Source: Ruminococcaceae bacterium YAD3003 (GTDB lineage Bacteria; Bacillota; Clostridia; Saccharofermentanales; Saccharofermentanaceae). From it: DNA of 64,000 bases. This document shows, piece after piece, positions 1-64,000 of this stretch (its first letter is position 1; every line of letters starts with the position of its first letter). The position numbers and the translations under genes are program-made. The notes beneath the pieces were generated by a model, which was given only the letters and a program-made list of their open reading frames with translations, did no database searches and was not told the DNA's origin. The stretch spans positions 124,001 to 188,000 of the forward strand of contig FNPA01000001.1 of assembly GCA_900107185.1 (NCBI GenBank), given 5' to 3'.

Positions 1-177
1 CACATCAGGACCATGTCCCAATCCGGGAGCACAGCTGCTTCCACAATGGAAACATTTTTCATTGCAGCTTCTAGTTAATTCGAAAAACAGATAAATGAGA
101 TCAGGCTTCTCATAGAGCTCTGATCTCATTTTGTCTTTGTTATCGAGATATGCTTTTTTCGCTTCGTAAATGTCCAC
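1..177 (-). CDS. Radical SAM enzyme, N-terminal part only (cut by window edge)
   Basis: Reading the minus strand from a GTG at 177 gives 59 open codons that run off the window. The peptide contains the stretch FELTRSCNEKCFHCGSSC at about residues 37-54. C-N-E-K-C-F-H-C is the CxxxCxxC motif that binds the [4Fe-4S] cluster of radical SAM enzymes, and the preceding 'ELT' plus following 'GSSC' are typical of peptide-modifying radical SAM proteins. The gene starts 5 nt after the stop of the VYGPPP lipoprotein gene, with a weak purine-rich site (GAAGG) upstream, so it is very probably co-transcribed and perhaps translationally coupled. The likely role is modification of that neighbour, but this is inference. 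The start codon is uncertain; nothing can be said about SPASM or other C-terminal domains. Confidence 0.8.
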   Translation of the reverse strand, partial: MDIYEAKKAYLDNKDKMRSELYEKPDLIYLFFELTRSCNEKCFHCGSSCAPGLGHGPDV

Positions 178-182
178 GGTTA

Positions 183-473
183 TCAGCCTTCGTCAGGTGC
201 AGGGCCGTAAACATCTACTTCAGGTCCGTCTACCGGTGTATCGGGAGCAGGTCCGTAAACACATACTTCGTTGTCGTCATCAGATTCCTTGGATGTCTTT
301 GTATCCTCAGTCTCTATTGTTTCTTCAGAAGTAACAACAACGTCATCCGGCGGAGGTCCGTATACATTGGTTTCCGGCGGAGGTCCGTAAACGCATCCTT
401 CAACCGCAATACTCAATGCACCTACCGCAGCGGCAAATGCTGTAAAAGTTAATGGTTTCTTAGATCTTTTCAT
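183..473 (-). CDS. Small repeat lipoprotein with VYGP(P/A)P repeats, candidate radical SAM substrate
   Basis: A 96-residue protein from ATG 473, preceded by AGGGGG eight bases upstream; a TTG at 479 is the alternative start. Residues 1-27 form a signal sequence (KRSKK, then an Ala-rich hydrophobic stretch) ending in V-E-G-C, a lipobox with an unusual Glu at -2. The mature part is acidic and carries four copies of VYGPPP or VYGPAP plus one degenerate VDGPEV. Two copies are preceded by Cys (CVYGP), and an acidic residue or Thr follows each. It lies 24 nt after the giant CBM-like gene and 5 nt before the radical SAM gene. Short exported proteins with aromatic/Gly/Pro repeats next to a radical SAM gene resemble RiPP-like precursor pairs; Bacteroidetes have a comparable radical SAM/lipoprotein system. 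No function is proven. Confidence 0.8.
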   Translation of the reverse strand: MKRSKKPLTFTAFAAAVGALSIAVEGCVYGPPPETNVYGPPPDDVVVTSEETIETEDTKTSKESDDDNEVCVYGPAPDTPVDGPEVDVYGPAPDEG

Positions 474-497
474 TTCCAATACCCCCTGAAAAGAATC

Positions 498-3400
498 TTA
501 GTTCTTTCCTTCGTCAGAGTCTGCCTCAGTATCAGCTCCTCTGAATCCTGCCAAAGGCTTTTCTGCTGTAGGAGCAGCTCCTACATTAGGATCCATGATC
601 GAAGGTCTCTGTCCTTCAAGAGCAGCACCCATAGCAGGTTCATTGCTCTTATTTATTTCACGCTCCTTATCTACTATACCAGAAGGACGTACGATTCCGC
701 CATAAGCTGATGTATGCTCCTCTTCGCCTGCAGATGCGGGGCGCTCAGTCTGGGTTCTGTTAAAGAATGCAGACTTATGTGTCTTAACATTGTCTACGAT
801 ACTTGTATATTGAGCCTTTGCAGCTTCTTCGCTCTCTTTTTTTGCCTTCTCTTCTTCAATGCGCATCTGCTCTTCGCGGATTCGTGCTTCTCTTGCTTCA
901 TCGCTTTCCTTGAAAGCAGCTAAGCCTGCGATTGAAGCTTCTGCCCATACAGGCACTCTTCCGACGCTATTGCCCTGTTTGCCGCCGAGCATCGTGCCTA
1001 ACTGGTTAGCGTTAGAAGAAGCTCTTGCCTGCTCCTTGGAAAGGTAAGAGCCATCGGCTGATTGAGCGGCGGCTGATGCTCCGACTCCTGAAGTTGCACC
1101 GCTACCGGATGTTTCAGAGATTTCACTGAGGTTAACCTTGTTGTTTCCAAAAGGAGACTTCCTATTCGGATTAAACCCTTCTTTATTACTGTCATCAGTA
1201 TTCTTTACATAAAAATCAGGTGGCGGTAAAACCGTTCCCAATGCAGAAACCGGCGGCGGAACATTATCAGAAGTTGCAATAGCAGTTTTGAAAACTTCTG
1301 ATGTCTTGCTCTGGCGCTTATTCATTTCTGCTCTCTTCGCTCTGGCAGCATCAGCAAGTTCTATTGCCTTCTGAGCTTCAGCGAGTCTTGCTTCGGCTTC
1401 AGCTCTTGCAGCTGCCGCAGCCTTTGCTGCTTCCTGAGCTTTCCGTTCTTCCTCGATCCTTAACTGTTCGGCGATCCGCAATTCCTCCAGAATGCTTCTA
1501 GACGGCTCGAATCCTGCTGTTTCCCCATTAAATTTGTTATCCGCCATATTAGCAGCCTCCGTTATTTTTGTAACCGCTTCTGTCTTAATTAATTCTTCGG
1601 CTTTCTTAGAATCTTCCGCTTTTTTGATCGCTTCTGCAAGTTTTGCCTGCTCAGCAGCCTCTCTTGCTCTCTTTGCTTCGAGTGCTTTTGCTTCTGCTTC
1701 AGCCTTTGCAGCTTCCTCGATTCTCTTAGCCTCAAGAGCCTTTGCTTCAGCCTCAGCTTTTGCAGCGGCTGCTGCCTTAGCTGCTTCTTCAGCTTTTGCG
1801 AGCTCTTCCATCCTTGCCTTCTCAGCAGCCTCAGCTGCTTCCTGGGCCTTCTTTAATTCTTCTTCCATTTTAGCCTGTTCAGCTAATTTTGCATCTTCTA
1901 ATGCTTTAGCTTTTTTAGCTTCAGCATTCTTTTTGATCTCTTCGATACGTTTTGCCTGTGCAGCCTTGCGCTCTTCGAAAAGCTTATGCGCCTCTGCCTT
2001 TTGTTCAGGTGTAAGCTCTGTCTTAACGTGTTTAGCAGGTGCTTCCTGTTCTTTTTCCTTAGTTGCAGCAGCTACTGTTCCTGCCGCTGCTACTGTTGCT
2101 GCAGCCTTAACATCAGGTGTAGCCACAGGACTCTTCTTGAAAGGTGAATATTCTTCAACAACAGGTTTAACCGGTGCCTTGCTGACTTCAGCACTCTTAA
2201 GAGGAGCCTTCTCAGGTTCAGGCTTTACTTCTGCTTTAGGCTTTTCTACTGCAGCTGCAGCCTTTTTAGCTTCAGCATTCTTCCTGATCTCATCAACTCT
2301 TTTAGCCTGGGCTGCTCTTCTCTCTTCAAGGAGCTTTTTAGCCTGCTCACGTGCTGCCAGCTGTTCAGGTGATATCTCATTCTTGGAACGCTTAACAGGT
2401 CCCTTCTGGACTGCCGCTTTGTTTTCCTTAGCCTTTGATGCAACTGCAGCTGCAACAACTGCACTTGCAACCTTAGGTGTTTCCTTTGGTTCTTCTGGTT
2501 TCTTAAAAGGTGAAGCCTCATCCTTAGGCATGGATACATTAGCTGCCTTAGGGATGCTCTTATCAGCCTCGGGAGCCTTCTTGAAAGGTGAGTACTCATC
2601 CGGCTTATCTTCGGGTTTCTTAATCAGATTTTCCTCAGTAACAGGCTTTGTAACTGCACTCATAAAAGCAGGACGGTTAGCTTCCTTAGCTTCTGCTGCT
2701 CTTCTCTCGGCATTGGCTCTGGCTGCCTGGTTAACAGAGATACTTGCAGGTCTCTTTACAGGCGGCTTCTGGGTAACAGGCTTGGATTCAGCACGTGCTG
2801 TTGTTCCTGCAGCTGCTGCGCTGCCTGCAACTGCTGCTGTCTTCGGAGCAGTAGTTGTTGTCTTCGGGATAATAGACTTCGCAGGTGCATCCTTTACCGC
2901 AGCTGAATTTGTCTTAACTGCTGCATTAGTAGCAGTATTTGCCTTCAAAGGAGTGTTTGTCTTAACTGCTGTATTCGATGTTGTATTTGTTTTTGCTGCT
3001 GTAGCAACCTTTGACGGAGCATTGGTTCTGACAGCTGTATTAGTTGCCTTGCCACTCTCTGCAACTGCCTTAGCACGGTTAACAGAAAGGCTTGCTGGAC
3101 GCTTAACAGGAGCCTTCTGCTGTACAGCAGTCTTTGCCTGTGTATTAGAAGCAGAAGGATATGATGGCTTGAACGCACCTTTTGCAGTTGTTGAAGCCTG
3201 AGCCGTTGCTTCCATTGCCTTGATTTCCTTCATGGCAGTAGCCGTGTTAAAGCTCTTGTTCTCCTTCGGTTCTTCAACAGGCTTCAGATCCTTAACAGGT
3301 CCTAAATAACCAAACTTTTCAGCAATGGCAGGAACACCCGGGATATAAGCAATAGCGAGATCCTTACCTTCGAGATCCTTCTTATCCTTGAGGTATCTGT

Positions 3401-4568
3401 ATCTGAGATACAGGAGTCCGCAAATGATGATAAATGCAACTATCCAGATCCAGCTGGAAACTGAAGGCTTCTTGGGTCCCTTCTTGTTGTTTCCGTTTGT
3501 CGTAAGACCTGCAACTATTACTGTTGTTTCTGATGTAGTCTCATCGGGTTCACCATCACCATTTTCATCAACGGGAACCGTCTCACCTGATACTGTTTCA
3601 CCTGCAGGTACTACAACAACTGTTGTCTCGACAGGATTGCCGGCAACATCTGTTTCTAAGACTACAGCAACGACACTCTCAGAATTGTCGGGATTAACCG
3701 GATTGTTGTTATTGCCGCCTGAAGTTGTATTGTCAGTCGTACCACCAGCACCTCCGTTATTCTGTGTAGGCGCAGTAGTAGGCGCTTTCGTAGGGTTTGG
3801 GGCAGCCGTCGGATTAGGCTTAGACGTTGCTGTAGGATTGGGTTTTGGTGTATTAGTCGGCTTCGGCTTAGGCGTGTTTGTAGGATTAGGCTTCGGCGTA
3901 TTAGTCGGCTTTGGCTTAGGCGTGTTCGTAGGATTGGGCTTCGGCGTATTAGTTGGCTTCGGCCTAGGAGTGTTTGTAGGATTAGGTTTTGGTGTATTAG
4001 TCGGCTTCGGCCTAGGTGTGTTTGTAGGATTAGGCTTCGGCGTATTAGTCGGCTGCGGCTTTGGCGTTGGTGTGGCCGGTACGGGCGTTGGAGTATCCGG
4101 TACTGGAGTAGGCTCAGGTGCTTCTGTCGGATCAGGTTCCGGCGGATTATATCCGGAAGCATAAGCGGAGATCAATTGAGCAGAATTAATGTCACTTCCT
4201 TGAACATTTATTCCTACCTGACCGCCACTTTCGCTAAATATCCAGCCAAATCCACCATCGGCATAGACTGTGAGTGTAATTCTATTTCCTTCGACATAAT
4301 AGGAATCGCAGTTCCATGTCTGTATTGTGTCGATGGTTCCTGAAAACTCGACAACAACTGTTAAGGTCTGATAGTAGGATGCTCCCGAAAACGATACTGC
4401 AACCTGACCAGCGTTTCCCCAACCATTTGCATTATCAACATTTGTCGATGCATCAGCATTGACAGTGTTGGTATCAAACGTATTAATTGCAAAGGAAAAC
4501 CCGATAATTGCGCATAATAGTGCACAAAGTAATTTGAGCGGAGAGCGCCCCGAACTGCTACCCGACAT
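498..4568 (-). CDS. Giant surface protein: CBM-like module, Pro/Thr linker, one TM, about 960-residue cytosolic coiled-coil tail
   Basis: About 1356 residues from ATG 4568, placed 7 nt after a perfect GGAGG (upstream GTGs are less likely). The order is: signal peptide (residues 1-40); a beta-rich module of about 100 residues that closely matches the N-terminal module of the GH5 cellulase gene in the same cluster (shared core VGIQV.GSDINSA); a linker with repeats of PTNTP(K/R)P; a low-complexity region; one TM segment near 372-394 (WIWIVAFIIICGLL) followed by RYRYLKDKK, giving a cytosolic C-terminus. The tail is Ala/Glu/Lys rich with long predicted coiled coils, several SPFKK motifs, two PVKRPAS(L/I)SVN motifs and a duplicated block around 'LLEERRAAQAKR'. 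The end contains AEKPLAGF, shared with the small TM protein upstream. I infer a cell-surface polysaccharide binder linked to something inside the cell. No enzymatic domain was seen. Confidence 0.85.
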   Translation of the reverse strand: MSGSSSGRSPLKLLCALLCAIIGFSFAINTFDTNTVNADASTNVDNANGWGNAGQVAVSFSGASYYQTLTVVVEFSGTIDTIQTWNCDSYYVEGNRITLTVYADGGFGWIFSESGGQVGINVQGSDINSAQLISAYASGYNPPEPDPTEAPEPTPVPDTPTPVPATPTPKPQPTNTPKPNPTNTPRPKPTNTPKPNPTNTPRPKPTNTPKPNPTNTPKPKPTNTPKPNPTNTPKPKPTNTPKPNPTATSKPNPTAAPNPTKAPTTAPTQNNGGAGGTTDNTTSGGNNNNPVNPDNSESVVAVVLETDVAGNPVETTVVVVPAGETVSGETVPVDENGDGEPDETTSETTVIVAGLTTNGNNKKGPKKPSVSSWIWIVAFIIICGLLYLRYRYLKDKKDLEGKDLAIAYIPGVPAIAEKFGYLGPVKDLKPVEEPKENKSFNTATAMKEIKAMEATAQASTTAKGAFKPSYPSASNTQAKTAVQQKAPVKRPASLSVNRAKAVAESGKATNTAVRTNAPSKVATAAKTNTTSNTAVKTNTPLKANTATNAAVKTNSAAVKDAPAKSIIPKTTTTAPKTAAVAGSAAAAGTTARAESKPVTQKPPVKRPASISVNQAARANAERRAAEAKEANRPAFMSAVTKPVTEENLIKKPEDKPDEYSPFKKAPEADKSIPKAANVSMPKDEASPFKKPEEPKETPKVASAVVAAAVASKAKENKAAVQKGPVKRSKNEISPEQLAAREQAKKLLEERRAAQAKRVDEIRKNAEAKKAAAAVEKPKAEVKPEPEKAPLKSAEVSKAPVKPVVEEYSPFKKSPVATPDVKAAATVAAAGTVAAATKEKEQEAPAKHVKTELTPEQKAEAHKLFEERKAAQAKRIEEIKKNAEAKKAKALEDAKLAEQAKMEEELKKAQEAAEAAEKARMEELAKAEEAAKAAAAAKAEAEAKALEAKRIEEAAKAEAEAKALEAKRAREAAEQAKLAEAIKKAEDSKKAEELIKTEAVTKITEAANMADNKFNGETAGFEPSRSILEELRIAEQLRIEEERKAQEAAKAAAAARAEAEARLAEAQKAIELADAARAKRAEMNKRQSKTSEVFKTAIATSDNVPPPVSALGTVLPPPDFYVKNTDDSNKEGFNPNRKSPFGNNKVNLSEISETSGSGATSGVGASAAAQSADGSYLSKEQARASSNANQLGTMLGGKQGNSVGRVPVWAEASIAGLAAFKESDEAREARIREEQMRIEEEKAKKESEEAAKAQYTSIVDNVKTHKSAFFNRTQTERPASAGEEEHTSAYGGIVRPSGIVDKEREINKSNEPAMGAALEGQRPSIMDPNVGAAPTAEKPLAGFRGADTEADSDEGKN
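3835..4068 (-). repeat. 48-bp tandem repeats coding for PTNTP(K/R)P linker
   Basis: About five units of 48 bp (each coding two 8-residue motifs, PTNTPKPN and PTNTP(K/R)PK) lie in the linker of the giant surface protein. Copies differ mainly by synonymous changes, for example ggcttcggc against ggttttggt. Repeat number may vary between strains and change the linker length. Confidence 0.9.
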
Positions 4569-4594
4569 CACAAAACCTCCAAAAAGCACACACG

Positions 4595-4615
4595 CGTAAT
4601 ACTTATAATATTACG
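4595..4615 (-). promoter_or_regulatory. 21-bp palindrome in the leader of the giant CBM-like gene, candidate operator
   Basis: The sequence is CGTAATA, seven bases, TATTACG: perfect 7-bp arms. It lies just downstream of the predicted transcription start and 27 nt before the start codon, a position where a repressor could block transcription. The binding protein is unknown. Confidence 0.5.
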
Positions 4616-4625
4616 TGATACACAA

Positions 4626-4655
4626 ATTATACATAGGAAACGGCTTTGTTTTCAA
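4626..4655 (-). promoter_or_regulatory. Promoter of the giant CBM-like gene
   Basis: On the minus strand there is TTGAAA (4655-4650), an 18-nt spacer and a perfect TATAAT (4631-4626). The giant gene therefore has its own sigma-A type promoter in the 141-bp gap after the small TM gene, so it can be expressed apart from the cellulase upstream. Confidence 0.65.
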
Positions 4656-4709
4656 GTGTCCGGGAGATATCTAAAAATGCGTTGAGTCCCTAAAAGAGGG
4701 CTTTTGCAC

Positions 4710-5606
4710 TCAATCGTTGCCGGCAGTTTCCGGGTTCGGAGCAAAACCTTCCAGAGGCTTTTCAGCTGCGGGAAGAATTGCTTCTTCACCTGACTTCATA
4801 ATGTCGGGCTTTTCTTCCTGAACTTCTGCAACGCGGTCAACAACTGCATTGGATACTTCTGAACCTAACTCAGGTCTCATAGCACCCGTGTATGTCTCAT
4901 CAACTGCTTCTCCATTTGCCTCAGCTGCCTGGGCTGCCGCGAGCGCTCTCTTAAAAGGAGACTCTTTCTTCATTGCTCTCGGTCTTACTTTCTGAGGTGC
5001 ACCGGTGATCCTGACAGATGAAGGAGCAGCTGAATCCATTACCATTGCAGGTGTTTCTGCCTCGGCTCCAACCTCATCAGAATCCAGTTCCTTCCTCTGC
5101 TGCTGACGAGCTTCAAGAGTATTGGAATAAACGGGCCTTATAGGTGCCGTGTTTGATTTCTGGAGATAACCATTGACGATGATTCTCTCTCTTTCTCTGT
5201 CTAAATCCTTGGATTTTCTGGAAGAGATTCCCAAAGGTCCGAATACTTCGATTGCTTCTCTTTCTTCTCTCTGGGCTTCACTCTTTCCTCCGAGCAAAGT
5301 ATTCTTTGATGCAGCTTCTTCTTCGGCCCTCTTGTTCGGGTCTCTGGATTCGCGTTTAACCTGATGAACCTCTTTCTGAGGCTTTTCGAAAGCCATTTTC
5401 TCTCTCTTCTCAACCTGATCGAGAACTTTGTGGTACTTCAATTTATCCTCAGCAGCTGCATTTCGCCTTTCTCTGCGTTTGTCGAGAGTCTTTAATACCT
5501 TAGCTACTATCAGCAACGCAACAACCGCAACAACTACGATGCCTATTACGATTACGGTAAGCTGTCTGTTGTCTTCAAAATTAATCTTTAGCATTCCGTA
5601 CAACAT
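4710..5606 (-). CDS. Small membrane protein with basic/acidic cytosolic tail, partner of the CBM-like surface protein
   Basis: 298 residues from ATG 5606, ten bases after GAGG; a TTG at 5612 overlaps the cellulase stop codon but is too close to the ribosome site. A single TM segment lies at about residues 16-38 (LTVIVIGIVVVAVVALLIV), followed by a charged tail (KTLDKRRERRN), so most of the protein is cytosolic. No known domain was recognised. The tail shares short motifs with the tail of the giant CBM-like protein: SPFKR against SPFKK, and near the C-terminus AEKPLEGF against AEKPLAGF. The gene directly follows the GH5 cellulase gene. I infer that the two tails bind a common cytosolic partner or each other. 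Confidence 0.8.
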   Translation of the reverse strand: MLYGMLKINFEDNRQLTVIVIGIVVVAVVALLIVAKVLKTLDKRRERRNAAAEDKLKYHKVLDQVEKREKMAFEKPQKEVHQVKRESRDPNKRAEEEAASKNTLLGGKSEAQREEREAIEVFGPLGISSRKSKDLDRERERIIVNGYLQKSNTAPIRPVYSNTLEARQQQRKELDSDEVGAEAETPAMVMDSAAPSSVRITGAPQKVRPRAMKKESPFKRALAAAQAAEANGEAVDETYTGAMRPELGSEVSNAVVDRVAEVQEEKPDIMKSGEEAILPAAEKPLEGFAPNPETAGND

Positions 5607-5608
5607 AA

Positions 5609-7672
5609 TCAATTATCCTCAATATTATCGTCCGTATTTTTCCCGACAGAGTTTATTTCATCTGACTCCTGTTCGTCAACAGGTAAATCAGTATTATCCT
5701 TAAGAATAATTTCCTCCTGTTCTTTGCGCTTCTTAGTCCAGCGGTTAACAGCAATTCTGGCAGCCGCGATGACGATGATAAGAACAACAGCAACAATGGC
5801 AACGATTATGAGTTCTTTGGTTGCCTTATTTACTATTTCAGAAACAGGATCAGCATCTTCATTTTCATGGAACACAACCGCATCAGTGGGTTCCTCCGGT
5901 ACCCCTTCTGTTTCAGCAGCTACAGTAGTTTCGGTAACAGTAACAGGAGCAGGTGTTACCTTTACGCCTGTGTAATCAGACAAAGCGATACCGTTAGCTC
6001 CCAAAGGAACTTCGTGATCAAGTCCTATGAACTTACCGTCTTCATTCTGCCAGAGAACCTCTTTTACGAAGTTATATTTCTCTTCATCCCAGGTCTTGAA
6101 ATCATCTTTTACGAGTCCGCCTGTATCACCTGAATTGGCATTGAAACACCAGAATGTATGATGCAGATGCTTCTCTGCAATGAGCTGTCTGAAGTATTCC
6201 ATCCACTTCAGATTATCGCCTTCCATGAAGCCGCCCCATTCTCCTACAAAGATAGGAGCAATGTTCTCTTCCTGGATGTATAGCCAGTAATCGTACCAAG
6301 CATCTTTCATGAGGGAATCGTATGTGAATCCGCCTTCGAACCAAGGCTGCTCGTATACTCTCGGACCGTAATCGTGAGGAGAATAAACTATCTGCTTATT
6401 GCGCTCGGGCGAACCAAAATCGATCGGATAATCCCTGACAGCCATGAGGTTTGCACCCCACCATGTGTTGTAGTAATCGTCATCGTCATTCTTGGAAACG
6501 AAATTATTTGCCTGAATATTTCTGGGATAGATCTGTATTCCCTCAATGATTATCAGCGCATGAGGATTTGCATCCAAAACGGCGTTGCCTGCACGCTCTG
6601 CAACTTTCTTCCAGTTGTCAGGACTGTCGGAATCATTCCAGATCGCATGAGGAGTCTCGGAAGCTTTTCCGTGAGGTTCGTTCTTCAGATCGTATCCGAT
6701 TATCGTGTCGTTATTTTTGTATCTTTCTGCACACCAGGAAAGAGCTTCAACGAAATCGTCTTCAGTGATGTCACCGTTATACCAGACGGGATGGTTATGT
6801 CCTGAAGCATCAGTTTTCGCTGAGTGAATGTCGATGATGACCTTCATTCCGTTCTGCTCACAGAGCGTCAGTACGTAATCGAAGATCTCAAGAGAATTCA
6901 TTGAATTGAGTGTCTCATTATATGCGTTATTGTAATTGGCCTTCGGATACTCGCCGTTCTTCCACTGCAGAAGGAGTTCCGCACTCATCGGAACACGTAA
7001 AACATTGAAACCGTGATCAGCAATAGACTCCAAAGTCTCTTCAAGATTACAATTCCAGACACCATCGAAAAGATTCGTTCCAGTGTTATATCCGAACCAG
7101 TTACAGCCTGTGAGCCATACCTCAGTTCCGCTCATATCAACGATATGTGAATCGACGGTCGTGAGCCAGTCGTCACCAGCTATGCCTTCTGTGTTTCTGG
7201 CAGGAGCAACAGAACCGGATGGTGTTGAATTGCCCCCCGAAGAAGTTGCCTGAGTAGCCTGTGTAGCTTCAGTCTCATTTACGGAACCTGATGTTCCGTC
7301 TCCCATAACTGAAACGAGTTTAGCGGAATTAATATCGCTTCCCGCAACCTGGATTCCGACCTTGTTGTCGTATCCCCAGTTATTGGGTCCATCAGCCAGA
7401 CAGATCGCTGTTACCTGATTTCCGTTAACAGCATAAGAATCGAATCCCCAGCCCGTGGCAGAATCAACAGTGCCGGAGAATTCTGCAACAACAGTAATGC
7501 TTCCGTATCCGCTGCAACCTGATAACTGGATCTCGAGCTGACCGCCTGAGCCCCAGCAATTTGCTGTTGCCGTACCCGAAGGAGCCGCATAAGAAACCAT
7601 TGGGAACAGCAGCAATACAAAAACAGTTGATAGGATAAGCGGAATTATCTTCCGCCCGATGATACGGCGCAT
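5609..7672 (-). CDS. Membrane-anchored GH5 endoglucanase with N-terminal CBM-like module
   Basis: 687 residues from ATG 7672, six bases after GGAGG. A signal peptide (1-30) is followed by a CBM-like beta module (about 33-125) similar to that of the giant surface protein, a Ser/Thr linker, and a GH5 catalytic domain (about 165-530). The acid/base Glu is in DLKNEPHG (near 332) and the nucleophile Glu in VGEWGG (near 478). The motif YSPHDYGPRVYEQPWF resembles subfamily 5_1 endoglucanases such as Acidothermus E1. A Val/Ile-rich TM segment (about 614-640) and a basic KKRKEQEE stretch tether the enzyme to the cell with an acidic cytosolic end. It should cut beta-1,4-glucans at the surface. The gene starts 13 nt after the dCMP deaminase stop, so these genes are probably co-transcribed. 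Confidence 0.93.
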   Translation of the reverse strand: MRRIIGRKIIPLILSTVFVLLLFPMVSYAAPSGTATANCWGSGGQLEIQLSGCSGYGSITVVAEFSGTVDSATGWGFDSYAVNGNQVTAICLADGPNNWGYDNKVGIQVAGSDINSAKLVSVMGDGTSGSVNETEATQATQATSSGGNSTPSGSVAPARNTEGIAGDDWLTTVDSHIVDMSGTEVWLTGCNWFGYNTGTNLFDGVWNCNLEETLESIADHGFNVLRVPMSAELLLQWKNGEYPKANYNNAYNETLNSMNSLEIFDYVLTLCEQNGMKVIIDIHSAKTDASGHNHPVWYNGDITEDDFVEALSWCAERYKNNDTIIGYDLKNEPHGKASETPHAIWNDSDSPDNWKKVAERAGNAVLDANPHALIIIEGIQIYPRNIQANNFVSKNDDDDYYNTWWGANLMAVRDYPIDFGSPERNKQIVYSPHDYGPRVYEQPWFEGGFTYDSLMKDAWYDYWLYIQEENIAPIFVGEWGGFMEGDNLKWMEYFRQLIAEKHLHHTFWCFNANSGDTGGLVKDDFKTWDEEKYNFVKEVLWQNEDGKFIGLDHEVPLGANGIALSDYTGVKVTPAPVTVTETTVAAETEGVPEEPTDAVVFHENEDADPVSEIVNKATKELIIVAIVAVVLIIVIAAARIAVNRWTKKRKEQEEIILKDNTDLPVDEQESDEINSVGKNTDDNIEDN

Positions 7673-7685
7673 ATTATGCCTCCAC

Positions 7686-8171
7686 TTAGAGATTTATTTC
7701 AGCAGTACGGCCTGATGACTGATACTTCTCGTAAGGAATACCTGCTGCATCAAGCATTTTGCGTGCTGCAACAGTTGTCTCTGAATCGTGGTACTTGTCG
7801 TCAAAATAAACTATCTTGCCGACGCGCTTCTGGATCAAGGCCTTCGTGCATTCATTGCACGGGAACAAAGTGACATATACTGTCGAACCGGTAAGGTCAC
7901 CTGTCTTGGAATTGAGAATAGCATTGAGTTCTGCATGAGCGACAAATGCATACTTTGTATCGAGAACGCCGCCTTCTCTGCCCCAGGGGAAGACCTCATC
8001 ATCACATCCTAAAGGGAATCCGTTATAGCCTACAGACAAGATGTAATTATCCTTATCAACAATGCAGGCACCTACCTGTGTGCTCGGATCCTTACTTCTC
8101 AATGAAGCAAGTTTAGCCACGCCCATAAAGTATTCATCCCAACTGATGTAATCAGATCTCTTATCGCTCAT
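7686..8171 (-). CDS. dCMP deaminase (ComE/dCD family)
   Basis: 161 residues from ATG 8171, which follows GGAGG by five bases; longer readings upstream lack a ribosome site and cross the terminator of ddl. It has the zinc deaminase motifs HAELNAIL (zinc-binding His and catalytic Glu, near residues 82-89) and PCNEC (two zinc-binding Cys), and the STQVGACIVD stretch common to dCMP deaminases. The enzyme converts dCMP to dUMP for dTTP synthesis in the cytosol. Length fits the family. It lies directly upstream of the cellulase gene, with which it has no metabolic link; shared transcription may be accidental. Confidence 0.92.
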   Translation of the reverse strand: MSDKRSDYISWDEYFMGVAKLASLRSKDPSTQVGACIVDKDNYILSVGYNGFPLGCDDEVFPWGREGGVLDTKYAFVAHAELNAILNSKTGDLTGSTVYVTLFPCNECTKALIQKRVGKIVYFDDKYHDSETTVAARKMLDAAGIPYEKYQSSGRTAEINL

Positions 8172-8192
8172 ATGGTCCTCCGAAAAGTAAAG

Positions 8193-8227
8193 TAAAACAC
8201 CCTTTATTCTATCCGAATAGAGGGTGT
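8193..8227 (-). terminator. Intrinsic terminator after ddl
   Basis: On the minus strand ACACCCT(C)TATTC, loop GGAT, AGAATAAAGGGTGT forms a long stem followed by TTTACTTTACTTTT. It sits between the ddl stop and the dCMP deaminase start, so the deaminase gene needs either read-through or a promoter close by. Confidence 0.65.
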
Positions 8228-8265
8228 GCCGCAATAAAATAATATGCTATTTTAGGAACCGGTAA

Positions 8266-9303
8266 TTATCTTCCGCACTCCATTATGAGACTCTCGCAGA
8301 GATCCTCGTATGCAATTCCGTCAGCCTTTGCAGCCTCAGGAAGAAGTGATGTGTTTGTCATACCGGGGAGATTATTTGCCTCGATAAACCAGAATTCGTG
8401 ATTAACATCGTCGTACATCATGTCAACTCTTCCGTACTGGGTCATTCTGAGGAGCTTAAATATCTTCAGCGCAATCTTCTGACCCCTCTTATAATCTTCC
8501 TCATCGATCTGTGCAGGACATACATGTGTTGTGAGACCATCCTGGTACTTGTTCTTGTAATCGTAGAAACCTTCGTGAGGAATGATCTCCGTAATAGGGA
8601 GAGCCTTATCGTTTACGATTGATATAGTAATCTCTCTTGCCTTGATGAACTTCTCGATAAGGATCTTCTGATGGTATGAAGCAGCGTATGTAATGGCAGC
8701 TTCGAATTCATCCTGTGACTTAACAATGGATACACCGCATGAAGAACCGTTTCCGATAGGCTTTACTACACAAGGCAGGCCGATTTCTTCGTTTACACGC
8801 TCGAAAGTAAGTTTATCCGGATTATCAACGATCCAGTCTGCAGTGAGGTATCCTGCTGCTCTGGCAAGTGACTTTGAGAGGTCCTTATCCATAGCAATGG
8901 CACAACCCATGTAATCGCAGCCTGTGTATTTAATATCAAAACCGTCAAGCAATGCCTGAACCTGTCCGTTCTCACCGTGGCTGCCATGAAGTCCTAAGAA
9001 TACTCTGTCGGCAAATTTGCACATTTCAATAACGCGCGGACCAACCCAGCTCTTTCTTCCGCCGTGTTGTCTGATTATTTCGTCGAGATCAGGCTCTGTC
9101 TCAGGAATCTCGTATGTGAACGGGTTAACTGTGCCGCGTCTGAAGAATGATTCACAAGGGTTGTTATTCTCGATTCCGTCATATAGATCAACCAAAGCAA
9201 CCTCGTGTCCTTTGGACAAAAGAGCATTGGCAATAAGACTTGCTGATTTAAGCGATACGTCTCTTTCCGGCGATAAGCCACCGCCAAGAACAGTAATTTT
9301 CAT
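8266..9303 (-). CDS. ddl: D-alanine--D-alanine ligase
   Basis: 345 residues; the start follows AGGGGA by about six bases. N-terminal VLGGGLSPERDVSLKSA and LGLHGSHGENGQVQ (near 115-127) are hallmark Ddl segments. The ATP-grasp fold follows with GNGSSCGVS, EKFIKAREIT and the metal-binding end FIEANNLPGMTNTSLLP. It joins two D-alanines with ATP for the peptidoglycan stem peptide. It is transcribed divergently from the large membrane protein gene, with 142 bp between the two starts, and has its own terminator. The residues around the loop (PGMTNTSL) are those of ordinary Ddl; no vancomycin-type replacement was noted. Confidence 0.95.
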   Translation of the reverse strand: MKITVLGGGLSPERDVSLKSASLIANALLSKGHEVALVDLYDGIENNNPCESFFRRGTVNPFTYEIPETEPDLDEIIRQHGGRKSWVGPRVIEMCKFADRVFLGLHGSHGENGQVQALLDGFDIKYTGCDYMGCAIAMDKDLSKSLARAAGYLTADWIVDNPDKLTFERVNEEIGLPCVVKPIGNGSSCGVSIVKSQDEFEAAITYAASYHQKILIEKFIKAREITISIVNDKALPITEIIPHEGFYDYKNKYQDGLTTHVCPAQIDEEDYKRGQKIALKIFKLLRMTQYGRVDMMYDDVNHEFWFIEANNLPGMTNTSLLPEAAKADGIAYEDLCESLIMECGR

Positions 9304-9445
9304 ACAAATTCCCCTTTTAACGCAAGATAGACAGATTATACTCTTTTTCGGGCAAGGTCTTCATCAATACTCACAAATTGCCACATGTTTGTAAAAACGG
9401 AACTTATGTTAAGATTACTAATATATTTAAAATAAGGGGATTTAT

Positions 9446-12436
9446 ATGTTCGGTATTTTGTATCTACTCTTATGCGCAGCATTCGGTATTGCCTTTGTAG
9501 GCCTCGCAGTTCCGGATGTCCGCAGATTATATATTGCGTGCAGTCCTTCCGCGAAGGCTATAACGCATATTCCGAACACACTGTTCACTGTACCTGCCGG
9601 AATCATTACCGGTATGATGTGTGTACCTTTCTTTAACTATTATGTAACTCTCGGTCTTTCCTATATTGTTGATGAAGGCGAGCTGTGCAAGAAAATCGGC
9701 GTACTCATTACATTCGCTTTCTTCCTCTGGATGATCCTTACATGCCTCATCCTCATCAACCGTAAAAGAGTTAAGCGCGAGGCTCTTAAGGCTTCCGGCG
9801 CTACAGCTATCGAAGACTACAAATTCAACATCGCTGATTCAATCTTCTATGGCCTTGTTATTCTTGCTATCACGATTACTTCCGCATATCTGATGTTCTA
9901 TACATACAGAATGGAAGGAACAGAGCTTCTCAACGGTTATTCAACATTCTCAGACCTCTCACCTCATACGGCGATGGTCTCTTCCTTTGGTAAGGGTTTC
10001 AACTTCCCTACTCAATATATGCATTTCTCCGGCAACGGAATCCGTTATCACTTCCTGTTCTATTTCCTCGCAGGCACACTGCAGTATTTAGGACTCCCTA
10101 TCGACTATGCACTTAACATGCCTTCCATTATCTCCATGGTTTGCGCTCTCGTGCTCCTCGGACTCCTTGCTATTCTTCTCAGTTCAAGACGCGCATCTTT
10201 CCTCATTGCGCCCATCCTTGTTTTCTTCAGAAGTTCACTTAACGTTTTCTTCCACATCAGTGAATATCTTAAGAACGGCAGCACACTCGTACAGGCTGTT
10301 AAAGAGATCTCAGCTTCCAGCACATGGTATGCAAAAACTGATTACGACAACTGGGGAATCTGGGCAATCAACGTTTACCCTAACCAGCGTCACCTGATGC
10401 TCGGCATCTCTGTTATCCTTATTCTCGTTATCCTCTTCCTGCCTTTTGTAAGAAGACTCGGAATTGCACTCTCGAGAGCAGGAAGCTTCGGCGGAGGCAT
10501 TAAGGCATTCATCGCTTCAAAGAATGCATGGCTTACGAGATCAGAAGATCCCCTCTACCCTGTTTCAATCACTATTTTGGCATGTGTACTCGCTATCGTT
10601 ATGCCTTATTTCCACGGTTCGTGCCTCATCGCACTCCTTCTCGTGCTTTTCGGTATGGCAGTCTTCTCAGAGAGCAGACTCCTTTACGCTGCTGTCGCAG
10701 TATGCGCTGTAGTATCCTCATTTATCCAGACAACAGTATTCTCTGGCGGATATCAGAACGTTGTCAGCCTCGCATTTGATCCCGGATTCATTCTCGAGAA
10801 TCCCACATTCTATTCACTGGCACGTTATCTGTTTATCGTTACAGGTTTCACACTCATCTTAGGATTCATTTTCGCTGCGACAACACTCGTAGTGGATATT
10901 GTCCGCAAGAAGCCTGTATACCGTTTCCTGTTATTCCTCTGCACACTTAACCCCTTGATCTTTGCATTCATCTTCAAGGTTTCACTTGAGATGCTCGCAA
11001 ACCATAAGTTCATCCAGGTATCACTCATTCTTGTTGATGCATTCGTTGCGGCACTTATCGGTAACCTCCTTTATATCCCGATCAAGCGCAGAAAGAAGGA
11101 TGACAGCGCTGATTCTTCCGATGAGGAAGACATCATCGATGTAGAAGTTGCTGATAGTGAACCTGCTGTAGCTGCTGCAGTTTCTGTTGCAGGAGTCAGA
11201 ACACCTGAGGTTTCAATCAGTGCTTTCGGTGAGTCATTGGAAGAGACAGAAGAGGCACCTAAGATCGAAGTCATCGAGGCTCATACAGGAATCGATGCTG
11301 ACTTGTCTGAATTCAGCGGTGATAAGGCCGAAGAGAAAACTGAAGAGAAGTCAGAAGAAGAAAAAGAACCGGAGATCGTTGAAGAGGTTATCCCTACAGA
11401 GCTCCTGTTCGGTGATTCTAAGACAGACTCGGAGTCAGATGAAGACGATGAGGATGCAGAAGCTAAGGCCGGTGTCGCTGCCCTGGCTGCACTCTTCGGT
11501 GATGACATCGATAAGAAGGAAGAAGAAACTGAAGAGGCTAAATCCGAAGAGGATAAGCCTGCCGAAGATAAGACAGAAGAATCTGAGGAAACAGAAAAGC
11601 CTGCTGATGAAACTGAAACTGAGGAGTCCGTTGAATCTGAAGAAGATGACAAGAGTGAGGCTTCTGAAGAGTCTGATAAGACAGATGATTCTGATAAAGG
11701 AATTAAGGAATCAACATCTGAGCCGGCTCATCTGTCAGTACGCCCCGGTTCAGTCGCTCTGGCAGAGATCAAGTTCGGCGAAGAAGAGCCTGAAGAGGAT
11801 GCAAACGTTTCCGTTGAATCCGGTGAGGAAGAAGAGACAAAGTCTGATTCAGATGATACTATCGCAGCAGCTGCCCTGAAGCACGAACCCGTTAAGCCTG
11901 CCAAGAAGAAGGGACTCTCATTCCCTGCATGGATGGCTCTGGAAGTTGCAGCTGTAATCCTCGCTGTTGCTCTTATGCTCCCTCTCACTGCTACAGGTGT
12001 ATCAGAGTGGGCTACATATATCAACCTCAACAGCACACCGCTGTCAGTAGATACAGCATCTCCTGTAACCAAGTGGATCATTGAGAACACAGATCCTTCC
12101 GATGTATTCCTTACACCTGAATGGTCCATGAACCGCTTCATACTCGCAGGACGTCCCATGTACTATGGCTGGCCTTACTACGCTTGGTCAGCAGGACATG
12201 ACACATACACAAGAGACACTATCTATCTGTGGCTTATCACCGGCTGCGGCGGAGATATCGATGAGTTCACCAGATACTGCAAGGAAAGAGGCATCAGATA
12301 CCTCATCGCAGATCCTGAATTCGAGCAGGCAGACTTCGGCAACGGAATTTATTTCAACAAGAAATTCTTCGAAGAGAACCTGACTCATGCAGCTTACTTT
12401 GCTGAGGAGAATACAACGATTTATAGAATCTATTAA
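9446..12436 (+). CDS. Large polytopic membrane protein (GT-C glycosyltransferase-like) with acidic cytosolic insertion
   Basis: 996 residues from ATG 9446, preceded by AAGGGGAT. Roughly ten or more hydrophobic segments fill residues 1-540. A hydrophilic insertion of about 270 residues (near 545-820), extremely rich in Glu, Asp and Ser, follows, then one more TM segment (VAAVILAVALMLPLTATG) and a C-terminal domain of about 150 residues with TPEWSMNRFILAGRPMYYGWPYY. That last segment resembles the end of YfhO-like and archaeal 'YYY' membrane glycosyltransferase families, which act on lipid-linked sugars outside the membrane. The assignment is by overall pattern only. Within the insertion the frame stays open and codon use is ordinary. 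The gene ends in a 4-bp overlap with the convergent GGDEF gene. Confidence 0.75.
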   Translation: MFGILYLLLCAAFGIAFVGLAVPDVRRLYIACSPSAKAITHIPNTLFTVPAGIITGMMCVPFFNYYVTLGLSYIVDEGELCKKIGVLITFAFFLWMILTCLILINRKRVKREALKASGATAIEDYKFNIADSIFYGLVILAITITSAYLMFYTYRMEGTELLNGYSTFSDLSPHTAMVSSFGKGFNFPTQYMHFSGNGIRYHFLFYFLAGTLQYLGLPIDYALNMPSIISMVCALVLLGLLAILLSSRRASFLIAPILVFFRSSLNVFFHISEYLKNGSTLVQAVKEISASSTWYAKTDYDNWGIWAINVYPNQRHLMLGISVILILVILFLPFVRRLGIALSRAGSFGGGIKAFIASKNAWLTRSEDPLYPVSITILACVLAIVMPYFHGSCLIALLLVLFGMAVFSESRLLYAAVAVCAVVSSFIQTTVFSGGYQNVVSLAFDPGFILENPTFYSLARYLFIVTGFTLILGFIFAATTLVVDIVRKKPVYRFLLFLCTLNPLIFAFIFKVSLEMLANHKFIQVSLILVDAFVAALIGNLLYIPIKRRKKDDSADSSDEEDIIDVEVADSEPAVAAAVSVAGVRTPEVSISAFGESLEETEEAPKIEVIEAHTGIDADLSEFSGDKAEEKTEEKSEEEKEPEIVEEVIPTELLFGDSKTDSESDEDDEDAEAKAGVAALAALFGDDIDKKEEETEEAKSEEDKPAEDKTEESEETEKPADETETEESVESEEDDKSEASEESDKTDDSDKGIKESTSEPAHLSVRPGSVALAEIKFGEEEPEEDANVSVESGEEEETKSDSDDTIAAAALKHEPVKPAKKKGLSFPAWMALEVAAVILAVALMLPLTATGVSEWATYINLNSTPLSVDTASPVTKWIIENTDPSDVFLTPEWSMNRFILAGRPMYYGWPYYAWSAGHDTYTRDTIYLWLITGCGGDIDEFTRYCKERGIRYLIADPEFEQADFGNGIYFNKKFFEENLTHAAYFAEENTTIYRIY

Positions 12437-14352
12437 TCGTTCGGATGTTTCTCGTGATATTCGTTCTTGATCTCGTACATCAGTCTGTCGGCTTCGTCGA
12501 CGTAGTCGTTTACCGTCCTCTTTGATTTTGGATCGGTAAGAACGTAGCCGATACTGATCGAGAACTTGAACGGGTTAACACCCCTGCTGTTTTCTTTTTC
12601 GATATAAGAAGTAATCTTGCGTTTGATCTTTTCAGCGTACTTCTTGTCGGCATTTCCGGCTATAATGAGGAACTCGTCACCGCCAAAACGTATGCCTATG
12701 GCATCGTCATCATCAATACTGTGAGTAATCGAATCAGATAAGATATGTATCGCTTTGTCTCCGTAAACATGACCATAACGGTCATTGATCTTCTTCATGT
12801 TGTTGATATCGATAAACATGATGAGTGCCTGTTTACTGCGCTCTGAACTGCCTTCAACGATCGGAATGGCGTGGCTGACAAAACAGAATCTGTTGTAAAG
12901 GCCTGTCATAGGATCTTTGTCGTAAAGGAATCTGAGGTCTCTGTTAGCCTGTTCCAAACGCATGTTAATCCTGAATTCCATGAAGGAATGTTCCATCTTC
13001 TCGAGGTACTCATAAATACGGAAAGCTTCATCAATTATGTACGTTCCGTCTCTGAATACGACATAACCATAGTTGTATTGGTTGTTATGCAGCGGATAGA
13101 AGAAATAGATATGCTGCTCTCCGGGGATCTTAATAAAGCCAGGAATCCTTAAGTTCTTATCTATTCCCTTATCAGAAATCTTGCCGTCGTAGAGAGCTAC
13201 TGTAGTGTCAAAATCAGCATCATAGCCGTTACATAGCAGATCACTGTCATCACCGGAAATATTCTCGAAATAGGATCTGTTGAGCATTACATAGTAATTG
13301 TCGCCTATGTACTCGCGGTTAGACGAATAGAATTCCCTGAGTCTCTTTTTCATATCACTGTAACCGGATGACTCGAGGATCTGCGTTCTCTCAGCACGCA
13401 TGAAACGGTTGAAGAAATCCGCCTGCTTGCTCTTTGCATGGATATTTCTGCAGTAATCTCTTCTTCTTATATCATAAGGACTGTCAGCTTCGAGATTGCA
13501 TCCGCAGCTCTCGCCTATTACAAGTTTGGAAGATACAAATGAGTATTTCTCTTTTTTCTTGCCCTTAACGATGTCATAGAGGAGTTTGCAGCTGTTATAA
13601 CCGATAGTTTCATAGTCCTGGTCTACCGTGGTAAGAGCAGGATAGGAAACGCTTCCCTCACCTATGTGATCGAATCCGGTTACAATAACATCTCTCGGGA
13701 GTTCATATCCTAAATCTCTGAGCTCACATGCAACAGCCAACGCCATAATGTCGTTTGCACAGATAATTACATCCGGCAGTCCATCAGGTGATTTGGCCAG
13801 TTCATCTGTAAACGCAATCGCTTTCTCATTGACCCAGTCACCATAGAAGATATTCTTTTTGGGAAGCTTTAAGTCATGCTTTTTCATGACTTCCTTAACG
13901 ACTTCCAGACGCTCTACAGAATCGACATGCGTCTTTGTGCCGCCGATATAAACAACGTTTTTGACACCATGTTCGGTAATAAGGTGCTCAACGAGTTCTC
14001 TCATACCGTCTGAGTTGTTGATGCCTACATAAGGGATATCTTTTATCTGCATGCCGATGCTTACAACGGGGATACCTCTCTTCTTAGCCTCCTTGCACGC
14101 CTGTTGCGCCAATATAGGATCGTTAAGAAGTCCGGAGAAAACTATCAGGCCGTCGTATTCTTCGAGCTTAGCGAGCTTGTAAATATTGAACTGGCCTACA
14201 TTAAAAGAGTCGTTCTCGTTGCTGGCTGCAAATCCGATATAGAAATGCGTATCAAAATCCTTGATAGCAGCGTATTTTTTGATACCCTCAATTGCCTTGA
14301 GAGTGATGCTTCCGTTATATCCGTTAGAGAAAACTGCTATACGATGTTTCAT
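12433..14352 (-). CDS. Diguanylate cyclase with LacI/PBP-like sensor domain
   Basis: 639 residues. Residues 1-285 form a periplasmic-binding-protein-like domain of the LacI/GalR ligand type (FSNGYNGSI, DGLIVFSG, DVIVTGFDHIGEGSVSYPALTTVDQD) but with no helix-turn-helix and no signal peptide, so it should sense a small molecule in the cytosol. A linking region of about 180 residues leads to a GGDEF domain (about 480-639) with the intact motif RFGGDEF near 555, which makes c-di-GMP from GTP. No RxxD inhibitory site is visible just before the motif. Such soluble PBP-GGDEF fusions occur in Clostridia. A TATAAT lies about 40 nt upstream of the start. The ligand, probably a sugar, is unknown. Confidence 0.88.
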   Translation of the reverse strand: MKHRIAVFSNGYNGSITLKAIEGIKKYAAIKDFDTHFYIGFAASNENDSFNVGQFNIYKLAKLEEYDGLIVFSGLLNDPILAQQACKEAKKRGIPVVSIGMQIKDIPYVGINNSDGMRELVEHLITEHGVKNVVYIGGTKTHVDSVERLEVVKEVMKKHDLKLPKKNIFYGDWVNEKAIAFTDELAKSPDGLPDVIICANDIMALAVACELRDLGYELPRDVIVTGFDHIGEGSVSYPALTTVDQDYETIGYNSCKLLYDIVKGKKKEKYSFVSSKLVIGESCGCNLEADSPYDIRRRDYCRNIHAKSKQADFFNRFMRAERTQILESSGYSDMKKRLREFYSSNREYIGDNYYVMLNRSYFENISGDDSDLLCNGYDADFDTTVALYDGKISDKGIDKNLRIPGFIKIPGEQHIYFFYPLHNNQYNYGYVVFRDGTYIIDEAFRIYEYLEKMEHSFMEFRINMRLEQANRDLRFLYDKDPMTGLYNRFCFVSHAIPIVEGSSERSKQALIMFIDINNMKKINDRYGHVYGDKAIHILSDSITHSIDDDDAIGIRFGGDEFLIIAGNADKKYAEKIKRKITSYIEKENSRGVNPFKFSISIGYVLTDPKSKRTVNDYVDEADRLMYEIKNEYHEKHPND

Positions 14353-14510
14353 AGATACCGCATCCTATATGTGTCTTATACATTTGATATTATAATTCAC
14401 GAAAACAGCGATTAGTACAGGATAATGATGTGATTACCTGACTCTCGAAAGTGATGAAAATCCTATATTCCTGCTTGGAACAGGTCTATTTTGCACTTTG
14501 AAGAAAACAT

Positions 14511-14549
14511 AACAAAAGAAAGAGGCTGCCTCATTTGAGACAGCCTCTT
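14511..14549 (-). terminator. Terminator of the hydrogenase operon
   Basis: On the minus strand, AGAGGCTGTCTCA and TGAGGCAGCCTCT pair around a 2-3 nt loop and are followed by TTTCTTTTGTT. It lies 25 bp after the hndD stop. A nearly identical hairpin ends the PPi-PFK gene at 58563. Confidence 0.85.
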
Positions 14550-14573
14550 GGCTTATGTCTTAAGTTATAAGAA

Positions 14574-16352
14574 TTACTTCTTTACTTCGTTGAAGCCTTC
14601 TCTTGCAGCATATGTTGTGTGCAGGAGCTCGTGAGCCTTGTGTGAGTTAGGCTCGCCAAGATACTTCTCGTAAAGCTCAATGATCTGAGGATTCTTGTGT
14701 GACTGACGGAGTGTCTGTCTCTCATCCTCGGAATAGAGTGCCTGAGCTCTCTTCTCCTTGTATGTGTCGAGGATATCGTCACCTTCATTAGGCATGAAGC
14801 AAGGACGAACGTAAGGCTGACCACCGCCGTTGATACAACCACCGGGGCATCCCATGATCTCGATGAACTGGTACTTTGACTTGCCTTCGCGGATCTCGTC
14901 GAGAAGAACCTTAGCGCTCTTCATGCCGGAAGCGATAGCAACGTTAACTGTTGTACCGTTGATGTCGAGAGAAGCCTCACGGATACCGGCGTCGTGACCA
15001 CGAACAGCCTTGATCTCGATAGGCTCGCACTCCTTACCTGTGAGCTTATAGTAAACAGTTCTGAGAGCTGCTTCCATAACGCCGCCTGTTACACCGAAGA
15101 TAACACCTGCGCCTGTGTAATCGCCCATGATATCCTGATCCCACTCCTCATCAGGGAGACGGTTGAACATGATACCTGCACGGCGGATCATTCTTGCGAG
15201 CTCACGTGTTGTGAGAACTGCGTCTACATCCGGATAACCATTTGTAACGAGCTGCTCTCTTTCCTTTTCGAACTTCTTAGCAACACAAGGCATGATGGAT
15301 ACAACGAAGATATCCTTAGGATCGATGCCCTTCTCCTGTGCCCAGTAAGACTTGATTACTGCGCCCTGCATCTCGTGAGGAGACTTGCAGGAAGAAAGGT
15401 GAGGGAGAAGATCGCCGTAGTTGTACTCAGCGTAGTTGATCCATCCGGGTGAGCATGATGTGATCATAGGGAGAACGCCACCGTTCTGGAGACGTCCGAG
15501 GAGCTCTGTGCCCTCTTCCATGATTGTAAGGTCAGCACCGAAGTTAACGTCGTAAACTCTCTCGAAACCGAGTCTTCTGAGAGCTGCGATCATCTTACCT
15601 GTGCAAGGTGTTCCGACAGGATTGTCGAACTCTTCACCGATAGCTGCACGTACAGCAGGAGCTGCCTGAACGATAACGTGCTTACCAGCCTTGAAAGCTG
15701 CATCAACCTTATCGATCTCTGAGTGCTCCATGAGTGCGCCTGTAGGACATACATTTACGCACTGACCGCACTGGATACAAGGTGAATCTGCGAAGCTTCT
15801 GTTCTCAGCAGGTGAAACGAATGTTGCGAAACCACGGTTCTCAAAACCAAGGATTCCCATGCCGTGAGCATTGGAGCAACGAGCGATACAACGGCCGCAG
15901 AGGATACACTTAGATGTATCACGGATAAGTCCGGGAGCGAGAGTATCGATGTGTGTCTCAGAGTGAACACCCTGGAAAGCATCTTCTCTTGCGCCTGTGA
16001 TCTGAGCAACGTGGAGGAGCTCGCACTGGCCGTTCTTATCGCACTGCTGGCAGTTCTTATTGTGGTTAGAGAGCATAAGCTCTACTGATCTTCTACGAGC
16101 CTGAACAGCTGCAGGTGAAGAGATCTTGATCTCCATACCCTCAGCTACAGGATATACGCAAGATGCAACGAGTCCTCTAGCGCCTGTTGCTTCTACCAAG
16201 CAAACACGGCATGAACCCTGGTTGCACTCACCATGATTAAATGCACAAAGTGAAGGAATCTCATAGCCACAAGCCTTAGCAGCTTCAAGAATGGTGAGGC
16301 CGGCTTCAACCTGATAAGGCTGACCTTCAATTTTAATATTAACTAAACTCAT
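14574..16352 (-). CDS. hndD: [FeFe] hydrogenase catalytic subunit, NAD(P)H-linked (HndD type)
   Basis: 592 residues from ATG 16352 after AGGAGG. The N-terminus is a plant-type [2Fe-2S] domain (CAFNHGECNQGSCRVC, near 35-50), then a His/Cys cluster site (HNKNCQQCDKNGQCELL), two [4Fe-4S] ferredoxin motifs (CILCGRCIARC, CIQCGQCVNVCPTG) and the H-cluster domain. Its three signatures are TSCSPGW (near 298), MPCVAKK (near 353) and EIMGCPGGCINGGGQP (near 500). It reduces protons to H2 with electrons from NADH/ferredoxin through the other subunits. It is the last gene of hndA-hndC-hndD. Electron bifurcation is known for related complexes, but cannot be read from sequence. No separate HndB gene is present. 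Confidence 0.95.
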   Translation of the reverse strand: MSLVNIKIEGQPYQVEAGLTILEAAKACGYEIPSLCAFNHGECNQGSCRVCLVEATGARGLVASCVYPVAEGMEIKISSPAAVQARRRSVELMLSNHNKNCQQCDKNGQCELLHVAQITGAREDAFQGVHSETHIDTLAPGLIRDTSKCILCGRCIARCSNAHGMGILGFENRGFATFVSPAENRSFADSPCIQCGQCVNVCPTGALMEHSEIDKVDAAFKAGKHVIVQAAPAVRAAIGEEFDNPVGTPCTGKMIAALRRLGFERVYDVNFGADLTIMEEGTELLGRLQNGGVLPMITSCSPGWINYAEYNYGDLLPHLSSCKSPHEMQGAVIKSYWAQEKGIDPKDIFVVSIMPCVAKKFEKEREQLVTNGYPDVDAVLTTRELARMIRRAGIMFNRLPDEEWDQDIMGDYTGAGVIFGVTGGVMEAALRTVYYKLTGKECEPIEIKAVRGHDAGIREASLDINGTTVNVAIASGMKSAKVLLDEIREGKSKYQFIEIMGCPGGCINGGGQPYVRPCFMPNEGDDILDTYKEKRAQALYSEDERQTLRQSHKNPQIIELYEKYLGEPNSHKAHELLHTTYAAREGFNEVKK

Positions 16353-16367
16353 TCTTTTGCCTCCTGA

Positions 16368-18251
16368 TTAAACCTTCGAAATTGCGTTGAACTTACATGT
16401 GCTGATGCACGCACCACACTTAACGCACTTATCAGCGTCAATAGCCATAGATGCGAGCTTGTGTCCTTCTGCAACGTAATCTGTACGTGTAATGCAGCTT
16501 GCAGGGCATCCCTTAGCACACATACCGCAGCCGATACACTTATCAGCGTCAATTGTGTACTGCATGAGATTCTTACAAACGTGAGCAGGGCACTTCTTGT
16601 CAACGATGTGAGCGATGTACTCATCACGGAAGTGAGCGAGTGTTGAGTTAACAGGGTTAGATGCTGTCTGGCCAAGAGCGCAGAGGGAGTTAGCCTTGAT
16701 TGTCTGGCTCAATTCTTCGAGCTCATCAAGATCCTTCATTGTGCCCTTACCCTCAGTAATTCTTGTGAGAATCTCGAGCATTCTCTTTGTACCGATACGG
16801 CAAGGTGTGCACTTACCGCAAGACTCGTCGCAGATAAATTCAAGATAGAACTTAGCAACGTCAACCATACAGTTGTCTTCGTCCATTACGATAGCACCGC
16901 CTGAACCCATCATAGATCCCTTAGCTACGAGGTTATCGAAATCGATAGGCTCGTCGAGGTACTCAGCTGTCAAGCATCCGCCTGAAGGACCACCTGTCTG
17001 GATAGCCTTGAACTGCTTACCATCCGGGATACCGCCACCGATATCATAGATGAGCTCTCTTAATGTTGTACCCATAGGTACTTCTACGAGACCAACGTTG
17101 TTAACCTTACCGCCCAAAGCGAATACCTTAGTACCCTTGGACTTCTCTGTACCAACAGATGCGAAGTTAGCAGCGCCTTCTCTGAGGATGTAAGGAACGC
17201 AAGCGAGTGTCTCTACGTTGTTAACGCATGTCGGCTTGCCCCAGAGACCCTTGATAGCCGGGAACGGCGGTCTCGGACGAGGCATACCACGCTTACCTTC
17301 GATTGAGTTAAGGAGAGCTGTCTCCTCACCGCAAACGAATGCGCCTGCACCGAGTCTGATCTGGCAATCGAAGCTGAAGTCTGAACCAAGGATGTTCTTT
17401 CCGAGGAGACCTTCTGCCTTTGCCTGCTCGATAGCGATTCTAAGTCTCTTAACTGCGATAGGATACTCGGCACGTACATAGAAGTAACCTTCTGAAGCGC
17501 CGAAAGCATAACCTGCGATCATCATACCTTCGATAACTGCAAGAGGATTTCCCTCGAGGATGGAACGATCCATGAATGCACCCGGGTCGCCCTCGTCGCC
17601 GTTACATACAACGTACTTCTGATCAGCTTCTACATTTAAAGCGAACTGCCACTTTCTACCTGTGGGGAATCCTCCGCCGCCACGGCCACGAAGTCCGGAA
17701 GCCAAAACTTCATCGATAACTTCCTGCTGTGTCATTGTGAGCGCACGCTTAATTCCCTGGAAAGCGCCGTTGCCGATAGCTTCATTAATATCTTCAGGAT
17801 TGATAACGCCGCAGCCGTTGAGAGCTACACGTCTCTGCTTCTTATAGAAGAGAATATCTTCCTGCTTTGTAACCTTCTCATTTGTCTTAGGGTCAACATA
17901 GAGAAGTCTGTCTACGATCTCACCGCCGATGAGGTCCTTTTCAACGATCTCATCAACATCTTCGATCTTAACCATCTTATAAAGAGTATCCTCAGGATAG
18001 ATCTTTACGAAAGGTCCCTGTGAGCAGAAACCGAAGCAACCAACCTGGTTAACTGTAGCCTTGTCTTCGATTCCCTTCTCTTTAATAAGAGCGTTAAATC
18101 TCTCCATGATCTCTGTGGAGTGAGCTGAAAGGCATCCTGTACCACCGCAAAGAACGATGTGACGCTTACCATCTCCACCCTTGATCTTATCATCGAGGCT
18201 CTTTGAGAGAGCTTCAAATCTCTCGTTAAGGTCATTAACTGTGCTTATCAT
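16368..18251 (-). CDS. hndC: NADH/FMN subunit of bifurcating hydrogenase (NuoF/HndC type)
   Basis: 627 residues; the start ATG overlaps the hndA stop (ATGA). Residues about 30-120 are a thioredoxin-like [2Fe-2S] domain (CGGTGC, GCFGFC). The NuoF core follows, with the glycine-rich NADH site GRGGGGFPTGRKW (near 190) and the FMN region CNGDEGDPGAFMDR. A [4Fe-4S] site ESCGKCTPCRIGT lies near 478, and two ferredoxin clusters (CIGCGMCAKGC, CVKCGACISTC) end the protein. It oxidises or reduces NADH and passes electrons to HndD. The fused thioredoxin-like domain explains the absence of a separate HndB. The gene is 15 bp upstream of hndD. Confidence 0.95.
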   Translation of the reverse strand: MISTVNDLNERFEALSKSLDDKIKGGDGKRHIVLCGGTGCLSAHSTEIMERFNALIKEKGIEDKATVNQVGCFGFCSQGPFVKIYPEDTLYKMVKIEDVDEIVEKDLIGGEIVDRLLYVDPKTNEKVTKQEDILFYKKQRRVALNGCGVINPEDINEAIGNGAFQGIKRALTMTQQEVIDEVLASGLRGRGGGGFPTGRKWQFALNVEADQKYVVCNGDEGDPGAFMDRSILEGNPLAVIEGMMIAGYAFGASEGYFYVRAEYPIAVKRLRIAIEQAKAEGLLGKNILGSDFSFDCQIRLGAGAFVCGEETALLNSIEGKRGMPRPRPPFPAIKGLWGKPTCVNNVETLACVPYILREGAANFASVGTEKSKGTKVFALGGKVNNVGLVEVPMGTTLRELIYDIGGGIPDGKQFKAIQTGGPSGGCLTAEYLDEPIDFDNLVAKGSMMGSGGAIVMDEDNCMVDVAKFYLEFICDESCGKCTPCRIGTKRMLEILTRITEGKGTMKDLDELEELSQTIKANSLCALGQTASNPVNSTLAHFRDEYIAHIVDKKCPAHVCKNLMQYTIDADKCIGCGMCAKGCPASCITRTDYVAEGHKLASMAIDADKCVKCGACISTCKFNAISKV

Positions 18252-18736
18252 GCCTTTGCTGCCTCCTCTTTCAATTCATTAATGATTGTCGGAACCTGGT
18301 CAACCTTAACCTTAGGGTAAACCTGTCCGTTGATGCTTACTGCGGGTGCGATACCGCATGCGCCGATGCAACGGAGAGCATCCAATGTGAAAAGGCCATC
18401 TTCACTGGTCTGACCGGGTTTGATCTTCAGAATTTCAGAGAACTTATCGATAACGTTCTGTGCGCCCTTAACATAGCACGCAGTTCCGAGACAGCAACCG
18501 ATAACATACTTTCCCTTCGGAGTAAGAGAAAAGAATGAGTAGAATGTAACAACTCCATAAATCTCTGCAACCGAAATACCTGTCTTCTGTGATACCAATT
18601 CCTGAACTTCGAGCGGAATGTATCCGTACTCATTCTGAATGTCACTCAGGATCATCATCAACGGGGTCTTATCGTTCTTGTGACGATCACAGATCTCCGT
18701 AATCTGAGCGACAGCAGCTTCTTGTAATTTAGCCAT
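18248..18736 (-). CDS. hndA: [2Fe-2S] NuoE-like subunit of the hydrogenase
   Basis: 162 residues from ATG 18736, which follows AGGAGG by about six bases; a longer reading to 18790 has no ribosome site. The N-terminal helical part (ILSDIQNEYGYIPLEVQE, VVTFYSFFSL) and the thioredoxin-like C-terminal part with C-C-L-G-T-A-C and C-I-G-A-C-G place it in the NuoE/HndA family, where four Cys hold one [2Fe-2S] cluster. It is the first gene of the hydrogenase operon and overlaps hndC by 4 bp. A TTGACA is present upstream, but no clear -10 box matches it. Confidence 0.94.
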   Translation of the reverse strand: MAKLQEAAVAQITEICDRHKNDKTPLMMILSDIQNEYGYIPLEVQELVSQKTGISVAEIYGVVTFYSFFSLTPKGKYVIGCCLGTACYVKGAQNVIDKFSEILKIKPGQTSEDGLFTLDALRCIGACGIAPAVSINGQVYPKVKVDQVPTIINELKEEAAKA

Positions 18737-18901
18737 AAAAACCTCCTGCCTCTTTTGGGAATATTCCAACCTGTCAATTTTACTGTGCAAGGTGGCAGTT
18801 AGTCCATACTAACTGCCACCCGATATCAGCCATTTTATGTATCAAAAGTGTAAAAAAGTTAACGCAATTGAATATCTATCATTTTCCTCAAAAATGACTG
18901 A

Positions 18902-20977
18902 TTATTCCTCCTCAACGTTGCTTGCAGCGATAACCTTTTCTGCTACTTCCGGCGGTGCTGCCTCATAACGGGCATGAGACATTGCGAACCAGCCTCTGCC
19001 CTGAGTCATGGACTTAAGGTCAGTAGCATACTCGAGCATCTCAGCTGTAGGAACTTCCGCATTAACAACAGAACCTAATTCGTCTGCATCGATACCCATG
19101 ATACGTCCGCGTCTCTTGTTGAGATCGCCCATGATATCACCCTGCTTCTCCTCAGGAACGTGAACCTCAACTGTACTGATGGGTTCGAGGAGCACAGGAT
19201 TACCCTGTGTCATACCTGCCTTGAATGCGAGGTTAGCAGCAATCTTGAATGCCATTTCTGAAGAGTCAACATCGTGGTAAGAACCGTCAACCAATGTAGC
19301 CTTGAGGTTAACTACGGGATATCCTGCGAGAACACCCTTCTTGATGGATTCCTGTAATCCCTTCTCAACTGCAGGGAAGAAGTTCTTAGGTACGGCACCG
19401 CCGAATACCTTCTCTTCGAATACGAGGCCTTCCTGCTCGGGATTAGGTTCGAACTCGATCCAAACGTCACCGTACTGGCCGTGGCCGCCGGACTGCTTCT
19501 TATGCTTACCCTGAACCTTAACTTTCTTGCGGATTGCTTCACGGTAAGGAACCTTAGGTTCGCCCAATTCACATTCTACGTTGTATTTATTTTTGAGCTG
19601 GCTTACAAGGACCTTGAGCTGCATGTCACCGATACCGGAGAGAACCATCTGCTTTGTCTCAGGGTTGGTCTCAACTGAGAAACAATGGTCTTCATCAGCG
19701 AGCTTTGTAAGTCCGGAAATGATCTTATCTTCGTCGCCCTTCTTAAGAGGAACAATAGACTTTGAAAGACAAGGCTGAGGGAACTTGATCTTAGGCATCT
19801 CGAGGATACGTGCGCGGTCGCAGATCGTATCGTTGGTGTCTGTATTAGCGAGCTTTGAAGCAGCGCCGATATCACCTGCTGTGATGCAGTCTGTTGTAAT
19901 CTGCTCCTTACCCTTAAGGAAGAACAGACCTCCGATTCTCTCATCCTTACCCTTTGTTGCATTGTAAACAGTGGAGTTAGCGCGGAGTGTACCAGCGTTA
20001 ACCTTGAAGATACTGATCTTACCTACGAACGGGTCAGAGATTGTCTTGAAGCAGAATGCAACGAGCGGATCGTCGATTGAGCAGCTAACCATCTGTGTGC
20101 CGCCATCAGGAAGAGTAGCCTCGAGAGCGGGCTTCTTGCCTGCCGGAGGTGTATCCTTTGAAATGCAGTTGAGGAGGAAGTCAACGCCCCAGTTCATGTA
20201 AGCGGAACCGCAGTAGATCGGGTGGAGCTTACCTTCACGGAAACCTGCGTGTACACCATGACGGAATTCATCTTCAGTGAACTTCTCACCTGCGAAGAAC
20301 TTCTCCATGAGTGCATCGTCAGCCTCTGCAACTACTTCGTTAACCTTTTCCTGGAGCTCGTCAACTCTCTCGTTGTACTGTTCAGGAAGAGGATATTCTA
20401 CAAATTTACCTGTAGCCTTATCGATAGAAAAAGCCTTACGGTTCATAACGTCAACGATACCTGTCATCTTGCCGTCTTCCATGATAGGGAAAGAGAGCGG
20501 GATAACTGAAGGTCCGTAACGCTCCATCATACGAGCTGCTACAGCTTCGAAATCAGCATTAGGCTCATCCATTCTGTTCATGAAGAAAAGGAAAGGAACC
20601 TTCTTGCCGTTCAAGAGTCTGATTGCCTTCTCGGAACCCACGGATGTACCACCCTTAGCCGAGATCATGATAACGCCGGAATCTGCGATTCTGATTCCGC
20701 TCATCTCTTCTCCGAGGAAGTCGAAGTCACCTGGAGTGTCGATGATGTTGATCTTACTACCCTTATATTCACAGCAGGCAACAGAAAGGCCTACTGACAT
20801 CTGTCTCTTGATCTCCTCAGGATCGTAGTCGAGTGTGGTATTACCATCGTTAATCCGGCCCTGACGATTAATAGCTTTGGTGTAATAGAGAATAGCCTCA
20901 GCTAAGGTCGTCTTGCCGGAACCTACATGTCCGAACAACGCGATGTTGCGAATCTTATCTGCGGAATAATTTTCCAT
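18902..20977 (-). CDS. EF-G-like translational GTPase (paralogue type)
   Basis: 691 residues. GTPase motifs are GHVGSGKTT (residues 15-23), DTPGDFDFLGE, and NRMD in place of the usual NKMD. EF-G domains II to V follow, ending with GRIMGIDADELGSVVNAEVP and the C-terminal GRGWFAMSHARYEAAPPEV. GHVGSGKT in place of GHIDAGKT, and a P-loop region starting 'YSADKIRNIALFGH', put it with the EF-G-like paralogues rather than canonical FusA. Those are thought to act on the ribosome, but their exact job is not settled. The gene stands alone, between the hydrogenase operon and the coiled-coil gene, and is not in a str (rpsL-rpsG-fusA-tuf) operon. Confidence 0.85.
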   Translation of the reverse strand: MENYSADKIRNIALFGHVGSGKTTLAEAILYYTKAINRQGRINDGNTTLDYDPEEIKRQMSVGLSVACCEYKGSKINIIDTPGDFDFLGEEMSGIRIADSGVIMISAKGGTSVGSEKAIRLLNGKKVPFLFFMNRMDEPNADFEAVAARMMERYGPSVIPLSFPIMEDGKMTGIVDVMNRKAFSIDKATGKFVEYPLPEQYNERVDELQEKVNEVVAEADDALMEKFFAGEKFTEDEFRHGVHAGFREGKLHPIYCGSAYMNWGVDFLLNCISKDTPPAGKKPALEATLPDGGTQMVSCSIDDPLVAFCFKTISDPFVGKISIFKVNAGTLRANSTVYNATKGKDERIGGLFFLKGKEQITTDCITAGDIGAASKLANTDTNDTICDRARILEMPKIKFPQPCLSKSIVPLKKGDEDKIISGLTKLADEDHCFSVETNPETKQMVLSGIGDMQLKVLVSQLKNKYNVECELGEPKVPYREAIRKKVKVQGKHKKQSGGHGQYGDVWIEFEPNPEQEGLVFEEKVFGGAVPKNFFPAVEKGLQESIKKGVLAGYPVVNLKATLVDGSYHDVDSSEMAFKIAANLAFKAGMTQGNPVLLEPISTVEVHVPEEKQGDIMGDLNKRRGRIMGIDADELGSVVNAEVPTAEMLEYATDLKSMTQGRGWFAMSHARYEAAPPEVAEKVIAASNVEEE

Positions 20978-21008
20978 CAGTCATTTCCTCCTTCGAAGAC
21001 AAAAATAA

Positions 21009-21030
21009 ATACCTATTAATTATAAGGTAT
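21009..21030 (-). promoter_or_regulatory. Palindrome around the -10 box of the EF-G-like gene
   Basis: ATACCT, ten A/T bases, AGGTAT is a 22-bp inverted repeat. On the minus strand it contains a TATAAT-like box (CTTATAATTAAT) about 45 nt before the start codon. It could be an operator or simply an A/T-rich promoter. Confidence 0.35.
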
Positions 21031-21139
21031 CTGATATGCGATTTCCACAAAAAAATATCTCTGCTCGAAAACTTTTTTGTGCATAATAATTTTCGAGCTG
21101 TCAAGTGTTTTTGAGGGTTATTTCTAGGAAAAACTGCAC

Positions 21140-21173
21140 AAAAAAAGACCGGCCATTTTGGTGAGCCGGTCTT
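21140..21173 (-). terminator. Terminator after the zinc-ribbon coiled-coil gene
   Basis: On the minus strand AGACCGGC and GCCGGTCT pair around an 11-nt loop, followed by seven T. It lies 21 bp after the stop at 21194. Confidence 0.88.
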
Positions 21174-21193
21174 ATCAATAGCTTTTTGACTGA

Positions 21194-22918
21194 TTATTTA
21201 GCAGGTCTGGCGAAAATAAGTACCAATCTGTCTTCCTTCGCATCGAAAGGATTGGATGCCAGTGAAGACAATGAAGTAGCTTCGGAAGATCCGCCCATTG
21301 AAGACATAAGCTTACCGCCGTCGTCATCAATTGTGGATACGAGTGTCCAACCGTCAGCTGCCTTCTTCTTAAGGAGCTTTGTAAGGGCATCAACGTTAAC
21401 TTCAGCAGCCTTGTTGTGTTCAACTGTCTCAACGGAATACTCCATCGGGCCGCCGGCACCGCCGCCTGCTCTGACCTTCTTCTCCAAATCTGCAACTGCG
21501 CTGTCTAATGCAGCAAGCTTTTTCTCAAGCTCAGCCTTCTCCATCTCGTTCTCCTCGATTTTCTTATTTAATTCCTGGATCATGTTCTCTTTATCAGCGA
21601 GCTGGTCTAACATCTGACCCTTTTCACTCTCGCTCAATGCAGCCTGCTTAAGGAATACTGACTGCTTTTCTGCGTTAAGAACGATCTCCTGTGCAGCTGC
21701 CTCTGCAAGAACAGTAGCATTCTTAGAGTCAGCGATGATGACCTTTGCTTCCTTGAGTTCTGACTGGAGACCCTTGATCTGATCCTGGATATCTTCTGAC
21801 TGCTGCTGATATTCTTTGCAAGCCTTCTCAGCATTGTTCATTCTCTTCTCAGCATCCTCAAGCTCTTCTCTGGCCTGCTTGAGTGTATCGTCGAGATCCT
21901 TCTGCTGCTGTGCTGCTTCCTTATTGAAATTGTCGATCTCAGCGGCCAATTCATCACGCTTTGCAGCTGCAGCTTCAGCTTCGCTCATGACAGCCTTAGC
22001 CTTCTCTGTCATCTCATCGAGTTCAGCCTGAGCCTGCTTGTTGCGCTCTTCAAGGTGGACGATGATCTGATCTCTCTCAGCCTGAGCCTCAGCGATAAGC
22101 TTCTCCTTCTCAGCATTAGCCTTATCTCTGTCGCGCTCTGCTTCTTCCTTCATCTTGAGAACTTCAGCAGCCTGCTTCTCGGCAATCTTCTTGTTCTCTT
22201 CTTCGAGTCTTGCTCTTTCTTTCTCGTAATCTTCGCCAAGCTTAACGATCTTATCTTCTGCAGCCTTAACCTCTTTTTCCTTCTCGGCAATGAGTTTGTC
22301 TGCATTGTCCATCATAACCTGGACTTCTTTTGCCTGTGCAATGACTTCGTCTCTCTTTGCCATAGCCTCGGCATATTCTTTTTCAACCTGAGCAGCAATC
22401 TGTTCTGTCTGCTTCTGGGTCTCTTCGTAGATCTTCTCCTGCTCAATCTTGGCAGCAGCGATCATTTCGTCGTGCTCTTTCTGGGACTCCTTCTTAGCCT
22501 TCTCGATCATCTCGCTGGCTTCTTTACGGAGAGCATCACGCTTATCGCGGGCCTCAGTCACTTCTCCACGAATTGTCTCTACTGTGGTCTCAAGTGCGGT
22601 TTTCTCTTCGAGCTTTTTCTTCTGGAATGCCGTAAATTCCTTATCGAGTTTATTCTTCTCTGTCTCGAACTGATTCTGCATGTTCGCATAATCGGTCTTT
22701 AACTTTTCAAGGGCTTCAAGGATTCTCTTTTCTTCCTCGGAACGCTTTGCCTCTGCTCGAGCGATGTTCTCCTGTTGCTTCTGGTTAAGGATTTTCTTAG
22801 CTTCAGCAGCAGCCTCTTCGTTGTTGCCTTGTGAAGCCTTCTGGAAATCATATTTGCACATTGAGCAACGGGCAACATTGTCACCCATCATTACGCCGCA
22901 AACCGGACACTTCTTCAT
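21194..22918 (-). CDS. Zinc-ribbon protein with long coiled coil
   Basis: 574 residues, start after AGGAG. Residues 3-21 form a CPVCG..CSMC zinc ribbon. From about 40 to 480 the protein is almost uninterrupted Glu/Lys/Ala-rich heptad sequence, predicted to be a long coiled coil. A short Gly-rich hinge (RAGGGAGGPMEYSVE) leads to a C-terminal domain of about 80 residues (TKLLKKKAADGWTLVSTIDDDG ... EDRLVLIFARPAK), reminiscent of small DUF4177-type domains. No signal peptide or TM segment is seen, so it is cytosolic. The function is not recognised; it could be a structural or scaffolding protein. It is monocistronic, with a terminator after it and the peptide-transporter gene divergent from it. 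Confidence 0.8.
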   Translation of the reverse strand: MKKCPVCGVMMGDNVARCSMCKYDFQKASQGNNEEAAAEAKKILNQKQQENIARAEAKRSEEEKRILEALEKLKTDYANMQNQFETEKNKLDKEFTAFQKKKLEEKTALETTVETIRGEVTEARDKRDALRKEASEMIEKAKKESQKEHDEMIAAAKIEQEKIYEETQKQTEQIAAQVEKEYAEAMAKRDEVIAQAKEVQVMMDNADKLIAEKEKEVKAAEDKIVKLGEDYEKERARLEEENKKIAEKQAAEVLKMKEEAERDRDKANAEKEKLIAEAQAERDQIIVHLEERNKQAQAELDEMTEKAKAVMSEAEAAAAKRDELAAEIDNFNKEAAQQQKDLDDTLKQAREELEDAEKRMNNAEKACKEYQQQSEDIQDQIKGLQSELKEAKVIIADSKNATVLAEAAAQEIVLNAEKQSVFLKQAALSESEKGQMLDQLADKENMIQELNKKIEENEMEKAELEKKLAALDSAVADLEKKVRAGGGAGGPMEYSVETVEHNKAAEVNVDALTKLLKKKAADGWTLVSTIDDDGGKLMSSMGGSSEATSLSSLASNPFDAKEDRLVLIFARPAK

Positions 22919-23151
22919 ACGTTGACTCTCCTAGATAGACATGCAGAACGGGCTGCATGCAAAAATAATATGCATATTATATACCAGCACGCCTGAAATT
23001 ATTATCTTTTCTTCAAATGGATTTTATAAATTTTTAGTTAATTTTCAGAAAGACAGATGTTGTAGGCCATTCTTTTTTGTGTGCGTTGTCATATATAAGC
23101 TAATGCCCCCCTTACATATAATGAATTAACTGTTTTATGGGAGGGGTACAA

Positions 23152-24672
23152 ATGCACCAATCTGTTAAAAAATCATTAGTTTTTGCATCCGTTCTCGCAT
23201 TGGGAACAACTGCAATTGCCGGATGCACAAAGAAGGCTGACGTCAACAACAATGCCGTAGTAGGTATCACTCAGGAACCCGGCATTTTCGACCCGCACAC
23301 AGTAGTTGCGGCAGGTGACGAAGAAATTATTTTCAACGTTTACGAAGGACTCATGAAGTTCGATTACGAGGGAAACCTTAACCCTTGTCTTGCAACTGAT
23401 GTTGAGATCTCAGCTGACGCATCTGTATATACATTCACGATCAGAGAAGGCGTTAAGTTCCATGACGGTTCTGATTTTGACGCAAATGACGTTGTTTATT
23501 CACTCAAGCGCGCTGCAGGTCTTTTGGAAACACAGGACGGCACAGCACTTGTATCAGAGCTCGATTCCATTACTGACGTACAGGTAACTTCTGACGGACG
23601 TGTTGAGGTTACTCTCGAAGCAGGCAACAGCGAGCTCTTGAGTTTCTTTACTGTAGGCATCATCCCCGAAGGATATGACAACTGCCAGAAGGCTCCTGTC
23701 GGAACAGGTCCTTTCAAGTTCGAATCTTACACACCCGGCCAGAGCGTAATTCTTATTAAGAATGACAACTATTGGCAGAAGGGTCTTCCTTACCTTGATA
23801 AGGTTACTTTCAAGGTTTGCGCTGATATGGATGCCGGTCTTACAGAGCTTGCTAACGGCAGCATCGACATCTTCCCTTACCTTTCAAAGGACCGTGCAGA
23901 CCAGCTCGATCCTGCTAAGTACAACATTGAATCAAATGGCTCCAACATGGTTCAGATCTTCGCTCTCAACAATGCAGTTGAACCTCTTAACGATGTAAGA
24001 GTACGTCAGGCTATCAACTATGCCATCAACAGAAAAGACATCATTTCCGTTACTATGGACGGTGCCGGCGTTGAGCTCGCTACAGCAATGAGCCCTGCAA
24101 TGGGAAGCTATTACGACACTTCACTCGACGGTTCTTTCGATCAGGATATTGAGAAGGCTAAGGCTCTTATGGCTGAAGCAGGTTACGAGAACGGTTTTGA
24201 CATTACATGCACAGTACCTTCTTCTTACCTCATCCACGTTAATACAGCAGTTGAGCTCGCTTCAGAACTCAAGGCTATCGGCATCAACATGGAGATCAAG
24301 CAGGTTGACTGGGCTACATGGCTTGAGTCTGTATATGCAGGCCGTCAGTACGAGACAACAGTTATCGCTCTTACGAGCTCATATGCTCCTTACGATGTAG
24401 TAGGACGTTATGCTTCAACATCTGACGGTAACTTCATCAACTACTCCAACCCTGAAGTTGACGAGCTCTTAAAGAAGATCCCGTTAACTGCAGACGAGAG
24501 CGAGAGAACAGAGCTCTATCATCAGGTTCTCGCTGTTCTCACAGAGGATGCATGCTCTGCATACATTCAGGATCCTACAACAATAACAGCCGTATCTACC
24601 AGACTTGAAGGCTATCACGTATATCCGATGTACGTTCAGGATATGTCACAGGTTAAACTCGTAGAAAACTGA
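23152..24672 (+). CDS. ABC transporter substrate-binding lipoprotein, oligopeptide/dipeptide family 5
   Basis: 506 residues from ATG 23152, five bases after GGAGGGG; an ATG at 23137 sits on the ribosome site and is rejected. A signal peptide ends in the lipobox A-I-A-G-C, so it is anchored outside the membrane. The mature protein has family 5 solute-binding features: GITQEPGIFDPH, YEGLMKFD, FTIREGVKFHDGSDFDANDVVYSLKRA and PVGTGPFKFESY. It delivers peptides or similar solutes to the permeases encoded 145 bp downstream. The intervening hairpin and second promoter fit higher expression of the binding protein than of the membrane parts. The ligand cannot be deduced. Confidence 0.93.
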   Translation: MHQSVKKSLVFASVLALGTTAIAGCTKKADVNNNAVVGITQEPGIFDPHTVVAAGDEEIIFNVYEGLMKFDYEGNLNPCLATDVEISADASVYTFTIREGVKFHDGSDFDANDVVYSLKRAAGLLETQDGTALVSELDSITDVQVTSDGRVEVTLEAGNSELLSFFTVGIIPEGYDNCQKAPVGTGPFKFESYTPGQSVILIKNDNYWQKGLPYLDKVTFKVCADMDAGLTELANGSIDIFPYLSKDRADQLDPAKYNIESNGSNMVQIFALNNAVEPLNDVRVRQAINYAINRKDIISVTMDGAGVELATAMSPAMGSYYDTSLDGSFDQDIEKAKALMAEAGYENGFDITCTVPSSYLIHVNTAVELASELKAIGINMEIKQVDWATWLESVYAGRQYETTVIALTSSYAPYDVVGRYASTSDGNFINYSNPEVDELLKKIPLTADESERTELYHQVLAVLTEDACSAYIQDPTTITAVSTRLEGYHVYPMYVQDMSQVKLVEN

Positions 24673-24703
24673 TTTTTTGGATTCCAACTTAAGTAAATAT
24701 CTT

Positions 24704-24736
24704 CAGGGCTCCGATCCAATTAGGTTCGGGGCCCTG
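24704..24736 (+). terminator. Hairpin between binding-protein gene and permease genes
   Basis: CAGGGCTCCGA and TCGGGGCCCTG form an 11-bp stem with one G-T pair and an 11-nt loop. No T-run follows, so it may be a partial terminator or an mRNA-stabilising hairpin that keeps the binding-protein message abundant. Confidence 0.6.
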
Positions 24737-24752
24737 ATCCATATAGTTCTGA

Positions 24753-24782
24753 TTGTTATTTTTATTAAAAACCATATATAAT
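24753..24782 (+). promoter_or_regulatory. Promoter for the permease/ATPase genes
   Basis: TTGTTA at 24753-24758, an 18-nt spacer and TATAAT at 24777-24782, about 30 nt before the TTG start of the first permease gene. Confidence 0.55.
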
Positions 24783-24817
24783 GAATTTTTAATTCACTAA
24801 TAAAGGAGAGACGGGTT

Positions 24818-25771
24818 TTGAAAAGCAAATCCGGTTATATTATCGGAAAGATCATCGAGCTGATTTTGACACTTCTGGTAGTGTCATTACTCGTTTTCAT
24901 TGCCTTTTCCGTCATCCCCGGAGATGCTGCCCGTGTAATGCTCGGACCTAATGCGTCAGATAGCCAGGTTGAATTGCTCCGTGCGGAACTAGGTCTCGAC
25001 AAACCCCTCGTTTCCCGTTATTTCTCATGGCTCCTGGGAATATTCACATTCAATCCCGGCGTGTCTTATTCATACAGTATCGACGTCAGTGAATTAATTG
25101 CCCAGAGACTCCCCGTTACTCTCGGCACGAGCGCGATTGCCATGATCATGGTAATTATCGTATCTTATCCTCTGGCTATTTTAAGTGCACGAAAACCAGG
25201 ACGCCTGGGAGATCAGATCTGTTCAGTCATCGGACATGTCCTTTTTGCGATCCCGCCTTATGTCGCATCGCTCCTCCTGATCCTTCTGGCGAGTTCTGTT
25301 TTCTCACTTCTTACGGTAGGTAACTATGTAAAGCCCTCCGATGATTTCTTCGGATATATCGGCTGCCTGCTCCTGCCTTCTTTTGCTATAGCACTCCCGA
25401 AGATAGCAATGAGCTTCAAGTTCTTAAGATCATCCATAATCGAGCAGCAGTCATCTGACTATGTCAGAACATCCAAAAGCCACGGACTGTCTGATTTTAA
25501 GATCCTGATCCGTCACGTTCTTCCGAATTCAAACGTTTCATCGATAACGATAATCTCCATCATCATGTCAGACATCTTGGGCGGAAGCCTCATTGTTGAG
25601 CAGGTATTTAATCTGCCCGGTTTGGGACGTCTTCTGCTGTCGGCTGTCCAGGGAAGAGATTTCCCTCTGTTATCCGGAATCGTATTCTATATCGCGTTCA
25701 TAACCGTAATCCTCTACTTTATCTCCGACATCGCATCTAGCTTTGCCGATCCGAGAATCAGGCTCAAATAG
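24818..25771 (+). CDS. ABC transporter permease (DppB/OppB type)
   Basis: 317 residues from a TTG start, seven bases after AAAGGAGAG; no in-frame ATG fits. Six TM segments are visible, the first at residues 9-33. The family features are the periplasmic loop after TM1 (GDAARVMLGPNAS, LGLDKPLVSRYFSWL) and the cytosolic EAA loop SKSHGLSDFKILIRHVLPN, which contacts the ATPase. It forms the channel with the second permease encoded 11 bp downstream. Confidence 0.93.
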   Translation: MKSKSGYIIGKIIELILTLLVVSLLVFIAFSVIPGDAARVMLGPNASDSQVELLRAELGLDKPLVSRYFSWLLGIFTFNPGVSYSYSIDVSELIAQRLPVTLGTSAIAMIMVIIVSYPLAILSARKPGRLGDQICSVIGHVLFAIPPYVASLLLILLASSVFSLLTVGNYVKPSDDFFGYIGCLLLPSFAIALPKIAMSFKFLRSSIIEQQSSDYVRTSKSHGLSDFKILIRHVLPNSNVSSITIISIIMSDILGGSLIVEQVFNLPGLGRLLLSAVQGRDFPLLSGIVFYIAFITVILYFISDIASSFADPRIRLK

Positions 25772-25782
25772 GAGGATCGTTT

Positions 25783-26622
25783 ATGGAACAGAAAAAGACT
25801 AAAAACAGATCCCCCGAAGCTTCCATCTTCTATACTGCAGGACTCATATTCCTCGGCATAGTTGTGGCTGCATTCATCATTTCCTTATTCTGGACACCTT
25901 ATTCTCCTGATGCCACTGATGCAGCATCAAAGCTTATGGCTCCTTGCCTTGAGCACCCGTTCGGCACCGATAATTTCGGAAGAGATGTTCTGTCCAGAGT
26001 AATGTCTGCTTCAAAATACACACTGCTCATTTCAGGCGCAGGCGTCGGTATCGCACTGATCCTCGGCACCATCACCGGTGTCCTCGCAGGTTACTATGGC
26101 GGAATAATCGACAGGGGAATAATGCTGTTCGGCAACAGCATTATGTGTTTCCCCGGAATCCTTTTAGCACTCGTTGCAGTAGCTGTTTTCGGACCTTCCG
26201 TAGGAAACGTCATCTGGGCATTGGGACTTGTTTTCGCACCGACATTTGCGAGAGTCTGCCGTGTCGGAACCATGGAAATAAAGGAACTAGACTATATAAC
26301 GCATGCGAGGATAATGGGTGTAAAGCCTTTGCGCATCATGGCGCTCCACGTATTCCCTAACCTGACATCGCAGCTCCTCCCGGCAACCGTAATCGGCCTT
26401 GCCAACATGACGCTGTTCGAATCAGGTATGAGTTATCTGGGACTTGGCGTACAGCCTCCGGACGCTTCATTCGGTAAGATGCTGTCTGATGCTCAGGCAT
26501 ATATCAGGGTAGCACCCTGGCTCGTCATCTTCCCTGCCCTGATGCTGGTCTTCTACATCCTGGGCCTCTATTTCATTTCTGAAGGTCTTCGTGTCGGCCT
26601 CACGAAAGGAGGCAAAAGATGA
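25783..26622 (+). CDS. ABC transporter permease (DppC/OppC type)
   Basis: 279 residues; ATG follows GGAGGATCG. Six TM segments. Family markers are HPFGTDNFGRDVLSRVM near residues 59-75 and the EAA loop (ARIMGVKPLRIMALHVFPNL), then GLGVQPPDASFGKMLSDAQ near the end. It pairs with the preceding permease. The stop overlaps the ATG of the ATPase gene by 4 bp, so translation is coupled. Confidence 0.93.
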   Translation: MEQKKTKNRSPEASIFYTAGLIFLGIVVAAFIISLFWTPYSPDATDAASKLMAPCLEHPFGTDNFGRDVLSRVMSASKYTLLISGAGVGIALILGTITGVLAGYYGGIIDRGIMLFGNSIMCFPGILLALVAVAVFGPSVGNVIWALGLVFAPTFARVCRVGTMEIKELDYITHARIMGVKPLRIMALHVFPNLTSQLLPATVIGLANMTLFESGMSYLGLGVQPPDASFGKMLSDAQAYIRVAPWLVIFPALMLVFYILGLYFISEGLRVGLTKGGKR

Positions 26623-28223
26623 CCAGACATATTCACATTGTAAAGGTCCATCACTTGTCCCTGTCTTTCCCGACTAAGAAGAATCCAAATCCGAAGCCGG
26701 TTCTGGACGATGTCGATTTTGGTATCAGAGACGGAGAGATCCTAGGTCTCATCGGTAACTCAGGTTCAGGTAAGACCATGACCTCGCTCGCTATCGCTGG
26801 TCTGCTGCCTGAGAACGCTGAGATTACCGGAGGTTCCATTAAGTTTGCAGGTAATGACCTGCTCGCCCTGGATCCCAAGGAGCGCCGTGCCATGCTCGGA
26901 CGCGACATCGGAATGATATTCCAGGAGCCTTCAACTGCTTTGGACCCTCTGATGACAGTCGGAAAGCAGTTAGAAGAGATTCTTACCGCTCATAAAGACC
27001 CGTCCATGACTTCCGAGATGCGCCAAAAGACCATAACGGATATGTTGGAACTCGTCGGTTTTACGAATGCCGTAGAGATATTGGGACGTTACCCCCATCA
27101 GCTCTCAGGCGGACAGCGCCAGAGAGTTCTTATCGCCGGTGCCGCACTCCTGAAGCCGCGCCTTCTCATCTGCGACGAACCGACCTCGTCTCTGGATACT
27201 GTTACTACTGTGTCCATCTTGGAGCTGCTCAAGGATCTGTGCCACAAGCTCCACATGACTATTCTCTTTATTTCCCATGACCTGTCTGCCGTAAGAGGCT
27301 TCTGCGACCGCGTTATGGTAATGAAGGACGGTAAGATCGTCGATAAAGACGTGGCATCAGAAATTCTGACTAACCCTAAGAACAGCTATACGGCTGAACT
27401 CTTAACCAATGCAAGACTCGATACGAGAATACTCGGCCTTGAACCTGCAACGGTAGACTATTCAACCAGCCCCGTTCTCACAGCGAAAGGAATAACCGCC
27501 GGATACGGCAGATCGCTTTTCGAGCGCGTAAAGAAAAAAGCCGAAAAGAAAGATACCAATATCCTTCATGACGTTTCGCTCGATGTCTATCCCAATGAGA
27601 TCTTAGGTCTTATCGGCGGTTCAGGCAGCGGAAAAACAACACTCATAAGAACACTTCTGGGACTTTTGCCTCATGAAGGTTCCGTAAAGATAAAGAGTTC
27701 AAGCATCGGTGCGATATTCCAGGATCCGGTATCGTGTCTTAATCCTTCACATAATATCAAGTGGCACATGTCTGAAGCCTTAAGGGCATCCGGCAAGGCT
27801 GCAAAAGGAACAGATACAATGGCAAGAATCACCGCTGTATTAGAAGAGTGCGGTCTGTCTGCCGAATTCTTATCACGCCGTCCTGACGAGCTCTCAGGCG
27901 GTCAGCGTCAGCGAATTGCGATTGCAATGTGTCTCATTCAAAAGCCGGCTCTCATCATCGCGGATGAGCCGTTCTCATCGCTCGATGCCAGTTCATCTGC
28001 TGAACTCTTAAAGCTCATGACAGACATCAACCGTGAACACCATACGGCGTTCCTTCTTATCACGCACAACATTCACATCGTAAGACAGATCTGTCCGAGA
28101 CTGATAGTCATGCACGACGGCAGGATCTGCGAAGAAGGCACGACAACTGATGTCCTTAACAATCCTAAATCTGAGAGCACTGCTGCTCTTCTTGAAGCAG
28201 AACGTCAGATTCACGGAATCTGA
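26619..28223 (+). CDS. Tandem ABC ATPase (DppD-DppF fused)
   Basis: 534 residues carrying two ATP-binding domains that many oligopeptide transporters encode as two genes. Domain 1 (about 5-265) has Walker A GNSGSGKT, Q-loop FQEPSTALDPL, signature LSGGQRQRV and Walker B LLICDEPTSSLD. Domain 2 (about 285-534) has GGSGSGKTT, FQDPVSCLNP, LSGGQRQRI and ALIIADEPFSSLD. Both sites look intact. It energises the importer formed by the two upstream permeases. It is the last gene of the operon; a GC-rich hairpin follows 30 bp later. Confidence 0.93.
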   Translation: MTRHIHIVKVHHLSLSFPTKKNPNPKPVLDDVDFGIRDGEILGLIGNSGSGKTMTSLAIAGLLPENAEITGGSIKFAGNDLLALDPKERRAMLGRDIGMIFQEPSTALDPLMTVGKQLEEILTAHKDPSMTSEMRQKTITDMLELVGFTNAVEILGRYPHQLSGGQRQRVLIAGAALLKPRLLICDEPTSSLDTVTTVSILELLKDLCHKLHMTILFISHDLSAVRGFCDRVMVMKDGKIVDKDVASEILTNPKNSYTAELLTNARLDTRILGLEPATVDYSTSPVLTAKGITAGYGRSLFERVKKKAEKKDTNILHDVSLDVYPNEILGLIGGSGSGKTTLIRTLLGLLPHEGSVKIKSSSIGAIFQDPVSCLNPSHNIKWHMSEALRASGKAAKGTDTMARITAVLEECGLSAEFLSRRPDELSGGQRQRIAIAMCLIQKPALIIADEPFSSLDASSSAELLKLMTDINREHHTAFLLITHNIHIVRQICPRLIVMHDGRICEEGTTTDVLNNPKSESTAALLEAERQIHGI

Positions 28224-28252
28224 ATTTCCCTTTTATTTCCAATAACAAGAAA

Positions 28253-28272
28253 GGCTGCTCCGAAGAGCAGCC
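28253..28272. terminator. Hairpin between convergent importer and pilin genes
   Basis: GGCTGCTC, loop CGAA, GAGCAGCC. On the minus strand TTTCTTGTTATT follows the stem, so it may end both the pilin-like transcript and the importer transcript. Confidence 0.6.
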
Positions 28273-28364
28273 CATCTCAAGGGTGATCTATATAAAGTGA
28301 AGTCACTTTATTGAAATGTATTACTTGCATGTCGAACGCCCGACTTATAAGAAACCAGAGTTTA

Positions 28365-29351
28365 TTACTTATACTCATAAGAATCTATATACAACTCTGT
28401 AGCACCTTCAACATGAAGCGGAAGAGAATTTGTTCCAGATTCCCATCCATAATTACTAATTGTGATTTCCCATTTGTTGTCACCAATATATTTTGCAGAG
28501 TACTGACCCTGGTAATCAACTTGAACATTTGAACCATCAGTAACAACAACTACTTTACTAACGTTCTTATCAAAAGTCAGTTTATTCTGCCAATGTCCAG
28601 AATGGTCATTTATAATAGTGCTTCCACTTGCGTTCTTTCCTTCGCCAATAACATCACCAGATAACGCAGTGTTACCACCATTATTGTTGTTATTGTTGTT
28701 GTTATTGTTGTTATTATTGTTATTGTTGTTGTTATTATTGTTATTGTCGTAATTTTCGTAATTCTGGTACTGCTGCTGATTGTTGTTATTGTTGTTATTG
28801 TTGTTATTATTGCCGTTTGTTGCGGTAATTGTGTTCTTAGGTCTTTCAGTTATTCTGTGAGAAGCAATGCTGGCCTTAGCTTCGTCAGAAAGATCACCGG
28901 ACAATTCAGGGTCTCCGTCGCTATACCATTTCCAACCGGTGATATTGCCGTTCGCATCTCTGATAACCCAAATATCCTTACGTGAAACGCCTGCATCAAG
29001 GAGGTTCTGAATCTCTGAGTTGGCAACTGCATCGTATTCAACAACATCTTCAGGAGCCACTGATTCAGAAGGACCATTTGATTGAGAAGGAGCTGTCGGA
29101 TCTTCAGGTTCATATGTAGCCTGAGTAAGATATCCGCCTTCACCGTAAGTAAGGTTCTTAACTGTAACCCATGCACTGGCTTCGAAATTGTTGCCGTTGT
29201 TAACACTCAGATTGTATTTCATCGTATCAGCCCTGTTCAGTGTAACTGCGACACCGGCAAATGCGGCCGTTGACAAAATAATGATGATACCGACAACAAG
29301 AACGATTTCGGTGAGCGTAAAGCCACCCTTTCTGATTGTAATTTTCTTCAT
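28365..29351 (-). CDS. Type IV pilin/pseudopilin-like protein with long Asn-rich tract
   Basis: 328 residues from ATG 29351; a GTG at 29360 lies too close to the ribosome site. The N-terminus has a class III (prepilin) signal: basic KKITIRKGG then FTLTEIVLVVGIIIILSTAAFAG, with cleavage expected after the Gly before Phe and Glu at mature position 5. The middle (about 185-230) is nearly all Asn with a few Gln, Tyr and Asp. The C-terminal part of about 100 residues (SGDVIGEGKNASGS ... ELYIDSYEYK) looks like a small beta domain. No pilus assembly gene (PilB, PilC, PilD) is in the window, so this is an orphan. Possible roles are adhesion or a minor pilin; the domain was not recognised. Confidence 0.8.
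   Translation of the reverse strand: MKKITIRKGGFTLTEIVLVVGIIIILSTAAFAGVAVTLNRADTMKYNLSVNNGNNFEASAWVTVKNLTYGEGGYLTQATYEPEDPTAPSQSNGPSESVAPEDVVEYDAVANSEIQNLLDAGVSRKDIWVIRDANGNITGWKWYSDGDPELSGDLSDEAKASIASHRITERPKNTITATNGNNNNNNNNNNNQQQYQNYENYDNNNNNNNNNNNNNNNNNNNNNNGGNTALSGDVIGEGKNASGSTIINDHSGHWQNKLTFDKNVSKVVVVTDGSNVQVDYQGQYSAKYIGDNKWEITISNYGWESGTNSLPLHVEGATELYIDSYEYK
28679..28812 (-). repeat. GTT/ATT trinucleotide tract coding poly-Asn
   Basis: Two runs of alternating GTT and ATT (AAC/AAT Asn codons on the minus strand), broken by a short non-repetitive part coding YENYDQ-like residues. Such tracts are prone to slippage in steps of three, changing the Asn stretch without a frameshift. Confidence 0.85.
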
Positions 29352-29418
29352 ATTGATCACTCTCCCTTTTTATAGATTTACCCTTGAAACAGATTTTTGA
29401 TCTTGTTTTGATAACAAA

Positions 29419-29448
29419 ATTATACGGTAGTTATTTTTTACAATTCAA
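29419..29448 (-). promoter_or_regulatory. Promoter of the pilin-like gene
   Basis: On the minus strand TTGAAT (29448-29443), an 18-nt spacer and TATAAT (29424-29419), about 68 nt before the start codon. Confidence 0.55.
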
Positions 29449-29500
29449 TCACTAATAGATTTATTTTGTAAGGGGTGTTTTAACAAAATGTAACAAAGTG

Positions 29501-30898
29501 TTAAACGCATTTTGTCGAAGCAATTTTCCGGGCTTCGTTTATCAAAGAAGCCTTAGTATTACTGCATTTTCCGTCAATATACCGCTCAAATAACTCTGAC
29601 AAAATCTCGCCTACCACAGGACCTTTGGGAACACCTGATTCTATAATATCATTTCCATCAATTTTCAGATCTTTTATCTTGAAAACGGCACCCGAATCTT
29701 TAAGTTCCTTGCTGATATCCGTAATAGCCTGAAGATGTTCCAGGCGTTTTTGTCCCAAATGGGAATGAGCCAGGATATCGGCCCTCTGCAAAATGGGGAG
29801 CTTATCCATTATTTCCTCAGGATATTCACTCATAAATCTGTGAACCGCTGTTCTGTCGGCATTGACGTAGGTGTCATGAAGATTTACGAGGAGATACACA
29901 TTCCGGATTATCTGCCTGGGATATTTAAGTTCATTGAGAACACGTTCTGCTATCTTCGAACTGACTCTGGGGTGTCCCTTCATGTGGCCGACCCCATTCT
30001 GATCCATTACAAAACACTCCGGCTTACCCAGATCGTGGAAAAGCGCCGCCAGCGCAAGTTCAGGATCGCGGCCCCGGCCCTCAATATAAGGAATATTATT
30101 TAATACACTCAGAGTATGTTCGAGAACATCCTGGTCGTGATAATGCGATTTCTGGTCGAACCCGTGGCAAATGCCGATTTCCGGAATGATGACACTTAAT
30201 ATCTTCCATCCGGTTCTTATTGCCTGCGGCGCATATTTCCCGGTAACTATTCCCGTCAGTTCGCTTGCGATGCGTTCGCCCGAGATATCGGACAACTCAC
30301 CGGCGCATTTTTCCATGGCTCTAAGTGTATTCTTCTCAATGTCAAATCCGAAAGTTGAACTGAATCTCAATCCTCTCAGTATTCTGAGCGCATCTTCGCC
30401 AAAGCGCTTCCCGGGTTCCCCAACGGCTCTTATAAGGTGATCACCGCAATCACCGATTCCGCCTTCAGGATCAAATATCCTGCCGTCGGAATCCATATAC
30501 ATTGCATTTATCGTAAAATCCCTTCTCCTGACATCGTCTTCAATCGTTGTCTTAAAGACGACTTCATCCGGTCTTCTCAGATCAGAATATGCCCCGTCCT
30601 CCCTGAAAGTTGTAATCTCTATGTTTCCTTCTGGAGTAATGGCCGTGATGGTACCGTGCTTTGCCCCGGTATCGAAATAATCTATCCCCGCTCCTTTTAA
30701 AACAGCCACGGTATCTTCAGGTCGGGCAGAAGTTGCTATATCGTAATCATGGGGATTTCTTCCGAGAACAATATCGCGAACGGCACCGCCGGCCACATAA
30801 GCGCTGTAGCCGGAGTAGCAGATCTGTTTCAAGATCTTTTTCACATAGTCAGGAATCCTGTTTGCCGGAATCGTTCTTTCGCGATTATCAATACTCAT
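29501..30898 (-). CDS. cca: CCA tRNA nucleotidyltransferase / poly(A) polymerase family with HD domain
   Basis: 465 residues. The head domain has YVAGGAVRDIVLGRNPHDYDIATSARPE (residues about 35-62) with the DxD metal site, then RRDFTINAM and EDALRILRGLRFSSTFGFDI, all class II nucleotidyltransferase signatures. An HD phosphohydrolase domain follows (ALAALFHDLGKPEC, HPRVSSKIAERVL). It adds or repairs the CCA end of tRNAs. A TATAAT box ends only six bases before the ATG and no ribosome site is present, so the mRNA may be leaderless. It is divergent from the GH31 gene. Confidence 0.93.
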   Translation of the reverse strand: MSIDNRERTIPANRIPDYVKKILKQICYSGYSAYVAGGAVRDIVLGRNPHDYDIATSARPEDTVAVLKGAGIDYFDTGAKHGTITAITPEGNIEITTFREDGAYSDLRRPDEVVFKTTIEDDVRRRDFTINAMYMDSDGRIFDPEGGIGDCGDHLIRAVGEPGKRFGEDALRILRGLRFSSTFGFDIEKNTLRAMEKCAGELSDISGERIASELTGIVTGKYAPQAIRTGWKILSVIIPEIGICHGFDQKSHYHDQDVLEHTLSVLNNIPYIEGRGRDPELALAALFHDLGKPECFVMDQNGVGHMKGHPRVSSKIAERVLNELKYPRQIIRNVYLLVNLHDTYVNADRTAVHRFMSEYPEEIMDKLPILQRADILAHSHLGQKRLEHLQAITDISKELKDSGAVFKIKDLKIDGNDIIESGVPKGPVVGEILSELFERYIDGKCSNTKASLINEARKIASTKCV

Positions 30899-30904
30899 AA
30901 TCTG

Positions 30905-30910
30905 ATTATA
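30905..30910 (-). promoter_or_regulatory. -10 box six bases before the cca start codon
   Basis: A perfect TATAAT on the minus strand, followed by CAGATT and then the ATG. Transcription would begin at or next to the A of the start codon. No convincing -35 box is visible at 17-18 nt. Confidence 0.5.
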
Positions 30911-31012
30911 ACAAACCCCAAAGTGTCATATTCTCGAAATAATTGAAACATTAGTTATGGTTATAATATTTTTGTTTATTATAAGCGCACGCTCGCTTTG
31001 GGGGAGGAAAAT

Positions 31013-33304
31013 ATGTTATTTACGAGAAAACCTTATCAGATCAACTCCGTTTATTTTGAAGACAACACACTTAAGATCGGATGCCGTTGTCAGGAATATA
31101 CAGAAGCACTGACTGGCGGAAGAGCAGTTTTCAAAGACGGCAAGGGAAGCGTTTCGATCTCACTGTTCTCACCCGTTGCAAATATCATCTCGGTAAAAGT
31201 TTCCAATCACCTTTCCGAACCCCGTGCAAAATCAACTTCAGTCATTGCATTAAGACCGGCAGCAACCGGTTCGATTGAAGACAGAGGAGATATACTTGTT
31301 TTTAAGAGCGGTTCACTCGAAGCTCATATAAATAAAAATACGTTCTCGATTAAATTCTTATACTATGGTGCTGAGATAGCGGGCCAGACAGCAAATATGC
31401 CGGTCTTCTACAAGACTGGTGCAGGTTCAGCAAACAACTATGCCGTTTCTTCTGAGGTATTCACAGGTGCCAGTTTCGACTTAAGACAGGGCGAGATAAT
31501 CTACGGATTAGGCGGAACAGGATCATCTGTTATCCGCAACGGCCAGACAGTTAAGTGCGAAGACCGTTCACGTGTACCCGGAACCGAGCATATTCCGTTT
31601 ATTCTTTCTTCTTCGAAGTACGGTCTGTTCGTAAATACCAGCCGTCCGGTTACTTTCGATGTCGGTTCTGAAAACTCCTGCTTAAGCTTTGAGACTGATG
31701 GAGAAGAAATCGAATACAGCGTAATCGCCAACGATTCAATGACCCAGATCCTTGAGACATATAACCAGCTCAACGGACGCGCACCCGCTGTTTCTTATAC
31801 AACAGGCGGTATTGCGCTCGCATTGGACGACGATTTTACCATCACTGCACAGGGTATCGTTGATGCATTGAGAAATGCTCTGTCAGCAGGCGTAAACGTT
31901 AAGGAAATCTGGCTCGGAAATTCATGGCATCCTGATTATGCACCGTACGGTTTTACATGGGATACAGTAAGATTCCCTGATGTCAGAGCGTTTGCAAAAT
32001 CAGTTACTGACCTCGGCATAACACTCGGCTTGTCAGTAAATCCTTTCATATCTGATAAGGCACCTATGTTCGCCGATCTCCTTGATTCAGGCTGTTTCGT
32101 CTCTTACCCTGACGGCAGAGCCGTTATCTGTGACAGCGACAACGGCGGTTTTGCACTCCTTGACTTAAATGTCCCTGATGCAAGAAGCTGGTTCGTTAAT
32201 TCATGCAACAGCATGGCTGCTGACGGATTCAATGTATTTGAATCTGACTACACGGGCCTGCTTACAGACGTATTTGAAGAAGCATCCGGCAAGAAGGGCA
32301 GTCTGTCCGGTTTTACAGGAATAATCAATTCCACTCTGTGCGATATCTCTGCAAGAGAACACGGCAGATTCGGTTCATACATAATTACGGATGCAGTCTG
32401 CTCCGGCGATCAGAGATCTCCTTACAGAAATGTCTTCTGCCCTCTGACACCTGATTATGCAGATCTGAGCAGCGCGGTTAAGAATACTATTTCTTATAAC
32501 CTTACGGGCTTTGGCGGAATCAATATCGATATCCCTGCAAAAGATCTCATCGACCCTAAGCTCTTTGACCGTTGGGTAGCATTTGCTGCATTTACTCCCC
32601 ACGCGAGATTCAGAGGCTCACTTAAACTTTTGGAAGATGCTAAAACAACTGACTCCATTAAGGCATTCAGTGCTATAAGAACAGGTTTGTCTCCTTATAT
32701 TTATTCGAGCATTTGCGAGAACATTAACTTCGGAACACCTGTTATCCGTACATTGGGATTGGATTTTTCCAATGAGCCTTCTTCTGTATTCGCTGACTCT
32801 GAATACATGTTGGGTTCTTCCCTCCTCGTAGCTCCTGTTACATCTTCAGGCGACACAATAAGAATCTACATACCTTCAGGCATCTGGACTGATTTCATGA
32901 CTCACGAGAAGATCCAGGGCCCCAGATACATCTCACGCAAGGTTACTCCCGGCAGCGTACCTGTATTTGTCCGTCCCAACTCCATTGTCCCGACCAAGAC
33001 AAATGACAATCAGACAAATATCGGCAGCCTCGACAATCTTACTTTCACATGTTTCGGTTTGGGCAACGGCTCAACAGCTGCATGTGAAGTATTTGGTGTC
33101 GGCGGACAGGCTTCAGGCGTAATCACCGCAGAAGTAGCCGGAAACAAGATAACAGTCCGCACGAATAATCTCGGCGGAAATAAACGTCTTATTCTTTCCG
33201 GGGTATTTAATGTCGTAGGACTGTCTGAATCCGTACCCGAGAAACTCAGTTACGGTACTTCAATCGAGTTCTCAGGCAACGAGCTCATTATCAGCTTAGG
33301 CTAA
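31013..33304 (+). CDS. Glycoside hydrolase family 31 (alpha-glucosidase/xylosidase-like)
   Basis: 763 residues from ATG 31013 after GGGGGAGG. No signal peptide, so it acts inside the cell. An N-terminal beta domain leads to a (beta/alpha)8 barrel: IWLGNSWHPDYAPYGFTWD, GFNVFESDYTG (near 409, where the nucleophile Asp is expected), ITDAVCSGDQRSPYRNVFCPLTPD (near 465-480, acid/base region) and NTISYNLTGFGGINIDI. The end has SSLLVAPVTSSGD and PGSVPVFVRPNSIVP, typical of GH31. The usual W-x-G-D around the acid/base Asp reads L-T-P-D here, so the Asp seems kept but its surroundings differ. Substrate is unknown. The stop overlaps the convergent hydrolase gene by 9 bp. Confidence 0.85.
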   Translation: MLFTRKPYQINSVYFEDNTLKIGCRCQEYTEALTGGRAVFKDGKGSVSISLFSPVANIISVKVSNHLSEPRAKSTSVIALRPAATGSIEDRGDILVFKSGSLEAHINKNTFSIKFLYYGAEIAGQTANMPVFYKTGAGSANNYAVSSEVFTGASFDLRQGEIIYGLGGTGSSVIRNGQTVKCEDRSRVPGTEHIPFILSSSKYGLFVNTSRPVTFDVGSENSCLSFETDGEEIEYSVIANDSMTQILETYNQLNGRAPAVSYTTGGIALALDDDFTITAQGIVDALRNALSAGVNVKEIWLGNSWHPDYAPYGFTWDTVRFPDVRAFAKSVTDLGITLGLSVNPFISDKAPMFADLLDSGCFVSYPDGRAVICDSDNGGFALLDLNVPDARSWFVNSCNSMAADGFNVFESDYTGLLTDVFEEASGKKGSLSGFTGIINSTLCDISAREHGRFGSYIITDAVCSGDQRSPYRNVFCPLTPDYADLSSAVKNTISYNLTGFGGINIDIPAKDLIDPKLFDRWVAFAAFTPHARFRGSLKLLEDAKTTDSIKAFSAIRTGLSPYIYSSICENINFGTPVIRTLGLDFSNEPSSVFADSEYMLGSSLLVAPVTSSGDTIRIYIPSGIWTDFMTHEKIQGPRYISRKVTPGSVPVFVRPNSIVPTKTNDNQTNIGSLDNLTFTCFGLGNGSTAACEVFGVGGQASGVITAEVAGNKITVRTNNLGGNKRLILSGVFNVVGLSESVPEKLSYGTSIEFSGNELIISLG

Positions 33305-34261
33305 AGGCACTTCGTCGAAGAACGAAATAAGATCTGCGAAATACTCTTCCTTCACGGGTTCATTCTGAATCTCGTGACGGTAAGGTCCGTAATTCTTGAC
33401 CTTAATATTCGCACCGGACTCCTTCATTCTCTCGATTACTTTCTCTACGCCGGTACCATAGCTTCCGACAGGGTCTTCACTGCCGTATGTAAACATGCAG
33501 GGACGGTTCGGAACCAGAGCGTAAGCGTTATCGCTCTGCATAAAGCTGATGAGTCCGAACAAAGTCTTGAATCCTTCGCTCGTAAAATAGAATCCGCACA
33601 TCGGATCGTCGATATATTTCTGAACTTCTTCAGGAATCGTGGACAGCCAGTCGTAAGTGGTTTTCGCATTCTCGATACGCTTCGTATAAGAACCGAATGC
33701 AATGTAAGTTAAGAGTTTATTGCGTTTTTTGGCCGTTCCGAAAACACATGCCGCACTGGCTAAAAACTTTCCAAGACCAACTGCGGGATTCGGACCTGCC
33801 GTTGAGGAGAAAACAAATCCGTCAAAACGTTTGCTGTATCTGGGTGTGGAGAAGATCGACCTTACAACAAAAGAACCCATCGAATGGCCATAGAGGATGT
33901 ATTTCAATCCGTCTCTGCCAAAACGTTCCACCGCATATTCATGGAAACCCATTATGTCGGTAAGAAGTACCTGCCAGGAATTCTTGGCACCTCCGAAATA
34001 TCCTTTGGGAAAACCTGCATCCTTATTCTCATAATAAGTCTGGCCATGACCCGGCATATCCATTCCGCAGACGTGATAACCGGCTTCGTTGAACCTCGCG
34101 ATCATCTCCTCATAGCGGGCAACATATTCAGCCATGCCGTGACAGATCTGAATAACACCCTTTATCTCAGGCGCAGAAGACGGATAAAAAAATCCGACGA
34201 TCTTAAAGCCCTTCCCTACTGAACTGACAAATACTTTCTTCTCGGGATTAAGCTGTGCCAT
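33296..34261 (-). CDS. Alpha/beta hydrolase, monoacylglycerol lipase-like
   Basis: 321 residues; ATG follows GGGAGG. The serine hydrolase 22 family pattern is present: KGVIQICHGMAEYVARYEEM with the oxyanion region HG, GMDMPGHGQT, and the nucleophile elbow YGHSMGSF near residue 125. The Asp of the triad is expected in GSEDPVG and the His in YRHEIQNE near the C-terminus. It likely cleaves a monoacylglycerol, lysophospholipid or other small ester in the cytosol. No operon partners; convergent with the GH31 gene. Confidence 0.88.
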   Translation of the reverse strand: MAQLNPEKKVFVSSVGKGFKIVGFFYPSSAPEIKGVIQICHGMAEYVARYEEMIARFNEAGYHVCGMDMPGHGQTYYENKDAGFPKGYFGGAKNSWQVLLTDIMGFHEYAVERFGRDGLKYILYGHSMGSFVVRSIFSTPRYSKRFDGFVFSSTAGPNPAVGLGKFLASAACVFGTAKKRNKLLTYIAFGSYTKRIENAKTTYDWLSTIPEEVQKYIDDPMCGFYFTSEGFKTLFGLISFMQSDNAYALVPNRPCMFTYGSEDPVGSYGTGVEKVIERMKESGANIKVKNYGPYRHEIQNEPVKEEYFADLISFFDEVPLA

Positions 34262-34403
34262 AAGATACCTCCCAGTGATACGGATGATTTCTTCTATTTA
34301 TTGTAACATCTTTTAGGACAGGTCACCCCGATTGCCCCAATGTGCTCTTTACAAGAGAAGTATTTTCCTTAAAATTAAAAAACAATAATAAAAATAAATG
34401 CAT

Positions 34404-34409
34404 TATAAT
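34404..34409 (+). promoter_or_regulatory. -10 box upstream of nfnA
   Basis: TATAAT in a very A/T-rich stretch 74 nt before the start codon. No clear -35 box. Confidence 0.4.
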
Positions 34410-34482
34410 GTACACTTGAACTGGTATTGTACCATGCAAGTTAAGACCATTGTTTTATAAACCATAAGGAGAAGCAAAGTTC

Positions 34483-35361
34483 ATGTTTGAAATAGTTAAA
34501 AAGAGGATGCTGGGTCCCAAGGTATTCCTGATGGACGTAGTAGCACCGCTTGTAGCTGCAAAGGCCATGCCCGGACAGTTCCTTATCGTCCGTGCTGATA
34601 AAGACGGCGAGAGAATCCCGCTCACTGTATGTGATTTCGATCGCAAGAAAGGAATCATCACCATCGTTTATCAGACAGTCGGTGCAGAGACAGAGCGCAT
34701 GAGCAGAATGGAAGAAGGCCAGTGCTTTGCTGATGTAGTAGGCCCTCTGGGTAATCCTTCAGACCTTTGCGATCTTCCCATCGAAGAACTCAAGAAAAAG
34801 AAGATACTCTTTATCGCAGGCGGTGTAGGAACCGCACCGGTTTATAACCAGCTCAAGTGGCTCCACGATAACGGTGTCGAGGTCGACTGCATCCAGGGTG
34901 CGAGGACCAAGGATCTCCTTATTTTCGAAGATGAGATGAGAGCCGTTACAAAGAACCTCTACTTCGCAACTGATGATGGTTCTTATGGAATCCACGGCAA
35001 CGTCTGTGTCGCACTCCAGCAGCTCTGGGATGAAGGAATCCGCTATGACCACTGCGTTGTAATCGGACCTGTCATCATGATGAAGTTCGCTTGCGAGCTC
35101 ACTAAAAAGCTCGGCATTCATACGATCATTTCAATGAACACCATAATGGTTGACGGCACAGGAATGTGCGGCGCGTGCAGACTCCTTGTCGGCGGCGAAG
35201 TTAAATTCGCCTGCGTTGACGGTCCTGAATTCGACGGTCACCTGGTTGATTTCGATCAGGCACTGCAGCGTTCACGCCTCTATAAGACACAGGAAGGTGA
35301 GCTCATGTTAAGACTCACCGAAGGCGACACGCACAGCGGCGGATGCGGAATGTGTTCATAA
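34483..35361 (+). CDS. nfnA: NfnA: FAD/NAD-binding ferredoxin-NADP reductase small subunit
   Basis: 292 residues; start after AAGGAGAAG. A PyrK-like ferredoxin reductase fold: an FAD-binding beta barrel (GERIPLTVCDFD), an NAD(P)-binding part with LFIAGGVGTAPVYNQLKWL near residue 107, and a C-terminal [2Fe-2S] site (GMCGACRLLVGG, then FACVDGPEFDGH). In NfnAB this subunit binds NAD and works with NfnB to couple NADH and reduced ferredoxin oxidation to NADP+ reduction. The gene is 15 bp upstream of nfnB. Similar proteins are annotated as SudB or dihydroorotate dehydrogenase electron-transfer subunit; the pairing favours Nfn. Confidence 0.9.
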   Translation: MFEIVKKRMLGPKVFLMDVVAPLVAAKAMPGQFLIVRADKDGERIPLTVCDFDRKKGIITIVYQTVGAETERMSRMEEGQCFADVVGPLGNPSDLCDLPIEELKKKKILFIAGGVGTAPVYNQLKWLHDNGVEVDCIQGARTKDLLIFEDEMRAVTKNLYFATDDGSYGIHGNVCVALQQLWDEGIRYDHCVVIGPVIMMKFACELTKKLGIHTIISMNTIMVDGTGMCGACRLLVGGEVKFACVDGPEFDGHLVDFDQALQRSRLYKTQEGELMLRLTEGDTHSGGCGMCS

Positions 35362-35376
35362 AGGAGAATAAGGCTA

Positions 35377-36768
35377 ATGGATATAGATGTAATGAAAAAA
35401 GTACCGGTTTCTGAGCAGGATCCCCAGGTCCGCGCTACGAATTTCGATGAGGTAAACCTGGGATATACAAAGGATGAGGCCGTTTTGGAAGCTTCCCGCT
35501 GTCTCACCTGCAAGAACGCTCGTTGTGTACAGGGCTGCCCTGTATCAATTGACATACCGAGCTTCATCTCCAGGGTCAAAGAAGGAGACGTGGAAGGAGC
35601 ATACAATGTTATCTCTTTATCTTCCTCCCTCCCCGCAGTATGCGGCCGTGTCTGCCCTCAGGAAACACAGTGTGAGGCACAGTGCGTAAGAGGAATTAAG
35701 GGAGAGGCTGTATCTATCGGACGTCTCGAAAGGTTTGTCGCTGACACTGCAAAGGAAATGGGAATCAAGCCCCAGCTCCCTGCTGATATGGTTAAGAAGG
35801 GTAAGAAGGTTGCCATCATAGGTGCTGGCCCGTCAGGACTCACATGTGCCGGCGACCTCGCAAAGATGGGCTATGATGTAACGATTTTCGAGGCTCTGCA
35901 CAAAGCAGGCGGCGTATTGGTTTACGGCATCCCTGAGTTCCGTCTCCCTAAGGACAAAGTAGTTGCAAAGGAAGTCGAGAACATTAAGGCATTGGGCGTA
36001 GAGATCGTTACCGACTGCGTTATCGGACGTTCTCTTACAATCGACGATCTGTTCGAACAGGAAGGATTCTCCGCCGTATTTATCGGTTCAGGCGCAGGTC
36101 TCCCCCGCTTCATGAATATCCCCGGTGAGCAGGCTCTGGGCGTGTTCTCCGCTAATGAATATCTCACGAGGTCCAATCTCATGGGGGCTTTCTCACCTGA
36201 CTCCAGAACTCCTATCATGAGGGCAAAGAAGGCTGTTATCGTAGGAGGCGGAAACGTTGCCATGGATGCTGCACGTACTGCAAAGCGTCTCGGTTCAGAG
36301 GTCCACGTTGTTTACCGCCGTTCCGAAGAAGAGCTCCCTGCCCGTAAGGAAGAAGTCCATCACGCTAAGGAAGAAGGCATCATCTTTGACCTTCTCACCA
36401 ACCCTGTTGAGATCCTTACTGACGAGAACGGCTGGGTAAAGGGATGCAAGTGCATCCGCATGGAACTCGGCGAACCCGACGCATCAGGCAGAAGATCTCC
36501 GGTACCGGTTGAAGGTTCCGAGTTCACTATCGACTGCGATGCGGTAATCATGTCCCTCGGCACATCACCTAACCCGCTCATCAAGAAGACTACATCCGGC
36601 CTCGAGGTTAACAAGCGCGGCGGCATCATCGTTAACGAAGCGGAAATGACATCCAGAGACGGTGTTTTCGCAGGCGGAGACGCAGTAACAGGCGCAGCTA
36701 CGGTAATCCTCGCTATGGGCGCAGGTAAATCTGCAGCAAAGGGAATCGACGAGTATCTGTCTAAATAA
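35377..36768 (+). CDS. nfnB: NfnB: NADPH-binding large subunit (glutamate synthase small-chain-like)
   Basis: 463 residues, about the length of known NfnB. The N-terminus holds two [4Fe-4S] sites (CLTCKNARCVQGCPV and CGRVCPQETQCEAQC), then an FAD site (VAIIGAGPSGLTCAGDLAKMGYDVTIFEA, split here only for reading) and an NADPH site (AVIVGGGNVAMDAARTAKRLG). The end has GVFAGGDAVTGAATVILAMGAGK, binding FAD again. With NfnA it forms the electron-bifurcating NADH-dependent reduced ferredoxin:NADP+ oxidoreductase. In an organism with Hnd hydrogenase it balances NADH, NADPH and ferredoxin pools. No glutamate synthase large subunit is nearby, which argues against a GltD role. Confidence 0.9.
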   Translation: MDIDVMKKVPVSEQDPQVRATNFDEVNLGYTKDEAVLEASRCLTCKNARCVQGCPVSIDIPSFISRVKEGDVEGAYNVISLSSSLPAVCGRVCPQETQCEAQCVRGIKGEAVSIGRLERFVADTAKEMGIKPQLPADMVKKGKKVAIIGAGPSGLTCAGDLAKMGYDVTIFEALHKAGGVLVYGIPEFRLPKDKVVAKEVENIKALGVEIVTDCVIGRSLTIDDLFEQEGFSAVFIGSGAGLPRFMNIPGEQALGVFSANEYLTRSNLMGAFSPDSRTPIMRAKKAVIVGGGNVAMDAARTAKRLGSEVHVVYRRSEEELPARKEEVHHAKEEGIIFDLLTNPVEILTDENGWVKGCKCIRMELGEPDASGRRSPVPVEGSEFTIDCDAVIMSLGTSPNPLIKKTTSGLEVNKRGGIIVNEAEMTSRDGVFAGGDAVTGAATVILAMGAGKSAAKGIDEYLSK

Positions 36769-36777
36769 AGAGTTTTT

Positions 36778-36858
36778 CAGTGATAACTGGCGTTTTTTGA
36801 TAGGAATAATCTATAAATATTCTTGAAGAGAGGTCAAAAAACGTGCAGTTTGTCATTG
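36778..36858. repeat. Large imperfect inverted repeat after nfnB
   Basis: The arm CAGTGATAACTGGCG-TTTTTTGAT (36778-36801) pairs with GTCAAAAAACG-TGCAGTTTGTCATTG (36833-36858), about 22 of 25 positions with one bulge, around a 31-nt A/T-rich centre. The right arm runs into the TTGACA box of the next promoter. It may end nfnAB transcripts or bind a regulator. Confidence 0.6.
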
Positions 36859-36885
36859 ACACTTTTTCTATGATGGTTGTAATAT
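36856..36885 (+). promoter_or_regulatory. Promoter of the envelope cluster
   Basis: TTGACA at 36856-36861, an 18-nt spacer and TAATAT at 36880-36885, about 60 nt before the DUF348 lipoprotein gene. Confidence 0.6.
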
Positions 36886-36945
36886 TTTAAAAATTTTAAT
36901 AAATTAGGCACCAAGATAATTTTCTTCACACCTTGGGGGTTCAGT

Positions 36946-37794
36946 TTGAAGTTTTTCCATCACAAAACCGGCATAGTTCTCACATCACTTGTTCTCTCTG
37001 CATCAATGATTACAGCCTGCAATAACTCTGATGTCTTATATGAGAACGAGGAAGGCTCTGTTACCGAAGAAACGGTACAGGAATCAATCAGTGTAACCAT
37101 CGTTTCGGACGATAAAACGATAACCGTAGAAGGAACGACTGATAAGTCTGTTTCCCAGATCTTAAAAGATGCAAATGTTTCCCTGTCTTCAGATGAGATC
37201 CTGTCCGTCGATTCAGACCAGGCGCTCACCGATGGCATGACCATCCGCGTTCTGAAGCAGAGAACAATTAATATCGTTATCAGAGCCGAGAATCCGGAAG
37301 AAGAAGCTGATACCCGTTATACGGCAGTAATCTACGGAAATACCGTAGACGATGCTATTAAGACACTCGGTATTGATCTTACGGATAAGCTCGTCGGACT
37401 GAGCTCTAATTTCGAGTTGTACAACGGCATAACAATTGTTATTTATAGAAAACCTCCCGAACCCGAAGAAGTTGTCGAAGAGGAAGAATACTACTACGAA
37501 GAAGAGGACTATTCTTACGACTATTCCGGCGGCGGATACTCAGGTGGAGGTTATTCAGGCGGATCATCCGGCGGTGGTTCCAGCTCTTCCGGTGGCGGTT
37601 CTTCATCAGGCGGAGGCTCAGCTCCCACCAATCCCGCACCTGTAGAAACAGCTGCTCCTGTTGTTGAGACAGAACCTCCGGCAACAGAAAGAACAGTAGT
37701 AAACGTTGAGATTTACGAAGACTGCGACGGCTCAGGCCACGGCGTTAAGGTAATTACATATTCAGACGGATCACAAGAGGAGATTGAATTCTGA
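36946..37794 (+). CDS. Lipoprotein with two DUF348 (YabE/RpfB-type) domains
   Basis: 282 residues from a TTG start after GGGGG. A signal sequence ends in S-M-I-T-A-C, a lipobox. Two ubiquitin-like DUF348 domains follow: about 47-103 (ITVEGTTDKSVSQILKDANV ... GMTIRVLKQ) and about 104-165 (YTAVIYGNTVDDAIKTLGI ... NGITIVIYRK). An acidic Tyr-rich stretch (EEEYYYEEEDYSYDY), a Gly/Ser linker and a small C-terminal end (CDGSGHGVKVITYSDGSQEEIEF) complete it. In RpfB and YabE such domains precede wall-lytic domains, which are missing here. It lies directly before the wall-binding transglutaminase-like gene. Confidence 0.85.
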   Translation: MKFFHHKTGIVLTSLVLSASMITACNNSDVLYENEEGSVTEETVQESISVTIVSDDKTITVEGTTDKSVSQILKDANVSLSSDEILSVDSDQALTDGMTIRVLKQRTINIVIRAENPEEEADTRYTAVIYGNTVDDAIKTLGIDLTDKLVGLSSNFELYNGITIVIYRKPPEPEEVVEEEEYYYEEEDYSYDYSGGGYSGGGYSGGSSGGGSSSSGGGSSSGGGSAPTNPAPVETAAPVVETEPPATERTVVNVEIYEDCDGSGHGVKVITYSDGSQEEIEF

Positions 37795-37795
37795 T

Positions 37796-39529
37796 ATGAA
37801 AAAGGCAGCACTTCAATTTATCTGTTCTGCAGCAATTGCCCTGTTGGTTGTTCTTTCGACCAATCCTAAAGTAATGTTCAATGCAGATGAGGTGCCTGAA
37901 CAAAATAATCCCGGCTTCGTTAACCAGGAAGAAGGAACTGACGGTAACAAGACTCCGGACGAAAACCCTGCCGATAATCCTACAACTGATTCTGAAAATA
38001 ACGATCCTGAAAATACAGATCCCGATACACAGGACCCTGTCATAACTGATCCTATAATAGAACCCGATCCTATCAAAACCGGATTGGTCAATGAGAATGA
38101 CGCCTGGTATTTCTATAACCAGGACGGTTCACTGTTTAAGGGCGGTTTGAAAGAAGTAAGCGTTAATGGTGAGACAAAGTACTATTACTTCCAGGAGGAT
38201 GGTACTGCATTTACAGGTGGTTATAAGCCTTTGACCAAAGACGGCAAGAGAGCTTACTACTATTTCCAGGCTGACGGTTCTGCTTACACAAATGGCTACC
38301 TGAATTTCGAGCAGAGCGGAAAACAGTATTACTTTTTCTTCCAGCCTGACGGAACTGCTTTTACAGGCGGCTATAAGGAAATCAATATCGGCGGCCAGAC
38401 AAAGTATTTCTATTTCCTCGCAAACGGACAGGGTTATAACACAGGTTATAAGACCGTCATGATCGATGGCGTTAAGCATTACTTCTTCTTCGGTTCCAAT
38501 GCAGAAGCAGAAACAAACAGAATCGAGACAGTCTCTTTGGGCGAGCGCAAAGCTTATTTCTATCTCGAGAACAACGGCCGCGCATTCACAAAGGGTTATA
38601 AGGAACTCCAGTCCAACGGTAAGACTGATTACTATTACTTTCTGCAGAACGGCCAGGCATTTACGACCGGCTATAAGACTGCAAAGATCAACGGAACAAA
38701 TTATTTCTTCTATTTCGAGAAAGATGGCCGTGCTTTCACAGGCGGACTCAAGGAGATCTCTTTCGGAAGCGAGTCTTTCGTGTACTTCTTCCAATCAAAC
38801 GGAAGGGGCCTTACTCAGACATGGAAAGATGCAAATGGTAAGCGTTACTATTTCCAGTCCAACGGCAGAGCCCAGAAAAATACATTCTTCAACGAGGGAA
38901 ACAAGCGTTATTACGCAGGAACAGATTCTTCAGTTGTCAGGAACAACTGGGTTACAGTCGGAAAGAACTGTTACCGCGCTGACAGCAACGGCGCAATCCT
39001 GACAAATACTGTTTTCGAGGGTTATAAGTTAAACTCCGACGGTTCATGCCCTACCAGATACCGTATCCTGGAAGATGTTAACCGCATCACCACACCCGGC
39101 ATGACCAATCAGCAAAAAATCGATGCTATCTTCTACTGGATCTACAATAACGACATGTACTATATCAGATCCTATGACCACACCCGTTCTGACTGGGTCT
39201 GGCAGCCGACTTGGGTAGATGACATGTGCACCCGTCTTATGGATGACTATGGTGGAAACTGCTTCTGCTATGCATCTTACATGGGATTCCTGGTAAAAGA
39301 AGCAACAGGTCTCCAGGTCCGTGTTTATCACGGAATGACACCCGGTGCCAGCGTTCCGCTGACTCCTCACGGATGGATGACCGTTAACCAGGACGGAACA
39401 TGGTACTCATACGATATCGACCTGTACAAGTTCAGCAATTTCAGATTGTCTTATTGCTACAAGCTTGATTATTTCGCTAACGGAGAAGGTTCATTGTACC
39501 AGGAAGGTGTAGCGACAAATCTGTATTAA
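37796..39529 (+). CDS. Secreted protein with cell-wall-binding repeats and transglutaminase-like domain
   Basis: 577 residues from ATG 37796; a TTG at 37784 lies on the ribosome site GAGGAG. A signal peptide and an acidic Asn/Pro/Asp/Thr linker are followed by at least twelve aromatic repeats of the choline/glucan-binding kind (pattern YYYFQ.DGTAFTGGYK) from about 100 to 400. The C-terminal domain has GGNCFCYASYMGFL (Cys near 487), TPHGWMTV (His near 524) and YDIDLYKF (Asp near 541), the Cys-His-Asp order of transglutaminase-like cysteine peptidases. It could cross-link or cleave proteins at the wall. Spacing to the next gene is 3 bp, so it is in an operon with the acyltransferase genes. Confidence 0.88.
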   Translation: MKKAALQFICSAAIALLVVLSTNPKVMFNADEVPEQNNPGFVNQEEGTDGNKTPDENPADNPTTDSENNDPENTDPDTQDPVITDPIIEPDPIKTGLVNENDAWYFYNQDGSLFKGGLKEVSVNGETKYYYFQEDGTAFTGGYKPLTKDGKRAYYYFQADGSAYTNGYLNFEQSGKQYYFFFQPDGTAFTGGYKEINIGGQTKYFYFLANGQGYNTGYKTVMIDGVKHYFFFGSNAEAETNRIETVSLGERKAYFYLENNGRAFTKGYKELQSNGKTDYYYFLQNGQAFTTGYKTAKINGTNYFFYFEKDGRAFTGGLKEISFGSESFVYFFQSNGRGLTQTWKDANGKRYYFQSNGRAQKNTFFNEGNKRYYAGTDSSVVRNNWVTVGKNCYRADSNGAILTNTVFEGYKLNSDGSCPTRYRILEDVNRITTPGMTNQQKIDAIFYWIYNNDMYYIRSYDHTRSDWVWQPTWVDDMCTRLMDDYGGNCFCYASYMGFLVKEATGLQVRVYHGMTPGASVPLTPHGWMTVNQDGTWYSYDIDLYKFSNFRLSYCYKLDYFANGEGSLYQEGVATNLY

Positions 39530-39532
39530 TTT

Positions 39533-40948
39533 ATGGTCTTCAGTTCGATAGTCTTTTTATGCTTATTTCTACCGGTTGTATTAATTCTTCACACGGTAAT
39601 ACCTGACAGAAGAGTTAAAAACGGCTTGCTCATAGTGGCGAGCCTGCTGTTTTACGCATACGGGGAGCCTTTGTATTTGATCATCATGGTTGCAAGTTCC
39701 ATTTGCAACTACCTGTTCGCCCTGTTGCTCTCGAAGAAAAAGAGTAAGGCTATTCTCATTCTGGCGGTTATCGTAAATATCGGAGTGCTCGGCGTATTTA
39801 AGTATTCCGGATTCATCGTAGAAAATATCAATTCCCTGTCAGGTCTCTCTATTCACGTTCCAGAGATCACGCTCCCTATCGGAATATCGTTTTTTACTTT
39901 CCAGGCGTTGAGCTACGTAATAGACGTTTATCGCGAAGAGGTTACGGCTCAGAAGAATTATTTCAGGGTTCTGCTCTATATATCCTTCTTCCCTCAGCTG
40001 ATTGCAGGACCTATTGTCCGTTACAAAGATATCGAACAGGATATTGAGAACAGACCTAAGGCCACAGCGGACGAGATTGCTCTCGGCATGCGAAGATTCA
40101 TTGTTGGTCTGGGTAAAAAGGTCATTATTTCAAACACAATGGGACTGGCAGCCGACTATTTCTTTAATGCCGGTCCTGCGAATATAAATATCGTAGGCGC
40201 ATGGATCGCAGCTATTGCCTATCTGATGCAGATCTATTTTGACTTCAGCGGCTATAGTGATATGGCTATCGGTCTGGGCGGCATGCTCGGTTTCCATATC
40301 AAGGAAAACTTCGATCATCCTTATACAGCAGTTACGGTACAGGACTTCTGGCGCAGATGGCACATCTCACTGTCTTCCTGGTTCCGTGATTATGTTTACA
40401 TTCCGCTCGGAGGAAACAGAAAGGGTAAGGCCAGAACCATCATCAACCGCTTTATCATCTTCTTCCTCGTAGGTCTGTGGCACGGTGCCAATTGGACATT
40501 CATCGTCTGGGGTTTATTCCACGGACTTTTCCTGCTGTTCGAAGCAACGGTTCCGGTCAGCAAACTCCCAAAAATCATCACACGCATCTATACCCTGCTC
40601 GTAGTTACAGTAGGTTTTGTGATCTTCAGGGCAGACAGCCTCAAGGATGCTGCAGGATTCATCGCGAAAATGTTCAGCGGTACGGATTTCTCGGCAGCTG
40701 CCACCAGCTTCAACATGCAGATGCTGACGCCGTTCTTTTTTTTCGCGCTGTGTATGGCAATTCTCTCCTGCGGTACACTCAACAAGTTAACGACCTGGGT
40801 ATCTTCCTTATCTTCGAAAGAAACCCTTACAGGCAAAGAGAAACTGGTTCTTACAACCACGTTTATTCTCTCATGGCTCCTTCTCGCCTGGTGCATAATC
40901 AGGCTCGCAGGCAGCAACTATAATCCGTTTATTTATTTCCGTTTCTAA
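39533..40948 (+). CDS. MBOAT family O-acyltransferase (AlgI/DltB-like)
   Basis: 471 residues, about eleven TM segments. Family markers are LPIGISFFTFQALSYVIDVYR near 120-140, SFFPQLIAGPIVRY, DFSGYSDMAIGL, FWRRWHISLSSWFRDYVYIPLGGN (near 275-298) and GLWHGANWTFIVWG with the catalytic His near 325. These proteins move acyl groups, usually acetyl, across the membrane to an extracellular polymer. The next gene encodes a DHHW/AlgX-like protein, the usual partner. The target polymer could be a wall or exopolysaccharide. Confidence 0.93.
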   Translation: MVFSSIVFLCLFLPVVLILHTVIPDRRVKNGLLIVASLLFYAYGEPLYLIIMVASSICNYLFALLLSKKKSKAILILAVIVNIGVLGVFKYSGFIVENINSLSGLSIHVPEITLPIGISFFTFQALSYVIDVYREEVTAQKNYFRVLLYISFFPQLIAGPIVRYKDIEQDIENRPKATADEIALGMRRFIVGLGKKVIISNTMGLAADYFFNAGPANINIVGAWIAAIAYLMQIYFDFSGYSDMAIGLGGMLGFHIKENFDHPYTAVTVQDFWRRWHISLSSWFRDYVYIPLGGNRKGKARTIINRFIIFFLVGLWHGANWTFIVWGLFHGLFLLFEATVPVSKLPKIITRIYTLLVVTVGFVIFRADSLKDAAGFIAKMFSGTDFSAAATSFNMQMLTPFFFFALCMAILSCGTLNKLTTWVSSLSSKETLTGKEKLVLTTTFILSWLLLAWCIIRLAGSNYNPFIYFRF

Positions 40949-40960
40949 CAGTTGGTCATT

Positions 40961-42343
40961 ATGAAATTCAAATCTCACATTTTTATCATCGCCTGTTTAG
41001 CAATAATGTTATTGCCCGCTGTTGGTATGCTCTTCTTCCCTACGACAACCTCGTCAGAGAACAAGGCTATGGCAGAGGCTCCTGTTCTCATGAAGGACGG
41101 TGCCATTAACAAGAAGTTCTTTGATGATTTCGACAACTGGTTTAACGACCACATAGCATTCAGAAACCAGATGGTCTATGCCGATGCAATGATTCAGACA
41201 AAAATCTTCCAGGAATCAAGTGTAAGCGGCGTAATCAAGGGAACTGACGGCTGGCTCTACTATTCTTCTACTCTTGATGATTATCTCGGCAGCGATGTCC
41301 TCACCGACAGAGAGCTGTTCAATCTGTCCCACAATTTATATGTGGTTCAGAGTTATATGGATGAACGTGATATTACTTTCGTTGTGATGATTCCGCCCAA
41401 CAAGAACACACTCTATGGCGAACACATGCCTTATTACGACAACTTTATCGTGAGCACCGACCACAGTGCAATTCTACTGGCAGATTACATGCCTGAAAAT
41501 ACCATTCACTATCTGGATCTGTTCGAGCTCTTCGGCAGGACAGATGAAGTCTTATATTTCAGACAGGATTCGCACTGGAACAACAAGGGCGCACTCATGG
41601 TTTACAACGCCATGATGGATTCAATGGACATAGAGCACGAAGACTACAGTTCAATCGATCCTGTAATGGTATTGAGTTCTGACGGCGACCTCAATAAGAT
41701 GCTGTATAGCTTCTATGGTCCCGCCGAGTACGATTACGACTATCAGATTCCTCAGAACTACACCTATGTCCAGGGCGAGGATGTCGAGAGCCGCTGGATC
41801 GTTACTGAGAATCCTGACGGTTCAGGAACTATTCTGGTATTCCGTGATTCGTTTGCGAACTCACTTATCCCCTTCGTTTCGAACCACTTTGTGACAGCGG
41901 CTTACTCCAAGGCTCTGCCTAATCCGCTTGAGAAGTATATTGAGACATACAATCCCGGTTATATTGTTATCGAAAAGGTCGAAAGAAATATTTCCGATTA
42001 TCTCACGATGCCTCCGGTCCTCACCGCTCCTTCTGCGACGGTCCCGGATAACTGTGAGGAAGCTGATACGGATTCTACCGTCCAGGTCGAAGCGTGCATG
42101 TACGACGTCAACTACTGGGCTTTCTCAGGCACGATTGATAGCGGATATCTGAGCAGCGACACTGAGATCATCGTCAGCATTGACGGCAAACCATATATGT
42201 CTTATCAGACAGGAGAAGACGGTTGGCTGCTCTATCTGAAGAAGGCTGACTTCGAGAGCGATACCGCTCATGTCGAAGTGTTTACTGTATCAGGCGGCCA
42301 GTGTTCCTGCGTACTATCTTCTGACGTTGTTCTGGCTGAATAA
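40961..42343 (+). CDS. DHHW/AlgX-like SGNH-type protein, partner of the MBOAT acyltransferase
   Basis: 460 residues from ATG 40961; no ribosome site is evident, but the MBOAT stop is only 12 bp upstream, so coupling is likely. One N-terminal TM (IFIIACLAIMLLPAVGMLFF) exports the rest. The catalytic-type motifs are RQDSHWNNKGA near residue 205 (D-x-H) and VFRDSFANSLIPF near 295 (Ser), plus DGWLYYSS and KNTLYGEHMP, as in alginate acetyltransferase AlgJ/AlgX proteins. A C-terminal beta domain follows. It probably transfers the acyl group supplied by the MBOAT protein to the polymer. Confidence 0.9.
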   Translation: MKFKSHIFIIACLAIMLLPAVGMLFFPTTTSSENKAMAEAPVLMKDGAINKKFFDDFDNWFNDHIAFRNQMVYADAMIQTKIFQESSVSGVIKGTDGWLYYSSTLDDYLGSDVLTDRELFNLSHNLYVVQSYMDERDITFVVMIPPNKNTLYGEHMPYYDNFIVSTDHSAILLADYMPENTIHYLDLFELFGRTDEVLYFRQDSHWNNKGALMVYNAMMDSMDIEHEDYSSIDPVMVLSSDGDLNKMLYSFYGPAEYDYDYQIPQNYTYVQGEDVESRWIVTENPDGSGTILVFRDSFANSLIPFVSNHFVTAAYSKALPNPLEKYIETYNPGYIVIEKVERNISDYLTMPPVLTAPSATVPDNCEEADTDSTVQVEACMYDVNYWAFSGTIDSGYLSSDTEIIVSIDGKPYMSYQTGEDGWLLYLKKADFESDTAHVEVFTVSGGQCSCVLSSDVVLAE

Positions 42344-42382
42344 TTCCCTGCCCGAAAACTAAAGCGTGCAAATTCAGTGCAT

Positions 42383-42412
42383 AAAAAAAACCCGCGCTCG
42401 ATTGAGCACGGG
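42383..42412 (-). terminator. Terminator of the pgk-tpiA gene
   Basis: On the minus strand CCCGTGCTC, loop AATC, GAGCGCGGG, then eight T. It also lies 48 bp after the DHHW gene stop on the plus strand, where no T-run follows. Confidence 0.88.
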
Positions 42413-42443
42413 TCCTTTATTAATCAACTATATCAGTCGTCAA

Positions 42444-44393
42444 TTATGCGTTGCAGATGATGGAGAAATCCTCAGCCTTGAGGGAAGCACCACCTACGAG
42501 ACCGCCGTTGATGTCGGGCTGAGCGAAGAGGCCTGCAGCGTTCTTAGCGTTGCAAGAACCACCGTACTGGATTGTGATAGCCTCAGCGCACTTAGGGCAA
42601 TAGAGCTCAGCGATAACGCCACGGATGAACTTGCAAACTTCTTCAGCCTGCTCGTCTGTAGCTGTCTTACCTGTGCCGATAGCCCAGATAGGCTCATAAG
42701 CGATTGTGATCTGGCAGAGCTTGTCAGCAGGGATATCCTTGAAAGCGCCAACGATCTGACCCTTGATCCAGTCGAATGTCTCACCAGCTTCACGCTGAGC
42801 AAGAGACTCACCGCAGCAGATGATAGGTCTTACACCATACTTGAGGAGTGCGAGAGCCTTCTTGTTAACTGTCTCGTCTGTCTCTGCGTTGTACTCACGT
42901 CTCTCGGAGTGACCGATGATGCAGTAATTTACGCCCATCTTAGCGAGCCAGAGAGGTGAGATCTCGCCTGTGAATGCACCCTTCTCTTCGAAGTGGCAGT
43001 TCTGAGCAGCGATCTTGATGTTTGTGTAAGCAGCAGCCTCAACTGCAGCAGCGAGTGCTGTAGCAGGAACGCCGAGAGCGATTCTGTGCTCTGCATTCTT
43101 AACGAGGGGCTTGAGCTCTTCGATGAGCTTAACAGCATCTGCAGGGATACCACAGTTCATCTTCCAGTTACCAGCAGCAAAGATTCTGCCTGTCTTCTTG
43201 TCGTTGAGGCAGTCGATACCAGGGAGAACCTTACCCTCGATGTACTCGAGAGAAGCGCCGCCGCCTGTAGAGATGTGAGAAACCTTATCAGCATAGCCGA
43301 GCTTCTCGATAGCAGCTGCAGAGTCACCACCACCGATGATGGAGATAGCGTCTGTATCAGCAATTGCCTTAGCAAGAGCCTCTGTACCAACTGCGAACTT
43401 ATCGAACTCGAAAACGCCTGCAGGGCCGTTCCAGATGATTGTCTTAGCTTCCTTGATAGCTGCAGAGAATGTCTCGATTGTCTTAGGACCGATGTCGAGG
43501 CCTTCCCAGCCTTCAGGAATCTCCATAGAAGGAACAACCTTTGATTCAGCATCTGCTGCGAACTCTGTAGCAACTACAGTGTCCTCAGGAAGGAGGAGCT
43601 TAACGCCCTTCTCTTCAGCCTTAGCCATGAGTTCCTTAGCGAGGTCAACCTTATCAGCTTCGAAGAGTGAGTTACCGATTGTACCACCCTTAGCGCCGAT
43701 GAATGTATAAGCCATACCACCACCAATGATGATCGTATCAGCCTTGTCTAAGAGGTTTGTGATAACGCCGATCTTGTCGGAAACCTTAGCACCGCCAAGA
43801 ATAGCAACGAACGGTCTGGCCGGATTATCGAGCGCGCCGCCGATGAAGTCGATTTCCTTCTTGATGAGGTAACCGCAAGCGGAAGGAAGGAAGTTTGCGA
43901 GACCTGCTGTTGAAGCATGAGCACGGTGAGCTGTACCGAATGCATCGTTTACATAGAGGTCAGCCATAGAAGCGAGCTCTGCAGCAAACTTAGGATCGTT
44001 CTTTGTCTCTTCCTTGTGGAAACGAACATTCTCGAGCATGAGGATCTCGCCATCCTTAAGAGCAGCAGCCTTTGCCTTTGCATCTTCGCCGATTACGTCA
44101 GCAGCGAGAGTAACGGGCTTGCCGATGAGTTCTGCGAGACGGTCAGCAGCAGGCTTCATAGAGAACTTAGCCTCAGGTCCGTTCTTCGGACGGCCGAGGT
44201 GAGAAACGAGAATAACCTTCGCATTGTTGTCTACGAGGTACTTGATTGTAGGGAGAGCACCCTTAATTCTCTTGTCGTCTGTGATCTTTGTGCCTGTTTC
44301 CTTGTCGAGCGGTACGTTAAAGTCAACGCGGACAATAACTCTCTTGCCGGCTACGTCTAAATCTTCGACACTTTTCTTGTCATACATTGCCAT
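42444..44393 (-). CDS. pgk-tpiA: Phosphoglycerate kinase fused to triose-phosphate isomerase
   Basis: 649 residues in one open frame. Residues 1-400 are a complete [30 protein letters not shown], a Lys-rich nucleotide site and the end motif [13 protein letters not shown] ... [12 protein letters not shown]. Residues about 401-649 are a complete TPI: NWKMN (Lys near 411), IGHSERR (His near 495), [11 protein letters not shown] (Glu near 565) and GLVGGASLK. Only a short linker ([10 protein letters not shown]) joins them. PGK makes ATP from 1,3-bisphosphoglycerate, and TPI interconverts triose phosphates. The same fusion is known in Thermotoga, where it forms a bifunctional protein. No stop or slippery site is seen at the junction. 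A terminator follows. Confidence 0.96.
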
Positions 44394-44484
44394 GGATTGT
44401 CACACTCCTGATTCATTAATTTTGTGATAAACACTAACTTGGAAATTATACAACGTACGCACGAGTTATAAAAGCAATAAACAA

Positions 44485-44517
44485 GGCGAGTTTGGATTAT
44501 ATTTTTCCAAACTCGCC
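44485..44517 (-). terminator. Hairpin after the PlsC-like gene
   Basis: GGCGAGTTTGG and CCAAACTCGCC form a perfect 11-bp stem with an 11-nt A/T loop. On the minus strand TTGTTTATTGCTTTTAT follows; on the plus strand ATTTTTTG follows. Confidence 0.8.
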
Positions 44518-44548
44518 ATTTTTTGTCCGTTTATCGTTCTAGTGAAAA

Positions 44549-45877
44549 TTATTTCTTGCCGAGAAGCTCTACGATCTCGTGGATCTTGAAGACCTTCTGA
44601 CCGTCTACATAGAATCTGAAGAGCTCTCCATCCTTGTCGTAGATCTCGAAATGCTTACCGTAGGAAGCAACGAGTCCTCTCATTGTATCGATCTCGAAAA
44701 CCTTTCTCTCAAAAGGTGCGCTCGAATCGAGAACCCTGTTCTTATACTTTCTCATCGGCTTGCCCTTCTTGTAAGGGATACCTTCTTCAGCAGGACAATC
44801 TGTTCCGTAGTAGATGATCTCTTTGTCAGTAATGGTAATTCTGCCCTTACCTGTTTTCGCGAAGGTAAACCTGTCGAAAACCTTAAACAGATCGGCATTC
44901 ATCTCCATCTTGAAACCGCCGGCTTCGAGCTGGTCCTTGATCATGCCTCTCTCCCACTCTACCCACTTGTGGAGGTCATCGTAAACGACGCACTGGGGAT
45001 CAGCCTTCTCGATAAGACCTGTCGGCAGATATCTTGCAGCGTTGCCGCAGTTTGAGCACTGGATCATGTCGTGCTTACCGGAATCCATGTACTGCATTGT
45101 GTACTCGGAACCGCACTTAGGACATGCATAAGCGATGTTCTGGAGACCTGCAGCGAGCTTCCTGCTCTTGTACATTCTCGGATTCTCACGGATCCAGTCG
45201 TTCTCGTTGTAATTAACACCGTCAAGGATCTTCTGCTGGAGTTCCTCGATGGACAATTCCTTGACCTCGTCAGAATAGATCTTCTTAACGAACTCGGCAC
45301 TGATCCTTCCTCTGCGCATACCGGATTTTGACCATCTCGGCCATGCGAGGTATGCACCATGGATGTGAGCAATATATACTGATGCACCGGACTTCTTTGC
45401 CAGTCTTGCAACGCCGTCATCGAAAGTGGTTGATTTACCGTCAACGTGTCTTGTTGCCTCAGGGTAAACGATGATGACACCGTTACGCTTCATAACGCGC
45501 ATCATTGCCTTAACAGCTGCCGTATCAACTACGAACTGCTTCTTCGGAATAGCTCCTCCGAGTTTAAACCAGTGACCCCAGCCTTTAGCTCTGAATACGA
45601 ACTCGCCTGTTACGAAGTTAGCAGGTCTGGCCTTTGTAAGTCTGTTGGTGACCATAGGGTCGAGATAAGACTCGTGGTTGGAGATAACGATGATAGGACC
45701 TTCGTGCTTAACGAATTCCATATCAGGCTTAACCTTAATATGGCAGAAAGCACAAACCAAGGGCACAATGATATGGGAACCTACAAATCCAAACCAGAAT
45801 TTGCTCGGAACACAACCAATGTCATAGTCACGAGGTGCCTTTGAGCGGGACGCCGCATTACTCTTGATTTCCGTCAT
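44549..45877 (-). CDS. PlsC-type acyltransferase with zinc ribbon and extra C-terminal domain
   Basis: 442 residues; start after GGAGA. The 1-acylglycerol-3-phosphate acyltransferase domain (about 30-230) has ISNHESYLDP (catalytic H-x4-D), a GAIPKKQF-type motif and YPEATRH (usually FPEGTRS), so the third motif is divergent. A zinc ribbon follows (CPKCGSEYTM, then CSNCGNAARY near 255-282), and the last 150 residues form an unrecognised domain (TKGRITITDKEIIYYGTDCP, YDKDGELFRFYVDG). Ordinary PlsC is about 240 residues, so the second half is unusual. It probably acylates a glycerolipid at the membrane; the ribbon may add binding or regulation. Confidence 0.8.
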   Translation of the reverse strand: MTEIKSNAASRSKAPRDYDIGCVPSKFWFGFVGSHIIVPLVCAFCHIKVKPDMEFVKHEGPIIVISNHESYLDPMVTNRLTKARPANFVTGEFVFRAKGWGHWFKLGGAIPKKQFVVDTAAVKAMMRVMKRNGVIIVYPEATRHVDGKSTTFDDGVARLAKKSGASVYIAHIHGAYLAWPRWSKSGMRRGRISAEFVKKIYSDEVKELSIEELQQKILDGVNYNENDWIRENPRMYKSRKLAAGLQNIAYACPKCGSEYTMQYMDSGKHDMIQCSNCGNAARYLPTGLIEKADPQCVVYDDLHKWVEWERGMIKDQLEAGGFKMEMNADLFKVFDRFTFAKTGKGRITITDKEIIYYGTDCPAEEGIPYKKGKPMRKYKNRVLDSSAPFERKVFEIDTMRGLVASYGKHFEIYDKDGELFRFYVDGQKVFKIHEIVELLGKK

Positions 45878-45910
45878 CTCTCTTCTCCATTTACCTTGAT
45901 AGTCAAAGTA

Positions 45911-48589
45911 TTATACATTAGAGCCGACTGATTCTTCAACCTCAACACCGGATGAATCTTTAAGTTCACCGCCGTCTTTTATGACGATTACCTTGCCGTC
46001 TTCTGCTGCACTTCCCTGTGCGAGCAATGCGTCAGGATCGGTTGTCTCGACCGCATCGATTATTGCCAGATGTCCGGGCTTAACGATTCCGTCGAGCATA
46101 GCCTCCGAGAAGCGGTCCTCAACCATAGATGTAATGACTCTTCTGAGCGGTCTTGCACCGTACTGCGGATCGTAACCCTTCTTTGCGAGGAGTTCCTTTG
46201 CACTCTCAGTGAGTTCGATATCCATGCCGAGATCCTTGATTCTCTTTCCGACCTGCTTCATGAGGATGTCGACGATTCTTACAAGGGAATCCTTGCCGAG
46301 CATACGGAAGAAGATGATCTCATCAACACGGTTAACGAATTCAGGAGTGAATGTCTTCTTGAGCTCGTCGATTACAACCTTCTTAGCTTCATCGTAAGAC
46401 TTGCCGCCGTAGAGACCTTCTCTGGACAATTCGTCCTTATCGCTCTCATCTGCCATTGCAAAACCGATCTTGCGGCCTTCGCTGCCGACCAGCATTCTTG
46501 CACCGATGTTGGATGTCATGATGATGATCGTGTTTCTGAAGTCGACTGTTCTGCCGTGACCGTCAGTGAGACGTCCGTCGTCAAGCACCTGGAGCATAGT
46601 ATTGAAGATCTCTGGATGTGCCTTCTCGATCTCATCGAAAAGAACTACGGAGTAAGGATGTCTTCTTACAGCCTCTGTGAGCTGGCCGCCCTCATCGTAT
46701 CCGACATATCCCGGAGGCGCACCGATGAGTCTTGAGACGTCGTGCTTTTCCATGTATTCGGACATGTCGATTCTTACGAGTGCGCTCTCGTTTCCGAACA
46801 TTACTTCAGCGAGTGCTTTCGCGAGTTCGGTCTTACCGACACCTGTTGTACCCAGGAAGATAAATGTACCTGAAGGTCTCTTCTCATCCTTGAGACCGAG
46901 TCTTCCTCTTCTTATAGCCTTGGCAATCGCATGAACTGCCTCGTCCTGGCCGACAACTCTGCTGCTGAGTTCTGCTTCGAGATTCTTAAGCTTATCAGCA
47001 TCAGTCTCTGTGATCTTTGTTGTCGGGATTCCTGTCCATTTCGCGAGTACTACTGCAACGTCATCAACAGTGAGTGTACCTGTGTAACCGGCATCGTCTG
47101 CCTTAACCTTATCCTGGAGAAGTGACAGTCTCTCGTTGAGCTTTTCTTCTTCTTCCTTCAATGTCTGTGCAGCTTCGAAATCCTGATTCTCGACTGCTTC
47201 CTTCTTTTTGGCGATTATCTCGCTGATCTTTGTCTCGAGTTCATTCTTTTCCTTTGAATCAGCATAGTTGATTCTCTTTGCGGCAGCTGCCTCATCGACA
47301 AGGTCGATCGCCTTATCAGGCAGGAATCTGTCAGAAACATATCTGGCAGAGAGTCTTACAGACTGCTCGAGAACATCGTCAGGAATATAGATCTTGTGGT
47401 GCTCCTCGTACTTGGAACGGAGGCCCTTCATGATGGCAATTGCATCTTCAATAGAAGGCTCCTCGACAAGGACCTTCTGGAATCTTCTTTCGAGAGCGTG
47501 GTCCTTCTCAACGAACTTGGAATACTCATCTAAAGTCGTTGCACCGATGATCTGCAGTTCGTTTTTAGTCAGAAGCGGCTTCATGATATTGGCTGCATCC
47601 ATGGAACCGCCTGTGGATTCGCCTGCACCCACGAGAGTGTGGATCTCATCAATGAACAGGATGATGTTAGGATCAGCAACCGCCTCGTCGAGCATATTCT
47701 TGATACGCTCTTCGAATTCACCTCTGTATTTAGAACCGGCTACCATTGAACCCATCTCGATGCTGTAAACGACCTTGCCCTTAATGACGTCAGGTACATT
47801 GTTCTCAGCTATCTTCAGTGCGAGTCCTTCTGCGATTGCAGTCTTACCTACACCGGGGTCACCTACGAGACAGGGGTTATTCTTTGTGCGGCGGATGAGG
47901 ATCTGCATAACACGTGAGATCTCTTCTTCACGTCCGATAACAGGATCGATCTTACCCTGCTTTGCGAGTTCGGTAAGATTCTTTCCGAACTTATCGAGAG
48001 TCTTATGACCCTGCTTGCCACCCTGTTTTCCGGATGTTCTCTTGGATCTCATAGGAGAATCGCCGGCGCCCATTTCAGGTTCGCCTTCACCCTCACCAAA
48101 AGAATTGCTCTCTTCTTTTGCAGCTTCAGCCTGCTCGTTGAAGACATTGATTATGCTGTTTCTGATGCCCTCGAGATCAGCACCCGCAGCTTCGAGGCTG
48201 TTAAAGATCTCCGGGTGATTTGAAATCTTACGTGCCATGATTACGAACAGAAGGTGCTCAGGATTTACCGCACCCTTGAATCCTGTTCTTCTGGACAGCT
48301 CTGCTGCATTTGCAAAAATTCTTCTGACATCGATTCTCAAGTGTTCGAATGCCCTGTCTGCGAGCATCTTAATTGCAGCGTCATCGAGCTCATAATCGTT
48401 CGTTATGCCCAAACGCTCCAGGATAAGGGATACGTCGGGAACGTTGTCATTTAAAATGTCTCTGGCAGGTGTGTCTGTTATGCATAGAGCCGCGAAAAGA
48501 ATCGTGTCTCTTATAAGTGATGTATGTTTGTCTTCCGCAATAAGGCTCGAAACAGCGAGCACTTTTGCTGTATCTTCAGTTATTCTCAT
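45911..48589 (-). CDS. clpC: ClpC-type AAA+ unfoldase
   Basis: 892 residues, start after GGGAG. A Clp-N domain (1-150), then D1 with Walker [11 protein letters not shown] near 243 and Walker [11 protein letters not shown], a short middle coiled coil ([18 protein letters not shown]) with a UVR-like segment, and D2 with [11 protein letters not shown] near 580 and [12 protein letters not shown]. The ClpP-docking tripeptide is seen as RKIGFA. It unfolds proteins for ClpP. The gene overlaps mcsB by 14 bp and is the last gene of the ctsR-mcsA-mcsB-clpC operon, as in Bacillota. The N-domain is less conserved than usual. Confidence 0.93.
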
Positions 48590-49619
48590 TTCTTTCAGCT
48601 CCCTTCAAAATCGTTCTTATTCCCTGGGCACGGATATTCTGTGAATTGGTAAGAGAACCCTGAGGCTTTCTGGTCGGAGCAGCGGGCTCCCAGAGAATAT
48701 CCATAGTAAGTTTATTTATTGTGTTCCATGAGCACTTTATCTCACCGGCATCATCGTAATCGTGATAAAGTCTGAGCCATCCCAATGCTTCAATAGCTTC
48801 ACTTCTTGAGATGAGCGAACTGTATCTTAGGTTACCGTAAGATCTGCCGTAGATATCCTGTGTCTGAAGTTTCTTTGATGAAACGATCTCTTCCCTGCAT
48901 GCTCTCTCCGCCTTTATTACGTCGGTAATGAGCATCTCGCCTCTCTTCAAAACCTCATCTTCTGTAACACCAAGAGTGTTAACGCTCGCGATGATGAACA
49001 CATTTGAATCTGCGAGCTCTCCTCTCTCAGCGAAAGGATATATCGTCCATTCATACTGGCCTACACGCTGTGTCAAAGCAGCAATGCCGCCTTCTGTTTT
49101 CGCGATGGCAGGAAGTGCAACCGTATAAAGGATCTTAAGTCCTGTTCCTGCGAGTCTGACGTTCGAAGTCAGGAATCCGTAGTTGTCGGAATATGCGATA
49201 TCGAGTTTACTCTCGAGCTCCATCGCTTCCTTTTCTGCTTTTTTATAAACACTGATGTCGTGGCCTGCTGCCTGTGCTCTTACGGTAATGTGCTCACCGC
49301 TTCCTACCGCAATGCTGAGGCTCGAATCATCGTTGTAGTAGAAGGCCTTTCGCTGGGGATTGACCATCTGGCTGCCTTCACGTCCCAACACCTGGAGTCT
49401 GATAAGTCTTATGACCGTATCCTTATCCATAGTTGCAGCGCCGCCGCCCATGTAGATGTCCTTATCGATTGCGCCGTCAACCGTTTCGATCAGGCTCTGG
49501 CACTCTTTGTCATCAAGTCTGGGAAGGAAGTTGTATCCCTTAACGTTACGGACAATGCATGCCTTTGTGGAGAGGACAACGTCGTTATCCTTACCCTCAT
49601 TTACATACCAATCAAGCAT
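48576..49619 (-). CDS. mcsB: McsB-like protein, arginine-kinase fold with lost signature residues
   Basis: 347 residues from ATG 49619, seven bases after a GGAAGGTGG site and overlapping the mcsA end by 8 bp; longer readings lie inside mcsA. Position and length fit McsB, the protein arginine kinase that marks proteins for ClpCP. Family traces remain: NDVVLSTKACIVRN aligns with DIVLSSRIRLARN, GFLTSNVRLAGTGLK with GYLTSCPTNVGTGLR, and SYGNLRYSSLISRSEA with the SYGVLSNCRMIESKEA region. Several residues seen as invariant in McsB are changed: SSRIR to STKAC, EDHIRIQ to GEHITVR, CPTNVGTGLR to NVRLAGTGLK, GEGSEA to FAERGE. It may be a pseudokinase with an adaptor role. Confidence 0.75.
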   Translation of the reverse strand: MLDWYVNEGKDNDVVLSTKACIVRNVKGYNFLPRLDDKECQSLIETVDGAIDKDIYMGGGAATMDKDTVIRLIRLQVLGREGSQMVNPQRKAFYYNDDSSLSIAVGSGEHITVRAQAAGHDISVYKKAEKEAMELESKLDIAYSDNYGFLTSNVRLAGTGLKILYTVALPAIAKTEGGIAALTQRVGQYEWTIYPFAERGELADSNVFIIASVNTLGVTEDEVLKRGEMLITDVIKAERACREEIVSSKKLQTQDIYGRSYGNLRYSSLISRSEAIEALGWLRLYHDYDDAGEIKCSWNTINKLTMDILWEPAAPTRKPQGSLTNSQNIRAQGIRTILKGAERNENN

Positions 49620-50292
49620 TAGCGCCACCTTCCTTTCTTCCCTTGAGTTCATCTCTGAGTTTCGATGCGAGGATATATTCCTCAACCTCAGCTGCCAGCT
49701 TTATGCCCTTCTCAAGGTCTTCATCCGAGAGCATTCCGAGATCTGCTTTTTTGAGCTGGTCGATCGTAAGACTGCCCTTTTCTGCTTTGGGAGTATCTTC
49801 AGCTTTTGCCTTCTCTTCCTTAACTTCAGGAGCAGCAGGCGTCTGTGCTACAGCATCAATCTTCTTTACTGAAAGCTCAGATTTTGGTGCCTGGATAACT
49901 TCTTTGCTCTCTGCATCGGTTTCAGCAGACTGGCTGGGCAAACGTCCGGCATACTCGCTGTTACCCTGCTGCTTGAACATCTCTCTTACGATGTTGTCAT
50001 TGAATGTGTTATAGCATTCGATGCAGCCTACACGGCCATCGTTCTCGAATTCTCTGAGAGTCATTCCGCACTTGGGGCATGTGAGTGTGCTGTTTCCGAA
50101 GTCGAGCTCATTCATCTGCAAGAGCGATGAAGCGATCTGGTCCAACGGTGCAAACGGATTGCCCAGAATGTCAGACGGATCTCTCAAATATCTGTCATAA
50201 CCCATGAGCCTGGCACAGTTATCACAGTATGTAATGCCGTTGATCTTAATGATCCTGTTGGTAAGTTCTTTACCGCATCTTTCACATCTCAT
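49612..50292 (-). CDS. mcsA: McsA-like zinc-finger/UVR-domain protein
   Basis: 226 residues; start after GGAGACAAACAC. Two pairs of zinc-binding motifs are at the N-terminus: CERCGKEL ... CDNCARLMGY and CPKCGMTLREF ... CIECYNTF. A variable Glu/Ala/Lys linker leads to a C-terminal UVR-like helix pair (EDLEKGIKLAAEVEEYILASKLRDEL). In Bacillota McsA activates McsB and helps regulate CtsR and ClpC. The gene is 29 bp after ctsR and overlaps mcsB. At 226 residues it is longer than the usual 180 or so because of the linker. Confidence 0.88.
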   Translation of the reverse strand: MRCERCGKELTNRIIKINGITYCDNCARLMGYDRYLRDPSDILGNPFAPLDQIASSLLQMNELDFGNSTLTCPKCGMTLREFENDGRVGCIECYNTFNDNIVREMFKQQGNSEYAGRLPSQSAETDAESKEVIQAPKSELSVKKIDAVAQTPAAPEVKEEKAKAEDTPKAEKGSLTIDQLKKADLGMLSDEDLEKGIKLAAEVEEYILASKLRDELKGRKEGGANA

Positions 50293-50321
50293 ATGTGTTT
50301 GTCTCCTTTTTGTATCCCTTA

Positions 50322-50783
50322 TTAAGTAACCATCAGACCCAGTAGAGCATGTTTGAAAATGTCTGCCCTGAGAACTGATCTGATATCTGAATCAACTCTG
50401 GCAAGTGCCCTGTCTGATACAGCGGCCATAATTGCCGTACCTTCCTTGGAGGTCATGGCGCCTACGGTAACTGCATTGGTCAGAAGATTCTTTGCCTGCT
50501 GCTGTGAGAGGTCATCACCTACACTGTCAATGATCGCCTTAAGATACTCGGCAGGTCCCACATTATTTACTCGGGTGATCGTAATCTGTCCGCCGCCGCC
50601 TCTTCTGCTCTCAACGATATAACCGCTTCCGCCTGAGAATCTGGTGGACAGCACGTATGTGATCTGTGACGGCACGCAGTTCGCCTGCTCAGCCAACTGG
50701 CTTCTGCAGATAGTGGCAGTTCCGTCATTCTCTTCGACCATCTCCTTGATCATCTGTTCTATAACATCAACCAATCTGGCCAC
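50322..50783 (-). CDS. ctsR: CtsR heat-shock repressor
   Basis: 153 residues from GTG 50783, eight bases after GGAGG. The N-terminal winged helix reads CRSQLAEQANCVPSQITYVLSTRFS, followed by the basic wing YIVESRRGGGGQITITRV, which matches CtsR closely (Gly-rich loop as thermosensor). The C-terminal domain is short and fits the family. CtsR represses clp genes and its own operon. A perfect operator and a strong promoter lie directly upstream. Confidence 0.95.
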   Translation of the reverse strand: MARLVDVIEQMIKEMVEENDGTATICRSQLAEQANCVPSQITYVLSTRFSGGSGYIVESRRGGGGQITITRVNNVGPAEYLKAIIDSVGDDLSQQQAKNLLTNAVTVGAMTSKEGTAIMAAVSDRALARVDSDIRSVLRADIFKHALLGLMVT

Positions 50784-50824
50784 AAGATCGCCCTCCTTTC
50801 ACTTTGTTCTTTCTTGACTTTGAC

Positions 50825-50841
50825 TTTGACTTTCTTTGACT
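50825..50841 (-). promoter_or_regulatory. CtsR operator
   Basis: On the minus strand AGTCAAA, GAA, AGTCAAA matches the CtsR consensus of two RGTCAAA heptads three bases apart. Further AGTCAA copies follow at 6-bp steps to 50814, an extended tandem. It starts seven bases after the -10 box, so bound CtsR would cover the transcription start. Confidence 0.9.
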
Positions 50842-50847
50842 AATTGA

Positions 50848-50876
50848 ATTATCTGACTTTTCTTGTCTTTTGTCAA
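50848..50876 (-). promoter_or_regulatory. Promoter of the ctsR operon
   Basis: TTGACA (50876-50871), a 17-nt spacer and GATAAT (50853-50848) on the minus strand, a near-consensus sigma-A promoter. Confidence 0.85.
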
Positions 50877-50890
50877 CACCAGGAAAAAGA

Positions 50891-51142
50891 ATACCCACTA
50901 AATCGGGCATTTTCGTTATTTAGTGGGTATGGTTTGACATCAGCGTCATAGAAAGTACCCACCAAATGACTGTTTTTCGGGATTTAGTGGGTAAAATCAG
51001 TTTCAAAACGCTTCTGATTTTCGAAAACATACCCACTAAACCCTGCTTTTTCTCAAGTTAGTGGGTATTCATCCCTCCCGTAACACTAATGAAAGACAAA
51101 AAAATACCCACCAAATGCTCAATACCAGAGATTTGGTGGGTA
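50891..51142 (-). repeat. Array of four hairpins with ACCCAC(T/C)AAAT arms and 14-nt variable centres
   Basis: This 282-bp stretch between the DUF1846 stop and the ctsR promoter has no gene. Four inverted repeats occur at 50891-50930, 50956-50993, 51029-51068 and 51104-51142. Each has arms close to ATACCCACTAAAT and ATTTAGTGGGTAT, and each has exactly 14 nt between the arms (in the third copy when two mismatched end bases are counted as arm). The centres are unrelated in sequence, for example CGGGCATTTTCGTT and GCTCAATACCAGAG. Repeat starts are 65, 73 and 75 bp apart. Arm changes are mostly paired: CTAAAT/ATTTAG against CCAAAT/ATTTGG. The fourth is followed on the minus strand by seven T and probably ends the DUF1846 transcript. 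Confidence 0.9.
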
Positions 51143-51166
51143 CTGTATAAATCTAATTAAATAAAC

Positions 51167-52651
51167 TTACCTGTGATAGAGCTTCTTTGTCTCGTAAACA
51201 GGTTCACAGGTAAGGTTGATGCCGAGCTTGTGGAACATGTTAACGTCAACGGAACTCATCATGGTCGTTGAGTGCGCATCGCTGTTAGCTAGATTGCCGA
51301 TCTGCTGCATAGCGAGCTCTGCAACCGGGTTGGTGGCAGCACTGATCGCGAGCGCAATGAGAACCTCGTCTGTATGAAGTCTCGGATTGTGGTTGCCCAT
51401 GTGATTGATCTTAAGATCAGAAATAGGCTCGATAACATTAGGTGAGATGAGCGGAATATCGTGAGAGATTCCTGCGAGAACCTTAAGTGCGTTAAGGAGT
51501 GCAGCTGACGCAGGTCCCAACAGAGGTGTTGTCTTACCTGTAACGATCTGTCCGTCAGGGAGCTCCAATGCAACTGCCGGAGCGCCTGTGGATTCAGCAC
51601 GTACTGCAGCAGCGCCGATAACACGGCGTGCAGTAATGTCAATGCCGCTCTTCTTCATGAGGAACTCGATTTTAGTTACGTCAGAACCGTCTGAGTTGCC
51701 TGCACGAGTTGCCATCTTAGCTTCGTAATATCTTCTGATGATCTCCTGTCTGGAAGCATCCTGACATGCCTCATCATCAACAATGGCAAAGCCTGCCATG
51801 TTAACACCCATATCCGTAGGTGACTTGTAAGGGCTCTCTCCGTAGATCTTCTCGAAGATCGCATTTACTACAGGGAAGATCTCTACGTCTCTGTTGTAGT
51901 TAACTGTTGTCTTTCCATATGCTTCGAGATGGAAAGGATCGATCATGTTAACGTCAGCGAGGTCTGCTGTTGCTGCTTCATAAGCAACGTTAACAGGGTG
52001 CTGGAGAGGGATTGACCAGATAGGGAATGTCTCGAATTTTGCATAACCGGCCTTGATTCCACGCTTGTTCTCGTGATAGAGCTGTGAAAGGCATGTAGCC
52101 ATCTTTCCTGAACCGGGGCCGGGTGCTGTTACGACAACGAGCTTACGGGATGTCTCGATATAATCGTTCTTGCCGTAACCTTCTTCGCTAACGATAAGCG
52201 GAATATTTGAAGGATATCCTTCAATAGGATAATGTCTGTATGACTTAACACCGAGTGAACGAAGTCTGGCTTCGAACTTCTCGGCCAGGGGTTGTCCTGC
52301 AAACTGTGTAACAACAACGCTTCCAACGAAGAGACCGAATTCTGTGAATGCATCGATGAGACGGAGAACTTCCTGGTCGTAAGTGATGCCAAGATCTCCT
52401 CTTCTCTTATTCTTCTCAATAGCATCCGCATTAATTGCAATAACGATCTCGGCATCTTCAGAAAGAGCCTTGAGCATTCTGATCTTACTGTCAGGTTCAA
52501 ATCCGGGTAAAACTCTTGATGCGTGATAATCGTCAAATAATTTGCCGCCAAACTCAAGATAGAGCTTGCCGCCGAATTTATCTACGCGCTCTCTGATATG
52601 CTCACTCTGGAGCTCTACATACTTTTCATTGGAAAAACCGATTTTAAACAT
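51167..52651 (-). CDS. DUF1846 family protein
   Basis: 494 residues; start after GGGGGGAGG. The N-terminus [19 protein letters not shown] and segments [42 protein letters not shown] and [25 protein letters not shown] are typical of the DUF1846 family, a conserved protein of about 500 residues in Bacillota. GPGSGKMAT resembles a P-loop, so nucleotide binding is possible. No signal peptide or TM, so it is cytosolic. Its function is not established. The gene is monocistronic and is followed by the hairpin array. Confidence 0.88.
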
Positions 52652-52707
52652 AGGACCTCGCCTCCCCCCTGATAAGCAATTATAGCCTAAAGAAGAGCAA
52701 TCTTATG

Positions 52708-53346
52708 TTACAAAATTCGAAGCGGCTCCATCAAAATGAGAGATTTTTCTTCAGGCAGACACTCCAAATGTCGTCCTGCATTAACGATCCTGCGGTTTCC
52801 GGCTTCGGTAATGAGTTCAACAAACTCTTCTCTTCCAGAGATCTGGTCATAACCAAAAGACTTACCTCTATAATGCATCGGTACAACAGCCTTAGGATCG
52901 ATCTGTTCGCACATTCTGTTCGCCTGTCTGCAATTGATCGTGAAAAAACCTCCGACAGGGATCATGAGAAGATCGCATCCCTTGATCCTGTCCAATTGTT
53001 CATTATTCAGTCCGCATCCGATGTCACCCATATGGACAACCTTCTCGCCGCCGGACTTAACTATGGTAATGTTGTTTCTGCCACGGGCTGCACCCTGGAC
53101 GTCATCATGGAAAGTTCTCAAGATATCGACCTGGGGCTCTGAACCCTTGTATGGAAATTCAGGCGCCCTTACTGATTCAAAATCGTTGTGGTCGTCATGG
53201 CTGTGTGAACAGAACACCTCGTGTGCAACTACATCATGAGCTGCCAATCCGGGAACAGAACCTTCTTTATAAGGGTCAAAGCAAACGCTGAGGCCTGAAT
53301 CAAACTTGATCAGGAAACATGCATGTCCGACATATACAACTTCCAT
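52708..53346 (-). CDS. Metallo-beta-lactamase-fold hydrolase (UlaG/UPF0173-like)
   Basis: 212 residues; start after GGGAG. The metal-binding motif H-S-H-D-D-H lies at residues 48-53. Further ligands are expected in VVHMGDIGCG and VVPMHYRGKS. YVGHACFLIKFDSGLSVCFDPY at the start matches the UPF0173/UlaG branch. It is a soluble hydrolase; the substrate cannot be told. The next gene on the minus strand is DUF1846, 57 bp downstream, and the membrane protein gene ends 26 bp upstream. Confidence 0.88.
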   Translation of the reverse strand: MEVVYVGHACFLIKFDSGLSVCFDPYKEGSVPGLAAHDVVAHEVFCSHSHDDHNDFESVRAPEFPYKGSEPQVDILRTFHDDVQGAARGRNNITIVKSGGEKVVHMGDIGCGLNNEQLDRIKGCDLLMIPVGGFFTINCRQANRMCEQIDPKAVVPMHYRGKSFGYDQISGREEFVELITEAGNRRIVNAGRHLECLPEEKSLILMEPLRIL

Positions 53347-53371
53347 TTAAACAGTCTCCCGGAAATTCAGA

Positions 53372-54046
53372 TTAATACTTTACGTTGTCTTCACCTTTTC
53401 CGTCAGACTCATCAACTGTAGTCGTAGAGTCTACGGTAAAAGTAGCATCTTCCAATATCTTTGAATTAGCCTTGAATTCCTTCTTCGCCTGGGAAGCGAG
53501 AATTGCATTTGCCATTCCGCCTACGCTGCCCAATACGAGAGTAATACCGATGATTATCGTCAGAGCTTTCGTTGCGCCGTTGAAGAAGATAATGAAGATA
53601 CCCATGCCGAGCGCAATGATTCCGAACAGCAATGAGAACCACCAGTATTTGGCACCAGACGGTCTCAGTGTTCCTACTGATGTAACGATAATTACTATTG
53701 CATATACTGCAACGATTATTCCGAAAATGAAATTGAATACTGTAATTACAGGCAGCGGGTTAACTATAAATACGATTCCGATTACTGCAATAGCACTACC
53801 TATCGCGAGAACTATTACGTCGAAAACAGTCTTTTCTTTTATTCTTAAGAAATTAATAAGTTCAAAAACACCTACTAAAATAAGTATTCCGCCTACTATT
53901 CTGACAAAACCTGCCGCGATATCATCGCCCTTGCCCATCAGTGTTCCGATAAAGAAAACAAGACCCAAAAGCAGCATTACGATGTCTGCTATTACCGTAC
54001 CTGCATTGTAGTTACTGATCTTGTCTTTCTTTTTCTTATTGCTCAT
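53372..54046 (-). CDS. HdeD/DUF308-like membrane protein
   Basis: 224 residues; start after GAGG and overlapping the GGDEF gene end by 11 bp. Six hydrophobic segments with paired repeats (VRIVGGILILVGVFELINFLRI resembles the second half AITIIIGITLVLGSVGG) suggest the DUF308/HdeD fold. The last 40 residues are hydrophilic and acidic (TVDESDGKGEDNVKY). HdeD of enterobacteria is linked to acid stress, but that role should not be carried over. Translational coupling with the GGDEF gene suggests a functional link. Confidence 0.75.
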   Translation of the reverse strand: MSNKKKKDKISNYNAGTVIADIVMLLLGLVFFIGTLMGKGDDIAAGFVRIVGGILILVGVFELINFLRIKEKTVFDVIVLAIGSAIAVIGIVFIVNPLPVITVFNFIFGIIVAVYAIVIIVTSVGTLRPSGAKYWWFSLLFGIIALGMGIFIIFFNGATKALTIIIGITLVLGSVGGMANAILASQAKKEFKANSKILEDATFTVDSTTTVDESDGKGEDNVKY

Positions 54047-55169
54047 TGCTTATATCCTCACTTTCGCCTCTGGCCATTATCTTATTTTTGCCCGATTTCT
54101 TCGAGCTTGCAAGTGCCTCTTGAGCTTCTTTCATTGCACTCTCGAGATCCATGGTCACGTCGAACCAGGCATATCCGCCGCTTAATGTGACGGATTCTTT
54201 GGTGAATGAATACTTTCGCTTTGCAAACTCCTTACGGATCTGATTCAGCGTATTTAAATTGTCTTCTCTGGTTCCCCCCTCGAAAACAACTACAAATATA
54301 TCACCGCCGTATCTTCCAACGATCGTATCCTCATCGATTGCACCCTGAAGGATCGAACCCAGGGCACGGAGAACATCATCACCCTTGTCATTACCGAGTG
54401 TGTCATTAACCTTCCTGAAATCATCAATGTCCAGAACAGCAAAACCGCAGGGATCCAATTCGTTAGTCTTGTTAAGGATCTTCTCGGCCTCGGCCATCAG
54501 ATACCTTTTGCTGTAAACACCTGTTACGCTGTCAGTCTCAAAACCCTGCTCGAAATTATTGGCCTGCTCGAAATTCCTCTCCCTGATGATGAGCATCTTC
54601 GTATTAAACGATTCCAGTTTAAATGACAGTAAGCTGATTCCGATCGCCAGAACTTCGGAAATGATGATGCAAAGGATCGAGAAATTCCTCTCATCCGGAT
54701 AATCGTAAATATGGATTATTCCTGCATAAAGAATAAATACAAAACTTAATCCTGCCTGGATCAGCTGGATGAAGATGTCATGGAAGATCGAGCAGATGAC
54801 TACTACAAAAACCGGGAACACCCAGAGCGGAATGAAATAACTGTGGGCCAGTGCAATGACGCCCGTCATTATCAATCCGGCGAAAGATACTACCCTGTTT
54901 TTGGTAATGTCAGTACTCGTATCAGATCTGTTGGTAAATCTCGTAACAACGTAGAGAATACTGTTTATCGCAAACGGTACAATGATCCTGAATTCAATAT
55001 AAGTATTCAGGGGCTGGCCGACATTATCTGTCATGTAATAGTAGATGGCAATGCCGACCTCAAGCACCAGACACACAATGGTCATTATGAGAAGGACCTT
55101 CTCAAATTCAAACCTTATAGTTCTTTCGAGATTCCGCATCGCGGGATCGTTAGTCGACTTGGTGTCCAT
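54036..55169 (-). CDS. Membrane GGDEF-domain protein with degenerate motif (GGDIF)
   Basis: 377 residues; start after AAAGGAG. Six TM segments fill about residues 28-190, then a GGDEF domain (about 215-377: DSVTGVYSKRYLMAEAEKIL, FAVLDIDDFRKVNDTLGNDKGDDVLRALG). The signature reads R-Y-G-G-D-I-F near 285; the codons GGC GGT GAT ATA TTT show that the usual Glu is Ile. That Glu binds metal and is needed for c-di-GMP synthesis, so this enzyme is probably inactive and may be a GTP or c-di-GMP sensor. The gene overlaps the DUF308-like gene and lies 12 bp after the GH25 gene. Confidence 0.88.
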   Translation of the reverse strand: MDTKSTNDPAMRNLERTIRFEFEKVLLIMTIVCLVLEVGIAIYYYMTDNVGQPLNTYIEFRIIVPFAINSILYVVTRFTNRSDTSTDITKNRVVSFAGLIMTGVIALAHSYFIPLWVFPVFVVVICSIFHDIFIQLIQAGLSFVFILYAGIIHIYDYPDERNFSILCIIISEVLAIGISLLSFKLESFNTKMLIIRERNFEQANNFEQGFETDSVTGVYSKRYLMAEAEKILNKTNELDPCGFAVLDIDDFRKVNDTLGNDKGDDVLRALGSILQGAIDEDTIVGRYGGDIFVVVFEGGTREDNLNTLNQIRKEFAKRKYSFTKESVTLSGGYAWFDVTMDLESAMKEAQEALASSKKSGKNKIMARGESEDISNEQ

Positions 55170-55181
55170 GCTAAGACTCCT

Positions 55182-56918
55182 TTAAGGTTCCGTCGTCGTG
55201 CCGCCTTCCTGTCCGCTTCCGTTATCAGGGTTTGCATTAGGATCCGCTGTTGATTCCGTAGGCGGATTCTCAGTAGAAGGATCAGAACCGCCTGTAGGAT
55301 CTGTGCTCTCTGAAGGATCAGAGCCGCCACCTGTAGGATCTGTGCTGCCCGTAGGTTCCGTTTCTGATGTATCCGATGCCGACGGTGAAGGTTCAGGTGT
55401 GGATGCCACATTTACTGTCCATATCGCATCTGCCGTTACCGTTCCGCGGAATGCATCCTTGTAAGAATATCTGATGCTGTATGTTCCAACAGTATTTCTT
55501 GCTGTTTCAAGGGATACTTCCTGACCGGAAGAATTCTTGATCACATAAGAAAGATTGCTCGTATCGGTATTACCCTGTGACGTTGTAGCAGTTACACCGT
55601 TGAGCGGGTTAAATTCCTGACCTGCCTCAGAAGTCATCTGCGAACTTGGCAGGTTGATTTCAGGAGCAGTAAGAGTTGTCTTGCCGAGGATCCTGAGATC
55701 GAGGTCAACGTCTCCGTCAATGCCGGGAACTCTTCCCCACCAGGAATACTGCCAGTACTCATACCAGTAATCTCTCGGAGGTACTGTATCTCCGGTCTCA
55801 TACATGTTCTTCTCGTACTTGCTGCTGTAAGGATTGTAGACGGAATAAGGATATGCATACCAGAATTTATATCTGGAAATAACATCCCAGAAGAGACTGC
55901 CTAATCTGTTAATGTTACCGCCATCGAGATAAACGCCGGGTGTATAACCATTCTGTGCAATAGTGCTGCAGAACGCCAGGATAGCGTTATAAAGATCTTC
56001 GCCTGATGTGTACTGTGTTCTGTGCTGGCCGTCGTACTCAGTCTCCCAGTCCATAATAACAGGAAGATCAAGGCTGGCTCCACCGAGTTTTGCCAATGTC
56101 AGGGAAGCTTCTTCGAGTCCCTCATATGCATTAGTTGCCTGAGAGAAGAAATAAACGCCTACCTTTACTCCGGCATTTTTAGCGCCCCAGAGATTGGTTG
56201 AGAACATTGAATCTTCGTAAGTGTTTCCGGCCTGACCGTAACCTCTTCCGCCGATTCTGATAAATGCATATGAGATTCCGGCTTCCTTAACCCTGTTCCA
56301 GTTAATTCTTCCATTCCATCCGGAAACGTCGATTCCGAGTTCGTAAGTAACTGTTGTAATAGGTGCCAGTGTCGGGGTGGGAACATTCTCAGCAACCGGG
56401 TCAGGTGATGTTATGTTTTCAGAACCGCCTCCGTTACCGACAGTACCTGAGTGAACAGGTGCAGAGTCCTGAGACTGGTCAGTAATGATCTGGCTGCGGT
56501 CAATAACACCTGCCTTACCTGCGAGAATAGCATCGACGAGCTCGCTGTCACTCAGAGACTGGAGATCGCTTAAATCTACAATGTGCTCGCCTGTAAGGCC
56601 GCCGCGCTTCGTATTTCTAGTAGAAGTCTCAGTTGTTTCATCTGCTATGAATTCTGAGCCGTCAATAAACTGTATGTCTTCACTTGCTCCGGCCTGAATA
56701 GCTGCCTGGGCAAGATAATTCTCTGCAGCGTTGAGTTCCATGTTATCTGAGGGAACACTTGCACCGGAATTAATCCTAAGGCTTGCTGCACATACCGTTC
56801 CGAAAGTAGTAACTACAACAGCTGCAGCAACAATAAGGCTTATCCTCGCCTTATGCTCCTGGGCAGAACAAAATCTCTCTATAAATCCGATCTTTTCTTT
56901 ATCAGCTTTTCTCTTCAA
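55182..56918 (-). CDS. GH25 lysozyme with N-terminal membrane anchor and Ig-like domain
   Basis: 578 residues from a TTG start, eight bases after AGGCGG. A TM segment at about 29-50 (RISLIVAAAVVVTTFGTV) anchors the protein. A linker leads to the GH25 muramidase domain (about 185-410): YELGIDVSGWNGRINW, YAFIRIGGRGYG, and LPVIMDWETEYDG with the catalytic Asp/Glu near 287-290. A bacterial Ig-like domain follows (about 420-510, FNPLNGVTATTSQGN), then a low-complexity Ser/Thr/Pro/Gly tail with repeats of GGSDPSE. It should cut the MurNAc-GlcNAc bond in peptidoglycan, acting outside the membrane in cell-wall remodelling. Confidence 0.9.
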   Translation of the reverse strand: MKRKADKEKIGFIERFCSAQEHKARISLIVAAAVVVTTFGTVCAASLRINSGASVPSDNMELNAAENYLAQAAIQAGASEDIQFIDGSEFIADETTETSTRNTKRGGLTGEHIVDLSDLQSLSDSELVDAILAGKAGVIDRSQIITDQSQDSAPVHSGTVGNGGGSENITSPDPVAENVPTPTLAPITTVTYELGIDVSGWNGRINWNRVKEAGISYAFIRIGGRGYGQAGNTYEDSMFSTNLWGAKNAGVKVGVYFFSQATNAYEGLEEASLTLAKLGGASLDLPVIMDWETEYDGQHRTQYTSGEDLYNAILAFCSTIAQNGYTPGVYLDGGNINRLGSLFWDVISRYKFWYAYPYSVYNPYSSKYEKNMYETGDTVPPRDYWYEYWQYSWWGRVPGIDGDVDLDLRILGKTTLTAPEINLPSSQMTSEAGQEFNPLNGVTATTSQGNTDTSNLSYVIKNSSGQEVSLETARNTVGTYSIRYSYKDAFRGTVTADAIWTVNVASTPEPSPSASDTSETEPTGSTDPTGGGSDPSESTDPTGGSDPSTENPPTESTADPNANPDNGSGQEGGTTTEP

Positions 56919-57059
56919 AACAAAATCCGCCTATTTTTACTTATAAATATACATGTTAATTTTGCTTTAGGTTTTACTTATAGTCAAGGCAAATCGCCTT
57001 ACATATACGTTACTGTTTTGCTACAAAACGGGAAGTTCTTTGTGCTATCCGCCAACCGC

Positions 57060-57743
57060 TTAGGCCTCAGGATACTCGTTGCACAGGAGTCTGTAGGGTT
57101 CCTCATCCTCCTCTATTTCAGGGAATCTTCCGACGGGAGGATTGAACCTGTTATCGGTATTGTCATCGTTAACCTGCGAGACTTCACCGAGCAAAACCGC
57201 GCCTGTTCCCTTCTCGACTTCAAAGTCATGGTACAGAAGCGGCTGGATAGAAATACTTTCGCCGGGAGTCAGTCTGATCTGCGTTCCGGCCTTAACCGTA
57301 TACGTCCTTCCGTCGGTATGGATGACGACATCGCTCTCCATATCCATCTCTTCATCGGGAAGCGAATTGTAGACTCTTATGAGCAGGTTTCCGCCGCCCT
57401 TGTTGATAATGTCTTCCATCTTGTTCCAATGAAAATGATTGGGAGAATACTGGCCTTCTTCGATAAACAGGAGCTTTTCCGCATACTGCTTCGGATACTT
57501 GTCCTTATTCTTGAGATTGCCGTTACGAAGCGTGATAAGCGAGAAACCGACCTTATCAAAGTCGCCCAGACCGTAATCAGTTATGTCCCATCCGAGCATG
57601 TTATCCCTGATCTCATCGTATTCGTGCCCCTTGGTCTTCCACTCCTCAGGAGTAAACCCGCAGAACGGAGGAAGGCTGATCTTGAGATCGTTAATAACGC
57701 TCTCCATACGCTTTAATGCCTTGTTGATTTCGGATCTTTTCAT
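57060..57743 (-). CDS. D-lyxose ketol-isomerase
   Basis: 227 residues; start after AAGGAG. A cupin fold enzyme: LPPFCGFTPEEWKTKGHEYDEI and DNMLGWDITDYGLGDF at the N-terminus, metal ligands in SPNHFHWNKMED (near 117-128) and in LLYHDFEVEKG, and the end LGEVSQVNDDNTDNRFNPP, all characteristic of D-lyxose isomerases, which interconvert D-lyxose and D-xylulose (and D-mannose with D-fructose more weakly). The gene stands alone without a sugar kinase or transporter beside it. The main natural substrate is not certain. Confidence 0.92.
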   Translation of the reverse strand: MKRSEINKALKRMESVINDLKISLPPFCGFTPEEWKTKGHEYDEIRDNMLGWDITDYGLGDFDKVGFSLITLRNGNLKNKDKYPKQYAEKLLFIEEGQYSPNHFHWNKMEDIINKGGGNLLIRVYNSLPDEEMDMESDVVIHTDGRTYTVKAGTQIRLTPGESISIQPLLYHDFEVEKGTGAVLLGEVSQVNDDNTDNRFNPPVGRFPEIEEDEEPYRLLCNEYPEA

Positions 57744-57813
57744 ATCAGAACTCCTTTTCTCGGCTTATATTAACACTCACCTCGAAAACAATTCCGTGTA
57801 TAAAGGGGCAATT

Positions 57814-58461
57814 TTACGCCTTGAGTCTCGCCCTTTTGTTATTGATGCCCCTGAAAACGAGGGCAATGATGAATGCCAGGAATACTATTGCGGCAAAGAT
57901 GATTATTCCGCCCTTCCATCCCCAGGATAAGAATGAGTAGAAATCATTGGAATCAGGCCAGGGACCTCCGACTCCGTTCTTAAGAATATTCAATGTGTAT
58001 CCGATGCCATAGAGCACCGTCGGAATAGTCGCGAAAACCGCATATCTGAACGGCATCCAGTCCCATTTGTACAATATGAATTCAAAAAGAGCTGCCAGCG
58101 GGAGCAACAGATGGAAGAACAGGTTTCCGCCCTTGTAGAATCTTAAGAAGCCGTAAAGAGGTCCGAACATGAATGCCACAACGGCGAATGTGATCATGAC
58201 ACCGACAAGAGCCGCAAGTTTAAGACCGCGGATCTTATCAGGATCCTTCTTAAATAAAACGATCAGAAGATAGATAAGTGAGACAAGACCGCAAAAGACA
58301 TTGGACAGTACCGTGTAGAACTTAAAGTTCTCGATTCCTGAAGCATTCAGTGAGCCGCCTTCAGGGGTCCTGGTGAACATCAGAAAAGTACCGATCACCG
58401 TAAAGATGACCATAACGATGTTCATTATTACTCCGGCCTTTAATCTTTTTGAATCGTCCAT
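57814..58461 (-). CDS. Small polytopic membrane protein
   Basis: 215 residues from ATG 58461. A longer reading to 58557 is possible but has no ribosome site. Six hydrophobic segments: VIMNIVMVIFTVIGTFLMF, VFCGLVSLIYLLIVLF, LAALVGVMITFAVVAFMFG, LFFHLLLPLAALFEFILY, VFATIPTVLYGIGYTLNI and GIIIFAAIVFLAFIIALVF. The extracellular FYTVLSN segment and two conserved His recall Pr6Pr/FAR-17a-like membrane proteins, but the resemblance is weak. TATAAT ends six bases before the ATG, and there is no ribosome site, so the message may be leaderless. Confidence 0.7.
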   Translation of the reverse strand: MDDSKRLKAGVIMNIVMVIFTVIGTFLMFTRTPEGGSLNASGIENFKFYTVLSNVFCGLVSLIYLLIVLFKKDPDKIRGLKLAALVGVMITFAVVAFMFGPLYGFLRFYKGGNLFFHLLLPLAALFEFILYKWDWMPFRYAVFATIPTVLYGIGYTLNILKNGVGGPWPDSNDFYSFLSWGWKGGIIIFAAIVFLAFIIALVFRGINNKRARLKA

Positions 58462-58467
58462 ATAAAG

Positions 58468-58473
58468 ATTATA
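58468..58473 (-). promoter_or_regulatory. -10 box six bases before a start codon
   Basis: TATAAT on the minus strand, then CTTTAT and ATG, as before the cca gene. No -35 box matching 17-18 nt spacing was seen. Confidence 0.45.
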
Positions 58474-58557
58474 CACGGTTCTGAATGGGCAATCATTCTC
58501 AAGTGACATTTTTAGTGCTATTTTGGCACGATTTTGCAGTTTTACACCACATTGCAA

Positions 58558-58590
58558 ATAAAAGAGGCTGCCTCAAATGAGACAGCCTCT
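58558..58590 (-). terminator. Terminator of the PPi-PFK gene
   Basis: On the minus strand AGAGGCTGTCTCA and TGAGGCAGCCTCT pair and are followed by TTTTATTTGC. It differs by two bases in the loop from the hydrogenase operon terminator. Confidence 0.85.
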
Positions 58591-58616
58591 GATAAATAAC
58601 TGTTTTCGAGCGGCGA

Positions 58617-60281
58617 TTACATATTGCCCTTCTCGAGTGCGAGTGTAACTGTTGTTCTGTCGCAAACTTCTGAAGGTCCGAAGTACTGGATAGCACCAGG
58701 GAATGTGAATGCTGTTTCAACAGCCCACTTCTCTCTGTTAGCTTCAAAGTACTTGAACGGCTTGCCGTCGAGCTCAACGAGAGCCTTACGGATAACCGGC
58801 TTGTCTGCGCCGTTTCTTCTCTCCATGTTCATCATCTTTGTGATAGGCATACCACCTGCAACCCACTCGTCAGCAGGCTTTGAGATGTTGGAAACCTTTG
58901 AGAGGTATCCTGTGTAACCATACTGGATGAGCATGAATGCGTTGAAGCCCAATGAGTAGCAGTAATCTGCGTCGAAGTTTGAAGGGAATGCGCAACGGCC
59001 TTCATAACCGAAGAAGTGGTGCTGAGCGCCGAACTTACCCTTGTATGTGCCAGCTTCCTTTCTCTTTGCGAGCTCGTTCTTAACCATCTCGGAGAAGAGC
59101 TTCTCTGACTCGATGAGTGAAACCTGAACGTTTCCGTGAGGATCTCTCTCGAGGAAGAGCTGCTGCTGGATGCCCTGAGGAAGGATATCGAATACCTTGA
59201 AAGCATCTGCAGAAAGGCCTGCCTTGATGAACTCATACTTAGCGTTCCAGTCAGGAAGGCTATTAAACTGAGCTGTCTTCTCGCCAGCGAGGAGCTCATT
59301 GATCTCAGCGATGAGAGCAGAGAACTCAGGAACGAACTCTACGATACCCTCAGGGATGATAGCAACACCGAAGTTGTCGCCGTTAGCTGCTCTCTTCTCA
59401 ACAGAGTCAGCGATCTGGTTTGTGATGTCAGCAAGAGACATCTTCTTTGCTGCAACTTCCTCACCGATGAGGCAGATGTTAGGCTGTGTCTCAAGAGCGC
59501 ACTCGAGAGCAACGTGGGAAGCAGAACGTCCCATAACCTTGATGAAGTGCCAATACTTCTTTGCTGAGTTAGCATCTCTCTCGATGTTACCGATGAGCTC
59601 GGAATATGTCTTTGTAGCTGTATCGAAACCGAAAGAAGCCTCGATGTCCTCGTTCTTGAGGTCGCCGTCGATTGTCTTAGGGCAGCCGATAACCTGGATG
59701 CCTGTGTTGTTAGCAGCCATATACTCAGCGAGTGTAGCAGCATTTGTGTTGGAGTCGTCACCGCCGATGATTACGATAGCAGTAAGGCCGTTTTCCTTAG
59801 CGAAGTTAGCAACTGTCTGGAACTGCTCAACTGTCTCGAGCTTTGTTCTGCCGGAACCAATGATATCGAAACCGCCTGTATTTCTGTATGCGTCGATGAA
59901 CTTGTCGTCGAACTCAACATAGTCATTCTTAAGAAGTCCGTCAGGTCCCTTCTTGAAGCCCAAGAGCTTGTTCTCCGGGTTTGTAGCCTTCAAAGCGTCA
60001 TAAAGACCTGAAATAACGTTGTGTCCGCCAGGTGCCTGTCCGCCTGAGAGGATAACGCCTACAACCTGCTTCTTAGCCTCTGATGTGTTTGTGCCCTTTA
60101 CGAAAGTGATCTCGGGCTTACCGTATGTATTAGGGAAAAGAGCCTTGATCTTATCCTGATCTGCAACTGACTGTGTAGCAGCGCCTTCCTGTACTGAGAT
60201 TTCAGCAATGCCGTTTCTAAGCATGCCAGGAAGCTTAGGCTGATACTCATATCTTGCCTTCTGAAGTGGTGAAATATCCAT
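58617..60281 (-). CDS. pfp: Pyrophosphate-dependent 6-phosphofructokinase (long form)
   Basis: 554 residues; start after AAGGAG. Markers of the PPi-dependent long type are [15 protein letters not shown] near 170, [22 protein letters not shown] near 199-220 and the substrate motif [11 protein letters not shown]. In ATP-PFK the equivalent of GGDDS is GGDGS; the second Asp and the Lys of DGDLK select PPi. The enzyme interconverts fructose 6-phosphate and fructose 1,6-bisphosphate using PPi, saving ATP in anaerobes. Monocistronic, with promoter and terminator visible. Confidence 0.95.
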
Positions 60282-60314
60282 AGTCGTACTCCTTCTTAAA
60301 TAAAATACACAAGA

Positions 60315-60343
60315 ATAATAATTAATCGGGCGGTAAAATTCAA
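60315..60343 (-). promoter_or_regulatory. Promoter of the PPi-PFK gene
   Basis: TTGAAT (60343-60338), a 17-nt spacer and TATTAT (60320-60315) on the minus strand, 34 nt before the start codon. Confidence 0.65.
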
Positions 60344-60386
60344 TGCCGTATTTGTTGATATTTGTGTCAAAGAACCCGGCGGAGCA

Positions 60387-60495
60387 TTCCTGGAAAATTC
60401 ACGCAGAAGGCCTTTTTCGTGAATAAATCAGGAATTTTGGCAGTTATTCCTGAATCATTCACGATTCGGACAGTTTTCGTGAAGAAATCAGGAAT
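60387..60495. repeat. Two tandem hairpins with CGTGAATnAATCAGGAA arms and 14-nt centres
   Basis: Part of the 462-bp gap between pfp and thiW. Hairpin 1: TTCCTGGAAAATTCACG (60387-60403), 14 nt, CGTGAATAAATCAGGAA (60418-60434). Hairpin 2: ATTCCTGAATCATTCACG (60446-60463), 14 nt, CGTGAAGAAATCAGGAAT (60478-60495). The centres (CAGAAGGCCTTTTT and ATTCGGACAGTTTT) differ. The inner two arms can also pair with each other across a 10-nt gap, giving an alternative fold. No T-run follows on the plus strand. The design matches the four-hairpin array at 50891-51142 but the arm sequence is different. Confidence 0.85.
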
Positions 60496-60520
60496 TATCT
60501 TTACGGATGCAAATTACGTA

Positions 60521-60549
60521 TTGCATACATCGGTAAGTTAGTGTAAATT
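60521..60549 (+). promoter_or_regulatory. Promoter of the thiamin operon
   Basis: TTGCAT (60521-60526), a 17-nt spacer and TAAATT (60544-60549), about 23 nt before the riboswitch. Confidence 0.6.
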
Positions 60550-60571
60550 TTCTCTCGAAAATTGAAAATAA

Positions 60572-60656
60572 GAACGGGAGCTTGCAGACAGGCTGAGAGG
60601 AAGGTGTGCCCTTCGACCGCTTACCTGATTTGGGTAATGCCAACGTAGGGACACTT
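60572..60656 (+). ncRNA. TPP riboswitch (THI element)
   Basis: The conserved parts GGCTGAGAGG (60591-60600), CGACCGCTTACCTGATTTGG (60614-60633), and TAATGCCAACGTAGGGA (60635-60651) are in the right order for a thiamin pyrophosphate sensor. It precedes a terminator hairpin and the thiW-thiM-thiE-thiD-thiC genes, so TPP binding should stop transcription before thiW. Confidence 0.96.
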
Positions 60657-60680
60657 AGTCATATTATGTTGTTTTGCGAA

Positions 60681-60714
60681 GGAAGTTACCTTGATACGGG
60701 TAACTTCCTTTTTT
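60681..60714 (+). terminator. Riboswitch-controlled terminator
   Basis: GGAAGTTACC, an 8-nt loop, GGTAACTTCC and then TTTTTT, 27 nt after the TPP aptamer. This is the expression platform for transcription attenuation. Confidence 0.92.
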
Positions 60715-60743
60715 CGTTTATCTCATCTCGAAAGGATATCTTT

Positions 60744-61289
60744 ATGAAAAGATACAACGTTTTAAGGTTATGCGTGATGGCCCTCCTTATTGCCGTCGGC
60801 GTCGTAATTTCCCCCCTCCTCCGCATCGAAGGAATGTGTCCCATGGCCCACCTGATCAACATCACGGCAGCAGTCCTCTTAGGACCCGTCGATGCTTTCT
60901 TAGTGGCACTACTTATCGGAATAATCCGCATGTGCGTCATGGGAATCCCGCCGCTGGCGTTGACCGGCGCAGTCTTCGGAGCATTACTCTCCGGAATCCT
61001 CTACAAAGTCTCCAAAGGCAAGATCTGGGCCGCAATCCTGGGTGAAATCGTCGGAACCGGCATTATCGGCGCGATCGTTTCCTACCCTGTCATGACCTAT
61101 ATCTGCGGCAGAGAAGGCCTCGGATGGTTCTTCTACGTTCCTTCGTTTACCTGCGGAACCCTGATCGGTGGCAGTGTTGCAGCTATTCTTCTTTACCGCC
61201 TGCAGCACATGGGCGTACTTAAGAAAATGCAGATCAAGATTGCTGAAGGGGGAAAGATATGGAAGAGATCAGAGAAAACAGCAATCTGA
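60744..61289 (+). CDS. thiW: ThiW, thiazole-type energy-coupling-factor S component
   Basis: 181 residues from ATG 60744, seven bases after AAAGGA; a longer reading into the riboswitch is rejected. Five or six TM segments, beginning VLRLCVMALLIAVGVVISPLL, with MCPMAHLINITAAVLLGP and the polar loop PPLALTGAVFGALLSG, which match ThiW. It probably binds hydroxyethylthiazole for uptake with shared ECF ATPases encoded elsewhere. It overlaps thiM by 31 bp and is the first gene under the TPP riboswitch. Confidence 0.9.
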   Translation: MKRYNVLRLCVMALLIAVGVVISPLLRIEGMCPMAHLINITAAVLLGPVDAFLVALLIGIIRMCVMGIPPLALTGAVFGALLSGILYKVSKGKIWAAILGEIVGTGIIGAIVSYPVMTYICGREGLGWFFYVPSFTCGTLIGGSVAAILLYRLQHMGVLKKMQIKIAEGGKIWKRSEKTAI

Positions 61290-61999
61290 TACATTGCATA
61301 ACAAATCCCATTTCAATGAACCAGTGTGCCAACACGATCTTGTCCTTGGGCGCAAAACCAATTATGGCTGAGCACCCTGATGAGGTAATGGAAATCACTA
61401 GAACGGCATCTTCCCTTCTGCTCAATCTCGGAAACATCACTGACGCCAGGATTACTTCGATGAGGCTGTCACTTAAAGAAGCAAACAGCAAAGGTATCCC
61501 TGTCACTCTCGATGCAGTGGGAGTAGCATGCTCTTCACTTCGTAAGACTCTCGCAAAGCTTCTCATGACTTTCGGAAGGTTCACGGTAATCAAGGGCAAC
61601 TATTCAGAGATCATGGCGCTCTACGATGACACATACAGATCAGCAGGCGTTGATGCCAAAGATGGAATAGAAATTGACACCATCAGGATAGCGGCATTGG
61701 AATTGTCCAAAGCGAATAACGCTATCGTTGTTGCGACAGGAAAAACAGATGTCATCGCATCAATCGGGGAGATTGCTCTGGTCGAAGGCGGTGTTCCGCA
61801 ACTATCACAGGTCACAGGAACAGGCTGCATGTTGGGTGCCGTTATCGCAACATATCTGGCAGAAAAGAATGACGCACAAAGTGTAATACGTGCGTGCAAA
61901 TTCTTTAAGCATTGCGGCGAGATATCACAAACTGATAAGGGCAGCGGATCATTCATGGTAAATCTGTTAGATGCAATCGGAGGTGCTTATGAGGCTTGA
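61259..61999 (+). CDS. thiM: Hydroxyethylthiazole kinase
   Basis: 246 residues; ATG after GAAGGGGGAAAG. NSNLIHCITNPISMNQCANTILSLGAKPIMAEHPDEV at the start (in short: MNQCANTIL and MAEHPDEV) and the ribokinase-like end VTGTGCMLGAVIATYLA identify ThiM. It phosphorylates hydroxyethylthiazole with ATP for thiamin salvage, using the thiazole brought in by ThiW. Its stop overlaps thiE by 11 bp. Confidence 0.95.
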   Translation: MEEIRENSNLIHCITNPISMNQCANTILSLGAKPIMAEHPDEVMEITRTASSLLLNLGNITDARITSMRLSLKEANSKGIPVTLDAVGVACSSLRKTLAKLLMTFGRFTVIKGNYSEIMALYDDTYRSAGVDAKDGIEIDTIRIAALELSKANNAIVVATGKTDVIASIGEIALVEGGVPQLSQVTGTGCMLGAVIATYLAEKNDAQSVIRACKFFKHCGEISQTDKGSGSFMVNLLDAIGGAYEA

Positions 62000-62624
62000 T
62001 ACAACACTCTATTTCATTACCGACAGCACAAATTATGAACACGATGAATTCTTAAGAAGAGTCCGTTCTGCATTGGAAGGCGGAGTAACGATAATTCAGC
62101 TCCGCGAAAAGAACAGGACCACACGTGAATACATTGATATAGCAAATGACGTACATGAGATCACAAAAGAATTCGGTGTGCCTCTGATAATCGATGACAG
62201 GATAGATGTCATGCTCGCATGCGGCGCAGAAGGCGTGCATGTAGGTGCTGAAGATATGCCCGTTGCGATTGCGAGAAAACTCATTGGCAAAGACAAGATC
62301 CTGGGTGCAACCGCAAAGACTGTTGAAGTTGCAACCAGAGCATATAACGACGGAGCTGATTATCTCGGTGTCGGTGCGATCTACCCCACTACAACCAAAG
62401 TCAAAACTGTTCTCACTTCAACTGAAACTCTCGATGCAATCACCAAAGCCGTTCCGATTCCGGTTAACGCAATCGGAGGTTTAAATGCAGGCAACATCGG
62501 AGTACTCAAAGGAATAAACATTGCAGGCGTTTGTGCTGTATCAGCGATCATGAAATCAGACTGTCCTAAGACTGCTGCAGCAGAACTCAAATATGCTTTC
62601 GAAGACTTAAGGAGAAATGCATGA
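61989..62624 (+). CDS. thiE: Thiamin-phosphate synthase
   Basis: 211 residues from ATG 61989 after GGAGGTGCTT; the stretch upstream is thiM. A TIM-barrel enzyme with [53 protein letters not shown] and [14 protein letters not shown] (written [10 protein letters not shown] at residues near 170). It joins thiazole phosphate and pyrimidine pyrophosphate to thiamin phosphate. It overlaps thiD by 4 bp. Confidence 0.95.
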
Positions 62625-63418
62625 AAAAAGTCTTATCAATAGCAGGAAGTGACTGTTCGGGCGGCGCAGGTATACAGGCCGATCTCAAGACCATGCTCGC
62701 AAACGGCGTGTATGGAATGTCTGCGATCACATCGCTTACCGCGCAGAACACTCAGGGAGTCAGAGCAATAGAAAATGTTTCTCCTGATTTTTTGAAACAG
62801 CAGATCGATTCAGTCTTCGAAGACATCACTCCTGACGCAGTAAAAACAGGAATGATCCCCAACAGCGAACTCATTGAGATCATCGCAGAACGGATGAAAT
62901 TTTACGGCATGAAGAATCTCGTTGTCGATCCGGTCATGGTTGCTACGAGCGGCTCAGCGCTGTCTACAGACGAGAGCGTAATTGCATTGAGAGAAAAACT
63001 CATTCCGCTGGCAGCAGTTGTTACACCTAACGTGCCCGAAGCTGAAGTCTTATCAGGCATGAAGATAACTTCCAAAGATGACATGATCGCTGCCGCAAAA
63101 AAGATCAATTCCGAATGCGGCTGTTCGGTTCTGATCAAGGGCGGCCACATTGAAGATAACTCTGATGATGTGCTGTTCCATGATGGCGAGATTCATGTTT
63201 TCGAGATGAAGAAAATTGACAATGAGAACACCCATGGAACAGGCTGCACTTTATCGAGTGCTATTGCATGCAACCTCGCGAAAGGAATGAATGTCCCGCA
63301 GGCAGTTACACGCGCGAAAGAATACATCACCGAAGCAATCGCAGCAGGCCTTAATCTCGGTCACGGAAGAGGACCATTAGACCACGGCCATGACATCAAA
63401 ACTAAATACAAGATCTGA
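62621..63418 (+). CDS. thiD: Hydroxymethylpyrimidine/phosphomethylpyrimidine kinase
   Basis: 265 residues. The N-terminus [20 protein letters not shown], then [28 protein letters not shown] and the anion-hole motif [18 protein letters not shown] define ThiD. It phosphorylates HMP twice to give the pyrimidine half of thiamin. Translationally coupled to thiE and 10 bp before thiC. Confidence 0.95.
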
Positions 63419-63428
63419 GGAGATAAAT

Positions 63429-64000
63429 ATGGAAAGAAATTACTCAACACAAATGGAAGCGGCAAGAAAAGGAATCATCACACCCGAGATGAAGATCGTC
63501 GCTAAAAAGGAATACAGAACCGAAGAAGAGATCCGTGAATGGGTCGCAAAGGGACAGGTTGCGATCTGTGCAAATAAGAATCACAAGTGCCTCGATCCCG
63601 AAGGCGTCGGTTCGATGCTCAGAACAAAGATCAATGTTAATCTCGGAGTATCACGTGACTGCAAAGATTACGATGTCGAGATGAAGAAAGTTCAGGCTGC
63701 TGTCGACATGGGAGCTGAGGCAATCATGGACCTGTCATCACACGGCGATACGATTCCTTTCAGAAGAAAGCTCACAGCCGAGTGTCCTGCCATGATCGGT
63801 ACTGTTCCGGTATACGATTCAGTCATTCACTACCAGAGAGATCTCGCAACACTTACTGCAAGAGACCTCATCGATGTAGTAAGACTGCATGCTGAAGACG
63901 GCGTTGATTTCGTTACTCTTCACTGCGGTATCACAAGGCACACAATTGACCAGATTAAAAAACATAAGAGAAAGATGAATATCGTATCCAGAGGCGGCTC
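63429..64000 (+). CDS. thiC: Phosphomethylpyrimidine synthase ThiC, N-terminal part (cut by window edge)
   Basis: ATG 63429 follows GAGGAG; 190 codons are visible and the frame continues past the end. The peptide starts ERNYSTQMEAARKGIITPEM and contains RTKINVNLGVSRDC, DMGAEAIMDLSSHGD, IPFRRKLTAECP, IGTVPVYDS and DFVTLHCGITRHTI, all conserved in ThiC. It is the shorter type found in Clostridia that lacks the extra N-terminal region of E. coli ThiC. It converts aminoimidazole ribotide to HMP phosphate by radical SAM chemistry; the cluster-binding C-terminus lies outside the window. Confidence 0.95.
   Translation, partial: MERNYSTQMEAARKGIITPEMKIVAKKEYRTEEEIREWVAKGQVAICANKNHKCLDPEGVGSMLRTKINVNLGVSRDCKDYDVEMKKVQAAVDMGAEAIMDLSSHGDTIPFRRKLTAECPAMIGTVPVYDSVIHYQRDLATLTARDLIDVVRLHAEDGVDFVTLHCGITRHTIDQIKKHKRKMNIVSRGG

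Follow-up and report, generated by a model that had tools for sequence, protein, structure and literature searches.

A radical SAM/SPASM enzyme paired with a lipoprotein bearing Tyr-Gly-x-Pro repeats in rumen Clostridia: a candidate maturase and its likely substrate

A radical SAM/SPASM enzyme and a small lipoprotein with repeated Tyr-Gly-x-Pro (YGxP) motifs are encoded side by side in Ruminococcaceae bacterium YAD3003 and in many of its relatives, and the enzyme very probably modifies the YGxP sites. We infer that the lipoprotein is the substrate and that Tyr-Gly is the part modified; the chemistry and the role set out below are proposed on the same footing. The reading as a whole, a two-gene maturase/substrate unit whose modification is most likely an excision of tyramine, is held at a shade under even chances. 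The repeat-bearing clostridial pair is what is new here; the TIGR04133/TIGR04134 pair, its nearest named counterpart, has already been described.

The window, the whole stretch of 64,000 nucleotides analysed, corresponds to C17:124001-188000 within a 2.67-Mb genome of 30 contigs. The original prediction placed a radical SAM start with a CxxxCxxC motif 5 nt behind a 96-residue lipoprotein carrying four VYGP(P/A)P repeats, two of them after Cys, and this arrangement was confirmed. The enzyme gene begins with GTG 5 nt past the lipoprotein stop codon and runs off the window edge; extension of the contig to the left, proposed with the prediction, completed the enzyme at 357 aa and brought a SPASM domain into view. 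The features of the locus are as follows, in window positions unless a locus is named.

183-473, minus strand: lipoprotein gene, 96 aa, ATG start, the proposed substrate on the basis of homologues beside the same enzyme and of co-occurrence
393-395, minus strand: codon of Cys27, the predicted lipidation site (lipobox V-E-G-C), a Cys invariant in 19 aligned lipoproteins
375-392, minus strand: repeat 1, VYGPPP, residues 28-33
348-365, minus strand: repeat 2, VYGPPP, residues 37-42
243-260, minus strand: repeat 3, VYGPAP, residues 72-77, after Cys71
195-212, minus strand: repeat 4, VYGPAP, residues 88-93
1-177, minus strand: opening 59 codons of the radical SAM/SPASM gene, with its GTG start at 177-175
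L002:11104-12177, minus strand: full radical SAM/SPASM gene, 357 aa, the rest lying beyond the window
481-487, minus strand: AGGGGGT, judged from sequence to be the likely ribosome-binding site for the lipoprotein gene

The lipoprotein (MKRSKKPLTFTAFAAAVGALSIAVEGCVYGPPPETNVYGPPPDDV...EVCVYGPAPDTPVDGPEVDVYGPAPDEG; window 473-183, minus strand) has a signal-like N-terminus, Cys27, and four VYGP(P/A)P units, with a degenerate fifth unit, VDGPEV, between repeats 3 and 4. Two of the repeats are preceded by Cys, and the first such Cys is the predicted lipobox residue. The lipobox V-E-G-C has Glu at position -2, which is unusual, and the lipoboxes of relatives are more usual (AVSGC, NVNGC, and GLTGC). 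Chance origin of the repeats was ruled out: among 200,000 shuffled versions of the mature lipoprotein none had more than two VYGP, three of them reached two, and the same arrangement occurs in about 60 other loci.

Co-occurrence of the two genes across genomes, suggested at the outset as a check, proved nearly complete. Among 115 genomes of the same family, the enzyme was found in 62 (E<=1e-60) and the lipoprotein accompanied it in 61/62, with one genome holding the enzyme only, none holding the lipoprotein only (E<=1e-6), and 53 holding neither. The lipoprotein search used a profile made from 19 lipoproteins, each adjacent to the enzyme; although the profile has this origin, the count of enzyme-free genomes is unbiased. 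At E<=0.001 the profile matched 65/115 family genomes, of which 61 are enzyme genomes with best E values all <=3.5e-7. The four enzyme-free matches (G050, G094, G100, and G112) had E values of 6.6e-5 to 9.9e-4 in frames of 170-376 aa, and the place matched in G050 (L165) held no YGxP protein on reading. The sole enzyme genome without the lipoprotein, G102, has an enzyme that is 42% identical and lies in a longer frame, and one genome (G026) has two separate pairs (L020 and L061). Beyond the family, the enzyme (E<=1e-45) was found in 15/391 genomes of the class and 2/398 of the phylum, with the window's genome counted in both. The nearest named relatives (33 loci) mostly carry the labels Saccharofermentans, Ruminococcaceae, Clostridiales, and Lachnospiraceae, and many are from rumen or gut. 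Two of the carrier genomes, Ruminococcaceae AB4001 and Lachnospiraceae P6A3, bear no MAG label and thus appear to come from isolates.

The two genes are also physically linked. At 61/63 family enzyme loci, the end of a short frame containing Tyr-Gly falls within a span from 330 nt upstream to 30 nt downstream of the point where the enzyme match begins. At L049 such a frame lies 12 nt before the enzyme match but was missed by the length limit of the adjacency count, and no partner frame was found near the enzyme relative at L072. The latter (L072:2807-4660) is a 618-aa protein whose C-terminus is greatly extended, and no lipoprotein partner could be recognised in its vicinity. All nine loci of the class sample outside the family (L116-L124) have a candidate partner, with YGxP in eight. 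An enzyme of an unrelated radical SAM family together with loss of adjacency among related genomes had been named at the outset as grounds for giving up the prediction; this check did not overturn it, as the pair is related to the Bacteroidetes one and kept side by side, and the repeats are its conserved part.

These counts bear on the reading in which the lipoprotein is no substrate, its repeats binding something while the enzyme acts on another molecule. Some such lipoproteins stand alone elsewhere in enzyme-bearing genomes, as that reading would allow, yet all five stand-alone copies that were read come from enzyme-bearing genomes, the two genes almost always occur together, none of the other gene families listed is a consistent neighbour of the enzyme, and partner scaffolds unrelated to one another carry the same motif (a TIGR04134 domain, membrane-anchored proteins, and signal-less proteins). 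This reading is accordingly considered improbable. Nine extra lipoprotein places were read in all: five held stand-alone YGxP frames, one (L162) was a fragment cut by the edge of a contig, and the remaining three (L161, L165, and L166) held no such protein. The stand-alone frames, lipoprotein-like and away from the enzyme, lie in G063, G090, G039, G087, and G048 (L158, L159, L160, L163, and L164), and it is possible that they serve as substrates in trans.

The motif itself is sharply defined. Fifty-eight family partner proteins contain 209 Tyr-Gly sites, 1-6 per protein. Of these sites, 197 have Val before Tyr, 200 have Pro at +2, 203 have Pro or Ala at +3, and 153 have Asp or Glu at +5. In 11 Lachnospiraceae-type partners all 42 sites are YGPP, and the two sets together have Val at -1 in 235/251 sites and Pro at +2 in 242/251. 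YGxP is present in 58/58, 11/11, and 6/8 partner proteins of the three sets compared, and 77 partners hold 238 occurrences vs 3.6 expected from composition. Its density is 28.8 per 1000 aa in partners vs 0.15 in neighbouring frames, a control value that is overstated because the 13 YG.P control frames include the L049 lipoprotein itself and at least one further frame that overlaps an opposite-strand partner. The motif counts leave out five of the 63 family loci, namely L049 (length limit), L050 (contig end), L057 (non-ATG start), L068 (N run), and L072 (no partner), as well as the Lachnospiraceae-type loci L117 (a partner with two VYGPP) and L112 (contig end before the partner), and L103, L110, L111, and other close relatives. 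Within genes, 224/249 pairs of VYGPP units differ in DNA, at silent positions, which argues that the peptide is under selection and that the repeats are not fresh duplications. At the DNA level, the pattern TAYGGNCC was uninformative, with 127 matches in the genome of YAD3003 vs 269 for the reversed control.

Cys had been put forward at the outset as a crosslink site, and thioether or other crosslinks through the Cys preceding some repeats would fit the thioether makers known among SPASM enzymes, of which two structures (5wgg and 5why) are among the top fold matches of the enzyme, and the Cys found at -2 in 71/209 family sites. Most sites nevertheless lack this Cys (only 6/42 Lachnospiraceae-type sites have it), and where present it is often the lipobox Cys, which would be lipidated. 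In one Lachnospiraceae MAG, the partner immediately preceding the enzyme gene (L108:3768-3989) has three YGPPP repeats and no signal peptide, lipobox, or Cys, and the motif is thus separable from both lipidation and Cys. Since Cys is not conserved at the sites, Cys-based crosslinks were rejected as a general product and are regarded as highly improbable. The lipid anchor of the original prediction fared better, as it is usual among the partners, although it is not universal, L108 having neither signal nor lipobox.

The enzyme carries the radical SAM motif CNEKCFHCGS (CxxxCxxC) and matches the Pfam models Radical_SAM (79.4 bits, cut-off 29.5) and SPASM (33.2 bits, cut-off 21.5). Its best NCBIfam model is TIGR04133, at 260.6 bits and below the curated cut-off of 425, followed by the mycofactocin maturase (TIGR03962) at 139 bits. 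An alignment of 19 rows that spans Bacteroidota and the window and contains three true TIGR04133 members has 49 invariant residues, among them the Cys of CNxxCxHCGS and six downstream SPASM Cys. An AlphaFold2 model made with 19 homologues (mean pLDDT 92.9, pTM 0.91) shows a single N-terminal helix (residues 3-23), a radical SAM barrel, and a SPASM domain. An N-terminally fused RRE of the SuiB and CteB type was rejected, as the model has one helix before the barrel and only Radical_SAM and SPASM score above cut-off in Pfam. A search of the genome of YAD3003 for PqqD (PF05402) gave no match, with matches in 13/14 controls, 3 of them over cut-off. A sequence search of the PDB returned generic radical SAM relatives only.

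The fold bears on a second alternative, in which the enzyme crosslinks the ring of the repeat Tyr to the residue at +2 or +3 as a cyclophane or ether, giving a string of small rings with a loss of 2 Da per site. Bonds of this kind are common among RiPP-type SPASM enzymes, as with the Aro-Xaa-Asn cyclophanes in the accessible part of PMC9062424, and the top VIA-align match of the model, SuiB (Z 26.5, rmsd 3.2, 314 aligned), makes a C-C bond according to the accessible part of PMC8326336. However, anSME, CteB, and other SPASM structures lie within about 1.5 Z of SuiB, and the fold match therefore cannot pick a chemistry. At the sites, Tyr is invariant and +2 is never Gly in those counted, as crosslinking would permit, but when compared with cyclophane (triceptide) motifs the partner motif is Y-G-P/x-P, in which a partner residue of the aromatic-x-N type is absent: the +2 position is Pro in 242/251 clostridial sites, and the three true TIGR04134 partners have Ser, Thr, or Met there. 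Gly at +1 is moreover near-invariant, and we know of no need for it in aromatic crosslink rings. Crosslinking of Tyr is therefore viewed as unlikely.

A further alternative is some other change at a single residue (epimerisation, hydroxylation, dehydrogenation, or a Val-Tyr bond like that of mycofactocin), with neither excision nor a crosslink to the Tyr ring. The mycofactocin maturase MftC is the second-best model for the enzyme, and its precursor ends in Val-Tyr (GVY), similar to the VY of VYGPP. Mycofactocin chemistry, however, requires a C-terminal Tyr and involves a single site, an MftB chaperone, and no lipoprotein, whereas the sites here are internal, and the residue before Tyr is E, M, or C rather than Val in the TIGR04134 partners read. 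Such a change is rated distinctly unlikely. Modification of repeated units in a neighbouring peptide by a radical SAM enzyme is also seen with TvgB and the TVGG-repeat peptides, yet the motif, chemistry, and gene set differ, and the accessible part of PMC9062424 does not describe those peptides as lipoproteins.

The closest known system is the pair defined by TIGR04133 and TIGR04134. A radical SAM/lipoprotein pair was reportedly described for Bacteroidetes by Haft and Basu in 2011, and the likeness to it noted in the original prediction was upheld by TIGR04133 as the best model and by the shared Y-G-x-P. Three true TIGR04133/TIGR04134 pairs from plasmid-collection records (Parabacteroides distasonis, Treponema saccharophilum, and Phocaeicola massiliensis) have enzymes of 451-618 bits and lipoproteins above the TIGR04134 cut-off, with CEYGSP, CYGMP, and CEYGTP, respectively, at their lipoboxes or just past them. 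A clostridial pair at L124 bridges the two groups, with an enzyme of 385.9 bits and a TIGR04134 lipoprotein (52.3 bits, cut-off 39.8) containing GCGMYGPPP. By our own reading, which lies outside the model description, Y-G-x-P stands at or shortly after the lipobox Cys in four TIGR04134 members, as CVYGPPP does in the window. The more distant enzymes at L121, L122, and L123 score 287-337 bits to TIGR04133, and the partner at L121 is a lipoprotein with LYGVP. At L122, tandem partners (L122:3-299 and 344-703) carry EYAPP and MYGSP and likely have a C-terminal membrane segment instead of a lipid; the partner at L123 (L123:1154-1489) has AYGIDI, with no YGxP, and an apparent C-terminal membrane anchor.

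Both systems therefore combine a radical SAM/SPASM enzyme of the same length with a small lipoprotein beside it, with the motifs CNxxCxHCGS, WR, and PxGRA and the SPASM Cys in common between the enzymes and Y-G-x-P near the lipid anchor in both. They differ in that the window enzyme reaches 260.6 of 425 bits and the window lipoprotein does not match TIGR04134 at all, up to E 10, nor does anything in its genome (control genomes gave matches only below cut-off). TIGR04134 proteins have one motif before a longer domain, whereas the window lipoprotein has a repeat-bearing, probably disordered tail, and some partners of relatives of the window enzyme lack a lipobox. In a 30-row tree with no outgroup, a root placed for drawing only, and three long-branch rows, the 22 sampled repeat-type enzymes (family plus Lachnospiraceae-type) lie on one side of a 99/95 branch, L124 groups with the three true TIGR04133 enzymes (100/99), and L121-L123 group together (100/98). 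The literature searched contained no paper with a chemistry for TIGR04133/TIGR04134, and nothing on VYGPPP, TIGR04133/TIGR04134 by name, Saccharofermentans with radical SAM, or splicease with lipoprotein. Work by Scott et al. from 2022, said in the accessible text of other papers to report a wide distribution of splicing, may already cover part of this ground.

Among the candidate reactions, protein splicing by excision of tyramine is the single most likely, yet it stays below even odds, as the enzyme sequence gives no link to the spliceases. The splicease model TIGR04103, which we take to be equivalent to IPR026482, scores 112.4 bits on the window enzyme, far from its curated cut-off of 725. 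IPR026482 is the subclass of PlpX in the accessible part of PMC11002830. According to the available portions of PMC10533398, PlpXY splices at XYG, with natural sites MYG and LYG, and accepts a PlpA2-core tag, GYGLPI; of the tags in the FtsZ table of that paper, most were not accepted, both LYGLPI among them, and two GYGLPI were, and another natural splice core, of the form GYGVVFP, has no Pro at +3. The leader is not needed by PlpXY, as described in the accessible parts of PMC11002830 and PMC10373908.

The case for splicing comes from the motif. All four window repeats contain an X-Tyr-Gly site, a feature of splicease substrates, and the residue before Tyr-Gly varies across pairs (V, E, M, L, C, A, and G), which is consistent with splicing at XYG. 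A TIGR04103 enzyme of 853 bits (cut-off 725), found on a plasmid of Nostoc, is encoded behind a Nif11-type precursor ending ALYGLPPELF, whose Y-G-x-P-P-E resembles the lipoprotein units DVYGPPED and VYGPPPED. This likeness to spliceotides involves one precursor here and one published core, and was noticed after the fact.

The spliceases and the window pair thus share an X-Tyr-Gly-x-Pro(-Pro-Glu) site and a CNxxCxHCGS motif, but the window enzyme, at 112 of 725 bits, lies on a separate branch. A tree that includes named relatives joins the TIGR04103 row to a GDL-peptide maturase (100/100), apart from the TIGR04133-type rows. This TIGR04103 row has 34 of the 49 residues invariant in TIGR04133-type enzymes, compared with 33 in MftC, 33 in the GDL enzyme, and 35 in an Agathobacter enzyme, and because these other families match it, the shared residues offer no residue-level support for splicing. 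The Agathobacter protein, encoded on an Agathobacter rectalis plasmid (L170:2540-3694), scores 234.9 bits to TIGR04103, below cut-off, and stands beside an MFS transporter, with a 104-aa gene lacking Tyr-Gly on the opposite strand at its other flank. Spliceases act on precursors with a Nif11 leader, whereas the window pair has a signal peptide, and the window lipoprotein matched no Nif11 or NHLP leader. The Nostoc splicease is followed by a small second gene; none is shared at the clostridial pairs, where no small gene follows the window enzyme, no PlpY-like gene was found next to the window pair, and none recurs consistently beside the enzyme loci among the families listed. A search of the genome of YAD3003 with one PlpY homologue, run without a positive control, gave no match, and no TIGR04103 enzyme over cut-off was found in the phylum sample of 398 genomes.

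In the preferred reading, tyramine excision, the radical SAM/SPASM enzyme would act in the cytosol on X-Tyr-Gly-x-Pro sites of the lipoprotein precursor, before export, most likely leaving alpha-keto-beta-amino acids that would come to lie at the surface. The pair has no consistent neighbour for transport or peptidase function among the families listed, and the precursor would then be exported and lipidated via the general Sec/Lgt/Lsp route, ending as a surface-exposed tail, acidic and probably flexible, with as many as six modified sites. Residues derived from splicing inhibit proteases, according to the accessible parts of PMC10373908 and PMC11117315, and a rumen bacterium with a lipid-anchored string of such groups could conceivably capture or weaken proteases at its surface. 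A wider proposal is held more tentatively still: an orphan radical SAM/lipoprotein family, found in gut Bacteroidota, in Treponema, and in rumen Clostridia, would form another lineage of spliceases, independent of the first, that produces surface backbone alpha-ketoamides, in clostridial arrays of up to six. If true, common bacteria of the gut and rumen would display a rare kind of protein splicing at their surface, on multi-site substrates that lack a RiPP leader. In the clostridial relatives the likely substrate is stripped down to an essential Y-G-x-P, which recurs along a tail that varies elsewhere, and this motif suggests a single testable reaction that would be easily recognised by mass, a tyramine loss of about 135 Da per site.

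The pair appears to stand without further dedicated genes. No third gene family is consistently shared among the 18 largest families listed (62 loci, many too short to show every neighbour). Five neighbours were rejected as parts of the system, namely the upstream gene for a 1363-aa protein and, on the downstream side, genes for SDR, SCP2-like, esterase, and CBS proteins; they are present in 4-7/62 loci (the first four in 7), all close relatives of the window; this rejection covers those five genes, and the nearby cellulase and 300-aa genes fall outside it. Two families cross subclades, one linking L002 and the other L058 to five Lachnospiraceae loci, in both cases kilobases away.

The neighbours have features of their own. 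The 1363-aa protein (498-4589, minus strand), encoded upstream of the lipoprotein, has a stretch of Pro-Thr repeats, a likely membrane segment, and a long tail rich in Ala, Lys, and Glu, and it had no Pfam match at E<=0.01. Its N-terminal domain is similar to that of a GH5 cellulase (PF00150; 5609-7672, minus strand), as seen in VVVEFSGTIDTIQTWNCDSYYVEGN / VVAEFSGTVDSATGWGFDSYAVNGN. An AEKPLxGF motif occurs at the C-termini of both the 1363-aa protein (PTAEKPLAGFRG) and a 300-aa protein (4710-5612, PAAEKPLEGFAP), and relatives of the 1363-aa protein have like C-terminal ends, such as PTASKPLAGFKG; these ends are possibly a common sorting or docking tag.
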